Assembly (NCBI RefSeq): GCF_002355535.1
Contig: NZ_AP017457.1
Span: forward strand, 496,001-560,000
Direction: 5' to 3'
Source: Aurantimicrobium minutum
GTDB taxonomy: Bacteria; Actinomycetota; Actinomycetes; Actinomycetales; Microbacteriaceae
Length of the DNA: 64,000 nucleotides
Below the pieces are notes generated by a model. The model was not told the origin of the DNA. It did no database searches and was given only the letters and a program-made list of their open reading frames with translations. The position numbers and the translations under genes were made by a program. Shown one piece after another: positions 1-64,000 of the stretch (position 1 is the first letter of the stretch; each line of letters begins with the position of its first letter).

Positions 1-1
1 A

Positions 2-355
2 TTCGTTTTACTCATCCCGCACTACCTTGCAGACACAGAATTTCCTTCAGCGGCATTGACGGCCCTTGAGAGCGTGAGTTCGTCAACGGGACTCATTTTT
101 CCCACAGACCAATTGCGAGAAGAAGGCCGCGAATTCATCTCAAAGATCGATGAACAAGTTGAGAACAATGAAGAACTCAGCAAACTTGTTCACACTCTCG
201 AACAGCGGTATGACTCCTACATGAAAGAAAACGGAGTTCGCTCTCCTTTGACAGATGTCGAAGGCGAGTTGCCAACCGCAGATGAGATTGCTGCTGAACT
301 CGAAGAATTTTTGGCATACCGCCGTGGTTCGGAAGAGCCTGGAGACATGCGATAA
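2..355 (+). CDS. PAC2 family protein (C-terminal part, cut by window edge)
   Basis: The reading frame is open from base 2 and ends at TAA 353-355, giving the last 117 residues of a longer protein. It opens with the IPHYLA-type stretch and continues into a helical, acidic tail (LVHTLEQRYD, AAELEEFLAYRR), the pattern of actinobacterial PAC2 proteins, which are related to proteasome assembly chaperones. Its place directly upstream of the principal sigma factor is the usual one in Actinobacteria. The molecular role in bacteria is not settled. A TTG at 56 could be read as a start, but the upstream in-frame residues match the family, so I treat the gene as truncated by the window. Confidence 0.8.
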   Translation, partial: FVLLIPHYLADTEFPSAALTALESVSSSTGLIFPTDQLREEGREFISKIDEQVENNEELSKLVHTLEQRYDSYMKENGVRSPLTDVEGELPTADEIAAELEEFLAYRRGSEEPGDMR

Positions 356-436
356 TAAATACAGGACCCAGTCATCCCCTCTCCGAGGGACTTGACAAGG
401 GTCCAAGTTATGCCCCCGAACAGGAGAGCACTGCTC

Positions 437-2230
437 ATGGCAACAGATAAGACAAACTCCAAACCAAAGTCGCTGATTGCGTCGTTATTTGGAAAGTCCA
501 AAAACACTGTTGTCGAGCCTGCCCCAGAAAGTACTGCATCAGTGAAGGCTCCTGCCGCAAAGAAAACAGCTCCTGCAACACCTGCCAAGACACCTGCTAA
601 GGCATCTGCAAAAGCACCCACTACGAAAGCACCTGCTGCTAAAGCTTCAGCTGCTAAAGCACCGGCAGCTGCTAAAGCACCTGCATCTTCTAAAGCACCT
701 GCGAAAGCTGCCCCTAAAGCGCCTGCAAAGGCAACGGCTAAAACACCTGCTCAAGCACCTGCGAAAGCTAGCACCAAAGCTACTTCAGCTAAAACTCCCG
801 CGAAAGCACCAGCCGCTAAGGCTGCTGCAAAGCCCGTTGCCAAGGCAGAACCCAAAGCTGCTTCAAAGTCAACTGCTAATACCGCTACTGCAGTAGCCAA
901 AACTCCTGCAACAAAAACAGCACCGAAATCCTCAGCTAAGGTTGCAAAGTCTCAGCCAGTTGAAGAAGCTAAGCCTGCAGCAAAAGCAAAGAAGCCGACT
1001 AAAGCAGAGCTTGAAAAAATGGCAAACGCTCTTCTTTCCGAGCAAGAAGCTCCAGCTGTAATTGCACCCAAGAAGGGCCGCGGTAAAGCTAAAGCTGCTG
1101 AAGAGGATGTCGAAGACGAAGTCGATGCAGAAGAGCTAGACGACGACGTTGTGATCGAAGCAGTTGTTGTCGAAGTCGTCGAGGATGATGTTCTCGAAGA
1201 TGACGAAGAAAAACCAAACCGTCCAGCCGTAACAGAAGAGCCATTGCCAACAGGCGCAATCGTTCTGTCGATGGCTGATGATGACGATGACATTCCAGTT
1301 ATTTCAACAGCCATCACCGGTGCTACAGCTGATCCAGTCAAGGACTATCTCAAGCAAATTGGTAAAGTGCCTCTTCTTAACGCAGTCGAAGAGGTTGAAC
1401 TAGCACTGCGTATTGAAGCGGGACTCTTCGCTGAAGACCGCCTCGCAACCAAAAAGAATCTTCCCAAGCAGCTCGAACGCGAACTTCGCTGGGTTGCCCG
1501 TGACGGACAGCGCGCAAAGAGCCACTTGTTGGGCGCAAACCTCCGTCTTGTTGTATCGCTTGCTAAGCGCTACACCGGCCGTGGAATGCAATTCCTAGAC
1601 CTCATTCAAGAGGGAAACCTGGGTCTGATTCGTGCCGTTGAAAAGTTTGACTACACCAAGGGCTTCAAGTTCTCCACTTATGCAACCTGGTGGATTCGTC
1701 AAGCAATCACGCGCGCTATGGCAGACCAGGCGCGAACCATTCGTATTCCTGTTCACATGGTAGAAGTCATCAACAAGCTTGCACGTGTTCAGCGTCAAAT
1801 GCTTCAAGACCTTGGTCGCGAACCAACTCCTGAAGAACTCTCACGCGAATTAGATATGACTCCTGAGAAGGTTGTCGAAGTTCAGAAGTACGGTCGTGAG
1901 CCCATTTCACTACACACACCACTCGGTGAAGATGGGGACAGTGAGTTTGGTGACCTCATTGAAGACACCGAAGCTGTTGTTCCCGCAGATGCTGTTGGAT
2001 TCACGATGCTTCAAAAGCAGCTCGAGTCTCTTCTCGATTCACTTTCTGAGCGTGAAGCTGGAGTAATTCGTATGCGCTTTGGTCTCGGTGACGGAATTCC
2101 AAAAACACTCGATCAAATCGGTGACACCTTTGGAGTCACTCGTGAGCGAATCCGCCAGATTGAATCGAAGACGATGGCGAAACTACGCCACCCATCTCGT
2201 TCTCAGTCACTGCGTGATTACCTCGAGTAA
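437..2230 (+). CDS. rpoD: Principal (housekeeping) RNA polymerase sigma factor, RpoD/SigA/HrdB type
   Basis: This is the sigma-70 subunit that directs core RNA polymerase to housekeeping promoters. The 597-residue protein has a Lys/Ala/Pro-rich low-complexity N-terminus (about residues 30-190), then an acidic segment (about 215-280), then the conserved core. Region 1.2 begins at [16 protein letters not shown]. Regions 2 ([26 protein letters not shown]), 3 and 4 ([13 protein letters not shown]) follow, and it ends in LRDYLE as group 1 factors do. ATG 437 is chosen because GGAGAG lies eight bases upstream; a TTG at 392 would add 15 residues without support. No clear region 1.1 is seen. A perfect hairpin follows the stop. 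Confidence 0.96.
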
Positions 2231-2250
2231 ATCGCTTGTGCTACAGGAAT

Positions 2251-2280
2251 GGCCCGGAAATTTCCGGGCCAATTTCTTTA
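2251..2280 (+). terminator. Hairpin terminator of the sigma factor gene
   Basis: GGCCCGGAAATTTCCGGGCC (2251-2270) is a perfect 20-base palindrome, followed by a T-rich stretch to 2280. It lies between the convergent stop codons of the sigma gene and the DUF7455 gene, so it may act in both directions. Confidence 0.75.
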
Positions 2281-2286
2281 AAGTCC

Positions 2287-2517
2287 TTAGATTGAACGGT
2301 CGTTAGACGCGTGCAACTTGGCTGTTTCATCGTGCCATTGTGCACCCAAACCGGTGAGTTTCTCACGGTGCTTGGTTGCATGGTGCGCGCAAAACAGCAG
2401 TACTCCACCTGCGGGCATCGTCGCACGAACATATGCCTGGGCGCCACAGCTGTCACAGCGGTCCAGACTGGTTAGCTCAGAAGCAACTTCACTGGGTTCA
2501 GTTGTTGCTGTAGTCAT
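2287..2517 (-). CDS. DUF7455 small zinc-ribbon-like protein
   Basis: A 76-residue protein with a CDSCGAQAYV motif (Cys21, Cys24) and a CAHH motif (Cys43, His45, His46), which together look like a metal site. This matches the small actinobacterial DUF7455 family found beside the principal sigma gene. Function is unknown. The start ATG at 2517 is preceded by a strong AAGGAGG Shine-Dalgarno (reverse strand, 2521-2530). It is convergent with the sigma gene and divergent from parE. Confidence 0.82.
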   Translation of the reverse strand: MTTATTEPSEVASELTSLDRCDSCGAQAYVRATMPAGGVLLFCAHHATKHREKLTGLGAQWHDETAKLHASNDRSI

Positions 2518-2690
2518 GGTGGCTCCTCCTTATGAAGTACTAAGCACATATAACCATGAAGTTCTGAAAAATACGCTGGAATGGAAGGGCATTTCGCTGA
2601 CCGCGTATAGCAAAGCTCGTCGTGGCATCAATAATTTTGCTTGCCAGCAAACTACTCTTCAAATGCGCCACGTTGTTATTGAGGAGTCGT

Positions 2691-4772
2691 GTGAGTTCAT
2701 CTGAGTATTCCGCTCGCCATTTATCCGTACTTGAGGGACTAGAGGCGGTTCGTAAGCGTCCCGGAATGTACATCGGCACGACCGACTCTCGTGGATTAAT
2801 GCACTGTCTGTGGGAAATTATCGACAACTCAGTTGACGAGGCTTTAGGTGGTTTTGGTAAGTCCATCGAGATACAGCTTCACCCTGATTCCAGTGTTGAA
2901 GTTCGTGACAAGGCGCGTGGAATTCCTGTCGATGTTGAGCCCAAAACTGGCCTTACAGGTGTTGAAGTTGTCTTTACCAAACTCCACGCAGGTGGAAAGT
3001 TTGGATCTGGATCCTATGCAGCTTCTGGCGGTTTGCATGGTGTTGGAGCGTCAGTAGTGAATGCACTATCTGAACGGCTTGATGTTGAAGTAGATCGAGA
3101 TGGAAAGACTTGGAGTATGTCTTTTCGTCGAGGAGAACCGGGCATCTTTGATGACAGCGCAGGAATCTCGCCCTCAAATCCCTTCACACCCTTTGAGGAC
3201 GGCAGTTCTCTAACAGTAAAGGGCAAAGTTGCAAAAGGTGTGACAGGTACTCGAGTTCGATACTGGGCAGATCGACAGATCTTTACTCCTGGCGCTACTT
3301 TCCAAACAGAAGACTTGGAAGCACGCGCACGCCAAACCGCCTTTTTAGTGCCTGGTCTTGAAATGCACATTGTTGATGAGCGTGGCCCAGAAGTACTCGA
3401 ATCACGTTTTTCTTACAACGGTGGAATCAGCGAGTTCGTTGAATATCTCGCCCCAGATGCAGCGGTCACCGACATTTGGAGGCTAACCGGTGAAGGACAG
3501 TTCACAGAAACCGTTCCAGTACTTGGCCCTGATGGCAACATGGCACTCTCAGAGGTTGAGCGCACCTGTGGAGTAGATATTGCTCTGCGTTGGGGCACTG
3601 GCTACGAAACCGAGTTGCAGACCTTTGTGAACATTATTTCCACACCCAAGGGCGGAACTCACCAACAAGGTTTTGAGCAAGCACTCCTGAAAGTGATTCG
3701 TGCCCAGGTAGAAGCTAATTCTCGCAAGCTCAAAGCTGGTAATGACAAGGTCGAAAAAGATGATGTCCTTGCTGGTCTCACAGCTGTAGTCACCGTTCGC
3801 CTTCCCGAACCCCAGTTTGAAGGTCAAACCAAAGAAGTTCTGGGGACGCCAGCAGTAAAAGCCATTGTTTCCTCTGTTGTAAACAAACAGCTTTCTGCAC
3901 GCCTTACTTCGACAAAGCGTGATGACAAAGCTCAATCTGCGCTGTTGTTGGAAAAGATTGTTTCTGAGATGAAGAGTCGCATTTCGGCTCGCACTCACAA
4001 GGAAACTCAGCGTCGTAAGAATGCACTGGAAACGTCGAGCCTTCCCGCAAAGTTAGTTGATTGCCGCAGTAATGATGTTGAGCAATCAGAGCTTTTCATT
4101 GTTGAGGGTGACTCCGCTTTAGGGACTGCAAAACTTGCGCGCAATAGTGAGTATCAAGCTTTATTGCCCATTCGTGGAAAGATCCTGAACGTTCAAAAAG
4201 CATCAGTTTCCGACATGCTCAACAACACTGAATGCGCTTCGATAATTCAGGTCATTGGTGCTGGTTCAGGCCGCAGTTTTGATCTAGATTCGGCGCGCTA
4301 CGGCAAGATCATTTTGATGTCTGACGCAGACGTAGATGGCGCTCATATTAGAACTCTTCTACTGACCCTATTTTTCCGTTACATGAGGCCTTTGATCGAA
4401 GCCGGTCGCGTTTTCGCTGCTGTTCCGCCACTCCACAGAGTTGTCGTGATCAACCCAGGAACTAAGCCGAACGAAACGATTTACACGTATTCGGAAACAG
4501 AGTTGCAATCAGTATTGGCCGGTCTGGCAAAGGCGGGCAAACGCTATCAAGAACCCATCCAGCGTTACAAAGGCTTGGGTGAAATGGATGCAGACCAACT
4601 TGCAACAACAACTATGGATCGTTCTGCAAGAACACTCCGTCGCGTGGGTGTTGAGGATGCTGCAATGGCAGATACAGTCTTTGAACTGTTGATGGGAAAC
4701 GATGTTGGCCCACGACGAGATTTCATCATCGAAGGCTCATCCGGCCTTTCGCGTGACCGAATAGACGTCTAA
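2691..4772 (+). CDS. parE: DNA topoisomerase IV subunit B (type IIA, ATPase subunit)
   Basis: ATP-binding subunit of the type IIA topoisomerase that decatenates daughter chromosomes together with ParC. The 693-residue protein has the GHKL ATPase core (WEIIDNSVDEA, with Glu42 and Asn46), the transducer segment (KGGTHQQGF), and a TOPRIM domain with EGDSA (Glu472) and the metal-binding DADVDG (Asp545/547). GTG 2691 is preferred because GAGGAG sits just upstream and homologous proteins begin near EYSARHLSVLEG. The gene sits one locus from the principal sigma factor and is convergent with parC, an arrangement known in Streptomyces. GyrB is the alternative, but the context and the partner subunit favour ParE. 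Confidence 0.9.
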   Translation: MSSSEYSARHLSVLEGLEAVRKRPGMYIGTTDSRGLMHCLWEIIDNSVDEALGGFGKSIEIQLHPDSSVEVRDKARGIPVDVEPKTGLTGVEVVFTKLHAGGKFGSGSYAASGGLHGVGASVVNALSERLDVEVDRDGKTWSMSFRRGEPGIFDDSAGISPSNPFTPFEDGSSLTVKGKVAKGVTGTRVRYWADRQIFTPGATFQTEDLEARARQTAFLVPGLEMHIVDERGPEVLESRFSYNGGISEFVEYLAPDAAVTDIWRLTGEGQFTETVPVLGPDGNMALSEVERTCGVDIALRWGTGYETELQTFVNIISTPKGGTHQQGFEQALLKVIRAQVEANSRKLKAGNDKVEKDDVLAGLTAVVTVRLPEPQFEGQTKEVLGTPAVKAIVSSVVNKQLSARLTSTKRDDKAQSALLLEKIVSEMKSRISARTHKETQRRKNALETSSLPAKLVDCRSNDVEQSELFIVEGDSALGTAKLARNSEYQALLPIRGKILNVQKASVSDMLNNTECASIIQVIGAGSGRSFDLDSARYGKIILMSDADVDGAHIRTLLLTLFFRYMRPLIEAGRVFAAVPPLHRVVVINPGTKPNETIYTYSETELQSVLAGLAKAGKRYQEPIQRYKGLGEMDADQLATTTMDRSARTLRRVGVEDAAMADTVFELLMGNDVGPRRDFIIEGSSGLSRDRIDV

Positions 4773-7229
4773 TTAGTCGTCGACTGCTGATCCAATAAAT
4801 GCAATATCTGCTTCGAGCAGAGTTCCCGAAGCATCACGCTTAGAAATATCTCCAGGCAACTCACGTGGCATTCCATCGAGAGAGTTTGCACGTGGAGATC
4901 CAGCACCAACCCAGGCAATAGCGAGGCAGTCTTCGCCTTTGAGGAGGGTTTGAGCGCGAACACCGCTAGTGCCACGACCCTTTGCAGGGAAATCGGCCAG
5001 CAGAGAGGTTTTAGCTCGCCCCGCATCCGTTCCTAACAGAGTGTTGGGCGAAGCAGAGATGGTGACCACCTGTGCGTCCTGAGCATCTAGCGCGGTGAAG
5101 TAAATAACTCGCGCATTGTCTGATAGTCGAATACCTGCCATACCGCCAGCTGTTGCGCCTTGTGGGCGAACGTTCGCAGCGCCAAAGCGCAAAAGTTGAG
5201 CATCAGAGGTGACAAAAACTAGCTCTGAAGAATCAGAGGCCGCACAAATTCCCACAACTTGATCTGTGTCTTTCAGCCCAATGATGGAATTTCCGGATTT
5301 TGCCGGGAATGCCTCACCTTGAATTCGCTTAACCACACCGCCGCTCGTTCCTAAGGCGAATACATCGGTTGTGGCCAGGGGGACTAACCCGACGATATGT
5401 TCTTGAGATTCAAGTTCGATGTAGTCGTAGCTGTTCACAGCGGCTGCTAGTGAAACACTGGATGCTGGTACCCCAGGAAGCGAGACGGGGGAGAAATGCA
5501 GAAGACGACCAGTGTTGGTTACGGCACCAATAATTCCCCTGCGCGAAGTAAGCACATCAGAACGGATTCCATCGTTTGCAGTGCGATGCGTTCCTTGAGT
5601 AATGCGCTCGTCTGCATCCGCTAAATCGACTCGTACGAGCTTGCCTGTGCTCGAAAGTAGTACTCGACACGGTGTGTCTTCCAACTGAAGAGCCTCTGGC
5701 TCCCGTGAAGCTGCGCGTGCAGTGGTTGTTGCAGGAGCAACCGTGGAGGTGGAAAGAACTGTTCTTCGTGGGGTACCAAGAGTTTTGGCCGTCTCGGACA
5801 GTTCAGCCACAACAACATCAATCAAACGTTTTTCGGAAGAAAGAATTTCTTCGAGGGCAGCTATTTCTTTACGCAGCTCATCTGCTTCAGCTTCTAACTC
5901 AACTCGAGAGAATTTGGTCAGGCGACGCAGACGTAATTCGAGAATGTAATCTGCTTGAGCCACGGAAAGTTCGAATACCTCGATGAGACGCTGTCGTGCC
6001 TGATCGGTGTCATCGCTTTGCCGAATGAGTTGAATAACCTCATCGATATCCATAATTGCGATGAGTAAGCCATCAACAAGATGAAGCCTGTCTTGGCGCT
6101 TTGCTAGACGGAATTGTGAACGACGTTCAACTACTGATTTCCTATGGGAAACATAGACCGCCAACATTTCACGCAGCCCCAGGGTTTGTGGCCCACCATC
6201 CACAAGCGCAACATTGTTGATACTAAACGAGTCCTCGAGAGGGGTGTACCTGTAAAGCTGTTCAAGAACTGCCTCGGGGTCAAAGCCTGTTTTGATTTCA
6301 ATGACAAGCTTGAGGCCGTGATGGCGATCGGTAAGGTCGATGACGTTTGAAATTCCATTGAGCTTCTTACTCGTCACGCCGTCTTTGATTTTGTCGATGA
6401 CCTTCTCAGGTCCAACCAAATAGGGCAATTCAGTAACAGTAATTCCCATTTTTCGTGCAGAAACACTCCCAATGGTTACCTTGGCGCGAGTCTTGAAACT
6501 TCCTCGACCAGTTTCGTAGGCCTCACGGATACCATCGAGACCCATGATGATGCCACCGGAGGGTAGATCTGGCCCAGGAACAAAAGCCATCAATTCATCC
6601 AAAGTTGCCTGTGGGTTCCTCAGAAGGTGAATCGAAGCTTCAATAACTTCGATGAGGTTATGTGGCGCCATGTTGGTAGCCATACCAACTGCAATTCCAC
6701 TAGCGCCGTTAACAAGCAGATTTGGATACGCCGCGGGGAGTACATCAGGTTGTTGAAATTGATTGTCATAGTTGGGCACAAAATCAACTACGTTTTCATC
6801 CAAATTGGCCGTCATTGCCAAAGCGGAGGGAGCCAGACGCGCTTCTGTATAACGCGCCGCAGCAGGTCCGTCGTCTAGAGAACCAAAGTTGCCATGCCCA
6901 TCAATAAGTGGAAGTCGCAAGGAGAAATCTTGGGCCAAGCGCACGAGAGCATCGTAAATGGATGCGTCACCGTGTGGGTGAAGCTTTCCCATAACTTCAC
7001 CAACTACACGCGCTGATTTTACGTGCCCCTTGTCAGGGCGGAGCCCCATTTCGTTCATCATGAACAAAATGCGACGTTGGACGGGCTTGAGCCCGTCTCG
7101 GGCATCTGGCAATGCACGGGAGTAAATAACGGAATAGGCATATTCAAGGAAGGAATCCCGCATCTCTGTCGAGACATCAATGTCTTCAATGCGCTCAACA
7201 GAATCGTGCTGCTGGGAGTTGGGGGACAT
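4773..7229 (-). CDS. parC: DNA topoisomerase IV subunit A (breakage-reunion subunit)
   Basis: Cleavage and religation subunit partnering ParE. The 818-residue protein carries the winged-helix region with the quinolone pocket ([13 protein letters not shown], about residues 84-96), the catalytic tyrosine in [10 protein letters not shown] (Tyr127), a coiled-coil tower, and C-terminal beta-propeller blades. No GyrA box (QRRGGKG type) is seen in the propeller, which favours ParC over GyrA. ATG 7229 is chosen over TTG 7280 because GGAAG lies eight bases upstream and conserved sequence begins nearby. Its stop codon abuts the parE stop with no intervening base. The upstream region (70 bases) is shared with the divergent phosphatase gene. 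Confidence 0.9.
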
Positions 7230-7299
7230 ACTCAATACTTCCGTTGTACTCGAGAGGAATTTCCGCACCTTGTCGGGCAACTATGGCAGACTGACCTCG

Positions 7300-8454
7300 A
7301 TGTCCAATATGCTACCGACGCGCAATTCCGGCCTGTTGAGCCTTGCCGAGGTTTTGCCAAGTTGCTTTTCCAGCATGGGACTCAGCGGATTCGAGAACTC
7401 ACTGCATTTACCTCGCGTTCGTTCAGCTATCGTCGTCGTCATTGACGGTTTAGGTTTTCACAATCTTCGTAATGCTCGTGGTCACGCAAGATTTCTTGCT
7501 CAGGCAGCACTGGAATCGGATCCGATAGAAACCGTTTTTCCAAGTACCACAGCTGCAGCTCTAGCGTCCTTCACGACAGGAGTGCTTCCCGGTGTTCATG
7601 GGATGCTTGGTTATCAAATACGGGATCCCGAATCAGGGAATCTCATTAATCAGCTTTCAGGCCTGAATGCGATTGAGAATCCACAACACTGGCTCAAAGC
7701 TGAACCCTTGTTTGTTCAAGTCGCCAAACAAGGGTGCTCCTCATTCGTGATTGGACACTCCCGGTTTGCTGATTCCACATTGACGAGCGTGATTTACCAA
7801 GGTGCCAGCTATGTGCCAGCAAATGCCCTTGATGACCGTATTGCGCAGTCATTAGCTCTAGTAGCAGACCGTTCAGCACAGTTAGGTGTTGTTTATATTT
7901 CTGAGCTTGATGAGATCGCTCACAAAAAAGGGGTGGATTCGCAAGAATGGGCCAATGCGCTCGAGGATGTCGATGCGGCTATCTCGTCACTTGCTGTCAA
8001 ACTACCTAGCGATATTGGGTTGTTTGTCACCGCAGATCATGGAGTGATAGACATTCCGCAATCCAAACATTTTCTTCTTGGTAAGGGTTCTTCACTGATT
8101 GAGCGCATTGTCTCAATTGGTGGTGAACCACGGTGCCTCCAGCTTTATTTCGCGGAATCTGCATCCCCGGAAGATAAAACAGAATTCATTGCCCAGTGGA
8201 AAAAAGATTTTGACGCGATTGCCTGGGTGCTCACCCAAGAAGAGATTATTGAATCAGGATTATTCCCTGAACTCAGTACAGAGGTTGCCACTCGTGCCGG
8301 TGACATATTTCTTTTGACGCACAAAAACGTTGTGTTTTATGACGATCGTGATACCACGCTAAAAGGACGTTCCATGGTCGGGCAGCACGGGGGAATTTCG
8401 GATAGCGAAATGCACATTCCTGCCATCAAACTTGCAGGTTTTGCTCGCAACTAA
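7300..8454 (+). CDS. Alkaline phosphatase superfamily protein (nucleotide pyrophosphatase/phosphodiesterase-like)
   Basis: A 384-residue predicted hydrolase. The metal site begins at VVVIDGLG, the nucleophile loop is in FPSTTAAAL (Thr), and further metal ligands appear in ELDEIAHKKG and VTADHGV, with a late QHGG motif. These define the phosphodiesterase/nucleotide-pyrophosphatase branch of the alkaline phosphatase superfamily. I see no signal peptide, so it is probably cytoplasmic. ATG 7300 (or the in-frame ATG 7309) fits the family N-terminus (LLSLAEVLPS); no Shine-Dalgarno is visible, and CAGACT lies seven bases before 7300, so it may be leaderless. The last four bases overlap the convergent sepH stop. 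Substrate unknown. Confidence 0.8.
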   Translation: MSNMLPTRNSGLLSLAEVLPSCFSSMGLSGFENSLHLPRVRSAIVVVIDGLGFHNLRNARGHARFLAQAALESDPIETVFPSTTAAALASFTTGVLPGVHGMLGYQIRDPESGNLINQLSGLNAIENPQHWLKAEPLFVQVAKQGCSSFVIGHSRFADSTLTSVIYQGASYVPANALDDRIAQSLALVADRSAQLGVVYISELDEIAHKKGVDSQEWANALEDVDAAISSLAVKLPSDIGLFVTADHGVIDIPQSKHFLLGKGSSLIERIVSIGGEPRCLQLYFAESASPEDKTEFIAQWKKDFDAIAWVLTQEEIIESGLFPELSTEVATRAGDIFLLTHKNVVFYDDRDTTLKGRSMVGQHGGISDSEMHIPAIKLAGFARN

Positions 8455-9476
8455 GCGGGGTCATCGTCAGATCGTGTGCCAAAGACGATGTCGTCCCAGG
8501 ACGGCATCGTTGGCCGTCCGGTTTTGTTCACAGGCTTTGAGTCGTTTGCGTGTGAGGGTTCATCCTCAGGCGCGGATACTTCAAAAGGTTCAGTGAAAGT
8601 TAATGTCGAATCCAATTCGACTGTAACGCCAGAAATAATGGTGTCTTCTTGCGCGATGCTCTCCTGGGCATCCGTGCTTGCAGAGACCTCGTCTTTGAGC
8701 CATGCAGGGGTTGATTCGCGTTCATTGCGACGCTTACGAAGTGCTTCCAAAAGATCTGCAGTGGGGCTGTGTTCACGCGAATCAGCTGCAGCCTCCTCCT
8801 GCGCAGACACAACAGGGGCAGCAGAAACTTGTGCTTCAACTGTTGGGGTGAGGGGTTGAGTAACTTCGAGCGCCGAAGTATCCACCGCCACTGCACGAAG
8901 CTTCGGTATCAAACCACTGGAGAGGTCACCTTTTTGAGACAAGGTAGAGGCGTCACTGTTGACGGGGCTGAGGGTTCGCTTTCGGGATTCGAAAGACCAC
9001 CTTGCATCGTGGTCAATTCCGTTTGCTGTGAACTCGAGTTTGATAATCCAGTTACCAGACTCTTCTTTCCAGGTTGCCCAACGCTCAGAGGATGCTCCGA
9101 GGCTGTGGAGGCGTTGAGTAATCACTGAGCCAAAGGCGGAACTGAGATTGCCGGTATCTGTTGAAACTGTGTCCTGGGTGGGAACAGCGAGTGCAGAAGA
9201 AATGATGAATTCGCGTTCAGCAAGTACGGGAGTTTCAAAACGTTGAATCAAATCAAGGCTGGCCCCAGTGAGCGCTGAAATCTCTTCATTGGAGAGACCT
9301 GCACGAAGATGTGCCTGAATGTCCTTGGGGGAGACGCGTGGGCCTTCAACAGTGGCGCGCGAGTGACGTAGACGGCGTAACGAGGTTTCGTCAACCGTTA
9401 CCCGGTACTCCTCACCCTCGTCGTCAGCAATGATGAGATCTGCACCATCGACATCGATGACTTTCAGTTCACGCAT
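8451..9476 (-). CDS. sepH: Septation protein SepH (DUF3071)
   Basis: SepH is an actinobacterial cell-division protein shown in Streptomyces to bind FtsZ and promote its assembly. The 341-residue product has the DUF3071 N-terminus (MRELKVIDVDGADLIIAD), a helix-turn-helix-like segment (about 48-82, PKDIQAHLRAGLSNEEIS), and a long low-complexity, acidic C-terminal half typical of the family. ATG 9476 is supported by an AAGGAG Shine-Dalgarno on the reverse strand (about 9486-9491). Its 3' end overlaps the convergent phosphatase gene by four bases. Confidence 0.87.
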   Translation of the reverse strand: MRELKVIDVDGADLIIADDEGEEYRVTVDETSLRRLRHSRATVEGPRVSPKDIQAHLRAGLSNEEISALTGASLDLIQRFETPVLAEREFIISSALAVPTQDTVSTDTGNLSSAFGSVITQRLHSLGASSERWATWKEESGNWIIKLEFTANGIDHDARWSFESRKRTLSPVNSDASTLSQKGDLSSGLIPKLRAVAVDTSALEVTQPLTPTVEAQVSAAPVVSAQEEAAADSREHSPTADLLEALRKRRNERESTPAWLKDEVSASTDAQESIAQEDTIISGVTVELDSTLTFTEPFEVSAPEDEPSHANDSKPVNKTGRPTMPSWDDIVFGTRSDDDPA

Positions 9477-9681
9477 ATTTGCTAGCTCCTTGGGCAAAAG
9501 TGTATGAGAAGAGAATTCCACGAAAATACATTTCTTCTCCTTAACTTCTGCGCGTGCCGACCTAATTGGCTGTGTGAGGAGCAACACGCCTAAGAAGATT
9601 TTGTATTTCTGGCCACAATCGGGCAAACTGTCCGCGCCGGCGTATTTTTGAGCCGGTGACGTGACGATTTGGAACATAAAG

Positions 9682-9978
9682 ATGGCTACTGATTACGACG
9701 CACCTCGCAAAACTGACAATGACGACACCGAGTCCATTGAAGCGCTCAAGGAACGCGTGCCGGACAAGCTTTCTGGCGCTGTTGACGGTGAGGATGCAGA
9801 CAACCCTGGTGGTTTTGAGCTAGCGGGAGCAGATCTCTCAGACCTTGAGCTCGATGTTGTTGTTTTACCCCCACAGGATGACGAATTCACCTGTGTGAGT
9901 TGTTTCCTTGTCAAACATCGTTCTCAAGTAGATCACGAAGAAAAATTAGGTCCTGTTTGCAAGGAATGCGCCTTCTAG
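9682..9978 (+). CDS. DUF4193 family protein
   Basis: A 98-residue protein beginning MATDYDAPRKTD and ending with two CxxC pairs (Cys71/Cys74 and Cys93/Cys96) that form a likely zinc ribbon. This is the actinobacterial DUF4193 family; function is unknown. The start at 9682 fits the conserved family N-terminus; the Shine-Dalgarno (GGAAC) is weak. It is divergent from sepH across a 205-base gap and is followed by a strong hairpin terminator. Confidence 0.87.
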   Translation: MATDYDAPRKTDNDDTESIEALKERVPDKLSGAVDGEDADNPGGFELAGADLSDLELDVVVLPPQDDEFTCVSCFLVKHRSQVDHEEKLGPVCKECAF

Positions 9979-9991
9979 GAACTTTAAAGGT

Positions 9992-10024
9992 AATGGCCGG
10001 CATGATTGCCGGCCATTATTTTTA
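9992..10024 (+). terminator. Rho-independent terminator after the DUF4193 gene
   Basis: AATGGCCGGC (9992-10001) pairs with GCCGGCCATT (10008-10017) around a six-base loop, followed by ATTTTTATT. The stem is 10 bp without mismatch. It overlaps the end of the convergent DUF3093 gene (stop at 10022-10024). Confidence 0.85.
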
Positions 10025-10465
10025 TTGCTTGCGTCCTGCGCGTAAAGCGGCGACGAGTTCCTCTGGCTTTCGGGTAGAAAAGAGCCAGTAGGGGGTGGGG
10101 TCAGCAGGATCGTTGATGTCTACGCGGACTACAGGATTGATCCACCCGCGAAGAAAAATCCAGGCTCGGGCATCGAGTTCTGGGCCTCGTGCAGCAACGG
10201 CATAGTTGCCTGAGTATGCACTTACGCTGCCAATAAATTCACGAGAAATGTGAGCTTTACCAACTCTCAGCTCCTTATCGTTCAACTCAATAACCGGTGA
10301 CAGAGCGAACATAGGGATGACAATTGCGAGATAGATGACCACCGAAAGGATGACGCCCAGGGTGAGGTTGAAGGGCGCACACACCAAAATTACGGTGGGG
10401 ATCATGAATGTGGCTGCAAAATACATCCACGCAGATGGTCGTAAAACTTCACGAAACGATGTCAT
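10022..10465 (-). CDS. DUF3093 family membrane protein
   Basis: A 147-residue protein with two hydrophobic segments near the N-terminus (about 13-33 and 36-58), followed by a soluble domain with VRVDINDPADPTPYW and STRKPEELVAAL. This matches the actinobacterial DUF3093 family, which commonly lies divergent to dut. No function is known. The start codon ATG 10465 is 39 bases from the divergent dut start. Confidence 0.82.
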   Translation of the reverse strand: MTSFREVLRPSAWMYFAATFMIPTVILVCAPFNLTLGVILSVVIYLAIVIPMFALSPVIELNDKELRVGKAHISREFIGSVSAYSGNYAVAARGPELDARAWIFLRGWINPVVRVDINDPADPTPYWLFSTRKPEELVAALRAGRKQ

Positions 10466-10492
10466 ACATCTATTCGACCACTAAATCTGGGC

Positions 10493-10507
10493 TACCCTCG
10501 ACACGTG
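10493..10507 (+). promoter_or_regulatory. -10 box of dut, leaderless start
   Basis: TACCCT at 10493-10498 is followed by exactly six bases and then the GTG start of dut at 10505. With initiation six to seven bases after the -10 box, transcription would begin at the start codon. No Shine-Dalgarno is present. Confidence 0.55.
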
Positions 10508-10960
10508 GACCAAACAATTGAAGTTCTCATTAATGCTGAGACCATCCCCACTTACTCTCATCCCGGAGACGCAGGAGCAGATTTATCCTCTGCGGAAAAT
10601 TTAGTTCTGCATCCTGGAGAGCGAGCAACTGTTGCCACAGGAGTCTCAATTGCACTTCCTGCTGGGTTTGTTGTGTTTGTTGTTCCTCGTTCTGGATTGG
10701 CCGCAAAACACGGAATTACCGTAGTTAATTCACCGGGAACAGTTGATGCGGGTTACCGCGGCGAGCTCAAAGTAACGTTGCTCAATACCGACCTGCGTGA
10801 GCCATTTACGATTAACAAGGGTGATCGCATTGCCCAAATGATTGTGATGCCAGTGGTCCAAGCTCGTTTTATTCCGGTTGACAAACTGCCGGAAAGTGAA
10901 CGCGGCGAGTCTGGTTTCGGATCTACCGGAATTGCCCACAGAACGGAACAAGCCCAATGA
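10505..10960 (+). CDS. dut: Deoxyuridine 5'-triphosphate nucleotidohydrolase (dUTPase)
   Basis: Hydrolyses dUTP to dUMP and pyrophosphate, which keeps uracil out of DNA and supplies dUMP for thymidylate synthesis. The 151-residue protein has the trimeric dUTPase motifs in order: AGADLSS, PRSGLAAKHG, NSPGTVDAGYRGELKV, DRIAQM, and the C-terminal ESGFGSTG arm. The GTG start fits the family N-terminus and lies directly downstream of a -10 box, so the mRNA is probably leaderless. It overlaps the DUF3710 gene by four bases (ATGA). Confidence 0.96.
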   Translation: MDQTIEVLINAETIPTYSHPGDAGADLSSAENLVLHPGERATVATGVSIALPAGFVVFVVPRSGLAAKHGITVVNSPGTVDAGYRGELKVTLLNTDLREPFTINKGDRIAQMIVMPVVQARFIPVDKLPESERGESGFGSTGIAHRTEQAQ

Positions 10961-11556
10961 GTGAATCAATTTCTGAAGCAAAAAGTGCTCCGACAGATAG
11001 AAGCACGCTGGGACCTTTTGACGAATCTGAAGTTAGTGGCGTTCGCCCATATGTTGATCTTGGTTCTATCAAGCTCATCCCTCGTGAGGGACTTAATCTC
11101 CGACTTGAGGTCGAAGAGGGAACCGGTCGTGTTATTGCGGTTGTTCTTGATTTTCAGGGCTCAACCCTCCAAGTTCAGGTTTTTGCCTCCACACGCTCTG
11201 GTGGTTTGTGGCACGAAGTACGTCACCAACTTTCTGAGCAGATTGCAGCTCAAGGTGGTTCGGTTACAGAGGGACTGACCGAAATTGGTCCAGATTTGTT
11301 GACTCGCGTTCCTGCGATGGTTGAGGGCAAGCAAGTCTTCCAAGATGTGTGCTTCATTGGTGTGGATGGGCCACGCTGGTTCCTTCGCGGTGTGATTTCT
11401 GGACCTGCTGCTGTGGAAACAGACAAGAGGGCAACAATGATTGAACTCTTCCGAGACATTGTTGTTGTTCGTGGACAACAGCCAGTTCCACCTCGTGAAT
11501 TACTGCCGCTTCGTGTTCCTGAACAAGCTTCTGGTGCTACGCCTACAGGCGCCTAA
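10957..11556 (+). CDS. DUF3710 family protein
   Basis: A 199-residue protein matching the actinobacterial DUF3710 family, with GPFDESEVSG near the N-terminus and the conserved core GPRWFLRGVISGPAA followed by FRDIVVVRG. The function is unknown. It is translationally coupled to dut (ATGA overlap) and precedes the DUF3159 gene by two bases, the conserved actinobacterial order dut-DUF3710-DUF3159. Confidence 0.87.
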   Translation: MSESISEAKSAPTDRSTLGPFDESEVSGVRPYVDLGSIKLIPREGLNLRLEVEEGTGRVIAVVLDFQGSTLQVQVFASTRSGGLWHEVRHQLSEQIAAQGGSVTEGLTEIGPDLLTRVPAMVEGKQVFQDVCFIGVDGPRWFLRGVISGPAAVETDKRATMIELFRDIVVVRGQQPVPPRELLPLRVPEQASGATPTGA

Positions 11557-11558
11557 CG

Positions 11559-12218
11559 ATGGCCGGAAAATCAGGTCTTTCTTCAATTGCTCTGAATCCT
11601 GAAGGGGCTGGAGAGGGCAAACATCCACTGTGGGCCGCAATGGGCGGATGGCTAGGAATTGTTGAGACAGTTGTTCCTGGTCTTATTTTTGTCGTCGTTT
11701 TAGCAATAACTCGCGATCCTTGGCTCGCGATCGGAATCTCTGTGGCCGTCTCGGTCTTATTCACTGCATATCGATTGATTCGCAGACAAGCTGTTACCCA
11801 AGCTCTGGTTGGTTTAGCTGGTGTGGTCGTTTCCGCAGTCTTGGCTCTATTGACTAATCGACCTGAAGATAATTTCGTCCCTGGGCTCATCACTAATGCG
11901 GCATATTCAGTCGTGTTCTTGGTTTCGATACTTGCTACATGGCCGATTATCGGTGTTGCAGTTGGTCTGATTCGTGGCGAAGGTTTTTCTTGGCGAAAGA
12001 ATAAGCATCATTTGCGTGTCTACAGCGGAGTTACAGCCATCTGGTTTGGCATGTTCGCACTGAGGCTTATCGTTCAGTATCCGCTGTATCTTGCTGGCAA
12101 CGTTGAAGGTTTGGCTACCGCAAAACTACTTCTCGGTCTTCCGCTTTATGTTCCTGTTCTCGCACTGACATGGCTCATCGTTCGTTCGCTCTACCGTGAA
12201 AAAACCTCAAGTTCATAG
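11559..12218 (+). CDS. DUF3159 family integral membrane protein
   Basis: A 219-residue protein with about six hydrophobic segments, including ETVVPGLIFVVVLAI, a short pair near 75-95, and the last at LLGLPLYVPVLALTWLIV. The GGWLGIVETVVPGL stretch and a RLIRRQ loop are typical of DUF3159. No function is known. In many Actinobacteria a pair of TrkA-type potassium-channel proteins, a permease and an RNA methyltransferase follow; here the next gene is aconitase. Confidence 0.84.
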   Translation: MAGKSGLSSIALNPEGAGEGKHPLWAAMGGWLGIVETVVPGLIFVVVLAITRDPWLAIGISVAVSVLFTAYRLIRRQAVTQALVGLAGVVVSAVLALLTNRPEDNFVPGLITNAAYSVVFLVSILATWPIIGVAVGLIRGEGFSWRKNKHHLRVYSGVTAIWFGMFALRLIVQYPLYLAGNVEGLATAKLLLGLPLYVPVLALTWLIVRSLYREKTSSS

Positions 12219-12224
12219 AACGTA

Positions 12225-12332
12225 GTGACAAAATGTCAGGATAAGATATATCTTGATATCAAGAGACTTTTGTTTCTGATTGAGTAATACACCATTTTCA
12301 CCTGCGTCAAACGCCCAACGGAGGAGCAGCAC
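12225..12332 (+). promoter_or_regulatory. Aconitase upstream region with two palindromes
   Basis: The 114-base gap holds TGACA-AAA-TGTCA (12226-12238) and the perfect 14-base palindrome TCTTGATATCAAGA (12251-12264), both of operator size. The Shine-Dalgarno GGAGGAG is at 12320-12326. Which regulator binds is unknown. Aconitase is controlled by TetR, IclR or MarR family repressors in other Actinobacteria. Confidence 0.5.
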
Positions 12333-15017
12333 GTGTCGGCAGTAAACAGCTTTGGAGCCAAGAGCACACTCGAGGTTTCTGGAAAGTCCTATGAGATTTT
12401 CCGCCTCGACTCCGTACAGGGTCATGACAAGTTGCCCTACAGCCTTAAGGTTCTTCTTGAAAACCTTTTGCGTACTGAAGATGGCGCCAACGTTACTGCA
12501 GAGCAGATCAAGGCGTTAGGAAGCTGGGTTCCCTCTGCTGAGCCAGACACAGAAATTCAATTCACCCCCGCACGCGTGATCATGCAGGACTTCACAGGTG
12601 TTCCCTGTGTAGTAGACCTTGCCACAATGCGCGAAGCAGTGACCGAGCTTGGTGGCGACCCCACAAAGATCAATCCACTCGCTCCTGCTGAACTGGTTAT
12701 TGACCACTCTGTTATTGCAGACCTCTACGGCACTGCCGATGCTCTCGAGCAGAACGTCGAAATCGAATACGAGCGCAACGGTGAGCGTTATCAGTTCCTG
12801 CGCTGGGGTCAGACCGCGTTTGATGACTTCAAGGTTGTCCCCCCAGGAACCGGTATTGTCCACCAGGTCAACATCGAGTATCTGGCTCGTGTCACTATGG
12901 CCCGTGAAGTTGCTGGTGTTCTCCAGGCATACCCCGACACCTGCGTGGGTACTGACTCCCACACCACTATGGTGAACGGTCTTGGTGTTCTCGGTTGGGG
13001 CGTTGGAGGCATTGAGGCAGAGGCAGCAATGCTTGGTCAGCCAGTCTCCATGCTTATTCCTAAGGTTGTGGGTTTCAAGCTTTCAGGTTCGATTCCCACT
13101 GGTGTAACCGCTACTGACGTGGTGCTGACCATCACCGAAATGCTTCGTAGGCACGGTGTTGTTGGCAAATTCGTTGAGTTCTATGGACCCGGTGTTTCCT
13201 CAGTGCCATTGGCCAACCGAGCAACTATCGGAAATATGAGTCCTGAGTTCGGTTCCACGGCAGCAATGTTCCCCGTTGACGATGTCACTCTGGACTACCT
13301 GCGACTGACCGGTCGCTCAGAAGAGCAGGTTGCTCTTGTTGAGGCCTACTCTAAGGCTCAAGGACTCTGGTTCGACCCCAGTAACGAGCCCAACTTCTCT
13401 GAGTACATGGAGCTCGACCTCTCAACTGTTGTTCCCTCAATTTCAGGTCCTAAGCGTCCACAAGACCGCATTGAGCTCTCCAGGGCTCAGAAGCAATTCA
13501 ACGAGGACGTCAAGAACTACACCCACGGCGACGCTGTCAAAGTCAGTGTTGATGGGGGAGAAGAGTTCGAGCTAAAGAATGGTGCTGTCACCATCGCAGC
13601 CATTACTTCCTGCACTAACACCTCCAACCCCTCTGTCATGCTTGCTGCGGGTCTTCTTGCACGTAACGCAGTGAAGAAGGGTCTCAAGACCAAGCCTTGG
13701 GTCAAGACCACCCTGTCTCCTGGATCTAAGGTTGTTACCGACTACTACGAGAAGGCAGGGGTTACTCCTTACCTTGACGAGCTTGGTTTCTACCCAGTTG
13801 GTTACGGTTGCATGACTTGCATCGGTAACTCTGGTCCCCTCAAGGATGAAATCTCTGCAGCTATCAACCACAACGACCTCGCTGTGACAGCTGTTCTCTC
13901 GGGTAACCGTAACTTCGAGGGTCGTATTAGCCCCGACGTAAAGATGAACTACCTGGCAAGCCCTCCTCTTGTTATCGCATACGCGCTTGCTGGTTCGATG
14001 GACTTCGACTTTGAAAAGGATGCTCTCGGAACTGGTTCCGACGGTAACCCTGTATATCTCAAGGACATCTGGCCAGAGACTGCAGAGGTAGAAAAGGTTA
14101 TTGGCGAGTCGATTGACACTGCCATGTTCGACCACGAATACTCGTCTGTTTTCAACGGTGATGAGCGCTGGCGTAACCTCCCCACTCCAACCGGTGCAAC
14201 CTTCGACTGGGATGAGAAGTCCACTTATGTGCGCAAACCTCCTTACTTCGAAGGAATGAAAAAGGAAACCACACCTGTCACCGATATTGCCGGAGCACGC
14301 GTTTTGGCAACCTTGGGCGACTCGGTTACCACTGACCACATTTCGCCTGCTGGAAACATCAAGGCTGGTACGCCAGCTGCTGTCTACTTAGACCAGCACG
14401 GTGTAGCTCGCGCCGATTACAACTCTTATGGCTCGCGCCGTGGAAACCACGAGGTGATGATTCGTGGAACATTCGCGAACATTCGTCTGAAGAACCAGCT
14501 CCTTGATGGTGTTGAGGGTGGTTACACTCGTGACTTCACCCAGCCAGATGGTCCTCAGTCCTTCATCTACGACGCTAGCGCCAATTACCAGGCTGCTGGT
14601 ACCCCTCTGGTCATCTTCGGTGGCAAGGAATACGGTTCTGGTTCTTCTCGTGACTGGGCTGCTAAGGGAACAGCGCTTCTGGGCGTGAAGGCAGTGATTA
14701 CTGAGAGCTTCGAGCGTATTCACCGTTCAAACCTCATCGGTATGGGTGTTCTTCCTCTGCAGTTCCCTGCTGGGCAAAGCTGGCAGTCTTTGGGCCTCGA
14801 CGGAACTGAAATTGTGTCGATCAGTGGTGTTGAAGAACTCAACAAGGGAGTTACTCCAAAGACCGTCCGCGTGACTGCTGCTCCTTCGGAGAACTCACCT
14901 GCGGGTAAAGAAACTATCGAATTTGACGCTGTAGTTCGCATCGACACCCCTGGTGAAGCTGACTACTACCGTAATGGTGGAATTCTTCAGTACGTGTTGC
15001 GTTCGCTCGTCGCTTAG
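12333..15017 (+). CDS. acnA: Aconitate hydratase (aconitase A)
   Basis: Interconverts citrate and isocitrate in the TCA cycle using a [4Fe-4S] cluster. The 894-residue length is normal for bacterial AcnA. Cluster ligands are Cys427 (TSCTNTSNP), Cys493 and Cys496 (GYGCMTCIG). The substrate-binding [12 protein letters not shown] near the C-terminus and the swivelling domain are present. GTG 12333 follows GGAGGAG by six bases. It is followed after 49 bases by dxs. Confidence 0.97.
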
Positions 15018-15054
15018 TCGACGAATTCTCAGCACAAACAGGTTCGTTTCCTCA

Positions 15055-15069
15055 TAGACTCGAGCCATG
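15055..15069 (+). promoter_or_regulatory. -10 box of dxs, leaderless start
   Basis: TAGACT at 15055-15060 is followed by six bases and ATG 15067. No Shine-Dalgarno precedes the ATG. The geometry is the same as for dut, ruvA, rarA and aroQ. Confidence 0.55.
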
Positions 15070-17013
15070 GCAATTCTTGAAACAGTTCATGGTCCCCGGG
15101 ACCTCGATCGACTGAGCCAAGAGGAACTCGTTCAACTCTCCGCCGAAATTAGAGAGTTTTTGGTCCGAGAGGTTGCCCGCTCTGGCGGGCACCTCGGGCC
15201 TAACCTTGGTGTAGTCGAGCTCACCATTGCTATTCACCGTGTCTTTGACTCACCTAAAGACTCCATTGTTTTCGACACGGGACATCAGTCTTATGTGCAC
15301 AAACTCCTCACCGGACGTCAGGACTTTTCCAAACTTCGTGAAAAGGGTGGCATAGCTGGATATCCCCAACGATCTGAATCTGTACATGACATCGTTGAAA
15401 GTTCTCATGCTTCAAGCTCTCTATCCTGGGCAGACGGCATTTCTCGTGCATTTAACATGACCGGTCAAGATGATCGGCACGTCGTTGCCGTTGTTGGTGA
15501 TGGTGCTCTCACGGGTGGAATGACCTGGGAAGCACTGAATAACATCAGCCATGACAATGCTCGCAATCTCGTCATTATCGTGAACGATAATGGCCGCAGT
15601 TACGCTCCCACTATTGGAGGAATGGCTCGATACCTCGACAAAGTGCGAACCCGAAAGAGTTATCGTAATCTCCACTTCACCAGTAGTCGTATGTTTGCCA
15701 GCATGGGCCCCTACGCACGTGCTTTTTATCGTGGTGTTCGTGGCGGTGTTCACGGTTTTCTTTCTCGTTTCACCAATAATCAAGATCTCTATGCCAATCT
15801 CGACATCAAATATCTAGGGCCGGTCAACGGTCACGATGTCAAAGCAATGGAATCTGCTCTCACGCAGGCAAAGAACTATGGTGCTCCCGTGATTGTTCAC
15901 GCAATTACCCAAAAAGGTAAGGGCTACGAACCTGCTCAACAAGATATCGATGATCAATTCCACGCAGTCGGTCAGATTGATCCTGTCACAGGAAAATCTA
16001 TTTCTACATCCACAGCTGTTGGGTGGACTGATGTCTTCGGCGACGAACTTGTCTCGTTAGCTGAAACCAACGACAGCATTGTTGGCATCACTGCGGCGAT
16101 GTTGCGACCTACGGGCCTCCACAAGCTTCTCGAACGCTTCCCTGATCGTGTTATTGATGTTGGTATTGCAGAACAGCATGCTGTTGCTTCAGCGGCGGGA
16201 CTGGCCTTTGGTGGCATGCATCCAGTCGTTGCTGTTTATGCCACGTTTATTAACCGAGCATTTGACCAGGTGCTGATGGACGTTGCCCTGCATAAGGCAG
16301 GAGTGACTTTTGTGCTTGACCGGGCAGGTGTCACCGGTCCAGACGGCCCCAGTCACCACGGAGTTTGGGATCTGTCCATACTTCAAGTTGTCCCACATAT
16401 CCGCTTAGCGGCACCTCGTGATGCTGCACGTCTGCGCGAAGAGCTAGCTGAAGCGATTGCTGTCACCGATGGTCCTACCGTGATTAGATTCCCACGTGGA
16501 TCTGTTGCTCACGACATTGAAGCTGTTCGTCGCAGCGCTGACGGTGTAGATGTGTTGCGTGAAGCAGCACACAAAGATGTCCTCATTGTTGCCATTGGAG
16601 CTTTTGCTCAACTTGGTCTTGACGTTGCTGATCGTCTTGCTCAACAAGGTATTGGCGCAACAGTTGTTGACCCACGTTGGATTGTTCCAGTTCCTGGAAG
16701 CATCATCGACATGGCTCGCGACCACCGTCTCGTAATTTCCTTAGAAGATGGTGTTCGTGTTGGAGGCATTGGAACACGTATCAGGCAGGATCTGCGAAGC
16801 GCAGGCGTTGACACTGCGGTTGACGAGCTGGGATTGCCAGATGAATTCCTTGATCACGCGAGCAGGAATGAAATTTTGGCCGATGCAGGGCTCACTGCGC
16901 AGGACATCGCACGAGATGTTGTCGCTCAAGTTCTCGGGAGCAAGATTCCAGTTGCCCGGCCATTACCTGACGAGGGCGCAGTTTCTGAAAATTTCCACAA
17001 CAAAAACGTTTAG
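15067..17013 (+). CDS. dxs: 1-deoxy-D-xylulose-5-phosphate synthase
   Basis: First enzyme of the MEP isoprenoid pathway; condenses pyruvate and glyceraldehyde 3-phosphate using thiamine diphosphate. The 648-residue protein has the N-terminal TPP domain (SGGHLGPNLGVVELT, FDTGHQSYVHK, and GDGALTGGM with a downstream Asn), the pyrimidine-binding domain (DVGIAEQHAV) and the transketolase C-domain. It ends four bases into the convergent fadB gene. The actinobacterial order acn-dxs is conserved. The start appears leaderless. Confidence 0.96.
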   Translation: MAILETVHGPRDLDRLSQEELVQLSAEIREFLVREVARSGGHLGPNLGVVELTIAIHRVFDSPKDSIVFDTGHQSYVHKLLTGRQDFSKLREKGGIAGYPQRSESVHDIVESSHASSSLSWADGISRAFNMTGQDDRHVVAVVGDGALTGGMTWEALNNISHDNARNLVIIVNDNGRSYAPTIGGMARYLDKVRTRKSYRNLHFTSSRMFASMGPYARAFYRGVRGGVHGFLSRFTNNQDLYANLDIKYLGPVNGHDVKAMESALTQAKNYGAPVIVHAITQKGKGYEPAQQDIDDQFHAVGQIDPVTGKSISTSTAVGWTDVFGDELVSLAETNDSIVGITAAMLRPTGLHKLLERFPDRVIDVGIAEQHAVASAAGLAFGGMHPVVAVYATFINRAFDQVLMDVALHKAGVTFVLDRAGVTGPDGPSHHGVWDLSILQVVPHIRLAAPRDAARLREELAEAIAVTDGPTVIRFPRGSVAHDIEAVRRSADGVDVLREAAHKDVLIVAIGAFAQLGLDVADRLAQQGIGATVVDPRWIVPVPGSIIDMARDHRLVISLEDGVRVGGIGTRIRQDLRSAGVDTAVDELGLPDEFLDHASRNEILADAGLTAQDIARDVVAQVLGSKIPVARPLPDEGAVSENFHNKNV

Positions 17014-19145
17014 TTTTTTGGTCCTGCAATCATCGGATTGTGGAAAGTAGCTCCAAAGACGCGTTGGCTAGCACCAATACGGTCAAGGAATGGTGTTGCT
17101 CCACCCATCTGGAATGGCCATCCGGCACCCATAATCATGCACAAATCTATGTCTTGGGCCCCGCTGACAACCTTTTCTTCCAACATGCGGTGAATTTCGT
17201 CAGCCAGACCATCTTCGATACGTAGACGAATTTGATCCGCGGTCATGGGTGAGCTTCCGCCCTTGACGATTGCCTCTGCGCCACGGTCATAGCCGGTAAT
17301 TTTGCCGGTGCGCCCTCGAACAATGATGGAGCCATGTTCAGCAAGCTTGTGCAGGTTGTCACTGCGGAAAAAACGATCAGGGAATGCGGCATGGTGTGTG
17401 TCCAGCACATGTGCACCTACTTTGAGGCCAACTAGGTCAAGAAGCTCAAATGGCGCCATCGGCATTCCGAACGATGCGACTGACTCATCGACAGTCTTGA
17501 AAGGTGTGCCTGTATCCACTGCATGCATGGCTTCACCTAGTAGTCGTGCAAGTAAGCGATTGACGACGAAACCGGGGGAGTCTGTCGTGATGACCGCTGT
17601 TTTCCCGAGTTTCTTAGCTGTGTCCATTGCGGTGGCCAGTGCTACCTCATTTGTCTGTGGTGCATTCACAACCTCAACCAAGGGCATTACCGCAACAGGG
17701 TTGAAGAAGTGGAAGCCCACCAACCGTTCGGGGTGCTTTAATTTGGCGCCGATCTCGTTGACAGACAGGCTGGAGGTATTTGTCGCCAGAATGGCGTCCT
17801 CGGTTATGTACTGCTCGATATTCGCGAAAACGTCTTGTTTTACCGAAAGTTCTTCAAATACAGCTTCAATGACCCAATCAGCGTCAGAGAAGGCCGCAGC
17901 ATTAGTCGTTCCGCTTACAAGCGCTTGCAGTCGCTTGTTCTCATCTGAGGAGATGCGACCTTTGTCATGCATGGACTGTATTTCCGCATGGATGTATGTA
18001 AGAGCTTCGTCGAGTTTGTCTTGGTTAATGTCAGTGAGTACCACGGGCACTTTGAGTTTGCGCACGAATAGGAGGGCAAACTGTCGTGCCATCAATCCAG
18101 CCCCAATAACACCAACTTTGCCCACCGGACGAGCAAGCTTGGGGTCGGGGGCTCCTGCCGGCTTCTTTGCGCGTTTTTGAACCAAATCGAATGCATACAT
18201 TGATGCTTGGAACTGATCACCAACAATAAGTGACGCAATAGCTTCGTCTTCTCGGGCGAAGGCTGCTTCTTTATCAACTTTTCGAGCCTGTTCAAGGAGG
18301 TCAAGAGCAACATAAGGTGCTGTGGCGACTTTCCCGAGCTTTTCTTCCACACTCTTTCGAGCGATGTTTACTGCCAAGTTCCATTTAGCTAGACGTTCAA
18401 CTTTGCCAGGTTGGTGTGGGCGGTGAACCTCATGACCATTAAGCACAGCATCTGCCCATTGCAAGGATTCTTCTAAGAATCGTGCTGAACCAAACATGGC
18501 GTCAGCAATTCCTAACTCGAAGGCATCGGCAGCTTTGAGCATACGGTTGTTCTTTAGAGGGTTTTCGATGACGACTTTGAGTGCATTCTCAATACCGATC
18601 AAATTAGGAAGAAGATAAGCGCCGCCCCATCCGGGGATTAAGCCAAGAAATACTTCAGGCAACGCAATTGCACCCACCGTTGCATCGACCGTGCGGTATG
18701 AGGAGTTGAGTGCCACTTCAAGGCCTCCACCGAGCGCTAAGCCATTGATGAAGACGAAAGAGGGCACTCCCAGTTCACCTAGGCGACCAAGAGCTCTGTG
18801 GCCTAGTTGCGCGAGCTTAACGGCCATTTCTTTACTCGGCACATCACTCACTCTGCTGAGGTCAGCCCCTGCTGCCAAGATGAATTCTTTGCCGGTCACT
18901 GCAACAGCGTCAATTTCTCCTGTAGCGGCGCGATCACTGAGCGAGACAAGAAGTCGATCTAGCTCGAGTAGCCCTTGAGGGCCAAGAGTGTTCGGACGCT
19001 TGTAGTCCATTCCATTATCAAGAGTCACCAATGCGATAACTTTGCCGCTGGAAAGGGTGATGTCCTGAGAGAAGCTGTGAGTTACAACCTCTTCAGTGCT
19101 CAGAGCAATGAGGTCTGAAAAGTCAATGCTGTCGTAGTTCGTCAT
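17010..19145 (-). CDS. fadB: Bifunctional enoyl-CoA hydratase / 3-hydroxyacyl-CoA dehydrogenase (beta-oxidation alpha subunit)
   Basis: Carries out the hydration and oxidation steps of fatty-acid beta-oxidation. The 711-residue product has an N-terminal crotonase domain (GADLSR oxyanion-hole region, LGGGLEVAL, PEVFLGLIPGWGG) and then an NAD-binding Rossmann domain (GVIGAGLMARQFALL), the HAD signature GFHFFNPVAVMPLVEV, and two C-terminal helical domains. ATG 19145 is chosen because it overlaps the thiolase stop (TAATG) and conserved sequence starts there. It pairs with the upstream thiolase gene as a trifunctional complex. Confidence 0.9.
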   Translation of the reverse strand: MTNYDSIDFSDLIALSTEEVVTHSFSQDITLSSGKVIALVTLDNGMDYKRPNTLGPQGLLELDRLLVSLSDRAATGEIDAVAVTGKEFILAAGADLSRVSDVPSKEMAVKLAQLGHRALGRLGELGVPSFVFINGLALGGGLEVALNSSYRTVDATVGAIALPEVFLGLIPGWGGAYLLPNLIGIENALKVVIENPLKNNRMLKAADAFELGIADAMFGSARFLEESLQWADAVLNGHEVHRPHQPGKVERLAKWNLAVNIARKSVEEKLGKVATAPYVALDLLEQARKVDKEAAFAREDEAIASLIVGDQFQASMYAFDLVQKRAKKPAGAPDPKLARPVGKVGVIGAGLMARQFALLFVRKLKVPVVLTDINQDKLDEALTYIHAEIQSMHDKGRISSDENKRLQALVSGTTNAAAFSDADWVIEAVFEELSVKQDVFANIEQYITEDAILATNTSSLSVNEIGAKLKHPERLVGFHFFNPVAVMPLVEVVNAPQTNEVALATAMDTAKKLGKTAVITTDSPGFVVNRLLARLLGEAMHAVDTGTPFKTVDESVASFGMPMAPFELLDLVGLKVGAHVLDTHHAAFPDRFFRSDNLHKLAEHGSIIVRGRTGKITGYDRGAEAIVKGGSSPMTADQIRLRIEDGLADEIHRMLEEKVVSGAQDIDLCMIMGAGWPFQMGGATPFLDRIGASQRVFGATFHNPMIAGPKN

Positions 19146-20341
19146 TACTTTGCACCATTCCAGTGTGGGTTTTCCCAAATAACAGTTCCACCTTGTCCAA
19201 GTCCAATACACATTGTGGTTATGCCATATCTGACTTCAGGGTGACGTTCGAATTGGTGCGCCAATTGAATCATTAGTCGAACACCGCTGCTAGCCAATGG
19301 GTGACCTAAAGCAATCGCGCCACCATATTCGTTGACCCGAGGGTCATCATCAGAGATGCCAAAATGATCGAGAAACGCCAATACTTGAACTGCGAAGGCT
19401 TCATTCACTTCAAACAGGCCAATTTGGTCAATAGTCAGACCTGCTTTGCGAAGAGCTTTTTCTGTAGAAGGAACGGGGCCAATTCCCATCACTTCAGGTT
19501 CAACGCCAGCAAAAGCAAAAGAGACCATCGACATTTTGATACCGAGGTTATAGCGTTCTGCCGCTTCTTCACTGGCTAGTAGGCAGATTGTTGCTCCATC
19601 GTTGAGGCCACTTGCATTTCCTGCGGTGACACGTCCATGCGGCCTAAATGGTGTCTTGAGGCCTGCAAGTCCCTCCATTGTTGTTTCTGGACGTGGAGCT
19701 TCATCGACAGTAGCCAGTGTCCATCCCTCAGCGGTTTTTGCAGAGACGGGAATCAAATCATGTTGGATAAATCCAGCAGCGTAGGCTGCTGCAACTTTTT
19801 GTTGAGAACGTAATGCGTAAGCATCTGCACGTTCCTTGGTCAGATGGGGGAACCTGTCGTGGAGCCTTTCTGCAGTTGCGCCCATGTTCAAAGCATCTGC
19901 ACTGACAAGTTTTTCTGCCAAGAATCGAGGATTTGGGTCGGCATTGAATCCCATGGGATGACGGCCCATGTGTTCGACGCCACCAGCAAGGACTACGTCA
20001 TAGGAACCCATTGCGATTCCGCCTGCTGTCGTCGTGACTGCTGTCATTGCACCGGCACACATACGGTCAATGGCAAACCCAGGAACATGGCGAGGAAGTC
20101 CTGCCAAGATTCCTGCCGTTCTTCCGAGAGTGAGACCTTGGTCACCTTGTTGAGTTGTAGCGGCAATCGCAACATCATCTATTTCTTCGGTTGGAAGCAG
20201 CGGATTACGCTCAAGCAGCCCCATCATTGCTTTCACGATGAGGTCATCGGCGCGAGTCTGCCAAAAGATACCTTTTTCGCCTGCGCGACCAAACGGGGTA
20301 CGAACTCCGTCGACAAATACAACACGTTTTCCGGCGGTCAT
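19145..20341 (-). CDS. fadA: Acetyl-CoA acyltransferase (3-ketoacyl-CoA thiolase)
   Basis: Thiolytic cleavage of 3-ketoacyl-CoA, the last step of beta-oxidation. The 398-residue protein has the nucleophile Cys95 in DRMCAGAM, the GHPLASSG histidine motif and the C-terminal CIGLGQGG cysteine motif. The start at 20341 follows GAGAGGA by three to four bases. It is first in the fadA-fadB operon, with a one-base stop/start overlap to fadB. A TTCACA-N16-TAGCAT promoter lies upstream. Confidence 0.94.
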   Translation of the reverse strand: MTAGKRVVFVDGVRTPFGRAGEKGIFWQTRADDLIVKAMMGLLERNPLLPTEEIDDVAIAATTQQGDQGLTLGRTAGILAGLPRHVPGFAIDRMCAGAMTAVTTTAGGIAMGSYDVVLAGGVEHMGRHPMGFNADPNPRFLAEKLVSADALNMGATAERLHDRFPHLTKERADAYALRSQQKVAAAYAAGFIQHDLIPVSAKTAEGWTLATVDEAPRPETTMEGLAGLKTPFRPHGRVTAGNASGLNDGATICLLASEEAAERYNLGIKMSMVSFAFAGVEPEVMGIGPVPSTEKALRKAGLTIDQIGLFEVNEAFAVQVLAFLDHFGISDDDPRVNEYGGAIALGHPLASSGVRLMIQLAHQFERHPEVRYGITTMCIGLGQGGTVIWENPHWNGAK

Positions 20342-20372
20342 GATGTCCTCTCGATGCCTCTTTGCTATCTTG

Positions 20373-20400
20373 ATGCTAATTCGTGTGATTCAGCTGTGAA
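20373..20400 (-). promoter_or_regulatory. Candidate fadA promoter
   Basis: On the reverse strand TTCACA (20400-20395) and TAGCAT (20378-20373) are separated by 16 bases, about 30 bases ahead of the fadA start, in the 75-base gap downstream of the RNase D-like gene. Confidence 0.45.
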
Positions 20401-20416
20401 ACCCGGCTGTGAGTCC

Positions 20417-21613
20417 CTACGAAGATTCTTGGGGTTCGAGGTTAAGTTTTTGGTCGGCTTCCACAAAAGCATTAGAAATTAGCGCACAGGTTTCAGCAAT
20501 CTGCCAGGGCCGTGCGCCCAATTTTTTCAATCCAGCACTAACACTGACGACAGTAACTGTGGAAGGTGGGGCCCAGGCTAGTTCGCGCAAAATACTTGGA
20601 GTGAGGAGGTTTTCAGTGGGCATACTGAGTTCTACAGCTCGGGCGCTCAGTTTTTCTTTTGCCGCATTTAGTCGTTCTAAAGCATCGGGACGTTTATCCG
20701 CCCATGCACGTGGGGGTGGAATGGTGTCAGAGGGAATGCGCATTACAGGAAGGTTTTCGTCAGCAGTGCCAGCGCGCACAGCCTCCCACCACACGTCGAG
20801 CATGCTGCGGCTTGCACGCCCATTGAATTCTTTACACGCTGCAAGTTCACCCTTGGTGGAAAAAGTTCGCTTGCTTGCGGCCACGATCGAGCTATCTGGA
20901 ATGAGGCGACCGGGTGAGATGTCTTTTGTCTGAGCAACCACATCTCTTGCATTCCACAGCGCCCGTGCAACAGCAAGTTGCCTAGGGGAGCGCAGGGTAT
21001 GAAGACCTGAAATTTTTCTCCACGGTTCAGTGCTGATTATTTTCTCAGGTTTATCAAGCGTTGCTTGAAACTCTTCGTGAGCCCAACTGAGTTTGTTGGA
21101 CTCGATGAGCAGTTTTTCAATTTCATCTCTGAGATCAACAAGTAATTCAACATCTTGAGCCGCATACGTCAACCAAGGTTCAGGAAGAGGTCTGGTTGAC
21201 CAATCTGCTGCACTATGTTCTTTTGCCAGGTGGACACCCAGTAATTCTTCTATAACGGAGCCCAGGCCCACCCGATCTAAGCCCAACAAACGGGCAGAAA
21301 GTTCGGTATCAAAAATTCGTTGCGGGGAAATTCCCACTTCTCTCAAACACGCCAGATCCTGACTAGCCGCATGAAGGACCCATTCTTCGGTGTGATTGTG
21401 TCGAAATAACTCCGACATGTCACCAATAGCTGGAGGATCAAATAAAAAAGTTCCTGCTTCGCGTCGATGAACTTGGATGAGATATGCACGCTGTGAATAG
21501 GTGAATCCAGATGCCCGTTCCGCATCGATGGCGATTGGTCCAGTTCCCTGAGAAATCACATCGCACGCGGCGAGAAATTCTTTGGGTGAAGCGATGACGT
21601 GAACCCTAACCAC
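20417..21613 (-). CDS. RNase D-like 3'-5' exoribonuclease with HRDC domain
   Basis: A 398-residue DEDDy exonuclease. ExoI is IAIDAERASG (Asp30, Glu32), ExoII is HAASQDLACL, and ExoIII is TYAAQDVELL with the Tyr and Asp. A helical HRDC domain follows (TLRSPRQLAVARALWNARD). By homology it trims tRNA or other RNA 3' ends. The GTG start at 21613 lies inside the end of the DUF3000 gene (eight-base overlap), so the two are co-translated. This pairing is typical of Actinobacteria. Confidence 0.88.
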   Translation of the reverse strand: MVRVHVIASPKEFLAACDVISQGTGPIAIDAERASGFTYSQRAYLIQVHRREAGTFLFDPPAIGDMSELFRHNHTEEWVLHAASQDLACLREVGISPQRIFDTELSARLLGLDRVGLGSVIEELLGVHLAKEHSAADWSTRPLPEPWLTYAAQDVELLVDLRDEIEKLLIESNKLSWAHEEFQATLDKPEKIISTEPWRKISGLHTLRSPRQLAVARALWNARDVVAQTKDISPGRLIPDSSIVAASKRTFSTKGELAACKEFNGRASRSMLDVWWEAVRAGTADENLPVMRIPSDTIPPPRAWADKRPDALERLNAAKEKLSARAVELSMPTENLLTPSILRELAWAPPSTVTVVSVSAGLKKLGARPWQIAETCALISNAFVEADQKLNLEPQESS

Positions 21614-22190
21614 GCTCCCTGCGGCGTGCAGTCAAACTGACAGCTTCTGCTGTGGGAGGCAAGCCGGCAAGCATGCACAAGAGTTCACCCCATGCGTCTG
21701 CTTGATCTCCCATTTCCGAGGAGGCAGGAGACCACGAAGCTCGAAGTTCAATTTGCGCACCATCACCGGCATCTTCAAGCTCACCAAACCCTGTCGAAAG
21801 AATTCGAGTAGCTGTGCCAGAAGGATTAAAGTATTCGGCTTTGCGCGTTGCCAGAGCATCGACCAACCATGACCACGCAACGTTGGCTAGGAATGGGTCA
21901 AGTCCGATGTCAGCTTCTAATGGTGCTTGGGCATAAGCAACTACGCGGAAGGAGCCACCCCAAGATTCGGGTTCTTCTGGGTCATAGAGAAGGATGAATC
22001 GTCCTGTGCCATGTTGGGATTCGTGTTCATGTTCGGCAATGAGAACATCTGCTGCGAGAGCATAGCTGTAAGGAGCAACCCCCGATGGGGAATCAATGAC
22101 CCGAACCGTGAGTTCTTCTCGAAATGCGACGGAAGAAATGCTCTCTACTGCGCGTTGAAATTCTTCAGGAGCATTCTGCTGTGTGGTCAC
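21606..22190 (-). CDS. DUF3000 family protein
   Basis: A 194-residue protein of the actinobacterial DUF3000 family, recognised by FREELTVRVIDSPSGVAPYSYALA near the N-terminus (quoted in part), the GRFILLYDPEEPESWGG segment and ELRASWSP towards the end. Function unknown. The GTG start at 22190 lacks a Shine-Dalgarno; TAGGGT on the reverse strand (22203-22198) lies seven bases upstream, which suggests a leaderless mRNA. Confidence 0.85.
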   Translation of the reverse strand: MTTQQNAPEEFQRAVESISSVAFREELTVRVIDSPSGVAPYSYALAADVLIAEHEHESQHGTGRFILLYDPEEPESWGGSFRVVAYAQAPLEADIGLDPFLANVAWSWLVDALATRKAEYFNPSGTATRILSTGFGELEDAGDGAQIELRASWSPASSEMGDQADAWGELLCMLAGLPPTAEAVSLTARRRERG

Positions 22191-22214
22191 ATATACGACC
22201 CTAAAGTTCCCGAA

Positions 22215-22790
22215 TTAGTGCGGCTTAGCGGCTCGCCGCCAAAAACGGAAAGTCATCTCTGAGGATTTCTCAGTCAGTTCTGAGAGAAGTTGATACTCAG
22301 AGAAATCAATGAAGTCAGGAGCTGTTGAATCTTCATTTCGAAATGTCAACGCTATCTCGTCAAAGCACACGCGTTGATGAACAAGTTCTGCGGTGGCTAG
22401 GCCGCCTTCACAAAGGATTTTGTTTTCGTTTTCTCGCAAATTATGAAGTGCCGAGCTCAAGCTAGGTGCAATAAACAACCTATCCGGATGTGGGCATGTT
22501 TCTAAAGGGAGATTTCCTGTCTTGCTTAAAACGATCAGACGTCCGGTTGGCGGGAAGAACCACCCCTCTTTTCTGACAGATTCTGCACCAAGTAACACCA
22601 CGTCTGCGTCTTTACGAATCAGTCGAAGGATTCTCCGGTCCTGCGCAGAGGTCAGGCTAACTGAAGTTCCATCTTCTCCTGCGGTTGTTCCTGACGGCCC
22701 AATAAGCATGTTGAGACGAAAAGTCAGAGATGAGGGCCACGCATAAATTTGTGAAAGTTGTACATCGGTACGTGTGGAACTTTCAACCAT
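22215..22790 (-). CDS. RibD C-terminal-like pyrimidine/dihydrofolate reductase family protein
   Basis: A 191-residue protein with the NADPH-binding reductase fold of the RibD C-terminal domain: LTFRLNMLIGPSGTTAG, then LLGAESVRKEGW, and the glycine motif ILCEGG. No deaminase domain is present, so it is not a full riboflavin-biosynthesis RibD. The actual substrate is unknown. It follows sufE after four bases and is probably co-transcribed with it. Confidence 0.78.
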   Translation of the reverse strand: MVESSTRTDVQLSQIYAWPSSLTFRLNMLIGPSGTTAGEDGTSVSLTSAQDRRILRLIRKDADVVLLGAESVRKEGWFFPPTGRLIVLSKTGNLPLETCPHPDRLFIAPSLSSALHNLRENENKILCEGGLATAELVHQRVCFDEIALTFRNEDSTAPDFIDFSEYQLLSELTEKSSEMTFRFWRRAAKPH

Positions 22791-22794
22791 GTTT

Positions 22795-23223
22795 TTAGAT
22801 GGATTTCTCTCGAATTTGGCGTTTCATGCGCCACAACATTCCTGTCATCCCGCGCACACGAAGTGGGGAAATGAGCGCGTTGAGACCCAGGGTGCTGGGG
22901 AAATCATCGGGTATGTCCAAAGCTTCTTGCACTGTGAGGCCTGTCAAACCTTGCACCAGGATGCTGGCAAACCCTCGAGTGGTAGGTGCTTGTTCTGGCG
23001 CTGTTGCGTGCACGGCAACGCGCCCATCGTGAACGTCAACAAAAATGTAAACAGGAGACTGACATTCCTCGACTTTTTCAAGTAGCTCAGGATGATCCTG
23101 GTACTCGGAAGGTAAAGCAGGAAGTTCCTCTGCGAACTCAATGAGGAGTTGAATTTTGTCCTTGTCACCAAGGTCAAGGAAATCTTCTTGAGTTTGAGCG
23201 AGTACCTGTGGAAGTTCAGTCAT
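22795..23223 (-). CDS. sufE: SufE family sulfur acceptor protein
   Basis: Accepts persulfide sulfur from a cysteine desulfurase for Fe-S cluster assembly. The 142-residue protein has the conserved Cys54 in EECQSPVYI, the RGFASILVQGLTGLT core and the PLRVRGMTGM C-terminal motif. GGAAG precedes the ATG at 23223. The adjacent upstream gene is a rhodanese, so both may work on sulfur transfer. Confidence 0.9.
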   Translation of the reverse strand: MTELPQVLAQTQEDFLDLGDKDKIQLLIEFAEELPALPSEYQDHPELLEKVEECQSPVYIFVDVHDGRVAVHATAPEQAPTTRGFASILVQGLTGLTVQEALDIPDDFPSTLGLNALISPLRVRGMTGMLWRMKRQIREKSI

Positions 23224-23277
23224 GATGCTTCCATCATCTCAGGTGTGAACAGAGTTAATCTCTCTGCATTCGAGTAA

Positions 23278-24174
23278 TTAGTCGACTAAGACACCGGGTT
23301 CTGTGCCCTTGACGATGGGAACGCGAACAGCCGAACCCCATTCAGTCCAAGATCCGTCGTAATTACGAACTCCGGTAAAGCCAAGGAGGTAGTTCAGCAC
23401 AAACCAGGTGTGACTCGAGCGCTCACCAATTCGGCAGTATGCGATGACGTCATCTCCGGGCTTGAGCCCTGCCTCGACCAGGTACAGCTGTTCGAGTTCC
23501 TGACGTGATTTGAACGTTCCGTCTTCATTCGCTGCTTTAGCCCATGGAACGCTGGCCGCACCAGGAATGTGACCGCCTCGGAGGGCCCCTTCTTCGGGGT
23601 AGGCAGGCATGTGAGTGCGTTCACCTGAGTATTCTTCAGGGCTTCGTACATCAATCATTGGCTTACCGATGTGGGCAAGAGTGTCAGCAAGATATGCGCG
23701 GATAGGAGAATCGTTGCGATCTACAACTGGATAAGAGCTTGGTGTGATTGCCGGCTGTTCCTTTGTGAGTTCACGACCCTCGGCGATCCACTTGTCACGT
23801 CCTCCATCGAGGAGGCGAACGTCTTCGTGTCCAAAAAGCTTGAAAACCCAGAGTGCATAAGCAGCCCACCAGTTACTTTTATCGCCATAGATAACAACGG
23901 TTGTGTCTCGAGAGATTCCCTTTGAACTCAGTAATTCAGCAAATTGGGGGCCCTGGACATAGTCACGAAGCACGGGGTCGTTGAGGTCTGTGTGCCAGTC
24001 GATTTTGACTGCGCCAGGGATGTGACCAATTTCGTAGAGCAGAACATCTTCATCGGATTCGACAACGACAAGTTGAGGATTGTCGAGGTTTTCCTGTAAC
24101 CATTGAGTGCTCACAATGGCTTCAGGATGTGCGTATTCTGCAAACTTTTCAGACGAATCAATAGGTACGCTCAT
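23278..24174 (-). CDS. Thiosulfate/3-mercaptopyruvate sulfurtransferase (tandem rhodanese)
   Basis: A 298-residue protein with two rhodanese domains. The inactive N-terminal copy contains [15 protein letters not shown], and the active C-terminal copy has the catalytic cysteine in [10 protein letters not shown]. Such enzymes move sulfane sulfur to cyanide or thiols. The start is ATG 24174 with GGAG two bases upstream; an in-frame GTG at 24189 is possible. TAACCT on the reverse strand (24197-24192) is a likely -10 box, giving a leader of about ten bases. It is divergent from zapE and upstream of sufE. Confidence 0.9.
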
Positions 24175-24330
24175 GGCTCCACTTTTCACTCAGGTTAGAT
24201 TTCAGGACACCAAGCATTGCTCTGGTTACGCAATAGGCTTGTGCTGCACCTACGAGACTACGTAGAGATTCGTTATGTGCCAACCCCACACCCCTTATTT
24301 TGTGCTTATGTTGAGGAATATTTCAGGAAA

Positions 24331-25350
24331 ATGACTTCCGTGCAGTCCCTTGTTGAATTACACCCCACACTTGATGCGGGTGCAATCGTCAGCAGCCTGG
24401 TTCCTCCGCCGCAATTCACTCAGGCACGTTTCGACAATTACATTCCCAACCCTGAGTATCCCTCTCAAGAAGAAGCACGCACCATTCTTGAAGAATTTGC
24501 TGGAAAAAACACGGCTGTTATCAAGCAGGCAAAGCTCTTTAGTCGCAACAAGAAAACTGAGGAACAGCCTCCCGGGGTTTACCTTGACGGAGGTTTTGGT
24601 GTCGGTAAAACCCACTTGCTCGCGGCAGCGTGGAATTCTGCTTCCGGAAAGAAGTATTTCGGAACCTTTTTGCAGTACACCTCGCTTGTCGGTGCACTGG
24701 GCTATGTCAAAGCGGTTGAAGCACTCAAGGGTGCCAGTTTGATTTGTATAGACGAGTTCGAGCTGGATGATCCTGGCGACACAATGATGATGACTCGAAT
24801 GCTGGGAGAACTCGTAGCTGGCGGAACGCGTGTAGCTGCAACAAGCAATACCCCTCCTGCGGCCTTGGGCGAGGGGCGTTTTGCCGCCGCAGACTTCCTC
24901 AGAGAAATTCAAGCGCTGGCCTCGAACTTCAGGACTATTCGCATAGACGGTACTGACTATCGCCAACGTGCTGCCGAAGGTGTATCGCGAGTTACCTCAC
25001 CCCGAGACATAGCAACTTACGTTTCGGAACAACGCGCAGCAGGTGCCACCGTTACTGTCGACCGTTTTGATGCTCTGTTGGCACACCTTGCAACTGTGCA
25101 CCCTTCTGTCTATGTTCGTCTTCTGGACAACGTAGACACCCTAGTCCTTGAAGATGTTCACGTCATCATGGGGCAGACAGATGCTCTTCGTTTGGTCGCT
25201 TTCATTGACCGTGTGTATGACGCTCAAATCCCGATCATCGCTTCAGGTACACCAATTTCCGATGTGTTTGGTGGTGACATGGTCAACGGCGGATATCGCA
25301 AGAAGTATCTCCGTTGCGTTTCACGTCTGATTGCTTTGACCAATTTCTAG
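24331..25350 (+). CDS. zapE: Cell division protein ZapE (AFG1-like ATPase)
   Basis: A 339-residue AFG1/ZapE family P-loop ATPase; in E. coli ZapE acts on the Z-ring under certain conditions. Walker A is GGFGVGKT (residues 87-94), Walker B is LICIDEFELDDPGD, and a sensor motif TRVAATSNTPP follows. ATG 24331 is selected because homologues begin near this point; upstream in-frame codons add residues that do not look like the family. It is divergent from the rhodanese gene and precedes amt. Confidence 0.85.
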   Translation: MTSVQSLVELHPTLDAGAIVSSLVPPPQFTQARFDNYIPNPEYPSQEEARTILEEFAGKNTAVIKQAKLFSRNKKTEEQPPGVYLDGGFGVGKTHLLAAAWNSASGKKYFGTFLQYTSLVGALGYVKAVEALKGASLICIDEFELDDPGDTMMMTRMLGELVAGGTRVAATSNTPPAALGEGRFAAADFLREIQALASNFRTIRIDGTDYRQRAAEGVSRVTSPRDIATYVSEQRAAGATVTVDRFDALLAHLATVHPSVYVRLLDNVDTLVLEDVHVIMGQTDALRLVAFIDRVYDAQIPIIASGTPISDVFGGDMVNGGYRKKYLRCVSRLIALTNF

Positions 25351-25356
25351 CTCAGA

Positions 25357-25401
25357 AATCTGTTTGAAACACAACCTCGTTATTTGTAACACTTACGTCA
25401 C
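25357..25401 (+). promoter_or_regulatory. Candidate nitrogen-control region ahead of the first amt gene
   Basis: AATCTGTTTGAAACACAA (25357-25374) recurs, with two changes, ahead of the second amt gene (26815-26832). Downstream, GTAAC-N6-GTCAC (25386-25401) resembles GlnR half-sites with the 11-base period of the actinobacterial GlnR box. Binding by GlnR or AmtR is inference. Confidence 0.45.
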
Positions 25402-25489
25402 CTCGTAGAACACCCCCGGTAACGAACTTCATTCACACTCATGAATAGAGACGGTGAACTATCCGTCACCATTCGTGAAAGAGGTTGAA

Positions 25490-26746
25490 ATGGATCAAGG
25501 CAACACCGCCTTCGTGCTCATCAGCGCAGCACTGGTGCTCCTGATGACTCCCGCCCTGGCGTTCTTCTATGGCGGTCTCGTCAAAGCTAAGAGTGTCGTC
25601 AGCATGATGATGTTGAGCTTTGGCTCTCTTGCGCTCATTGGTGTCTTGTGGGTTATCTACGGATACTCCATCGCATTCGCCAATGAAGGCTCATCGACGT
25701 TTTATGGCATAGACGGAATCATTGGTATCGATACCGCATACATCGGTCTTGAAGGCTTACTAGAAACTCCCGAGGGCGCAGCATTCCCACCCTTGGCCTT
25801 CGCAGCATTCCAAGCCACTTTTGCAATCATCACTGTTGCTCTGATTAGCGGTTCAATCGCCGACAGAGCAAAGTTTGGCGCTTGGCTTGTATTCGCAGGT
25901 ATTTGGGCAACAATTGTGTACTTCCCAGTAGCTTCCTGGGTATTCAACTTCACCATCGTGGACGGCAAGATTGTTGACGGTGGTTGGATCGCCTACAACC
26001 TGGGCGCAATTGACTTTGCAGGTGGCACGGCTGTCCACATCAACGCGGGTGCAGCAGCTCTTGCATTGGCACTTGTCTTGGGCAAGAGGATTGGTTTTGC
26101 AAAGGGTGTTGCAAAGCCTCACAACGTGCCACTGGTTCTTCTCGGTGCAGGATTGCTCTGGTTTGGCTGGTTTGGCTTCAATGCAGGATCGGAACTTGCA
26201 GCGGACGGGGTTGCTTCCCTGGCATTCATCAACACGATTGCTGCACCAGCGGCAGCTGTATTGGGATGGTTGCTTATTGAGCGCATCAAGGAGGGTAAGG
26301 CCACTTCAGTGGGAGCTGCCTCGGGCGCAGTTGCTGGTTTGGTTGCGATCACACCTGCATGTGCAAACCTGACACCAATGTGGGCAATTCTGTTGGGCCT
26401 CATCGCTGGTGCTGTCTGTGCACTTGCCATTGAGCTCAAATTCACTTTCGGGTTTGATGACTCTCTGGATGTAGTGGGTATTCACCTTGTGGGTGGTTTG
26501 ATCGGAACCTTGTTCCTTGGGTTCTTCGCAACCGAAGTTGGATTCTTCTTCTCTGGTTCATTTGAACAACTCGGAAAGCAGGCTATTGCTGCCTTTACCG
26601 TACTGGTCTTCTCGTTCGTTCTCAGTTACATCATTGGAACAATCATTGAGAAGACCATGGGGTTCCGTATCAAGAATGAGGACGAGCTCGCTGGTATCGA
26701 CACAATTGTCCACGGCGAAGAGGGATATGCGCTTCAGGAGGCATAA
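25490..26746 (+). CDS. amt: Ammonium transporter (Amt), twin-His type
   Basis: An 11-helix Amt/Rh channel that imports ammonium. The 418-residue protein has AIDFAGGTAVHINAG with Asp175 and the first pore histidine His183, and VVGIHLVGGLIG with the second pore histidine His332, plus GWFGFNAGS. ATG 25490 follows AGAGG and fits the family N-terminus MDxGNTAF; an in-frame upstream start at 25454 adds 12 unsupported residues. A closely similar copy lies 137 bases downstream. No PII (glnK) gene is adjacent. Confidence 0.95.
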   Translation: MDQGNTAFVLISAALVLLMTPALAFFYGGLVKAKSVVSMMMLSFGSLALIGVLWVIYGYSIAFANEGSSTFYGIDGIIGIDTAYIGLEGLLETPEGAAFPPLAFAAFQATFAIITVALISGSIADRAKFGAWLVFAGIWATIVYFPVASWVFNFTIVDGKIVDGGWIAYNLGAIDFAGGTAVHINAGAAALALALVLGKRIGFAKGVAKPHNVPLVLLGAGLLWFGWFGFNAGSELAADGVASLAFINTIAAPAAAVLGWLLIERIKEGKATSVGAASGAVAGLVAITPACANLTPMWAILLGLIAGAVCALAIELKFTFGFDDSLDVVGIHLVGGLIGTLFLGFFATEVGFFFSGSFEQLGKQAIAAFTVLVFSFVLSYIIGTIIEKTMGFRIKNEDELAGIDTIVHGEEGYALQEA

Positions 26747-26774
26747 ACCTTGAATTAGTTCCATCACTCCTCAT

Positions 26775-26808
26775 GTCTAGGCCCTGTAGTTTTTCACAGG
26801 GCCTAGAC
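26775..26808 (+). terminator. Strong hairpin between the two amt genes
   Basis: GTCTAGGCCCTGT (26775-26787) pairs perfectly with ACAGGGCCTAGAC (26796-26808) around an eight-base loop. There is no T-run after it, so it may terminate weakly or protect the mRNA end. Confidence 0.6.
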
Positions 26809-26814
26809 ACGATT

Positions 26815-26832
26815 AATCTGTTCGAAACATAA
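26815..26832 (+). promoter_or_regulatory. Shared amt upstream element, second copy
   Basis: AATCTGTTCGAAACATAA matches the element ahead of the first amt gene at 16 of 18 bases. A second GAAAC lies exactly 22 bases after the first (26824 and 26846), i.e. two turns of 11, as in GlnR-type boxes. Confidence 0.45.
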
Positions 26833-26883
26833 ACGCTTCATATCTGAAACGCGTATGCCAAAGAATCTCCTCTGGAGGTTCTC

Positions 26884-28131
26884 ATGGATACAGGTAATAC
26901 CGCTTTTCTGATTATTTGCACCGCGCTGGTGTTGATGATGACACCAGCTCTGGCTTTCTTCTACGGCGGTCTTGTCCGTGCCAAGAGCGTCATCAGCATG
27001 ATGATGCTCAGTTTTGGCTCCATGGCTATTGTCGGCGTTTTGTGGATTATCTATGGCTACGCCATCGCATTCCCAGCTCTGGGTGGCCCTGCAACGTACG
27101 GAATCCCCGGTGTATTCAACATCGACTTAGCTCACATGGGATTAGAAAATCTCATTGAAGTTCCAGACGGGGCAACTGTTCCTCCTCTCGTTTTTGCCGC
27201 TTTCCAAGCTACGTTCGCGATGATTACTGTTGCGCTCATTTCAGGAGCAATCGCTGACCGTGCAAAGTTTGGTGCATGGATGGTGTTTGCAGGCGTGTGG
27301 GCAACCATTGTCTACTTCCCAGTAGCCTCCTGGATCTTTAATTTCACTGTTGAAGACGGTGAAATTACCAGTGGCGGATGGTTGGTCTACAACGTGGGTG
27401 CACTTGACTTCGCGGGTGGAACAGCTGTTGAAATCAACTCTGGTGCAGCTGCGCTGGCACTTGCTTTAGTTCTTGGAAAACGAATTGGTTTCGCCAAGGG
27501 AGTTCATAAGCCCCACAACGTACCATTCGTTCTCTTGGGCGCAGGATTGCTGTGGTTTGGCTGGTTTGGTTTCAATGCTGGTTCTGCAATTGCCGCAGAT
27601 GGTGTTGCTGCCATTGCCCTGATTAACACCATGGCAGCAGGTGCTGCCGGAATTATCGGATGGCTTATTGTCGAACGTATTAAGGATGGCAAGGCAACCT
27701 CCGTCGGTGCCGCCTCAGGTGCCGTTGCGGGTCTTGTTGCGATTACACCCTCGTGTGCTTACCTCACCCCAAGCTGGGCTCTCGTTCTCGGTATTCTCAC
27801 CGGTGTCTTGTGTGCACTTGCGGTTGAGCTCAAATTCACTTTTGGCTTTGATGACTCTCTGGATGTTGTGGGAATTCACCTCGTTGGTGGGTTGATTGGA
27901 ACATTGTTCCTTGGCTTCTTTGCTACTGAAGTTGGACTCATTTACTCGGGTTCATTTGATCAACTCGGGAAGCAAGCCATCGCAGCATTTAGCGTTCTGA
28001 TCTATTCCTTCACTCTCTCGTTTGCAATTGGTTGGGTAATTGACAAGACAATGGGATTCCGTGTCAAGAATGAAGATGAGCTTGCTGGTATTGACCTCGT
28101 CATGCACGGTGAAGAGAGTTACGACTACTAA
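26884..28131 (+). CDS. amt: Ammonium transporter (Amt) paralogue with Glu in place of the first pore histidine
   Basis: A 415-residue paralogue of the preceding transporter; the two align without gaps through at least residue 340. The pore motif reads ALDFAGGTAVEINSG, so the first twin-His residue (183) is glutamate (codon GAA, 27430-27432), while His332 and Asp175 are kept. TGGAGG lies a few bases before the ATG. The separate promoter-like region and the strong hairpin between the copies suggest independent transcription. In fungal Mep1/Mep3-type proteins the same His-to-Glu change alters transport properties. Confidence 0.94.
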   Translation: MDTGNTAFLIICTALVLMMTPALAFFYGGLVRAKSVISMMMLSFGSMAIVGVLWIIYGYAIAFPALGGPATYGIPGVFNIDLAHMGLENLIEVPDGATVPPLVFAAFQATFAMITVALISGAIADRAKFGAWMVFAGVWATIVYFPVASWIFNFTVEDGEITSGGWLVYNVGALDFAGGTAVEINSGAAALALALVLGKRIGFAKGVHKPHNVPFVLLGAGLLWFGWFGFNAGSAIAADGVAAIALINTMAAGAAGIIGWLIVERIKDGKATSVGAASGAVAGLVAITPSCAYLTPSWALVLGILTGVLCALAVELKFTFGFDDSLDVVGIHLVGGLIGTLFLGFFATEVGLIYSGSFDQLGKQAIAAFSVLIYSFTLSFAIGWVIDKTMGFRVKNEDELAGIDLVMHGEESYDY

Positions 28132-28184
28132 AAAATGCGTGTCAGGTTTTGCGTTCACGCTGAGTTCTCGATAAAGTTCCAAGG

Positions 28185-28190
28185 TACTCT
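28185..28190 (+). promoter_or_regulatory. Candidate -10 box of the tRNA cluster
   Basis: TACTCT at 28185-28190 lies 12 bases before tRNA-Gly, consistent with initiation near 28197. No clear -35 box is seen. Confidence 0.35.
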
Positions 28191-28202
28191 TTAGAGTGCA
28201 AC

Positions 28203-28274
28203 GCGGATGTGGCGCAGTGGTAGCGCATAACCTTGCCAAGGTTAGGGTCGCGAGTTCGAATCTCGTCATCCGCT
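28203..28274 (+). tRNA. tRNA-Gly (GCC anticodon)
   Basis: Acceptor GCGGATG (28203-28209) pairs with CATCCGC (28267-28273), discriminator T. The anticodon stem TAACC/GGTTA closes the loop TTGCCAA with anticodon GCC. The T-arm has GCGAG-TTCGAAT-CTCGT. CCA is not encoded. Confidence 0.93.
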
Positions 28275-28327
28275 CGAGTGTGGTCAGTCCTACGGCCGAC
28301 TCATTGTTAGCGTGGGTAACCACCTAC

Positions 28328-28398
28328 GGTGGATTGGCCGAGAGGATAGGCAGCGGCCTGCAAAGCCGTCCACACCGGTTCGAATCCGGTATCCACCT
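28328..28398 (+). tRNA. tRNA-Cys (GCA anticodon)
   Basis: Acceptor GGTGGAT (28328-28334) pairs with ATCCACC (28391-28397), discriminator T as is usual for tRNA-Cys. The anticodon loop CTGCAAA carries GCA. The T-arm is ACCGG-TTCGAAT-CCGGT. Confidence 0.93.
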
Positions 28399-28426
28399 CC
28401 AAAACCACGTTTTCGGACATGGCTTT

Positions 28427-28498
28427 GAGCGATTGGCGCAGCGGTAGCGCGCTTCCCTGACACGGAAGAGGTCGCTGGTTCGATCCCAGTATCGCTCA
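28427..28498 (+). tRNA. tRNA-Val (GAC anticodon)
   Basis: Acceptor GAGCGAT (28427-28433) pairs with ATCGCTC (28491-28497), discriminator A. The stem CTTCC/GGAAG closes the loop CTGACAC with anticodon GAC. The T-arm is CTGG-TTCGATC-CCAG. Confidence 0.93.
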
Positions 28499-28501
28499 CT
28501 G

Positions 28502-28530
28502 AAAACCCCCGGATTTCCGGGGGTTTTTCT
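28502..28530 (+). terminator. Rho-independent terminator of the tRNA cluster
   Basis: AAAACCCCCGGA (28502-28513) pairs with TCCGGGGG plus TTTT (28516-28527), two-base loop, followed by more T residues. Confidence 0.85.
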
Positions 28531-28536
28531 TTTGGC

Positions 28537-28542
28537 TAGGCT
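28537..28542 (+). promoter_or_regulatory. Candidate -10 box of thrS
   Basis: TAGGCT at 28537-28542 lies 34 bases before the thrS GTG; initiation near 28549 would give a leader of about 28 bases that includes GAGGAG. The -35 position (TTTCCG) falls inside the tRNA terminator. Confidence 0.35.
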
Positions 28543-28576
28543 GTAAGTCGAGAAAGTTATTAGAGGAGTCCACTTC

Positions 28577-30577
28577 GTGTCTGACGTTTCCGGTTCACTC
28601 ACCGTTCAAGCTTCCAGTGATGGCTTCGCGCTCTATACAGACCGCAGCATTGTTGCGATACGCGTCAACGGTGAGTTACGTGACCTAGCTCATATCTTGC
28701 AGCCAGGAGATGAAGTCGAACCCGTATATGTGGATTCTGCAGACGGACTCAACATTCTTCGACACTCAGCTGCCCACGTTCTCGCCCAAGCGGTTCAGAA
28801 CGTGAACCCCAAAGCAAAATTGGGCATTGGGCCACCTGTTACAGATGGTTTCTACTACGACTTCGATGTCGAGGAAGCTTTCACACCAGAAGACATGAAG
28901 GCTTTGGAAAAGGCTATGTCTCGCATTGTCCGTGCAGGACAGCGCTTCATGCGCCGAGTTGTCACTGAAGATGAAGCTCGAGCAGAACTTGCTTCTGAGC
29001 CATACAAACTCGAACTCATCGGTCTCAAAGGCGGTAACACAGGAGACGACAACGAGAGCGTTGAAGTCGGCGGTAATGAACTGACCATTTACGACAACGT
29101 TGATCCATCCACGGGGGAGACCGTGTGGAAGGATCTATGCCGTGGGCCACACGTTCCAAATACCCGCATCATTGGTGATGGTTTTGCTCTTACCCGGTTG
29201 GCAGCTGCTTACTGGAGAGGTTCAGAAAACAACCCTCAACTCCAGCGTGTTTATGGCACCGCTTGGCCATCAAAAGCAGATCTTCGTGCATACCAAGAAC
29301 GCCTCGAAGAAGCTGCTAAGCGTGACCACCGTCGCTTGGGAAGTGAACTAGACCTGTTTAGTTTTCCCGAAGAAATTGGTTCGGGTTTACCTGTTTTTCA
29401 CCCCAAGGGTGGTGTGATTCGCCGAACCATGGAGGACTACTCCCGTCGTCGCCATGAAGAAGGCGGTTACGAGTTTGTCTATTCACCTCACATCACCAAG
29501 TCGAACCTGTTCGAAACCAGCGGGCACTTGGATTGGTATGCGGATGGGATGTTCCCGCCCATGAAATTGGATGAAATTCGCAATGAGGCAGGTGAGGTCA
29601 CACGCCAAGGCGTTGATTACTACCTCAAACCAATGAATTGCCCATTCCACATTTTGATCTTTAAGTCCCGGTCCAAGAGCTACCGTGAACTGCCTTTACG
29701 ATTGTTCGAGTTTGGTTCTGTTTATCGCTATGAGAAATCAGGCGTGGTTCACGGTCTCACTCGTGTTCGCGGCATGACTCAGGACGATGCTCACATCTTC
29801 ACCACGCGCGAGAACATGAAAGAAGAACTCACAAATGTTCTGAACTTTGTGCTTTCCTTGCTGCGTGACTACGGCCTTGATGATTTTTATCTTGAGCTTT
29901 CTACAAAGGACCCCAAGAAGTATGTCGGCGATGACGCAATCTGGGACGAAGCCACCGAGACGCTGCGGCAAGTCGCAGAAGACTCAGGTTTGACCTTGGT
30001 TCCAGATCCAGGCGGCGCTGCCTTCTATGGCCCCAAGATCTCTGTTCAGGCACGTGATGCGATAGGTCGCACCTGGCAGATGTCGACCATTCAACTGGAC
30101 TTCAACCTGCCAGAACGCTTCGATTTGGAATACACGGGATCTGACGGAAACCGCCACCGTCCTGTCATGATCCACCGAGCCTTATTTGGATCCATTGAAC
30201 GTTTCTTCGGTGTCCTCACCGAGCACTACGCCGGCGCTTTCCCCCTCTGGTTGGCACCTGTTCAGGCCGTCGGTATTGCTGTAGCAGAAGAGTATGAGGA
30301 GTACCTCTCCAGTGTTTTAGACCAGCTCAAAGTAGAGGGGCTTCGCGTTCAACTAGATGCCAGCGATGACCGCATGCAAAAGAAGATTCGTAATGCTGCT
30401 GCTCAGAAAATTCCCGTGCAAATCATTGCTGGTGAAGAAGACAGGGCCAATGGTGCAGTGAGTTTCCGTTTCCGTGACGGTAGCCAGCGCAACGGTATCC
30501 CCATCGCTGACGCTATTGATCTTCTTGTTAGCGCCGTACGTGACCACCGTCAGGTAACGAGTGCTGAGGACCTATGA
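28577..30577 (+). CDS. thrS: Threonyl-tRNA synthetase
   Basis: Charges tRNA-Thr. The 666-residue protein begins with a TGS-like domain, then the editing domain with the HSAAHVLAQ histidines, the class II catalytic core with KPMNCPFHI (zinc cysteine) and [16 protein letters not shown], and the C-terminal anticodon-binding domain. GTG 28577 follows GAGGAG by eight bases. It overlaps the HIT gene by four bases, the same thrS-HIT order as in mycobacteria. No T-box leader is visible. Confidence 0.96.
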
Positions 30578-31143
30578 ATCATTACGGAGAAGAAGAGTTT
30601 GAGGGGGTAGACCTTCGCTCAGCTTCTACTTTTGGGGCTGTTCCCGATGAATTTCAACGTTTGTGGACACCTCATCGTCTGGCTTATATCGAAAACGGTC
30701 AGCAACCATCAAAAGATGACTGTCCTTTTTGCCTCGCACCGGAAATGTCTGATGAAGAAGCTCTCATTGTTCACCGCGGGACTCACGCCTTCGTTTTGCT
30801 GAATTTATACCCCTATAACAGCGGACACCTTCTGGTTTGCCCTTATCGTCACATTGCAATGTATGACGAAGCCACTGTTGAAGAAACTGCAGAAATCGCT
30901 AGTCTGACTCAGGAAGCAATGCGAGTTTTGAAAAAAGTTGCTCGCAATGACGGTTACAACATTGGCATGAACCAGGGCCGAGTTGCTGGAGCCGGAATTG
31001 CAGATCATCTCCACCAACACGTAGTGCCACGATGGGCTACGGACTCAAATTTCTTCCCCATCATTGCCAAGAGTAAAGCGATTACTGCACTACTCGGAGA
31101 TGTCCGTTCAGCGGTCGCACAAGCTTGGCGTGAACAGAACTAA
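30574..31143 (+). CDS. HIT family nucleotide hydrolase/phosphorylase
   Basis: A 189-residue histidine-triad protein. The catalytic motif is HLHQH at His145/147/149, followed by VVPRW, and Cys50/Cys53 (CPFC) form a likely zinc site. The mycobacterial homologue in the same place after thrS is a diadenosine tetraphosphate phosphorylase, so that activity is plausible here. It overlaps thrS by four bases. In many Actinobacteria a phosphatidylinositol-mannoside cluster follows; here pdxS comes next, 36 bases later. Confidence 0.9.
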
Positions 31144-31179
31144 ACTTCTAACTGATCCTCCACTAAAGAGAAGCGAAAA

Positions 31180-32082
31180 ATGACTGAAAAGAACAACACT
31201 CCACTTACTGGTAGCAACCGCGTCAAGCGTGGACTTGCAGAACAGCTCAAGGGTGGCGTCATCATGGACGTAGTCACCGCTGAACAGGCTCGCATCGCCG
31301 AAGATGCTGGAGCTATTGCGGTGATGGCTCTCGAACGTGTTCCAGCTGACATTCGCGCTCAGGGCGGCGTAGCACGCATGAGTGATCCTGACCTTATCGA
31401 AGGTATCCAGGCTGCTGTCAGCATTCCGGTCATGGCCAAAGCACGCATCGGTCACTTTGTTGAGGCGCAAGTTCTTGCAGAGCTCAATGTTGACTTCATT
31501 GACGAGTCTGAAGTACTCAGTCCTGCTGACTACGTCAACCACATTGACAAGTGGGCTTTTGACGTTCCTTTCGTCTGTGGTGCGACTAACCTGGGCGAAG
31601 CTCTTCGTCGTGTTAACGAAGGTGCCGCAATGATTCGTTCCAAGGGTGAAGCCGGAACTGGTGACGTTTCCGAGGCCACCAAGCACATTCGCAAAATCAA
31701 TGCTGAGCTCCGCTGGCTGTCTTCTTTGGCCAAGGATGAGCTCTATGTTGCTGCTAAGGAACTTCAGGCACCCTATGACCTCGTCGTTGAGGTTGCTTCC
31801 ACGGGTAAACTGCCTGTTCCACTATTTACCGCAGGTGGTGTCGCTACCCCCGCTGACGCAGCAATGATGCTTCAGCTTGGTGCCGATGGTGTCTTTGTCG
31901 GCTCTGGAATTTTCAAGTCGGGTGACCCAGCTGCTCGCGCTAAGGCAATTGTCAAGGCTGCGGCTTTCTACGATGACCCCAAGGTGATTGTGGAAACCTC
32001 ACGTGGCTTGGGTGAAGCCATGGTCGGCATCAATGTCGCAGACATTCCTGCTCCACATCGACTCGCTGAACGTGGCTGGTAA
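31180..32082 (+). CDS. pdxS: Pyridoxal 5'-phosphate synthase subunit PdxS
   Basis: Forms PLP from ribose 5-phosphate, glyceraldehyde 3-phosphate and ammonia supplied by PdxT. The 300-residue barrel protein has the family segments [45 protein letters not shown] and [15 protein letters not shown] 31180 follows AGAG. It overlaps pdxT by 11 bases. Confidence 0.96.
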
Positions 32083-32698
32083 GTATTCCCATCTCCGAAT
32101 AGGAGTTCTCGCCTTCCAAGGTGATGTCCGCGAGCATATGCAGGTGCTTTCTGCATTGGGCGCCCAGGTCGTCAAAGTTCGTCGGCCGGAGGAGCTTTCT
32201 TCGGTAGATGCACTTGTTATTCCTGGTGGTGAATCCAGTGTGATGGACAAACTGGTTCGTCAATTTGGGATGCAGCAGCCGCTACGGACAGCAATAGCTG
32301 ATGGCCTTCCTGTTTTTGGAACGTGCGCTGGTTTGATCATGATGGCAGACAACATTGTCGATGCCATCATTGAGCAAGAATCTCTAGGCGGACTTCATGT
32401 TGATGTTCGCCGTAACGCTTTTGGCACACAGATAGATTCCTTTGAGGTTGATCTGCCTATGCCGGGAGTTTCGGAAGATCTCATTCCTGCCACTTTTATT
32501 CGTGCTCCAATTGTTGAACGTGTTGGGGATGGAGTCCGAGTCATTTCACAACTTCAAGATGGTCGAATCGTCGCAGTCGAACAGGGAAACTTGTTAGGAA
32601 TTTCATTCCATCCTGAAGTAAACGGTGATACTCGTGTTCATGAGTATTTCCTTGGGCGCGTAGCTCAGTACGTTGAAAAGAAGAAAGCTAAGATTTAA
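32072..32698 (+). CDS. pdxT: Pyridoxal 5'-phosphate synthase glutaminase subunit PdxT
   Basis: Class I glutaminase that feeds ammonia to PdxS. The 208-residue protein has [13 protein letters not shown], the PGGES motif, the nucleophile Cys85 in FGTCAGL, and the His-Glu pair in SFHPEV. The GTG at 32072, inside the end of pdxS, is the nearest in-frame start to the conserved N-terminus; no good Shine-Dalgarno is seen, so coupling to pdxS is likely. Confidence 0.92.
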
Positions 32699-32701
32699 GG
32701 C

Positions 32702-33460
32702 ATGTCTGGACATTCCAAGTGGGCCACCACTAAGCACAAAAAAGCTGTTATTGATGCGCGTCGCGCAAAGTCGTTTGCAAAGCTCATCAAAAACATTGAA
32801 GTTGCAGCAAAACTTGGTGGCGCTGATCTTTCTGGAAACCCAACCCTTGTTGATGCAGTTCAGAAAGCTAAAAAAACAAGCGTTCCTAACGACAACATTG
32901 ACCGCGCTATCAAGCGTGGTGCGGGCCTAACTGGTGACTCAGTTGAGTACACCACCATCATGTATGAAGGCTACGGTCCTAATGGTGTAGCCCTACTCAT
33001 TGAATGTCTGACGGATAACAAAAACCGTGCCGCGGCTGAGGTTCGCACTGCAATGAGTCGCAATGGCGGCAACATGGCAGACCCTGGTTCTGTCGCCTAT
33101 AACTTCAGCCGTAAAGGCGTGATCAGAGTTTCAGCGCAGGCTGGAGTAGATGAAGACACCATCCTTGCTGCAGTACTCGATGCCGGTGCCGAGGATGTAT
33201 CTAGTCACAACGGATCATTTGAAATCATTTCTGAGCCTCAAGACCTCGTTGCGGTGCGTGAAGCATTACAGGCTGCCAACATCGATTATGACTCTGCTGA
33301 TGCAGAGTTTGTCCCCAATCTCGAAGTTGAAATTGATGCTGACACGGCACGAAAAGTGTTTAAGCTCATTGATGCCCTCGAAGACTCTGATGATGTTCAA
33401 AATGTTTTCAGTAATTTCGATTTGAGCGAATCTGTTCTTGCAGAATTAGAGCAGGACTAA
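32702..33460 (+). CDS. yebC: YebC/PmpR family protein
   Basis: A 252-residue member of the YebC family ([45 protein letters not shown]). Homologues act as DNA-binding regulators or, as recent work indicates, assist ribosomes on proline stretches. It sits immediately upstream of ruvC, the standard bacterial position, and one base separates it from the ruvC TTG. Confidence 0.94.
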
Positions 33461-33461
33461 C

Positions 33462-34016
33462 TTGCGAATTCTCGGAGTTGATCCGGGGCTCACCCGTTGT
33501 GGCGTGGGTGTTATTGATGCGAAAGCTGATCGTTCAGTATCTCTGGTTCATGTTTCAGTGCTGACCACTGATAAACAACTTGAGCTACCAGTGCGCCTAC
33601 TTCTCTTACAAACGGAATTGGCGCAGCTCATCGAAAAGTATGAACCCCAACGTATTGCTGTTGAACGGGTTTTCGCACAACACAACCTCCGGACAGTAAT
33701 GGGAACTGCTCAAGCCAGCGCTGTGGCTTTTCTTGAAGCGGCACAGAGGGGGATTCCGGTAGATCTTCACACTCCTAGTGAAGTAAAAGCTTCGATCACA
33801 GGAACCGGCCGAGCTAACAAGGTTCAGGTCGCATCGATGGTTGGGAGGCTTTTGGTTTTACCAGAAGGCAAACTTCTTCCCGACGCCACAGATGCCCTGG
33901 CTTTGGCAATTTGTAACGCGTGGCGTGGTGCGTCACTGACTGTCCCTCAGGGAGCACTCACTCCTGCTCAGCAACGTTGGCGTGAGGCGGAGCGTCAGGC
34001 CAAAAAACGAGGATAA
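33462..34016 (+). CDS. ruvC: Holliday junction resolvase RuvC
   Basis: Endonuclease that resolves Holliday junctions with RuvAB. The 184-residue protein opens RILGVDPGLTRCGVGV with the first catalytic Asp, has AVERVFAQHN with the Glu, and DATDALALAICNA with the last acidic pair. The start is TTG 33462, one base after yebC, with AGGA upstream. Confidence 0.95.
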   Translation: MRILGVDPGLTRCGVGVIDAKADRSVSLVHVSVLTTDKQLELPVRLLLLQTELAQLIEKYEPQRIAVERVFAQHNLRTVMGTAQASAVAFLEAAQRGIPVDLHTPSEVKASITGTGRANKVQVASMVGRLLVLPEGKLLPDATDALALAICNAWRGASLTVPQGALTPAQQRWREAERQAKKRG

Positions 34017-34022
34017 CCGCTC

Positions 34023-34037
34023 TAAGCTGAGTACGTG
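34023..34037 (+). promoter_or_regulatory. -10 box of ruvA, leaderless start inside the ruv cluster
   Basis: TAAGCT at 34023-34028 is followed by six bases and GTG 34035. It lies in the 18-base gap after ruvC, so ruvAB could be transcribed on its own in addition to read-through. Confidence 0.5.
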
Positions 34038-34637
34038 ATTGCCTCTCTCAGTGGCACAGTTGCGGCTGTGCGAGACCAAACCTGCATCGTTGATGTCAAC
34101 GGTGTCGGCTATCTCGTACACATCACCTCGGAACACAAGAGAACTTTGTCAGTGGGGGAGAGAAATGTCTTCTTCACCTCACTTGTGGTTCGTGAAGACT
34201 CGATGACCCTTTTTGGATTTGAATCTCCTGAAAGTACAGAAATTTTTGAAGTATTACTTTCTGTCTCAGGTGTAGGACCACGTTCTGCTTTGGCGATTCT
34301 TTCTGAGATCTCACCAGCAGAAATATTGGCTGCTGTTGTTGATGAGAATGATGCGGCGTTCAAAAAAGTTCCTGGGATTGGTCCCAAAACAGCAAAACTG
34401 ATTATTGTTCAGTTAGCAGGCAAGATCAGTTCGTTGGCACATTCTTCCCACGCTTCCGCCTCGCCTCATCCATCTACTGAAGCGGAAACAGTTGTTCTCA
34501 ATGCTTTGGTTGGTCTGGGCTGGAATGAAAAAATAGCCCAAGAGGCTCTACAAACCCTGTCTGCCACTTCTGTAGACCGAACAGCTTCTTCTGTTCTCCT
34601 CAAAGAAGCCCTGGCACTCTTGGCTGGGAAAAAGTAA
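34035..34637 (+). CDS. ruvA: Holliday junction branch migration subunit RuvA
   Basis: Binds four-way junctions and recruits the RuvB motor. The 200-residue protein has the N-terminal OB fold (MIASLSGTVAAV), two helix-hairpin-helix motifs (SVSGVGPRSALAIL, KVPGIGPKTAKLII), and the flexible link to the C-terminal RuvB-binding domain. GTG 34035 directly follows a -10 box and spacing. It abuts ruvB. Confidence 0.96.
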   Translation: MIASLSGTVAAVRDQTCIVDVNGVGYLVHITSEHKRTLSVGERNVFFTSLVVREDSMTLFGFESPESTEIFEVLLSVSGVGPRSALAILSEISPAEILAAVVDENDAAFKKVPGIGPKTAKLIIVQLAGKISSLAHSSHASASPHPSTEAETVVLNALVGLGWNEKIAQEALQTLSATSVDRTASSVLLKEALALLAGKK

Positions 34638-35648
34638 ATGTCTGGCGACGCTGTGACTTCTGGGGAACCACTCAACGACAGTGAACGAGATTTTGAAGGG
34701 GCGCTACGCCCTCAATCATTAACTGAATTTGTTGGACAACACAAAGTTGTTAGTCAACTGGGGTTGCTCCTTAAAGCTGCCGAGATGGATTCTCGAACAC
34801 CAGACCACATCTTGTTATCAGGCCCACCTGGTCTAGGAAAAACAACGCTGGCTATGATTGTTGCGCATGAATCTGGTCGATCACTTCGCATGTCTAGTGG
34901 CCCCGCCATTAGCCATGCAGGCGACTTAGCAGCACTGCTTTCCTCGCTTGTTCCTGGTGAAGTTCTGTTCATTGATGAAATACACCGCATGGCACGATCT
35001 GCTGAAGAAATGCTGTATCTCGCCATGGAAGATTTTCGCATTGACATCATGGTCGGTAAAGGGGTGGGTGCTTCCTCCATTCCTCTTGACTTACCCCCTT
35101 TTACGCTTGTAGGTGCGACAACGAGAACTGGACTTCTAGCGAGTCCACTCAGGGACCGTTTTGGGTTTACTGCTCATCTGGAGTTTTATGAAGTCGAAGA
35201 ACTCAAGACTGTTCTCTCACGCTCAGCCCAACTCTTATCCATCAACATTCCAGATTCAGCTCTTCTCGAAATTGCACGTCGAAGCCGGGGAACACCACGA
35301 ATCGCCAATCGACTTTTACGTCGTGTTCGTGACTACATGACAGTTCACTCAAGTGAAGATGCTGCACACGCTGTAGAACTTGCCTTAGCTCTCTATGACG
35401 TAGATGAACGCGGACTTGATCGTCTAGACCGCTCCGTGCTTTCTGCACTTGTTGAACGCTTCAATGGGGGACCGGTGGGTGTGAACTCTCTGGCAATTTC
35501 TATCGGTGAAGAGTCAGAAACGATTGAGGCCACAGTCGAGCCATTTCTTATCCGAGAAGGGCTTATGAGTCGCACCCATCGTGGGCGCATTGCAACATCA
35601 CAAGGATGGGCACATTTAGGCCTGACTCCTCCCTCAATTAACCCGTAG
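34638..35648 (+). CDS. ruvB: Holliday junction branch migration ATPase RuvB
   Basis: AAA+ motor for branch migration. The 336-residue protein has Walker A GPPGLGKT (62-69), Walker B with DEIHR (Asp113), the sensor 1 GATTRTG, the arginine finger region PLRDRFG and the C-terminal winged helix (RTHRGRIAT). The start ATG follows the ruvA stop directly, with GGGAAAAAG as Shine-Dalgarno. Confidence 0.97.
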
Positions 35649-35665
35649 CTTCTGTGACCTATACT
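35638..35665 (+). promoter_or_regulatory. Candidate promoter of yajC-secD-secF
   Basis: TTAACC (35638-35643) and TATACT (35660-35665) are 16 bases apart, about 48 bases ahead of yajC and overlapping the ruvB 3' end. Confidence 0.5.
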
Positions 35666-35712
35666 CGTTAGAGATGTATCTGCATTGGTTTTGATTCCCT
35701 AAGGACTTTCTC

Positions 35713-36105
35713 ATGGATCCCATGACACTTTTCATGATGGCTGTATTGGCCGTTTTGGTTTTCTTCATGTTCCGCAATGGACAAAAGCGTAAGAAAGCTG
35801 CTGAAGAGCTTCAGAAGACCGTGGTTCCCGGGGCGCACGTGATGACCACTTTTGGCGTTTACGGAACCATTAAGTCCATTGATGACGCAGAGAACATTGT
35901 TGTTCTCGAGACTTCTCCCAAGAACACTCTTAAACTTCACCGCCAAGCGATTGCACGTGTTGTTGAAAACGCTGCTGCCGCTCCAACTGCTGGTGAATCG
36001 ATTGGCGCTGACATCTCCAAACTTGCTCTGGACCCAGAGGCAGAAGCTGGTGCTCTCGAAATTGATCCTCAATTTGGTGAGCGTAAGCCTAAAAACAAAA
36101 AGTAA
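35713..36105 (+). CDS. yajC: Preprotein translocase subunit YajC
   Basis: Small membrane partner of SecDF in protein export. The 130-residue protein has one N-terminal transmembrane helix (about 4-20, TLFMMAVLAVLVFFMF), RNGQKRKK after it, and the conserved GAHVMTTFGVYGTI domain. It overlaps secD by one base (TAATG). Confidence 0.93.
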   Translation: MDPMTLFMMAVLAVLVFFMFRNGQKRKKAAEELQKTVVPGAHVMTTFGVYGTIKSIDDAENIVVLETSPKNTLKLHRQAIARVVENAAAAPTAGESIGADISKLALDPEAEAGALEIDPQFGERKPKNKK

Positions 36106-37811
36106 TGGCGCGTTCCCAAACTACGCGTAAGGCGCTTCGTTCCCTTACGTGGCTTCTTGTCCTGATTGCCGGCTTGGTCGGAATTAATGCTGCTGGTGTT
36201 ATCTGGGGCGGGGGCTCATGGACCCCTAAGTTAGCTCTCGATCTTGAGGGTGGTACCCAGATTGTTCTTGCTCCCAAACTCGAAAACGGCCAGAAGGTAT
36301 CAGAAGAACAAATGGCACAGGCAGTTGCCATCATTCGCCAACGAGTTGACTCCGCGGGTGTATCTGAGGCGGAAATCAATACTCAGGGAAATCAAAACAT
36401 TGTTGTTTCAATTCCTGGACAACCTGATGACGCAACCTTGGCTCGTATTGAAGCCTCAGCAAAGCTCGATTTCCGCGCAGTACTAATCGCCGGCGCACCG
36501 ACAACTTCAGTTGTTGGAGCAGATGGAACCGCTACCCCCGTTCCTCAAGGACCGATTGACCCGAATCTCTCCTCGGTTCCTGCAGTTGCACCCTCCAACG
36601 GAAGCGATCTGAACTGGATAACCCCAGCTCTTCAGGCGCAGTATGAGCAGTTTGAGTGCACGGACGAAAATATTCAGGCCGCGAGTACTGCTCCAGAAGA
36701 CCAGCCATTGATTACCTGTGACTTCACCAACACGGTGAAGTATTTATTGGGGCCGGTTGAAGTTTCCGGTGCTGATATTGCTGATGCTTCCGCAGGTATG
36801 GTTACGTCATCGACCGGAGCAAGCACTGGCCAGTGGGCTGTTGATCTCTCTTTCAACGAGGCAGGTACGAAAGCTTTCGGTGATGTCACAACTCGATTGA
36901 ACGCACTGACCGGTTCTCAAAACCAGTTCGCCATTGTTCTTGACGGTCGCGTCCTTACCGCTCCGTCAACGAACGCAGCCATCACTACTGGAAATGCTCA
37001 AATTACTGGCGGCTTCACTCAAGAGAGCTCGAAAACTCTTGCAGACCAGCTGAAATACGGCGCACTACCGATTGGTTTCCAGGTTCAATCTTCCGAAACA
37101 ATTTCAGCAACCTTAGGTTCAACTCAGTTGATGAGCGGCCTATTAGCTGGGGCTATCGGACTTATTCTTGTGGTCCTCTATTCATTGATCCAATACCGAG
37201 CTCTAGGTTTGGTAACTGTTGCTTCACTTGCAGTAGCAGCACTGTTGACTTACCTTCTTGTCACAATTTTGTCGTGGCGTGAAGGCTACCGCCTCTCTCT
37301 TGCTGGTGTTGCAGGTCTTATTGTTGCCATTGGTATTACCGCTGACTCGTTTATTGTCTACTTCGAGAGAATTCGCGACGAACTCCGTGACGGCCGAGGT
37401 CTTGAATCTGCAATCGAAGCTGGTTGGAAACGTGCATTTAGAACCATCATTGCCAGCGATACAGTCAACTTCCTCGCTGCATTAGTGCTGTTCATCCTTG
37501 CTGTAGGAAACGTCCGTGGCTTTGCCCTGACTTTGGGACTTACTACTATCGTCGACCTCTTCGTAGTTGCCCTCTTCACCCACCCTATGCTTCAACTCAT
37601 GGGACAAACTCGATTTTTCAACGGGGGAAGTACCTTCTCAGGTTTGAACCCGCAAGCTTTAGGCGCCACCTATCGTGGACGTGCACAATTTGCACCCGCA
37701 CAACGTGTCTCTTCAGAAAAGCTCGCAAAGTCCTCAAAAGAAGCACTGAAGCGTCAGACAATTGCCGAGCGTAAAGCGCAACAATCCTCTGAAACGAAGG
37801 AGGAGAACTAA
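36105..37811 (+). CDS. secD: Protein translocase subunit SecD
   Basis: With SecF uses the proton gradient to complete protein export. The 568-residue protein has an N-terminal helix (about 14-32), the DLEGGTQIVL motif, a large extracytoplasmic P1 domain (about 60-330, with a Pro-rich insert), then five C-terminal helices with GLIVAIGITADSFIVYFERI and DFF-type sequence. It overlaps secF by one base (TAATG). Confidence 0.95.
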   Translation: MARSQTTRKALRSLTWLLVLIAGLVGINAAGVIWGGGSWTPKLALDLEGGTQIVLAPKLENGQKVSEEQMAQAVAIIRQRVDSAGVSEAEINTQGNQNIVVSIPGQPDDATLARIEASAKLDFRAVLIAGAPTTSVVGADGTATPVPQGPIDPNLSSVPAVAPSNGSDLNWITPALQAQYEQFECTDENIQAASTAPEDQPLITCDFTNTVKYLLGPVEVSGADIADASAGMVTSSTGASTGQWAVDLSFNEAGTKAFGDVTTRLNALTGSQNQFAIVLDGRVLTAPSTNAAITTGNAQITGGFTQESSKTLADQLKYGALPIGFQVQSSETISATLGSTQLMSGLLAGAIGLILVVLYSLIQYRALGLVTVASLAVAALLTYLLVTILSWREGYRLSLAGVAGLIVAIGITADSFIVYFERIRDELRDGRGLESAIEAGWKRAFRTIIASDTVNFLAALVLFILAVGNVRGFALTLGLTTIVDLFVVALFTHPMLQLMGQTRFFNGGSTFSGLNPQALGATYRGRAQFAPAQRVSSEKLAKSSKEALKRQTIAERKAQQSSETKEEN

Positions 37812-38797
37812 TGGCTAGTTTTACTCAATTCGGTAATGACCTCTACACAGGGGAACGTTCATTCAACATTGTTGGCAAGCGTAAGATTTGGTACACCATT
37901 TCTTCTGTTCTGATCCTGGTCAGCATCATCGGCCCCATTCTCAAGGGTGGCTTCAACTTCGGCATTGAATTCACCGGTGGTAGCGAATTTGTTGTTTCTG
38001 ATGTGACAGATATGTCGCAAACGAAAGCAACTCAGGCTGTCCAAGAAGTCGAACCCAACATGGTTCCCAAGGTTTCCACATTGGGCGATTCCTCTATTCG
38101 TGTGCAGACTGAACAGCTCACTGCTGAACAGAACCGTGAAATTCGGGTCAATTTGGCGGACGCTTACGCTGTACCAATTAGTAATGTCACCAGCTCCTAC
38201 ATTGGGGCAAGTTGGGGCTCTGACATTACGACCCAAGCTATTCGCGGTCTTCTTGTCTTCCTAGTACTTGCGTCTCTTGTGATGGCGCTGTATTTCCGTA
38301 CCTGGAAGATGTCCTTTGTCGCTATTGTCGCTCTTCTTCATGACTTGGTGATTACTGCGGGAATTTACGGCATCACCGGATTTGAAGTAACGCCTGGTGC
38401 AGTGATTGGTCTTTTGACCATTTTGGGCTATTCCCTTTATGACACCGTAGTTGTCTTCGACAAGATTCGCGAAAACACTCAAGGCTCAACCAAAGAAGCT
38501 TCATTGACGTTTGCTAACCAAGTGAATCTTGCTGTCAATCAAACTTTGGTTCGTTCCATCAATACCTCTGTCGTCGCAGCATTGCCTGTAGCAGCGATTC
38601 TTTTCATCGGCGCCTTTGTTCTCGGTGCTGGAACCCTCCGTGATATTTCTCTAGCCTTGTTGATTGGTATTTTTGTAGGAACCTACTCCACAATCTTCCT
38701 GGCGACGCCACTGTATGTTCAGATGCGTCAAAATGAGCCAGCAATCAAAAAGTATGACAAGAAGGTTCTTGCTGAACAGTCCAAAACTTCAGCATAG
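37811..38797 (+). CDS. secF: Protein translocase subunit SecF
   Basis: Partner of SecD. The 328-residue protein has an N-terminal helix, the GIEFTGGSEF motif, and a C-terminal bundle with GYSLYDTVVVFDKIREN, the conserved proton-path region. It is followed by rel after 43 bases; in Streptomyces and others an apt gene lies between them. Confidence 0.95.
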   Translation: MASFTQFGNDLYTGERSFNIVGKRKIWYTISSVLILVSIIGPILKGGFNFGIEFTGGSEFVVSDVTDMSQTKATQAVQEVEPNMVPKVSTLGDSSIRVQTEQLTAEQNREIRVNLADAYAVPISNVTSSYIGASWGSDITTQAIRGLLVFLVLASLVMALYFRTWKMSFVAIVALLHDLVITAGIYGITGFEVTPGAVIGLLTILGYSLYDTVVVFDKIRENTQGSTKEASLTFANQVNLAVNQTLVRSINTSVVAALPVAAILFIGAFVLGAGTLRDISLALLIGIFVGTYSTIFLATPLYVQMRQNEPAIKKYDKKVLAEQSKTSA

Positions 38798-38840
38798 TTC
38801 TCAGGTTTTCCCGAGATAATAGAAACTTCAGGGAGGCGCC

Positions 38841-41090
38841 ATGGTTGATACAACTAGTTCAGTATCACTGCGTCGCCTTGTGCCTCGAATTTTTAGTAAA
38901 GCACAGCCCACAGGTGGTTTTGAACGGCTCGTCAAAACTGTAAAGCAACACCACCCACGTGCTGATCTTCTCCAACTTGAGGAAGCATACCAAGTCGCTT
39001 ATCAAGCTCACGATGGCCAAAAACGTCGATCTGGTGAGCCCTACATCACCCATCCTGTCGCTGTTGCCCAGATTCTTGCTGAATTAGGAATAGGGCCCAA
39101 AACAGTTATTGCTGCGTTGCTGCATGACACTGTTGAAGACACGGACTACACCCTTGAACAGTGCCGGGAACAATTTGGTGCTGAAGTTGCCATGTTGGTC
39201 GATGGGGTTACAAAGCTCGACAAAGTGAAATACGGTGACAGCGCTCAAGCAGAGACAGTTCGCAAAATGATTGTGGCGATGTCCAAAGACATCCGCGTTC
39301 TTGTCATCAAGTTGGCAGACCGTCTTCACAATGCCCGTACATGGGGATTCATGCCTGTTGAATCGGCCCAGCGTAAAGCTCGAGAAACACTCGAGATTTA
39401 TACCCCACTTGCTCACCGTTTGGGTATCCAAACACTGAAGTGGGAACTCGAGGATCTGTCATTTGCAGTGCTGCACCCCAAGATCTACCAAGAAATTGAA
39501 AATCTTGTCGCTCAAAGAACTCCCGAAAGAGAGTCTTTTGTACAGTCTGTAATCAGGGACGTTGAACAAGACCTCAAGGCTGCTCGTATCCGTGGTGAAG
39601 TCAAGGGACGGCCAAAGCAGTTTTACTCGATTTATCAAAAGATGGTGCTTCGTGGTCGCGAATTTGATGAGATTTATGACCTTGTTGGCATCAGAGTAAT
39701 CGTCAATAGTGTTCGCGACTGTTATGGAATCTTGGGTTCCATTCACGCCAGGTGGAATCCTATTCCTGGTCGTTTCAAGGATTACATCGCTACTCCTAAA
39801 TTCAATCTGTACCAATCCCTGCACACCACTGTCATGGGTCCCAAGGGTCGTCCAGTGGAGATTCAGATTCGTACACCTGAAATGCACCATCGTGCTGAGT
39901 TCGGTGTAGCCGCACACTGGATGTACAAAGACCGAATGGCCACTGGAAAGAGTGTTGACAAGCTCTCTGTTCAAGACACAGATATGGCTTGGCTTGCACA
40001 CATTTCAGACTGGCAAGCAGAAACTGAGGACCCGGGGGAGTTCCTCGATTCTCTCCGCTTTGAAATTGGCGCCAAAGAGGTTTATGTCTTCACGCCTAAA
40101 GGCCGTGTGATCGGGCTTCCTTCAGGTGCAACACCTATCGACTTTGCCTATGCCGTGCACACGGAAATTGGCCACAGGACGATGGGCGCCAAAGTGAACG
40201 GCCGACTCGTTCCGCTTGAGAGCAAGCTTTCTAGCGGCGATGTGATCGAAATTCTTACCTCAAAGAACCCAGATGCAGGGCCGAGTAAAGACTGGTTGAA
40301 CTTTGTTCAGAGTACTCGTACACGCAACAAGATTAAACAGTGGTTCACAAAGGAACGCCGTGATGAAGCAATAGAGCAAGGCAAGGATGCCATTGCGCGC
40401 GCAATGCGTAAACAAAACCTTCCGCTGCAGAAGCTCATGACACAAGATTCTCTGGCAGAAGTAGCCAGCACTCTTCGCTATGAAGATGTCTCGATGCTCT
40501 ATGCAGCTGTTGGAGAAGGTCACGTTTCAACTCAATCTGTGATTGAAAAGATTCTTTCGAGCATCCATGAAGATGGAGACACAGAAGAAGTCGAATTTGT
40601 TTTCCCCACACGAGGGCCTTCTAAACCGCTTCTGCACAGCGACTCTGGAGTTTTGGTAAGGGGTGCGCCAGATATTTTGGTCAAACTTGCCAAGTGCTGC
40701 ACTCCAGTTCCTGGAGATGCGATTTCTGGTTTTGTTACACGTGGCCAGGGGGTTTCTGTTCATCAAACCAGTTGCCACAATGTGCAGAACATGCTCAACG
40801 AGCCTGAACGCATGATTGAGGTTGAATGGTCACCTTCGTCAAAGAGCGTATTTCTTGTTCAAATTCAAATCGAGGCTTTGGACCGTTCCGGATTGCTCTC
40901 AGATGTGACGCGTGTGCTTTCAGAGCATCATGTCAACATTCTTTCTGCGACGGTTAGCACGTCTCAAGATCGTTTAGCGTTGAGCCGTTTTGTTTTTGAA
41001 ATGAGCGACGTTACGCATCTTGATCGCGTCTTGAACGCTGTTCGACGCATTGATGCTGTTTATGATGTTTATCGCGTATCCGAGGGATAA
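38841..41090 (+). CDS. relA: Bifunctional (p)ppGpp synthetase/hydrolase Rel
   Basis: Makes and degrades the stringent-response alarmone. The 749-residue protein has the HD hydrolase domain (LLHDTVEDTDYT, HNARTW), the synthetase domain (FKDYIATPKFNLYQSLHTTV, EIQIRT), a TGS domain (VYVFTPKGRVIGLP), a helical/zinc-like region (AKCCTPVPGD) and a C-terminal ACT domain. Both catalytic halves look intact. GGGAGG lies six bases before ATG 38841. The last 22 bases overlap the convergent AbiEi-like gene. Confidence 0.95.
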   Translation: MVDTTSSVSLRRLVPRIFSKAQPTGGFERLVKTVKQHHPRADLLQLEEAYQVAYQAHDGQKRRSGEPYITHPVAVAQILAELGIGPKTVIAALLHDTVEDTDYTLEQCREQFGAEVAMLVDGVTKLDKVKYGDSAQAETVRKMIVAMSKDIRVLVIKLADRLHNARTWGFMPVESAQRKARETLEIYTPLAHRLGIQTLKWELEDLSFAVLHPKIYQEIENLVAQRTPERESFVQSVIRDVEQDLKAARIRGEVKGRPKQFYSIYQKMVLRGREFDEIYDLVGIRVIVNSVRDCYGILGSIHARWNPIPGRFKDYIATPKFNLYQSLHTTVMGPKGRPVEIQIRTPEMHHRAEFGVAAHWMYKDRMATGKSVDKLSVQDTDMAWLAHISDWQAETEDPGEFLDSLRFEIGAKEVYVFTPKGRVIGLPSGATPIDFAYAVHTEIGHRTMGAKVNGRLVPLESKLSSGDVIEILTSKNPDAGPSKDWLNFVQSTRTRNKIKQWFTKERRDEAIEQGKDAIARAMRKQNLPLQKLMTQDSLAEVASTLRYEDVSMLYAAVGEGHVSTQSVIEKILSSIHEDGDTEEVEFVFPTRGPSKPLLHSDSGVLVRGAPDILVKLAKCCTPVPGDAISGFVTRGQGVSVHQTSCHNVQNMLNEPERMIEVEWSPSSKSVFLVQIQIEALDRSGLLSDVTRVLSEHHVNILSATVSTSQDRLALSRFVFEMSDVTHLDRVLNAVRRIDAVYDVYRVSEG

Positions 41091-41611
41091 AAGATCTCGC
41101 GTGTTCTAGAGAGTGCAACTTGTTTATGCGGAATGATCCCTCTTTCATGTATAAAAATCTCAATATCTTCTAAAGACAATTGATAAACCGTGATGAGCTC
41201 AGATACGAGTCTTTTGCTGCGGAACCAGTTTTCAACCGGACAACGCAGTAAGTCTGAAATAGTTCGAAGTGGTGTTGTAACTCCACAATGTCCCTCAATC
41301 CAGATGTGGTGTGAGGCTAAAGTTCGTTCTTCAATACAAATCTCGCCATTCTGCGCTTCGCGTAACCTGCGCGGTGCAACCGCCGTTGCAGTGGGGCGGT
41401 GAGGTTTTTTTCCAACCCCCAGTGCCCATGACGCTGCAAAACTGGTCAGAACCATAGGGACAGTTTCCTGAGCTAACACACTCTGACTCTTTTCCAGCCA
41501 ACTCAGTGAGCTATCAACGAGAAAATCACTAAGAATTTCTCCATCAAGCCTGAAGCTGGAAAGTTCAGCAGGCGAATAATCGAATGTGTTTACAGCAAGT
41601 TCCATTCGCAC
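41069..41611 (-). CDS. Uncharacterised protein with AbiEi-like C-terminal region
   Basis: A 180-residue protein that I cannot name firmly. The stretch GVTTPLRTISDLLR followed by LVSELI and a basic KQVALSRTREIF resembles the C-terminal part of AbiEi-type antitoxins/transcription regulators, but I see no N-terminal winged helix and no adjacent toxin gene. The start is GTG 41611 or ATG 41605; Shine-Dalgarno support is weak. It converges on rel with a 22-base overlap and is downstream of the DUF349 gene on the same strand. Composition looks like the neighbours. Confidence 0.6.
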   Translation of the reverse strand: MRMELAVNTFDYSPAELSSFRLDGEILSDFLVDSSLSWLEKSQSVLAQETVPMVLTSFAASWALGVGKKPHRPTATAVAPRRLREAQNGEICIEERTLASHHIWIEGHCGVTTPLRTISDLLRCPVENWFRSKRLVSELITVYQLSLEDIEIFIHERGIIPHKQVALSRTREIFYPSDTR

Positions 41612-41663
41612 ATTGTTGTTTAATCCTCACAACTATGACGAGAAAAAATGTAAATTGTGGAAA

Positions 41664-42887
41664 CTATTGAGATAAAACAGCGAGCCACTCTTTTTGAGTC
41701 TTGATTGCTGCTTCCAAGTCGGCAATTTTCGCAGTGTTCTTTTCGTTTTTTGCAGATACAAGCTCTGTCTCAAGAGTTGCGATTTTGTCTTGAATTTGTC
41801 CGGCAAGACCTTCAGATCGAGCAATTTTTTCAGGATTGGAAGCATTCCAGTGGTTGTCTTCCAAAGCGCGAACTACTTGTTCGACTTTCCGCATACGGTC
41901 TTCTGTGCTCTTGAATTGTGCGCGAGGCACTTTCCCTGCTGCATCCCACTTTTTCTGAATCGCATTGAGTTTTGAGCGAGCCTCTACGCGATCGGTAGCA
42001 GTGAGAAGACGTTCGGCTTCAACGAGTAAAGCTAGTTTGACCTCAAGGTTGCCAGCGAAAGATTCGTCCTCCGCCTCATCAGCTGACTTCTTTGCAACAT
42101 AGATGGCATCTCCTGCGGCCTTGAATCGTGACCAGAGTGCGTCATCTATCTTTTTGCCAGCACGAGGGGCCAGTTTCCATTTATCCAGCAAATCTCGGTA
42201 AGCAGCAACATTTCCCTTGCCGTCAGAAACAAGTGCCTCAGCTTGTGAAATGAGTTCTTCCTTAGCGGATTTTGCTCCTTTGTTCTTCGCATCCAGTTCA
42301 GCGAAGAATGCACGACGGTGCTGGTCGAGTTTGTGGCGAGCATCACGGAAGCGCTTCCAGAGTTCATTTGCTTCGCTCTTGTTGAGGCGAGGACCAGATT
42401 TTTGTGCAGTCTGCCACTGGGCAAATAGATCATCAACCTTTTTGGTTGTTTGTTTCCATTGAATTTTTTGGGGATCGATAGCTGCTAGCTTTTCCATTTC
42501 GGAGACGATAGCTTCACGGTCGGCCTTAGCCTTCTCGAGAGCCTCGACTTGCTTTTCTTTTTCAGCAGCAGAAAGTTCAACGAGGGAAGCTGAGAGTTTG
42601 TTGGCACGTTCAGCCAATGCGTCGTAGTTCCCAATTCCTGCCCGTGCGTCAATTTGTTCAGAAATTTTAGAAATACTTTCGGCAATTTCAGAGGCTGATG
42701 CTCCATTTTTCGCACGCTGCTCGAGGAGGACGAGTGCAGAATTTGTGTCATTGAACTTACGTTCAAAGTAGGCGATTGCCTCTTCGGCAGATACATCTGG
42801 ATATTGACCAATCAGCCGTTCGTTGGAACCCTCAACAACAAAAACATTGCCTTCAGAATCAACGCGTGCTTGTGTCTTTTCAGACAT
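41664..42887 (-). CDS. DUF349 domain-containing protein
   Basis: A 407-residue, highly charged and mostly helical protein with repeated DUF349 units (WKQTTKKVDDLFAQWQTAQK, DLLDKWKLAPRAGKKIDDALW, AIQKKWDAAGKVPRAQFK). Coiled-coil character is strong in the N-terminal third and at the C-terminus. Function is unknown. GAGGTAG precedes the ATG at 42887. A TTGAAA-N15-TAGGCT sequence on the reverse strand (42955-42929) is a possible promoter. Actinobacteria commonly keep this gene near rel and a cyclophilin. Confidence 0.85.
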   Translation of the reverse strand: MSEKTQARVDSEGNVFVVEGSNERLIGQYPDVSAEEAIAYFERKFNDTNSALVLLEQRAKNGASASEIAESISKISEQIDARAGIGNYDALAERANKLSASLVELSAAEKEKQVEALEKAKADREAIVSEMEKLAAIDPQKIQWKQTTKKVDDLFAQWQTAQKSGPRLNKSEANELWKRFRDARHKLDQHRRAFFAELDAKNKGAKSAKEELISQAEALVSDGKGNVAAYRDLLDKWKLAPRAGKKIDDALWSRFKAAGDAIYVAKKSADEAEDESFAGNLEVKLALLVEAERLLTATDRVEARSKLNAIQKKWDAAGKVPRAQFKSTEDRMRKVEQVVRALEDNHWNASNPEKIARSEGLAGQIQDKIATLETELVSAKNEKNTAKIADLEAAIKTQKEWLAVLSQ

Positions 42888-42963
42888 ATTTTTCTACCTC
42901 AAGTTGTGAATGAATAACGTGAGCTTCAAGCCTATGGCACTGAGTCACGTTTCAACATTGTGG

Positions 42964-43725
42964 TTACTGAACAGATATTGAAGTGATGGTCACAGGAACC
43001 TTTGGTTTCCCGTCAGTACCACCATTATCTGTTCCTTGACTTGTCACTGTTGTGATGAGTTCAGGAAGTCCGGAAGTAATTCGGCCAATCACGGTGTATC
43101 CGCCGGCTTCATCGCTGGGGATAATGCTGTCTTGATACACGATAAAGAATTGGCTCCCCATCGAAGATCCGTTGCCACCCTGTCGAGCCATTGCAATTGT
43201 TCCGGCGGGATATAAATCATCTGTTGGAGCATTCTCTACAGGCCCGTAGCTGTAGCCTGGTCCGCCAGAACCGTCCCCGTTAGGGTCTCCACATTGAAGC
43301 ACGTAAATGCCTTCGGTTGTGAGTCGGTGGCAACTAATTCCTTCATAGAAGCCACTGTTCACAAGGGAAACGGTGCTAGCAACTGCCTGAGGCGATGCGG
43401 CCCCATCGAGTTCAAAAGTGATAGGTACACCAGCTACATTCATCGAACCTGTCCATGTGCGATTTTCGCTCAACGCGGGATCAGGTGCAGAAACTCCTGT
43501 CTCTGTTGCGGTTGGAACAGGAGCTGGGTTCAGAGTTGTGAAAACTGCAGAGAAGATCCCAATTCCCAATGCGAGGGCAACAACGACTGCAGAAGACCAG
43601 ACTGCAGTCCTCTGAATGCGTCTTTTCTTGTGAAGTGCCTTTTCGTGAGCCGCTTTACGTTCTTCATAAGTTTTTGCTCTGCTCAGGACATCTTTAGATA
43701 CGCGGTTGTCATTCTTCTGTGCCAT
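42964..43725 (-). CDS. Membrane-anchored peptidyl-prolyl cis-trans isomerase (cyclophilin)
   Basis: A 253-residue protein with a basic cytoplasmic N-terminus (about 1-40), one transmembrane helix (about 41-63) and an extracytoplasmic cyclophilin domain (SFYEGISCHRL-type segment, GSQFFIVYQDS, GYTVIGRITSG). It probably assists folding of exported proteins. ATG 43725 is chosen because it starts the family-like MAQKND and lies eight bases after a reverse-strand -10 box. The divergent rarA start is only 24 bases away. Confidence 0.88.
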   Translation of the reverse strand: MAQKNDNRVSKDVLSRAKTYEERKAAHEKALHKKRRIQRTAVWSSAVVVALALGIGIFSAVFTTLNPAPVPTATETGVSAPDPALSENRTWTGSMNVAGVPITFELDGAASPQAVASTVSLVNSGFYEGISCHRLTTEGIYVLQCGDPNGDGSGGPGYSYGPVENAPTDDLYPAGTIAMARQGGNGSSMGSQFFIVYQDSIIPSDEAGGYTVIGRITSGLPELITTVTSQGTDNGGTDGKPKVPVTITSISVQ

Positions 43726-43733
43726 AGGTCTCA

Positions 43734-43752
43734 ACGCTAATCTGTGATTATG
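43734..43752. promoter_or_regulatory. Overlapping divergent -10 boxes of the cyclophilin gene and rarA
   Basis: Forward strand TAATCT (43738-43743) is six bases from ATG 43750 of rarA. Reverse strand TAGCGT (43739-43734) is eight bases from ATG 43725 of the cyclophilin gene. The two boxes share bases 43738-43739. Confidence 0.5.
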
Positions 43753-45102
43753 GCTCAAGGCGAATCGACACTCGGCGGAAACACCGCTCCTCTTGCGGTT
43801 CGGATGAGACCACGAAACTTGGGTGAGATTGCAGGTCAAGAAAAACTTTTGACAGCAGGGTCCCCGCTCCATGCTTTAGCGCAACCTGGTTCTACTAGTT
43901 CAGTATCAGTTATTCTGTGGGGTCCCCCCGGTACGGGGAAGACTTCTCTGGCTCACGCCATTGCCGCATCCTCTGACAGGCGCTGTGTTGAACTCTCGGC
44001 AGTTACCGCCGGTGTTAAGGATGTCCGTTCAGTAATGGACGAGGCGCAAAATCAACGAGATCTCTATGGGGTGAGAACTCTTCTCTTTCTTGATGAGATT
44101 CATCGCTTCAGCAAAGCGCAACAAGATGCCCTACTCCCTGGAGTTGAAAACGGCTGGGTTACCCTTATTGCTGCTACGACAGAGAACCCCTCTTTTAGTG
44201 TTGTGACACCATTACTCTCGCGTTCTTTGCTTCTTCGTCTTGAACCGTTGACCGATGACGCTTTAGTTTCTTTGATTGAGCGAGCACTGACCGAACCTTA
44301 TGGACTCAATAACGAATTTCTTCTCGAAGAAGATGCATCCCAGGCGATAATTCGTTTTGCTTCGGGGGATGCACGTCGTGTGCTCACTTCTTTAGAAGCG
44401 GCGGCTTCTATCGCTCAGCAAACGTCCAAAAAGAAGTCGAAACAACTCAACATTTCCGCCGAACATGTAGCAGCTGCTGTCGACAGTGCTCTGTTGAGAT
44501 ATGACCGCAATGGTGATGAACATTACGACGTCATCAGCGCATTCATTAAGTCAATTCGTGGATCAGACCCTGACGCAGCTATTCATTACCTGGCTCGTAT
44601 GATTGCAGCGGGGGAGGACCCAAGATTTATTGCTCGTCGGCTTGTCATATCTGCTTCAGAAGACATCGGTTTAGCGGATCCTCATGCACTGAGTGTCGCC
44701 ACAGCGGCTGCAGAGGCCGTGGCTTTCATCGGAATGCCGGAAGGCCGTATTCCCCTAGCCGAAGCAACGGTGTATTTAGCAACTGCGCCTAAATCAAATG
44801 CTGCATACCTGGCTATCGATGCTGCTCTGAGTGACGTCAAGGCCGGGAAAACAGGTGTTGTCCCCATTCATCTGCGTGATTCTCACTATTCAGGAGCGAA
44901 GAAGCTTGGTCACGGAAAGGGATATCTGTATCCTCATGACAATCCTCTTGGAGTCGTACAGCAGCAATACCTGCCAGATTCGTTGAAGGGTCGTATTTAC
45001 TATGACCCCACTGAACACGGCAGTGAACGGGATATTCGTGCTCGTCTGGAAAAACTCCGAGCAATCACCAGGCGGGATTCTCCTTCGACTAAAAACTCGT
45101 GA
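43750..45102 (+). CDS. rarA: Replication-associated recombination ATPase RarA (MgsA)
   Basis: AAA+ ATPase acting at stalled replication forks, related to clamp loaders. The 450-residue protein has Walker A GPPGTGKT (58-65), Walker B with DEIHRF (Asp115), a sensor motif AATTENP and the C-terminal tetramerisation domain ending GRIYYDPTEHGSERDI. ATG 43750 is preferred over GTG 43744 because it sits six bases after TAATCT, which fits a leaderless start. It is followed by rpsD, as in many Actinobacteria. Confidence 0.92.
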   Translation: MAQGESTLGGNTAPLAVRMRPRNLGEIAGQEKLLTAGSPLHALAQPGSTSSVSVILWGPPGTGKTSLAHAIAASSDRRCVELSAVTAGVKDVRSVMDEAQNQRDLYGVRTLLFLDEIHRFSKAQQDALLPGVENGWVTLIAATTENPSFSVVTPLLSRSLLLRLEPLTDDALVSLIERALTEPYGLNNEFLLEEDASQAIIRFASGDARRVLTSLEAAASIAQQTSKKKSKQLNISAEHVAAAVDSALLRYDRNGDEHYDVISAFIKSIRGSDPDAAIHYLARMIAAGEDPRFIARRLVISASEDIGLADPHALSVATAAAEAVAFIGMPEGRIPLAEATVYLATAPKSNAAYLAIDAALSDVKAGKTGVVPIHLRDSHYSGAKKLGHGKGYLYPHDNPLGVVQQQYLPDSLKGRIYYDPTEHGSERDIRARLEKLRAITRRDSPSTKNS

Positions 45103-45254
45103 TATTGTTTACACGTCTATTTCGACTGTGTAGCGCGGCTGCAACACAGTAGCGAAAGAACTGGATTGCCCTGTAGCCGGGCACCGTGACAAATCCCTCG
45201 ATTTTCGCCATTTATTGGTGTGTTCATTTTGTTTGTTCAATCGAAAAGGAAATT
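45103..45254 (+). promoter_or_regulatory. rpsD promoter and long leader
   Basis: This 152-base gap holds TTTACA (45108-45113) and TAGCGC (45131-45136), 17 bases apart. Initiation near 45143 gives a leader of about 110 bases. Inverted repeat ACTGTGT (45125-45131)/ACACAGT (45144-45150) and a small TGCCC/GGGCA hairpin (45167-45183) are present, and AAGGA is the Shine-Dalgarno at 45246-45250. An S4 autoregulatory structure is possible but not shown. Confidence 0.4.
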
Positions 45255-45884
45255 GTGTCTACTAAGTCACGTACCCGTAGCAAAACTCGTCTTTCGCGTG
45301 CCCTCGGCATCGCACTGACCCCTAAGGCAGCAAAGTACCTGGAAAAGCGTCCCTACGCCCCAGGTGAGCACGGCCGCACCAAGCGCAAGGCAGACTCTGA
45401 CTACGCAGTTCGTCTGCGTGAGAAGCAGCGTCTACGCGCTCAGTACGGTATCCGTGAAGCTCAGCTTCGCAACGTCTTCCAGGAAGCTCGCAAGACCCAG
45501 GGTCTGACCGGTGAAAACCTGGTTGAGCTTCTCGAAATGCGTCTTGACGCACTCGTTTTGCGTGCAGGTTTTGCACGTACCACCGCTCAGGCTCGTCAAC
45601 TCGTTGTGCACCGTCACATTCTCGTTGACGGTCAGCTGGTGGACCGCCCATCTTTCCGCGTAAAGCCTGGGCAGCTCATCCACGTCAAGCCACGCTCTGA
45701 GGTCCTAGAGCCACTGCAGGTTGCAGCAGCTGGTGGACACGCTGAGGTTCTTCCTCCCGTGCCCGCATACCTCGAGGTTGAACTCGACAAACTTCACGCA
45801 ACTTTGGTGCGTCGCCCCAAGCGTGCAGAAGTTCCTGTCACCTGTGACGTTCAGTTGGTTGTTGAGTACTACGCAGCCCGCTAA
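45255..45884 (+). CDS. rpsD: 30S ribosomal protein S4
   Basis: Primary 16S-binding protein of the small subunit. The 209-residue protein has the EKRPYAPGEHGR motif and the central S4 RNA-binding domain (MRLDALVLRAGFARTTAQAR, VVHRHILVDG). The N-terminus has no cysteines, so it is the zinc-free (C-minus) form. GTG 45255 follows AAGGA by four bases; upstream in-frame residues are not family-like. A strong hairpin follows the stop. Confidence 0.96.
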   Translation: MSTKSRTRSKTRLSRALGIALTPKAAKYLEKRPYAPGEHGRTKRKADSDYAVRLREKQRLRAQYGIREAQLRNVFQEARKTQGLTGENLVELLEMRLDALVLRAGFARTTAQARQLVVHRHILVDGQLVDRPSFRVKPGQLIHVKPRSEVLEPLQVAAAGGHAEVLPPVPAYLEVELDKLHATLVRRPKRAEVPVTCDVQLVVEYYAAR

Positions 45885-45896
45885 ACAAACCTTCTC

Positions 45897-45932
45897 GAAG
45901 GGTGTTGGTCTTTGGATCAACACCCTTCTGCG
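45897..45932 (+). terminator. Hairpin terminator after rpsD
   Basis: GAAGGGTGTTG (45897-45907) pairs with CAACACCCTTC (45918-45928), extended inward by further pairs. Only a short T-rich tail (to about 45935) follows. Confidence 0.65.
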
Positions 45933-45933
45933 T

Positions 45934-45962
45934 TTAACTCTCGACCCTTGCTCGCATAGACT
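45934..45962 (+). promoter_or_regulatory. Promoter of the small membrane protein-alaS-ruvX unit
   Basis: TTAACT (45934-45939) and TAGACT (45957-45962) are 17 bases apart. Initiation near 45969 gives a leader of about 30 bases ending in GGAG. Confidence 0.55.
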
Positions 45963-45998
45963 AAGTTTGAGCATTTCCGTACGTTCTCTGGAGAAATC

Positions 45999-46187
45999 AT
46001 GAAGCAAATTTTTTGGCTCATTATCGGCTTAGTTGCTGGCTTTATCGTTGCCCACAAGGTGAACGAAACAGAGCAGGGCAGGGCCTTCTTTGCCAATCTT
46101 GATGCAAAAACTCGTGACTTCACCGATGCTCTCGTCGACGGCTACAAAGAGCGTGAAGCTGAACTTCGCGCAAACCGCAACAACTAA
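45999..46187 (+). CDS. Small single-pass membrane protein upstream of alaS
   Basis: A 62-residue protein with one N-terminal transmembrane helix (about 3-19, QIFWLIIGLVAGFIVAH) and a charged cytoplasmic helix ending KEREAELRANRNN. A small protein of this design commonly sits between rpsD and alaS in Microbacteriaceae; I know of no function. TGGAGA precedes the ATG. It is two bases from alaS, so the two are probably co-transcribed. Confidence 0.78.
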   Translation: MKQIFWLIIGLVAGFIVAHKVNETEQGRAFFANLDAKTRDFTDALVDGYKEREAELRANRNN

Positions 46188-46189
46188 TC

Positions 46190-48850
46190 ATGCAGACTGC
46201 TGAGATTCGCCAGAGATGGCTTGATTTTTTTGCTGCCCGTGGTCACACTGTTGTGCCTTCAGCATCCCTCGTGAGCGACGATCCCACCCTTCTTTTTACC
46301 GTTGCGGGAATGGTTCCGTTTATTCCGTATCTTTCGGGAGTTGTTCCACCTCCATACCCACGCGCAACAAGTGTTCAGAAGTGCATACGTACTCTGGACA
46401 TTGAAGAGGTCGGGAAAACCACTCGCCACGGTACTTTCTTCCAAATGAACGGTAACTTCTCGTTTGGCGACTACTTCAAAGAGCAAGCCATTGAATATGC
46501 ATGGGAGCTCCTGACAACCTCTGAAGCTGATGGTGGACTTGGTTTTGCGGAGAAAGACCTCTGGGTAACTGTCTACGAAGATGATGATGAAGCCATCGGT
46601 TTTTGGAAGAAGACCGCTGGTCTGCCAGATGAACGCATTCAACGACGTGGCAAGGAAGACAACTATTGGTCCACTGGTCAACCTGGTCCAGCGGGACCAT
46701 GTTCAGAAATTTACTTTGACCGTGGTCCTGCCTACGGAATCGAGGGAGGTCCAGTTGCCGATGAAGATCGCTACATCGAAATCTGGAATCTTGTATTCAT
46801 GCAGTACTTGCGTGGCGAAGGAACCAGTAAAACCGAGTTTGAAATCTTAGGTGAGCTTCCCAATAAGAACATTGACACCGGCATGGGGCTTGAGCGAGTT
46901 GCTTTCCTCAAGCAGGGTGTTGAAAACCTTTATGAAATTGATCAGGTTCGGCCTGTGCTTGACCGTGCTGCAGAGCTTGCAGGTGTCACCTATGGTGCCA
47001 ATCAAGAAAACGACGTTCGTTTGCGCGTTGTAGCCGACCACGTCCGCTCAGCCTTGATGCTTATGGCTGATGGTGTTCAAGCATCCAACGAAGGTCGCGG
47101 CTATATTTTGCGCCGTCTGCTGCGTCGTTCCGTTCGAGCCATGCGTTTGCTGGGTGTGGACGCAGCAACCTTCCCAGAGTTGTTCACAGCATCACGTGAT
47201 GCCATGAAGGCTGCATATCCAGATGTTGAGAGTGAATACGCTCGAATTTCTCAAATTGCCTATGGTGAAGAAGAAACATTCCTCAAGACCCTAGCTTCGG
47301 GAACAACCATTTTGGATACGGCAGTTTCTGAGACCAAGAAGTCAGGCGCTAAAGCACTTGCTGGCGATACTGCGTTCCTCCTACACGACACTTTTGGTTT
47401 CCCCATTGACCTCACTCTCGAAATGGCGGAAGAAGCAGGTTTGAGTGTTGACCGCGCCGCTTTTGACAAACTTATGCTTGATCAGCGAACACGAGCTAAA
47501 GCGGACGCGAAAGCAAAGAAGTCGATCCTTGCAGACCTGTCGATCTACACCGACCTGCGGGCAAAGGGCGAGACTGTCTTCACCGGTTACACCGATCTAG
47601 AAACAGAAACTAGCATCTTGGGTCTCCTGAAGGATGGCCTGCCTGTCCAGAGCGCAACCGCTGGCGATGTTGTCGAAGTAATTGTTGGCGCAACCTCTCT
47701 CTATGCAGAATCTGGCGGTCAGGTTTCTGACGCAGGTTCCATAATTGGTGACGGTTTCGATCTTGAAGTTATCGACGTTCAGAAGCCGGTCAAGGGACTC
47801 GTTTCTCACACCGTTGAAGTTCGGAGCGGCCAGGTCAATGCTGGTGCCGCGGCAACTACTGTTGTCGACAAGAACTACCGTGCTGCAGCTGCTGCTGCTC
47901 ACTCGGCAACCCACCTTGTCCACGCTGCTCTTCGCGAAGTACTTGGAGAAACAGCTCACCAGGCGGGGTCGCTGAATAAAGCTGGATACATGCGCTTTGA
48001 CTTCTCCTGGAACGATGCATTGTCTTCTGAAACGAAGACAGAAATCGAAGAGATTGCAAACAACGCAATTTTGGCAGATTACGACGTCGTTACTCGAGAA
48101 ATGGCCTTAGACGAAGCCAAAAAGATGGGCGCCATGGCCCTCTTTGGTGAAAAATACGGTGAAACCGTGCGCATGGTGGACATCGGCGGCCCATGGTCAC
48201 GGGAGTTGTGTGCTGGCACCCATGTTTCTCACTCTTCACAAGTTGGGCTGATCAACTTGATCAGTGAATCCTCTGTCGGATCATCCAACCGCCGTGTAGA
48301 AGCACTTGTTGGCGCTGACGCTTTCAAGTCGCTCGCCGCTGAACGTGCAATCGTGCACGAACTCAGTTCTTCGCTCAAAGCGCCACGCGATCAGGTCATC
48401 ACTCGTGTTGCAGATCTAATGACGAGCTTGAAAGCAGCAGAGCGCAAAATCGCTGAATTCGAGGCAGCAGCTGTGCGTGAACAGATTCCCACTCTGGTCA
48501 ATGCCGCCGCTCCCGCGGGTAATGTCACGGCAATTGTTGAGAGTGTCTCAGGGATTGCTTCAGTGGATGATCTGCGCAATTTGGTCACTGGAGTCCGCGA
48601 GAAAGTTCAATCAACTAACACCGTAATTGCTCTTGGCGCAGTAGTTGAGGACAAGCCTGTTGTCATCGTTGCTACTACCGAAGCGGCACGTGACAAAGGT
48701 GCTAAAGCAGGCGCTTTAGCCAAATTGGCTGCCGGTGTTCTCGGTGGCGGCGGCGGCGGTAGAGACGACCTTGCTCAAGGCGGAGGTGCCAATACCGGTC
48801 AGCTCCCGACGGCTCTGGATGCTGTTCTCGCGGAGTTACGATCTCTCTAA
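46190..48850 (+). CDS. alaS: Alanyl-tRNA synthetase
   Basis: Charges tRNA-Ala and hydrolyses mischarged Ser/Gly-tRNA. The 886-residue protein has the class II catalytic core (FTVAGMVPFIPYLSG, NGNFSFGDYFK), the editing domain with HSATHLVHAAL and CAGTHVSHS, and a C-Ala domain containing a glycine run (GGGGGGRDDLAQGGG). It overlaps ruvX by one base (TAATG). Confidence 0.97.
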   Translation: MQTAEIRQRWLDFFAARGHTVVPSASLVSDDPTLLFTVAGMVPFIPYLSGVVPPPYPRATSVQKCIRTLDIEEVGKTTRHGTFFQMNGNFSFGDYFKEQAIEYAWELLTTSEADGGLGFAEKDLWVTVYEDDDEAIGFWKKTAGLPDERIQRRGKEDNYWSTGQPGPAGPCSEIYFDRGPAYGIEGGPVADEDRYIEIWNLVFMQYLRGEGTSKTEFEILGELPNKNIDTGMGLERVAFLKQGVENLYEIDQVRPVLDRAAELAGVTYGANQENDVRLRVVADHVRSALMLMADGVQASNEGRGYILRRLLRRSVRAMRLLGVDAATFPELFTASRDAMKAAYPDVESEYARISQIAYGEEETFLKTLASGTTILDTAVSETKKSGAKALAGDTAFLLHDTFGFPIDLTLEMAEEAGLSVDRAAFDKLMLDQRTRAKADAKAKKSILADLSIYTDLRAKGETVFTGYTDLETETSILGLLKDGLPVQSATAGDVVEVIVGATSLYAESGGQVSDAGSIIGDGFDLEVIDVQKPVKGLVSHTVEVRSGQVNAGAAATTVVDKNYRAAAAAAHSATHLVHAALREVLGETAHQAGSLNKAGYMRFDFSWNDALSSETKTEIEEIANNAILADYDVVTREMALDEAKKMGAMALFGEKYGETVRMVDIGGPWSRELCAGTHVSHSSQVGLINLISESSVGSSNRRVEALVGADAFKSLAAERAIVHELSSSLKAPRDQVITRVADLMTSLKAAERKIAEFEAAAVREQIPTLVNAAAPAGNVTAIVESVSGIASVDDLRNLVTGVREKVQSTNTVIALGAVVEDKPVVIVATTEAARDKGAKAGALAKLAAGVLGGGGGGRDDLAQGGGANTGQLPTALDAVLAELRSL

Positions 48851-49314
48851 TGCGTGAAGGTGTGCGTCTTGGAATAGACGTTGGCACAGTTCGGATAGGC
48901 ATTGCTCGTAGCGACAAAGATGGCCTGTTGGCAACACCCTACGAAACTCTCGAGAGAACGTCAGATTACCTCCACAGACTCTCGACGATTCTTGAAGAGA
49001 TTTCGGTTTTCGAGATAGTTATTGGATTGCCCCTCTCTTTATCTGGAGAACACACTGCATCGACTAATGACGCACTTGAAGTAGCTCGAGCAATAGCGTC
49101 TGTTACCGAGATTCCAGTTAGGTTGATCGACGAAAGATTGACAACTGTATTTGCGCATTCGGCAATGAAAGCCGTTGGTAAAAATCAGAAAAAATCACGT
49201 CCTGTTATCGACCAAGTTGCCGCGGTTCTGATTTTGCAACAAGCCCTGGATTCCGAACGATCAACGGGACAACTGGCTGGTAAGGCTCTCAGCGAGTTTC
49301 CAGAGCAAGCTTAA
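48850..49314 (+). CDS. ruvX: Putative pre-16S rRNA nuclease RuvX (YqgF)
   Basis: A 154-residue RNase H-fold protein, GIDVGTVRIGIARSD at the N-terminus, IGLPLSLSG and the late VIDQVAAVLILQQAL. Homologues process the 16S rRNA 5' end or act on Holliday junctions. It is coupled to alaS and followed by mltG, the usual order. Confidence 0.92.
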   Translation: MREGVRLGIDVGTVRIGIARSDKDGLLATPYETLERTSDYLHRLSTILEEISVFEIVIGLPLSLSGEHTASTNDALEVARAIASVTEIPVRLIDERLTTVFAHSAMKAVGKNQKKSRPVIDQVAAVLILQQALDSERSTGQLAGKALSEFPEQA

Positions 49315-49452
49315 GAAGGTTGTGTACTCTCGAAATTAGAGATTGCTACAAAGTTGGGATGGATTGTGGAAGAGAAAACTTCTGGAATGAGTCCACGACA
49401 CCGAAAACATAAAGGTGTTCCACTTCCACAACACGTAACCGAAGGACAATCA

Positions 49453-50508
49453 ATGAATAAGTCAAGGAAGATCTTTGTTGTTGTTGGATCTTTTTTGGCA
49501 TTATTTGCCCTAGTTGGTGCTGTCATTGGTGGTTTGTTTGCTGCTGGGATTTTAGGCTCCCAACAGGACGACTACACCGGTAGCGGCCAAGGTGAAGTCC
49601 TTTTTACTATTAGTGAAGGCGAATATGGCGATGCCATAGCCACGAATCTCGTCGAAGCTGGCGTCACCAAAAGTTTCGACGCTTTCTACTCGTTGCTTTT
49701 AGAACAACCAGAGATTGTCTTCATTCCAGGTGTCTACAAACTCAAGAAAGAGATGTCAGCACAGTCAGCACTCGATGCTCTGCAAGACCCAGCTAACAGA
49801 GTCGAGCTCAAAGCAACAATCCCTGAGGGGACAACGCTGAAGAACGTCTACAAAATTCTTTCAGAGGAGCTTGGAATTCCTCTCGCAGATTTTGAATCTG
49901 CAGGGGCTACACCGTCAAACTTTAATGTTCCCGCGGAAGCAACCAACCTTGAAGGATTCCTATTCCCCGCTACCTATACTTTTTCCCCCGGTGTAACGGC
50001 GGATACTGTACTTCACACACTGGTAGATAAAGCAATTGCAACTCTCGATGAAGTTGGTGTGCCCGTTGAAGAGCGATGGGATGTTATCCGACTCGCTTCC
50101 ATCATTCAGCGAGAAAGTGGCCCCATTGAGGGAGATGCTTACAAAGTTTCCAGGGTGTTCCACAACCGTTTAGATATCGGTGAAGTTCTCGGTTCAGACG
50201 TCACGACCTGCTACGGAGCAGGCTTAACCGGAATTGCTTGCCTTGACATTACACAGGCAGCCCTGGATGACACAACAAACCCATACAACACTCGGGTTCT
50301 TCCCGGTCTTCCCATTGGGCCAATTTCAAACCCTGGGGCTCTTGCAATTGACGCTGCCTATCGTCCAGCGGATGGTCCCTGGTTGTTCTTTGTGACCGTG
50401 AATCTCACCACTGGAGAGACAGTCTTCTCAGAAACTTCTGCTGAGCACGATGCGGCTGTCGAACAATACTTGCAATGGCGTCGCGACAACCCGAATGCAG
50501 TGAAATAA
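49453..50508 (+). CDS. mltG: Endolytic murein transglycosylase MltG
   Basis: Membrane-anchored enzyme that cuts nascent peptidoglycan strands. The 351-residue form starts MNKSRKIF, has a transmembrane helix (about 6-32), a LysM-like subdomain, and the YceG catalytic region with ASIIQRESGP (catalytic Glu) and YNTRVLPGLPIGPISNPG. ATG 49453 is preferred since AAGGA lies six bases upstream. In-frame starts at 49354 (TTG), 49366 (GTG) and 49387 (ATG) would add a basic cytoplasmic tail, which some Actinobacteria have. Confidence 0.88.
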   Translation: MNKSRKIFVVVGSFLALFALVGAVIGGLFAAGILGSQQDDYTGSGQGEVLFTISEGEYGDAIATNLVEAGVTKSFDAFYSLLLEQPEIVFIPGVYKLKKEMSAQSALDALQDPANRVELKATIPEGTTLKNVYKILSEELGIPLADFESAGATPSNFNVPAEATNLEGFLFPATYTFSPGVTADTVLHTLVDKAIATLDEVGVPVEERWDVIRLASIIQRESGPIEGDAYKVSRVFHNRLDIGEVLGSDVTTCYGAGLTGIACLDITQAALDDTTNPYNTRVLPGLPIGPISNPGALAIDAAYRPADGPWLFFVTVNLTTGETVFSETSAEHDAAVEQYLQWRRDNPNAVK

Positions 50509-50511
50509 GTC

Positions 50512-51354
50512 ATGACATCCATAACGACCCTGGCTGTCGTTGGTCATCCAATTGGTCACTCACTCTCACCAGTACTTCACCAAGCCGCTTACCAGGAACT
50601 TGGTCTTGACTGGAAGTACCTGGCAGTTGATGTTCAACCCGGAGAATTGAGCAAGTTTATTGATTCAACCGATGACACGCTCAGGGGCCTATCGGTTACC
50701 ATGCCGCATAAAACAGCAGCGCTCGAAATAGCTGATGACATTGATCTCATTTCTGAACAGACACAGTCCGTGAATACGTTGTTCTTCGACCACTCTTCTG
50801 GGCAATGCACAACACACGGTTTCAATACAGATGTTTCTGGAATTGTTAATGCCTGTCATGACGTGGGGGTCGTTTCGGCCCGCCACGTTGCTGTTATTGG
50901 AGGTGGCGCAACGGCCTCATCCGCTGTTGTAGCGGCTGCAGAATTGGGGGCTGAACATGTTTCCGTCATTGCACGCAACCCGCAAAAAGCCTTCCATCTA
51001 GAGCAAGTCGGTCAACGCGCAGGCGTAAATGTCTCGGTAACACCGTTATCGCAGATAGAGGATGTTTCGCCTGTTGATTTAGCCATTTCTACATTGCCAG
51101 GTGATATCGAGCAGTCACTTCACCTCCTTTCCCGTACCCCACATGCTGCGCTACTGGATGTGGCCTACAGCCCATGGCCAAGTCGACGTGGTACTGAATG
51201 GGCCAGTTCAGGAGGAGAGGTTATCAGCGGCCTTCGAATGCTTGCTCACCAGGCATTGATTCAGGTGAGGATTTTTGTTCATGGCAATCCTTTCGAAAAG
51301 CTGCCAAACGAAGAATCAGTGAAAAGAGCAATGTTCGAATCGGTTTCACTCTGA
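50512..51354 (+). CDS. aroE: Shikimate dehydrogenase
   Basis: Reduces 3-dehydroshikimate with NADPH. The 280-residue protein has the SLSP substrate motif, catalytic Lys67 in VTMPHKTAA, FNTDVSG, and the nucleotide-binding GGGATASSA. It follows mltG after three bases and opens the aroE-C-K-B-Q block. Confidence 0.93.
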   Translation: MTSITTLAVVGHPIGHSLSPVLHQAAYQELGLDWKYLAVDVQPGELSKFIDSTDDTLRGLSVTMPHKTAALEIADDIDLISEQTQSVNTLFFDHSSGQCTTHGFNTDVSGIVNACHDVGVVSARHVAVIGGGATASSAVVAAAELGAEHVSVIARNPQKAFHLEQVGQRAGVNVSVTPLSQIEDVSPVDLAISTLPGDIEQSLHLLSRTPHAALLDVAYSPWPSRRGTEWASSGGEVISGLRMLAHQALIQVRIFVHGNPFEKLPNEESVKRAMFESVSL

Positions 51355-51406
51355 AGGTACGAACAAGTCGGTCAATACTTCTCTGTGACTGTGACAAAAT
51401 TGAAAC

Positions 51407-52603
51407 ATGCTTAGATGGCTTACTGCAGGTGAATCTCACGGCCCAGAACTAGTTGCAATACTTGAGGGTCTTCCTGCTGGTGTGCCTGTACTCGCTGAAG
51501 ATATCCAAGCAGACCTACAGCGACGTCGACTCGGCTATGGCCGTGGCGCACGAATGAAGTTTGAGCAGGATGAACTGTCCATTTCTGGGGGAGTCCGACA
51601 CGGGAAAACCCTAGGCGGCCCTATTGCCTTACGGGTAGGAAACAGTGAATGGCCCAAATGGGTTGATGTCATGAATCCCGCGCCAGTAGATCCAGCTGTT
51701 TTGCAATCCGGAAGAGGTGCCGCCCTCACTCGTCCGCGTCCCGGACACGCAGATCTTGTTGGAATGCAAAAGTATGATTTTGACGAATCTCGTCCAATTC
51801 TTGAACGAGCGAGTGCTCGAGAGACTGCAGCACGTGTTGCGCTCGGTGCGGTCGCGCGATCCTTTCTTTCCGAACTTGGAATCTCACTCGTTAGTCACAC
51901 CATTGCCATCGGTCCAGTTTCTGTTCCGGAAGGTAAGCCGCTTCCACGAGCACAAGATGTTGCCACATTGGACGCCGATGAACTGCGCTGTTTCGATAAG
52001 GAAACCAGTGCCCTGATGTATGCCGAGGTAGATCAGGCTCACAAGGACGGTGACACCATTGGTGGTGTCGTCGAAGTTCTTGCGTATGGACTTCCTCCAG
52101 GGCTTGGCTCACATGTGCACTGGGATAGACGATTGGATTCGCAATTAGCTGCAGCTTTAATGGGAATTCAAGCCATCAAAGGTGTTGAAGTTGGTGACGG
52201 ATTCGAAACGACTCGCCGTCGTGGCTCGGTAGCTCACGATGAGCTCTTCGCTTCCGAAGAGGGTATTTTGCGAGAAACAGATCGCGCCGGAGGTATTGAA
52301 GGCGGAATGAGCACTGGAACAGTCCTACGAGTTCGTGCAGGAATGAAACCTATTGCTACAGTTCCACATGCTCTTCGCACCATAGATACCTCGACTGGTG
52401 AAGCTGCACCAGCACATCATCAGCGCTCCGACGTGTGCGCTGTTCCAGCAGCGGGTGTTGTTGCTGAAGCGATGGTTGCTTTGACTTTGGCCAACGCTGT
52501 TTTGGAAAAGTTTGGTGGCGATAACATTTCTGAAACTAAGCGCAACCTGGAGGGATATCTCGCAAATATTCCTTCTTCAGTACACACGGTTGTAGCTAAG
52601 TAG
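51407..52603 (+). CDS. aroC: Chorismate synthase
   Basis: Converts EPSP to chorismate with reduced FMN. The 398-residue protein has [20 protein letters not shown], the basic [29 protein letters not shown] and [14 protein letters not shown] motifs. There is no Shine-Dalgarno before ATG 51407; CAAAAT ends six bases upstream and may be a -10 box for a leaderless start, weaker than the others. It precedes aroK by five bases. Confidence 0.96.
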
Positions 52604-52608
52604 CCAAT

Positions 52609-53127
52609 ATGGCTATCCCACTCGCTGTATTTATCGGTCCTCCTGCTTCCGGTAAATCAAAAGTAGCCAAACGTGTTGCGGCAGAACTAAACGTTCCTCG
52701 TTTAGATACAGACAAACTCGTTGTTGCACAATACGGACCAATTTCTGACATTTTTGACCAACAAGGGGAAGCAGTCTTTAGGGGCTACGAACGCGACGCT
52801 GTCAAAAATGCACTTCAGGAGGAAGCAATAGTGAGTTTAGGTGGGGGTGCAGTTCTCAACACCGATACCCAAAATGAATTGAGAAGAGTGCCTGTTGTTC
52901 TGCTCACTGTGAGCGAAGAAGCCGTAGCAGAGCGAATTGCGGACCCTAAACGTCCCTTACTTCGTGATGGAATCTCCGCATGGAAACAACTAGTTTCTGA
53001 AAGAATGCCCATTTACCAAGCGCTTGCTTGGCTTACTCTCGATACCTCAACTGGTGATCTGGAAGCCGTTGCCCACCGTGTAACGGATTGGATTCGTTCA
53101 GGATACCCCCGAGAAAGTAGCTTGTAA
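52609..53127 (+). CDS. aroK: Shikimate kinase
   Basis: Phosphorylates shikimate with ATP. The 172-residue protein has the P-loop GPPASGKS (10-17), a DTDK-like motif (RLDTDKLV), GGGAV and the lid region DPKRPLLRDG. It overlaps aroB by one base (TAATG). Confidence 0.93.
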   Translation: MAIPLAVFIGPPASGKSKVAKRVAAELNVPRLDTDKLVVAQYGPISDIFDQQGEAVFRGYERDAVKNALQEEAIVSLGGGAVLNTDTQNELRRVPVVLLTVSEEAVAERIADPKRPLLRDGISAWKQLVSERMPIYQALAWLTLDTSTGDLEAVAHRVTDWIRSGYPRESSL

Positions 53128-54212
53128 TGACTGTTTCGCACATCACTGTGACCGGCGGTGGAGAGTATGTGGTCAATATTGGTCGTGGAATGCTTTCCCA
53201 GGCAGATTCTTTCTTGGGACCTATTCTCGGGCCTGCGGTCAACAAAGTTCTTATCATCCACCCGCCAACCTTGGGGGCTGTTGCGGCCAAACTCCGCGAA
53301 GACTTACGAGAAAACAGAGAAGTCCTGTTAGCAGAAGTCCCTGATGCAGAAAATGCGAAACGCATTGAAGTTGCCGCTTTTTGTTGGCAAATTCTTGGAC
53401 AAGCCGATTTCACTCGGTCAGACGCCATCATTGGTTTGGGCGGAGGTGCTGTTACAGACCTTGCTGGATTCGTTGCGGCAACGTGGTTACGTGGGGTAAA
53501 GCTCATTCAGATACCAACTACTGTTCTTGCAATGGTCGACGCCTCTGTAGGCGGCAAGACGGGAATTAACACAACGGAGGGCAAAAATTTGGTGGGCGCA
53601 TTCTATGCTCCACACGCTGTTGTTTGCGATCTTGATGTTCTTGAAAATCTTCCCCGCAATGAGTTGCTGGCTGGCTTTGCAGAAATCGTCAAGTGTGGCT
53701 TTATTGCAGACGAAGAAATACTGTCAATCCTTGAGGCAGATATTGACCGGGCAACTGATCCTGCATCGAATGAGTTTCAGCGGCTCATTGAATTGTCTGT
53801 AGGGGTTAAAGCTCGCGTCGTCTCAGAAGACTTCACTGAACAGGGTCAACGAGAAATTCTCAATTATGGTCACACATTGGGCCATGCAATTGAACATGCT
53901 GAACGCTACACATGGCGCCATGGTGCTGCCATCAGCATCGGAATGATGTATGCCGCTGAACTCTCGCGCATGACCCAGAACCTTTCGGACTCTGTTGTTG
54001 ATAGACAAAAGAACATTCTCGAATCATTAACTTTGCCGACAACCTATAAAGCAGAAGCTTGGGAGCATCTCTTGGGCACGATGAAAAGGGATAAAAAGGC
54101 ACGCGGATCAATGTTACGTTTTGTTGTTCTCAGAGACATCGCTCAACCAACCATCTTGAACGTGCCAGACACGTCAATTCTCTACACCGCATACCAAGAG
54201 CTCACGGATTAA
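53127..54212 (+). CDS. aroB: 3-dehydroquinate synthase
   Basis: Second step of the shikimate pathway, from DAHP, using NAD and zinc. The 361-residue protein has IGLGGGAVTDLAGFVAATW, the TTVLAMVDASVGGKTGIN motif, the zinc ligands in NYGHTLGHAIEH and RHGAAISIGM. It is followed by aroQ after 18 bases. Confidence 0.96.
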   Translation: MTVSHITVTGGGEYVVNIGRGMLSQADSFLGPILGPAVNKVLIIHPPTLGAVAAKLREDLRENREVLLAEVPDAENAKRIEVAAFCWQILGQADFTRSDAIIGLGGGAVTDLAGFVAATWLRGVKLIQIPTTVLAMVDASVGGKTGINTTEGKNLVGAFYAPHAVVCDLDVLENLPRNELLAGFAEIVKCGFIADEEILSILEADIDRATDPASNEFQRLIELSVGVKARVVSEDFTEQGQREILNYGHTLGHAIEHAERYTWRHGAAISIGMMYAAELSRMTQNLSDSVVDRQKNILESLTLPTTYKAEAWEHLLGTMKRDKKARGSMLRFVVLRDIAQPTILNVPDTSILYTAYQELTD

Positions 54213-54218
54213 GTTCGT

Positions 54219-54233
54219 TAGTCTTACTTCATG
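54219..54233 (+). promoter_or_regulatory. -10 box of aroQ, leaderless start
   Basis: TAGTCT at 54219-54224 is followed by six bases and ATG 54231, with no Shine-Dalgarno. The geometry is identical to dut, dxs, ruvA and rarA. Confidence 0.55.
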
Positions 54234-54659
54234 GCAAGAATCCTCGTACTTAATGGACCTAACCTTGGTCGTTTGGGAACCAGAGAGCCAGAAGTTTATG
54301 GTTCTCAAAATCTTGATGATCTACGCAAGGTGCTTGCTTCTGATGCTCCAAGTGTTGAAGTTGATGTGCGCCAAACCGATTCTGAGCCAGAACTCATGTC
54401 ATGGCTATTTGAAGCAGTGGACACCCGCACACCGGTTATTTTGAACCCCGCTGCATTCACCCACTACTCATATGCGTTGCGAGATGCAGTTTCAATGGTA
54501 ACTAGTGCTGGTATCCCTCTTATAGAGGTTCATATCTCTAACCCTCATGCCCGTGAATCTTTCCGTCACAACAGTGTTATCTCTGCTGTTGCTTCGGGAG
54601 TCATTGCGGGATTTGGTTTTGATTCCTACCGTTTGGCACTGACACAACTCACCCGATAA
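54231..54659 (+). CDS. aroQ: 3-dehydroquinate dehydratase, type II
   Basis: Converts 3-dehydroquinate to 3-dehydroshikimate. The 142-residue protein has LNGPNLGRLGTREPEVYG with the catalytic Tyr/Arg, NPAAFTHYSYALRDAV, and VEVHISNPHARESFRH with the catalytic His. A small ACCCG/CGGGT hairpin follows the stop. Confidence 0.94.
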   Translation: MARILVLNGPNLGRLGTREPEVYGSQNLDDLRKVLASDAPSVEVDVRQTDSEPELMSWLFEAVDTRTPVILNPAAFTHYSYALRDAVSMVTSAGIPLIEVHISNPHARESFRHNSVISAVASGVIAGFGFDSYRLALTQLTR

Positions 54660-54760
54660 TTTCACGGGTTAGTTCTACCCTTCAGTCCAGACATAGAATT
54701 GACTGTTGGCGCTGAATATTGATAGCCCAACCGCGTTTACTCATATCTTAAGGATTACTC

Positions 54761-55324
54761 ATGGCAACTACTGCTGACATTAAGAACGGAATCGTTCTCA
54801 ACATTGATGGCGCGCTCTGGACCATCATCGAGTTTCAGCATGTCAAGCCTGGTAAGGGTGGTGCTTTTGTTCGCACCAAGATGAAGAACCTGATGACTGG
54901 AAAAGTAGTCGATAAGACATACAACGCTGGTACAAAGATTGACATCACCAATGTTGACCGTCGTGACTTCCAATATCTTTACAACGATGGCAACGAGTAT
55001 GTCTTTATGGATAAGGACAACTACGAACAGCTTCCTGTTTCAGCTGCAGTTGTTGGAGATGCAAAAAACTACATGCTGGAAAACCAGGACGTACAAATTG
55101 CGTTGCATGAAGGTTCTCCACTTTATGTTGACCTCCCCGCAACAGTTGTTCTCGAAATCACCTACACCGAGCCTGGTCTGCAGGGTGACCGCTCGACCGG
55201 TGGCAACAAGCCTGCGACAGTCGAAACTGGTCTAGAAATCCAGGTTCCTCTGTTCCTTGAAATTGGAACAAAGGTTAAAGTTGACACTCGCGATGGTTCT
55301 TACCAAGGTCGCGTAAACGACTAA
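54761..55324 (+). CDS. efp: Translation elongation factor P
   Basis: Relieves ribosome stalling at consecutive prolines. The 187-residue protein has the three beta-barrel domains; the loop at the ribosomal P site reads PGKGGAF with Lys32. TTAAGGA precedes ATG 54761. A TAGAAT (54694-54699) and a TTGACT (54699-54704) in the 101-base gap are promoter-like. It is followed by nusB after three bases. Confidence 0.96.
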
Positions 55325-55327
55325 TTC

Positions 55328-55741
55328 ATGAGCGCACGAACTAAAGCGCGCAAGCGCGCACTGGATGTGCTCTTTTCTGCTGATGTGAGAGATATCTCAC
55401 TGACAGAAGCTCTTGAAGCGGAAGCAGAAAGAGCGGTAAACGAACCCGATCGTGCATCTTCGTGGCTCTACGCTCGCGAAATCATCGACGGTGTCATTGA
55501 CCACGGTGTGGAAATCGACGAAACCATTGAAACCTATTCCCGTGGTTGGTCCTTAGAGCGAATGCCGGCGGTAGATCGTGCCATTGTTCGCATCGCTGTG
55601 TGGGAAATTCTTTACAACACTGAAGTTCCAGCAGCTGTGGCAGTCGATGAAGCAGTTGAAGCTGCCAAAACTTTATCCACGGAAGAATCTGCGGGATTTG
55701 TTAATGGCTTATTAGCTACTATCGCTTCCACAGCAAACTGA
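55328..55741 (+). CDS. nusB: Transcription antitermination protein NusB
   Basis: Binds boxA RNA with NusE in rRNA antitermination. The 137-residue helical protein has KARKRALDVLFSADVRD, the WSLERMPAVDRAIVRIAVWEI core, and VDEAVEAAKTLSTEESAGFVNGLL. It follows efp closely, the typical efp-nusB-pyr order. Confidence 0.95.
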   Translation: MSARTKARKRALDVLFSADVRDISLTEALEAEAERAVNEPDRASSWLYAREIIDGVIDHGVEIDETIETYSRGWSLERMPAVDRAIVRIAVWEILYNTEVPAAVAVDEAVEAAKTLSTEESAGFVNGLLATIASTAN

Positions 55742-55752
55742 TACACTATAAG
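55742..55752 (+). promoter_or_regulatory. -10 region of the pyrimidine operon
   Basis: TACACT (55742-55747) and TATAAG (55747-55752) lie just after the nusB stop and about 52-62 bases ahead of pyrR. Initiation near 55758 would put the PyrR element at the 5' end of the mRNA. Confidence 0.4.
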
Positions 55753-55762
55753 TAATTAGACA

Positions 55763-55803
55763 TCCTTTAATTTCCGTCCAGAGAGGCGGGGAAGGAGGTC
55801 AGA
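55763..55803 (+). promoter_or_regulatory. PyrR-binding RNA element in the pyr leader
   Basis: GTCCAGAGAGGCGGGGAAGG (55776-55795) matches the PyrR anti-antiterminator consensus. TCCTT (55763-55767) can pair with AAGGA (55792-55796), and TTCC with GGAA inside it. The stem covers the AAGGAGG Shine-Dalgarno of pyrR, so PyrR binding would block translation, as described for the mycobacterial pyr operon. Confidence 0.78.
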
Positions 55804-56346
55804 ATGACTGCACGAGCCATCATGCAGGCGCCTGACATGCAACGCGCACTGACGCGGATTGCTCACGAAATCCTCGAATCTAATCGAGGTGCACAGTCAC
55901 TCGTTCTTCTGGGCATTCCTACCCGTGGTGTAACCCTCGCACATCGCCTTGCGGCCATACTTGAATCCATCGTCCCCGGTACCTCTGTGCCTGTCGGCTC
56001 TTTGGATGTCACGATGTATAGAGACGACCTCTATCAGCAGCCCACCCGTTCTACAGCGCCAACAGAAGTTCCAGTGAGCATAGATGATGTGACAGTGGTT
56101 TTGGTTGATGATGTTCTTTTTAGTGGCCGGACGGTTCGAGCAGCGTTAGATGCTCTTACTGACCTCGGGCGCCCCAAGATCGTTCGTTTGGCAGTGCTTG
56201 CAGATCGTGGCCACAGAGAACTTCCCATACGTGCCGATTTCGTTGGGAAAAACCTTCCTTCTGCACACGGCGAGCGCATCAATGTGCGCTTAGTCGAACA
56301 CGACGGAGAAGATGGCGTAGAAATCGAAGAGGTGGTGAGCGCGTGA
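55804..56346 (+). CDS. pyrR: Bifunctional pyr operon regulator / uracil phosphoribosyltransferase PyrR
   Basis: RNA-binding regulator of the operon, with uracil phosphoribosyltransferase activity. The 180-residue protein has GIPTRGV, and the PRPP-binding [18 protein letters not shown] motif. AAGGAGG precedes ATG 55804 and lies within the predicted PyrR RNA site. It overlaps pyrB by four bases (GTGA). Confidence 0.95.
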
Positions 56347-57302
56347 AGCACCTCCTGAGCACCCGCGATGTCTCTCGCGATCAAGCTATCCAGCTACTCG
56401 ATATTGCTGAGGACATGTCCACCGTCAACGAGCGCGAGGTCAAAAAGCTTCCTGCATTGCGCGGAAAAACGGTGGTGAATCTCTTTTTCGAAGATTCCAC
56501 CCGGACCAGAATCTCTTTCGAAGCCGCTGAGAAGCGTCTCTCTGCAGACGTCATCAACTTTGCTGCCAAGGGATCAAGTGTTTCCAAGGGCGAAAGCCTG
56601 AAGGACACCACACAAACTCTCGCTGCTATGGGAATTGATGCGGTTGTCATTCGTCACGGCGCATCAGGTGCTCCACAAGTACTTGCTCAAAGTGGCTGGA
56701 TTGATGCCCCGGTCATCAACGCGGGTGATGGTACGCACGAACACCCTACTCAGGCACTGCTCGATGCTTTCACCATGCGCAAGCGTCTTCATGGTGCCGC
56801 TTCACGCGGCAAGGGTCTCGACGGTGTCAAGGTGACAATCGTGGGGGACATCTTGCACTCACGTGTGGCGCGCTCTAACGTGTGGCTGTTGCAAACACTG
56901 GGTGCTCAGGTGCAACTCGTGGCTCCACCCACTCTTTTGCCACACGCAGTCGACACCTGGCCCGTTTCGGTGAGCTACGATCTTGACGAAGCCCTTGCTC
57001 AGAGCAAGCCAGACGTTGTCATGATGCTTCGTATTCAGCAAGAACGTATGCACGATGCGTTCTTCCCCAACGAGCGTGAATACTCAAATATGTGGGGACT
57101 CACACAGGAGCGATTCTTTTCACTCCCTGCCAAAACAATGGTGATGCACCCCGGTCCCATGAACCGCGGTCTTGAAATCAGCTCAGTGGCAGCTGACTCT
57201 CCACAATCAACAGTTCTTGAACAGGTTGCCAACGGAGTGTCCGTGCGCATGGCAGCGCTCTACATGGTTCTCACCGGTGAACGAGAGGTAACTCATGACT
57301 AA
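56343..57302 (+). CDS. pyrB: Aspartate carbamoyltransferase catalytic subunit
   Basis: Forms carbamoyl aspartate. The 319-residue protein has the carbamoyl phosphate motif STRTR (52-56) in [13 protein letters not shown], and the [14 protein letters not shown] motif, then HPGPMNRG. The GTG start overlaps pyrR by four bases, and pyrC overlaps its end by eight. No pyrI regulatory subunit is seen. Confidence 0.96.
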
Positions 57303-58632
57303 TCCAGATCTACTCATCACCGGAGCGACTCTCCCTGATGGAGCTCGTGCCGACATCCTTGTTGAAGGAACGCGAATTTCAGCTGTGGGTCAAGGTCTGA
57401 ACTCGGCTTCGGCGACCAAGATTGATGCTGATGGTCTGATTGCCCTTCCTGGTCTGGTCGATCTCCACACTCACCTTCGTGAGCCTGGATATGAGCAGTC
57501 AGAAACAGTACTTACAGGTACGCAAGCTGCTGCATTAGGTGGGTTCACGTCCGTCTTTGCCATGGCGAACACCCTTCCTGTTGCGGACACGGCAGGTGTT
57601 GTAGAACAGGTACTTCGTCTAGGAGATGAAGCAGGGTATGCAACCGTGCGCCCTATTGGTGCAGTTACTAAGGGTCTGGAAGGGCTTCAGCTTGCTGAGT
57701 TGGGTGCCATGGCTAACTCACGCGCAGCAGTCCGAGTCTTCTCCGATGACGGAAAGTGTGTCTTCGACCCACTCATCATGCGTCGTGCACTTGAATACGT
57801 GAAGACATTTGGTGGAGCTATCGCTCAGCACGCACAGGAACCACGTCTTACAGTTGACGCCCAGATGAATGAAGGTGAAGTTTCCGCTCGTCTCGGTTTA
57901 GCTGGTTGGCCAGCTGTTGCTGAAGAATCCATCATTGCTCGCGACGTTCTTCTGGCTGAACACACTGGATCTCGTCTCCATATCTGTCACCTATCCACGG
58001 CAGGTTCCGTTGACGTCATTCGCTGGGCGAAGAAACGAGGCATCAACGTCACTGCAGAAGTCACACCACATCACCTGCTCCTTACTGACGAATGTGCAGA
58101 AAGTTACGACGCTCGGTATAAGGTAAACCCACCTCTTCGACGCACTGAGGATGTGATGGCCCTGCGTGACGCTCTTGCAGATGGAACCATTGACATCGTT
58201 GTAACGGATCATGCCCCTCATCCAGTTGAATCCAAAGACTGTGAATGGGGTGCGGCTGCTTTCGGAATGGTAGGACTTGAATCAGCTCTCGCGGTCGTCC
58301 AAACCACCATGATTGAAACAGGGTTGATGGGCTGGAATGATGTTGCACGCGTTCTCTCTGAAACCCCTGCTCGTATTGGTGGACTGAATACCCACGGTCA
58401 GAAAATACAACCCGGAGTCCAAGCTGAACTTGTTTTGGTGGATCCTTCGATTCGTCGAAACTTTGGGATTGAGGACCTTGCTAGCCTGTCACACAACTCT
58501 CCATACCTAGGTGTTGAACTTGCTGGACAAGTTGTCACAACCATTCACCAGGGTTATCTCACTGCAGCTGACAAGCAAGTAGTGGATTCATCAATTGTTT
58601 CTGCCTCTGCACTGGAGGTGTCACGTGGATAA
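57295..58632 (+). CDS. pyrC: Dihydroorotase
   Basis: Cyclises carbamoyl aspartate to dihydroorotate with zinc. The 445-residue amidohydrolase has [10 protein letters not shown] (His58, His60), metal ligands further on ([17 protein letters not shown]) and [12 protein letters not shown]. It overlaps pyrB by eight bases and the next gene by eight. Confidence 0.95.
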
Positions 58633-59161
58633 AGCACTCGTAACTGGAATCGTTCTTGTACTTGTTGTACTGGCAATTTTGGGAATGGTCTTGTCTTGGC
58701 GAAAGAAGGTCAAGCGGGATTCTCGTTTTCAAATAGTGTTGCCTGGAACCTCTGTCACTGATCACACTTCTGCACCGGTTGAATTTTCCGGATTCTACGT
58801 CGCAACAACGTTGGCTGTAGATCCTCTTCATCGACTTACACTTCCAGGTTTGGGTTTCCGTGCCGATGCCCATCTTTTGGTTAGTTCAGATGGAATTACT
58901 ATTGCTCCGCGAGGTGAAAAGAATACGTTTATTCCTTCTGCCCAGATTGTTCAGATTCATCGAACCCAGGTTGCGATAGACAAGGCTGTTGAAAAAGACG
59001 GCCTCACGGCAATTTCATGGTCAGCTTGGGATACCGCACGAAATGAATCTGTCGAATTTACCTCCTTTTTCCGCTTTTCAATCCCTGAAATCCGTCTCGC
59101 CTGCGAAAAGGCACTCGTTTCCAACTTCCCTAACGCCACATCGAAAGAGGTTTCCTCGTGA
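58625..59161 (+). CDS. PH-like membrane protein in the pyrimidine operon
   Basis: A 178-residue protein with one N-terminal helix (about 4-24), a basic SWRKKVKRD stretch and a cytoplasmic domain that looks like a PH/bPH fold ([36 protein letters not shown]). Homologues in the same place between pyrC and carA are annotated only as membrane or export proteins (for example in mycobacteria). GTG 58625 follows GGAGG and overlaps the pyrC stop by eight bases. It overlaps carA by four bases. Function unknown. Confidence 0.78.
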
Positions 59162-60312
59162 GTCTGACGACCCCCAATGCCGTATTAGTTCTCGAGGACG
59201 GTTCCCGTTACGAAGGCCGTGCTTATGGTGCTGAAGGAACCACCTTTGGGGAAATCGTTTTCGCCACTGGAATGTCTGGATATCAGGAGACACTGACTGA
59301 CCCTTCCTATGCGGGACAAATAGTTCTCATGACTGCGCCGCATATTGGTAACACTGGAATGAACGATGAGGACATGGAGTCTCGACGTATCTGGGTTGCC
59401 GGCTATGTCGTGCGAGATGCCTCACGTATCGTCTCGAACTTCCGTGCTGAACGAAGCCTGGATAACGACCTTGATCACGAAGGCATCGTCGGTATACAAG
59501 GCATCGACACCCGCGCAGTTACCCGCCACATTCGCTCAAAGGGTGCCATGCGCGCTGGAATATTCTCAGGAGCATCAGCGGCAGAAACTCCTGAAGCTCA
59601 ACTCAAAAAGGTGCTTGAAGCCGACCAAATGGCTGGAAAGAACCTTTCTGCCCAGGTTTCTACCCAAGAAGAATATGTCGTTCCTGCAGTGGGGGAGAAG
59701 ATCGGTTCTGTCGCGATTCTTGACCTCGGTGTCAAGACCTCCACGGTCAACTACATCGCAGAGCGCGGCTTTGATGCTCACGTATTGCCACAGACAGTCA
59801 CGGCAGAGCAGATTCTTGCAATGAAGCCTTCGGCTTTGTTTTTCTCTAATGGCCCAGGTGACCCCGCAGCTAGTGACAAACATGTGGAGCTACTCAGCAC
59901 TGTCTTGAAGGCAGGAATTCCCTTCTTTGGGATTTGTTTTGGCAATCAGTTATTGGGTCGCGCGCTTGGTTTCAAGACTTACAAACTGCCCTTCGGTCAC
60001 CGCGGAATCAACCAGCCGGTGCTGGATAAAGCAACTGGTCGTGTGGAGATCACCAGCCAGAACCACGGTTTTGCTGTGGATGCTCCGATCGAAGGAGTGC
60101 TTGAATCTCCAGCCGGATTTGGCCGGGTCGAGGTGAGCCATTACAGCTTGAACGACCAAGTTGTTGAAGGGCTTCGTTGCCTCGACATCAATGCATTCTC
60201 TGTCCAATACCACCCAGAAGCTGCGTCGGGACCACACGACAGCAACTATCTCTTTGACCGTTTCCGCGACATGGTCCTCGCATCCGCTACTACCTCGGGA
60301 GCATCAAACTAA
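59158..60312 (+). CDS. carA: Carbamoyl-phosphate synthase small (glutaminase) subunit
   Basis: Hydrolyses glutamine and passes ammonia to CarB. The 384-residue protein has the class I amidotransferase Cys260 in [11 protein letters not shown] and the His-Glu pair in QYHPEA, with the N-terminal domain ([19 protein letters not shown]). The GTG start overlaps the preceding gene by four bases; carB overlaps by one. Confidence 0.96.
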
Positions 60313-63300
60313 TGCCACGTCGTCCAGACATCAATTCAGTCCTCGTAATTGGCTCCGGTCCAATCGTGATTGGTCAAGCTTGCGAGTTTGATTACTCAGG
60401 CACCCAGGCCTGCCGTGTGCTGCGTGAAGAAGGCATTCGAGTAATTCTTGTGAACTCGAACCCCGCCACCATTATGACCGACCCTGATTTCGCTGATGCA
60501 ACCTATGTGGAGCCCATCACTCCTGAGGTCATTGAAGCAATCATTATCAAGGAAAAGCCAGACGCCATTTTGCCAACACTTGGCGGACAGACCGCACTCA
60601 ACGCTGCCATCTCACTGCACGAGAATGGAGCTCTTGAGCGTCACGGTGTCGAGCTCATTGGTGCAAAAGTTGAAGCAATCCGCAAGGGTGAAGATCGCCA
60701 GATCTTCAAGGACCTCGTCCTCGCCTCCGGTGCTGATGTTGCCAAGTCCTACATTGCACATACCCTCGAAGAGTGCATCGAAGCAGCCAAGGACTTGGGT
60801 TACCCCCTCGTTGTTCGTCCGTCCTTCACCATGGGTGGTTTGGGCTCAGGCTTTGCTTACAACGAGGAAGATCTCATCCGCATCGCTGGTGATGGACTTC
60901 ACTCCAGCCCTACAAGCGAGGTTCTTCTCGAAGAGAGCATCTTGGGTTGGAAAGAATACGAACTCGAGCTCATGCGTGACACCGCCGACAACACCGTTGT
61001 CGTCTGTTCCATCGAAAACGTCGACCCTGTCGGTGTTCACACCGGTGACTCCATCACCGTGGCACCTGCGCTCACGCTGACTGACCGTGAGTACCAAAAC
61101 CTGCGTGACATCGGCATTGAAATTATTCGTCTCGTTGGCGTTGACACAGGTGGATGTAACATACAGTTCGCTGTCGATCCCAAGGATGGCCGTGTCATCG
61201 TGATTGAGATGAACCCTCGTGTTTCTCGCTCATCAGCGCTGGCATCCAAGGCAACCGGTTTCCCCATCGCCAAGATTGCAGCCAAGTTGGCAATTGGATA
61301 TCGCTTGGATGAAATCCCTAACGACATCACCAAGGTGACTCCAGCTTCCTTCGAGCCCACCCTCGACTACGTTGTGGTCAAGGTTCCTCGCTTTGCTTTT
61401 GAGAAGTTCCCTGCAGCAGATGCTACATTGACCACCACCATGAAATCTGTCGGTGAGGCAATGGCTATCGGCCGTAACTATGCGACCGCGCTTCAGAAGG
61501 CTCTTCGTTCTCTGGAGAAGCGTGGAAGCTCATTCCACTGGGGAGAGGAAACCCGTTCTGTAGAAGAGCTTCTTTCTATCTCCAAGGTTCCTACTGACGG
61601 ACGTATTGTGACCGTTCAACAGGCCTTGCGTAAGGGCGCAACGCCGAAACAAGTTTTCGATGCCACCAAGATTGACCCTTGGTTTATTGACCAGATCGTT
61701 TTGATCAACGAAGTTGCTGCTGAAGTTCAAGCAGCACATGAACTGAATGCCTCAGTCATCCGCTATGCCAAAGACTTTGGCTTCTCTGATGCCCAAATTG
61801 CAGAGCTTCGTGGACTAACCGAGCAGGAGGTTAGTAACCAGCGTTATGCCCTCGATATTCGACCCGTCTTCAAGACGGTAGACACTTGTGCAGGTGAATT
61901 CCCGGCCCTCACCCCGTATCACTACTCAAGCTATGACCTTGAGACAGAGGTGATGCCGAGTGATCGTAAGAAGGTCGTTATTCTCGGCTCTGGTCCGAAC
62001 CGTATTGGTCAGGGCGTTGAGTTCGACTACTCCTGTGTTCATGCCTCGTTTGCACTTTCGGATGCTGGTTACGAAACCATCATGATCAACTGCAACCCTG
62101 AGACAGTCTCGACAGACTATGACACCAGTGATCGCCTCTACTTCGAGCCTCTCACGTTGGAAGATGTTCTCGAGGTTATTCATGCCGAGAGCAAGTCGGG
62201 AGAACTTGTCGGAGTTGTTGTTCAGCTCGGTGGGCAAACAGCTCTAGGGCTAGCGAAGGGCCTCAAAGCTGCTGGTGTTCCTATATTGGGAACCACTCCG
62301 GAAGCAATTGACCTTGCCGAAGAACGTGGTGAATTCAGTCGCATCCTGGACGCAGCCAACCTTCTGGCTCCTCGAAATGGAACCGCAACGGATGTCGAAG
62401 GTGCGGTAAAGGTAGCAGAAGAGATCGGTTATCCCGTACTCGTCCGTCCTTCTTATGTGCTCGGTGGTCGCGGTATGGAGATTGTCTTCGACACCGCCAG
62501 TTTGCGTGATTACTTCGTCCGCATCGATGGCCAAGCCATTGTTGGATCAGAATCCCCACTGTTAGTAGATCGTTTCTTGGATGACGCTATAGAAATTGAC
62601 GTGGATGCGCTCTTCGACGGAGAACAACTCTACGTCGGCGGTGTGATGGAGCACATCGAAGAAGCAGGTGTTCACTCCGGTGACTCAGCTTGTACTCTTC
62701 CCCCCATTTCACTGGGAAAGAAAGATGTTGATCGCGTTCGTGAAGCAACTTTGGCTATTGCCAAGGGAATCGGCGTTAAAGGTTTGCTCAACGTCCAGTT
62801 CGCGATCGGTGCCGGAGTTCTCTACGTGCTCGAAGCCAACCCACGTGCATCTCGAACGGTTCCTTTTGTCTCTAAAGCGCTAGGTATTCCGCTTGCCAAG
62901 GCTGCGAGCCGCATCATGGTGGGGGAGGGTATTCGTGATCTGATAACCGAGGGTCTTCTTCCAGCTCAAGACGGTTCTGTAGTTCCTATGGATGCCCCTA
63001 TCGCGGTGAAAGAAGCAGTCCTTCCGTTCAAGCGATTCCGCACCCCTGCAGGCAAGGTAGTGGACTCGCTTCTCGGCCCAGAAATGCGCTCAACCGGTGA
63101 AGTCATGGGTATGGATGTGAATTTCCCCATTGCCTTTGCTAAAGCTCAAGCTGGAGCTTACGGTGGGCTACCATCATCAGGCACAGTGTTCATCTCGGTT
63201 GCAGATCGAGACAAGCGCAACATCATTTTGCCTGCACTTCGTTTCTCGCAACTGGGATTCAAGATTGTGGCCACAGAAGGAACTGCTGAAATACTTCAGC

Positions 63301-63602
63301 GCAATGGCATCCCTGCAAGCATCATCGGCAAGGTAAGCGCAAAGTTGGGCAATGACACCATAGTTGAACTCATCAACCGTAACGAGGTCGACATTGTGAT
63401 CAACACACCGAGTGGTTCAACTGCTCGTGCTGATGGGTATGAGATTCGTGCCTCCGCTATTGCTGCCGATAAGCCTCTCTTTACCAACATGGCTCAGGTT
63501 AGTGCAGCTGTTGCATCTATCGACACAATCCGCGAAGGTTTTGATGTGTGCAGTTTGCAGGACTATGCCATCAAGCGTCGTGAGGCTCTGGCCAAAGTAT
63601 GA
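60312..63602 (+). CDS. carB: Carbamoyl-phosphate synthase large subunit
   Basis: Makes carbamoyl phosphate for pyrimidine and arginine synthesis. The 1096-residue protein has the two ATP-grasp halves ([19 protein letters not shown] at the N-terminus, [20 protein letters not shown] at about 555) and a C-terminal allosteric domain with VINTPSG. Length is normal. It overlaps pyrF by four bases (ATGA). Confidence 0.97.
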
Positions 63603-64000
63603 GTGAAGTAGGGTTCGGGGATCGTCTCCAAGCTGCCTTCCAGCAGTTCGGACACTTGTGTGTGGGCATTGATCCACATCCGTTCCTACTCAAAGAGTGG
63701 GAGTTTGACGACACCTCTGTGAGCCTGCGTGAATTCTCACTGCGAGTCATTGATGCGTGTGTCGGTCAAGTCGGCATCATCAAACCACAGGTTGCCTTCT
63801 ATGAACGTCACGGCGCCAAAGGCTTGGAAGCCCTCGAATACATCATTCGACGTGCACGTGATGCTGGATTGTTGGTGATCTCCGACTGCAAGCGCGGAGA
63901 CATTGGCAGCACCATGGAAGCTTATGCTCAGGCATGGCTGACTCCAGGATGGAATCTGGAATCTGATGCCATTACTGTCAGCCCGTACTTGGGCTCTGGA
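63599..64000 (+). CDS. pyrF: Orotidine 5'-phosphate decarboxylase (partial, runs off the window)
   Basis: Last step of UMP synthesis. The first 134 residues are present and the frame stays open to the window end. The actinobacterial (subfamily 2) form is shown by [11 protein letters not shown] and the catalytic [11 protein letters not shown] loop, with YLGSG at the end of the visible part. ATG 63599 overlaps the carB stop by four bases. Confidence 0.95.

Follow-up and report, generated by a model that had tools for sequence, protein, structure and literature searches.

Two adjacent genes of Aurantimicrobium minutum encode ammonium transporters (Amt) that differ at the first twin-histidine place of the pore, where the first protein has the usual histidine and the second has glutamate. 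The same change has taken place repeatedly in bacteria, mostly together with a second change three residues further on, and the resulting Glu form is generally accompanied by an ordinary His form. We consider it probable that a second class of Amt has arisen repeatedly in bacteria in this way, by the same two-residue switch in a duplicate kept beside the His form, and that this class is the counterpart of the fungal Mep2/Mep1 split. For the second A. minutum gene itself, we favor with somewhat less assurance the reading that it is a functional, specialized Amt, which would have arisen by duplication and the two-residue switch and would form with its neighbor a Mep2/Mep1-like pair with the kinetic roles proposed below. 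What the pore histidines do, and why Glu is found instead in some transporters, is a standing question for Amt/Mep/Rh proteins, and the function of the Glu form is called unclear in PMC3647058.

The tandem pair and its conservation in Aurantimicrobium

A. minutum KNC-T is a freshwater ultramicrobacterium of the Microbacteriaceae (PMC4929513) whose genome is a single contig of 1,622,386 bases. We analyzed a stretch of 64,000 nucleotides from it (the window), which holds the tandem pair; a family search of the genome found no further Amt genes. The genes and the codons discussed below are as follows.

25490..26746, + strand: His-form Amt gene (PF00909, TIGR00836, pairwise alignment)
26036..26038, + strand: His183 codon CAC of the His form, at the place of AmtB His168
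26045..26047, + strand: Ala186 codon GCG of the His form, position from the pairwise alignment
26884..28131, + strand: Glu-form Amt gene (PF00909, TIGR00836, conserved in 8/8 genomes of the genus)
27430..27432, + strand: Glu183 codon GAA of the Glu form, at the place of AmtB His168
27439..27441, + strand: Ser186 codon TCT of the Glu form, three positions after Glu183
27877..27879, + strand: His332 codon CAC of the Glu form, kept, at the place of AmtB His318

The open frame of the His form begins with a GTG at 25454, and its likely start is MDQGN at 25490. Both proteins score above the curated cut-offs of PF00909 (His form, 381.6 bits; Glu form, 374.9 bits; cut-off 23.2) and TIGR00836 (419.4 and 417 bits; cut-off 343.3), and by its full-length matches to the two models the Glu form is a member of the Amt family. 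A preliminary description of this DNA had reported tandem Amt paralogues with a gap-free core, one with His183/His332 and the other with Glu183/His332, and both the alignment and the codons bear this out. The proteins are identical at 319/415 aligned positions (76.9%), with no gap up to the last few residues, and both carry His (CAC) at residue 332. In the alignment with AmtB, Glu183 falls at residue 168 and His332 at His318; the closest PDB chain to the Glu form, 2NOW, itself has Glu at the place of AmtB residue 168. The Glu form lacks a twin-His pore, its first His being Glu and its second His being kept, and a change from CAC to GAA requires two base changes. Because the Amt family also includes established Glu members such as Mep1, Glu183 marks a variant rather than an outsider. 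The places of the Phe gate and of Asp160 are kept in both window proteins (F111 and D175), as is the stretch WFGWFGFNAGS, which is identical in the two.

The preliminary description had allowed that a Glu form missing from relatives would be a sequencing error or a decaying copy. Instead, the Glu form is conserved throughout the genus and in 22 further genomes of the family. All eight genomes of the genus have His183 in the first gene and Glu183 in the second, and Glu183, Ser186, and His332 are invariant in the eight Glu genes while their codons vary (GAA in five and GAG in three for Glu183; TCT in five, TCA in two, and TCC in one for Ser186). Since every genome of the genus retains Glu183 and its codon varies only synonymously, the residue cannot be put down to error or decay. 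The median dN/dS is ∼0.026 for the Glu gene (23/28 genome pairs usable) and 0.020 for the His gene (28/28), ratios that are rough because dS is near saturation. Together, the alignment, the conservation, the codon variation, and the low dN/dS rule out both of these explanations. The Glu gene evolves faster than the His gene, with a median identity within the genus of 0.923 versus 0.968.

Repeated change at residues 183 and 186

After residue 183 itself, the alignment column that differs most between Glu and His forms is 186. We compared 378 different sequences, each with at least 370 amino acids matched, His at 332, and either Glu or His at 183; others were left out. Residue 186 is Ser or Cys in 122/134 Glu forms (Ser in 106, Cys in 16) and Ala in the other 12, while among the 244 His forms it is Ser in 30, Ala in 161, Gly in 52, and Leu in 1. 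The coupling between the two residues is thus strong but not absolute, given the Glu forms with Ala186 and the His forms with Ser186. The 16 Glu forms with Cys at the companion place (L082, L083, L085, L090, L091, L101, L102, L105, L116, L127, L135, L148, L152, L157, L159, and L163) include many from Acetobacterales and Acidimicrobiaceae. The PDB alignments brought up only Escherichia coli AmtB entries and Archaeoglobus Amt-1, the latter with His at the first pore place and Ser at the companion place.

A tree of the 378 sequences, built with columns 183 and 186 removed, has 18 changes of state, at least 14 of them on supported branches. Across 14 independent pairs taken from it, residue 186 differed in the same direction in 9.6 on average, in the opposite direction in 0, and not at all in 4.3 (median p 0.002). 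A previous tree, with 233 rows, has 10 changes, and its 9 pairs gave 6.8 differences the same way versus 0.4 (median p 0.031, with some pairings non-significant). A careful tree of 80 rows chosen out of these 233 needs 7 changes, which is also the 5 to 95% range of 200 bootstraps, and its pairs split 7:0 (p 0.016). What the trees alone give is repeated change and not its direction; the family Glu clades are nested in a wider His background, and on this arrangement the Glu forms of the family would descend from local His forms.

The preliminary description had proposed a phylogeny of the Glu form in Microbacteriaceae as a check, and the 80-row tree has four separate Glu clades in the family, with genus labels g1+g13+g39+g47+g83, g11+g14, g67, and g54. 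Each clade adjoins His genes of its own genera, with the exception of G229 (g54, lineage IV), whose His gene falls elsewhere in the tree, away from the clade of its Glu gene. A single Glu clade in Microbacteriaceae, uniting the 22 family Glu rows, is ruled out (p-AU 5.8e-49). Columns 183 and 186 are the only ones that swap completely across all four lineages, from His+Ala to Glu+Ser; the next column scores 0.5. The His-to-Glu change had been recognized in the preliminary description, whereas its coupling to the Ala186-to-Ser change and the commonness of Glu forms in bacteria lay outside its view.

We were concerned that these clades might only seem independent. If a single ancient His/Glu pair had been homogenized within each lineage by gene conversion everywhere except at codons 183 to 186, it could give this picture; tandem paralogues would be prone to such conversion, and an AU test that uses the remainder of the gene would not be sufficient alone to exclude it. 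We looked for a conversion tract in 20-residue windows and in flanking nucleotide identity, and saw none. The windows, taken without columns 183 and 186, showed no local excess of Glu–Glu likeness. Nucleotide identity between lineages was 0.688 for Glu–Glu versus 0.711 for Glu–His comparisons in codons 178 to 182, 0.512 versus 0.662 in codons 184 and 185, and only slightly higher for Glu–Glu in codons 187 to 196 (0.693 versus 0.686). Identity between Glu genes is therefore lower immediately ahead of codon 183 and at codons 184 and 185, and barely higher beyond codon 186, which argues against one shared converted segment. Moreover, the Glu and His genes of lineage I form separate clades over five genera, so conversion has not been frequent in that lineage. 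On balance, we regard conversion of an ancient pair as quite improbable, and repeated switching in separate lineages remains our preferred account of the four clades.

Distribution of the Glu form and its coexistence with a His form

Within Microbacteriaceae, 398 genomes were searched, of which 371 have Amt; 57 were picked for small size or two copies, and loci were read from these and some others, making the family loci a non-random sample. His-then-Glu tandem pairs occur outside Aurantimicrobium in 22 genomes of eight genera (g11, g13, g14, g39, g47, g54, g67, and g83). The His gene lies upstream on the same strand in all 54 loci holding both genes (30 genomes, many read twice). Other genomes of those genera have the His form only (for example G252, G289, G348, and G373 of g11), and from these close relatives it follows that the Glu form is dispensable.

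Some Microbacteriaceae have, beside the His-form Amt, a diverged Amt-like gene that is 23 to 37% identical to the His form (L022, L024, L027, L032, L043, L044, L045, L230, L233, L235, L236, L237, L239, L240-L243, and L250). The first pore His is absent in 14 of the 18 examined and the place of Phe107 is never Phe (0/18), while the place of Asp160 is Asp in 18/18; the gene may encode a sensor or a relative that does not transport. One genome also holds, away from its intact His-form gene, a short piece of Amt interrupted by three stops (G208:C1:377527-377721), perhaps a relic.

A DNA pattern scan of 84,980 species genomes returned at least 117 stretches, and all 117 among the matches listed hold a Glu form, which rules out confinement to Aurantimicrobium. 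The taxa among these listed matches include Nanopelagicales, Acidimicrobiia, Mycobacteriales, Kitasatosporales, Acetobacterales, and Clostridia. The pattern demanded Asn at 185, which is absent from all six Glu forms of the phylum sample described below, and the scan therefore undercounts Glu forms. The Glu forms in records titled Bifidobacterium breve and Streptomyces griseus (L054, L058, and L096) cluster with those of freshwater Nanopelagicales; the genome of L054 is 1.3 Mb, and the three record titles look wrong. Two Kitasatosporales genomes (G422 and G423; L129, L130, and L317) have two different Glu forms and one His form.

In PMC3647058 and PMC7048316 the naturally occurring Glu variant is presented as a fungal trait, that of Mep1/3, and the accessible text of a review of the prokaryotic proteins (PMC10433425) mentions no Glu form. 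The wide occurrence of Glu forms in bacteria is new relative to these descriptions. Our literature search found no report of natural bacterial Glu forms; it covered subscription papers sparsely and is not proof of novelty.

To follow coexistence, 35 genomes were hand-picked from the 117 listed stretches and all Amt genes were sought in each. A His form is also present in 33 of them; the remaining two (L126 and L159), whose records bear the title uncultured, show one Amt only. As an unbiased counterpart, we sampled 108 genomes of the phylum that are at least 95% complete, one of which is A. minutum itself. Without it, Amt is found in 90 genomes, with one match in 63 and two or more in 27. Every readable single-Amt genome has His (62/62, with Glu in 0/62), the 63rd match being a short fragment with a stop. 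Glu occurs in 6 of the 27 multi-Amt genomes, several of which hold fragments that are unreadable at the site, and each of the six has a His form alongside and Ser186 in the Glu form (Fisher p 0.0005 for 0/62 versus 6/27 with our own genome excluded; 7/28 if it is included). At the level of genes, 113 of 116 readings in this sample are His/His or Glu/His and the other three have His with residue 332 not covered, so residue 183 has no third state there. The division of labor that the preliminary description had put forward draws support both from this coexistence and from the repeated origin.

Proposed roles of the two forms and their control

The closest known parallel is fungal. Fungi have Mep1/Mep3 beside Mep2, with Glu at the first twin-His place of one paralogue and His in the other within one cell; the preliminary description had drawn this comparison, correctly (PMC9040831 and PMC7048316), and the Glu form has the Mep1/Mep3-like Glu at that place. 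Unlike the fungal proteins, the window proteins are of bacterial Amt type, with separate bacterial origins and a companion Ala-to-Ser change; the i+3 place is absent from the list of places separating Mep1-like from Mep2-like proteins in the accessible text of PMC7048316. The Glu that adjoins the second His in Mep1 is also missing here, where both proteins read GIHLVGG.

In oocytes, transport by yeast Mep1 (Glu) is electrogenic and that by Mep2 (His) electroneutral; Mep2 H194E has a higher Vmax and a shifted pH optimum, but its instability precluded an interpretable current in oocytes, and Mep1 with its His restored is inactive (PMC7048316). Escherichia coli AmtB H168E (PDB 2NOW by sequence) has the same residue at the same place as the Glu form, and showed currents of 22.28 versus 3.38 nA, a Km of 12.87 versus 0.8 mM, and no K+ current; in yeast it supported poor growth on 1 mM ammonium, which the authors ascribed to toxic influx (PMC9040831). 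By analogy with this AmtB and yeast Mep work, the A. minutum pair would operate like the fungal Mep2 (His)/Mep1 (Glu) pair. The difference in affinity or pH range that the preliminary description had suggested for the two proteins would likewise rest on this work with other proteins. The His form would most likely be the higher-affinity scavenger, and the Glu form, as a tandem duplicate with the coupled switch of His183 to Glu and Ala186 to Ser, most likely an ammonium importer that carries charge, with higher flux, lower affinity, and another pH optimum. A Km like that of AmtB H168E (∼13 mM) seems poor for an oligotroph, which counts against this kinetic reading; however, AmtB H168E is a laboratory mutant with one substitution and has Ala at the companion place, where Ser or Cys is usual in natural Glu forms, so the mutant's low affinity may exaggerate the gap.

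The coupling points to residue 186 as the first candidate for a residue that accommodates the Glu. Ser186, which presumably sits one helical turn from Glu183 (i+3), probably helps accommodate the acidic side chain or an adjacent water. If bacteria have indeed made a second Amt class by this switch, Ser186 would count among the unnamed residues through which the pore accepts Glu, other residues having been suggested to accommodate it in Mep1 (PMC7048316). Dictyostelium discoideum AmtA, although eukaryotic, resembles the Glu form in that Glu is implied at the 183 place; Glu by itself is reported to be insufficient to make methylamine toxic (PMC10100761), in keeping with a requirement for companion residues.

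Two yeast observations lend something to the alternative that the Glu form, instead of importing ammonium, serves chiefly in sensing, as an export valve, or in the transport of another amine, namely that residue 183 separates signaling from non-signaling Mep proteins (PMC7048316) and that Glu affects methylamine toxicity (PMC10100761). We think this unlikely: the yeast Glu protein is the non-signaling transporter (PMC7048316), AmtB and Mep2 single Glu mutants still move ammonium (PMC9040831 and PMC7048316), and the ammonium transporter models match both window genes equally well. Near-neutral drift in a redundant copy whose role is unchanged would be in keeping with the faster change of the Glu gene and with first-His single mutants that keep growth on ammonium (PMC3647058). 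It would have to produce, however, invariant Glu183 and Ser186 in all eight genomes of the genus and the identical two-residue combination in four lineages, at a cost of two base changes per His-to-Glu step and with no third state at residue 183 in the phylum sample, and we give it very little chance of being right. The repeated swap, usually with the companion serine and beside an ordinary copy, rather suggests two working modes of one transporter. The recurrences of the swap in bacteria, many of them beside an unswitched sister gene, are natural experiments that provide matched pairs for testing the role of the Glu, and gene inactivation has been published for the congener A. photophilum (PMC11577799).

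The DNA around the two genes carries candidate control elements.

25386..25411, + strand: GlnR-like blocks GTAAC-n6-GTCAC-n6-GAAC, upstream of the His form
26774..26809, no strand assigned: strong hairpin between the genes, present in 8/8 genomes of the genus
26824..26850, + strand: GlnR-like blocks GAAAC-n6-GCTTC-n6-GAAAC, upstream of the Glu form

The hairpin is perhaps a terminator; judged by eye, its sequence changes among the eight genomes preserve pairing. The upstream blocks, five-base blocks at six-base spacing, fit what we take to be the GlnR consensus. As the search patterns were written after the sites had been seen, these putative GlnR sites are suggestive only, and both genes may be under GlnR control. 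The genome encodes a GlnR-type regulator (L451; PF21695, 146.4 bits, cut-off 27). PII protein (PF00543) was found in none of the eight genomes of the genus, all of which have two Amt genes, while a control search was positive in 13/14 known genomes; by this result the pair would lie outside the GlnK-AmtB regulated systems, and blocking of Amt by GlnK, the usual arrangement, is not expected. A similar GlnR-like site lies upstream of one glutamine-synthetase-type gene (L458), and five proteins with a glutamine synthetase catalytic domain (G000:C1: L458-L461 and 1616872-1617840) are encoded in this 1.6 Mb genome.
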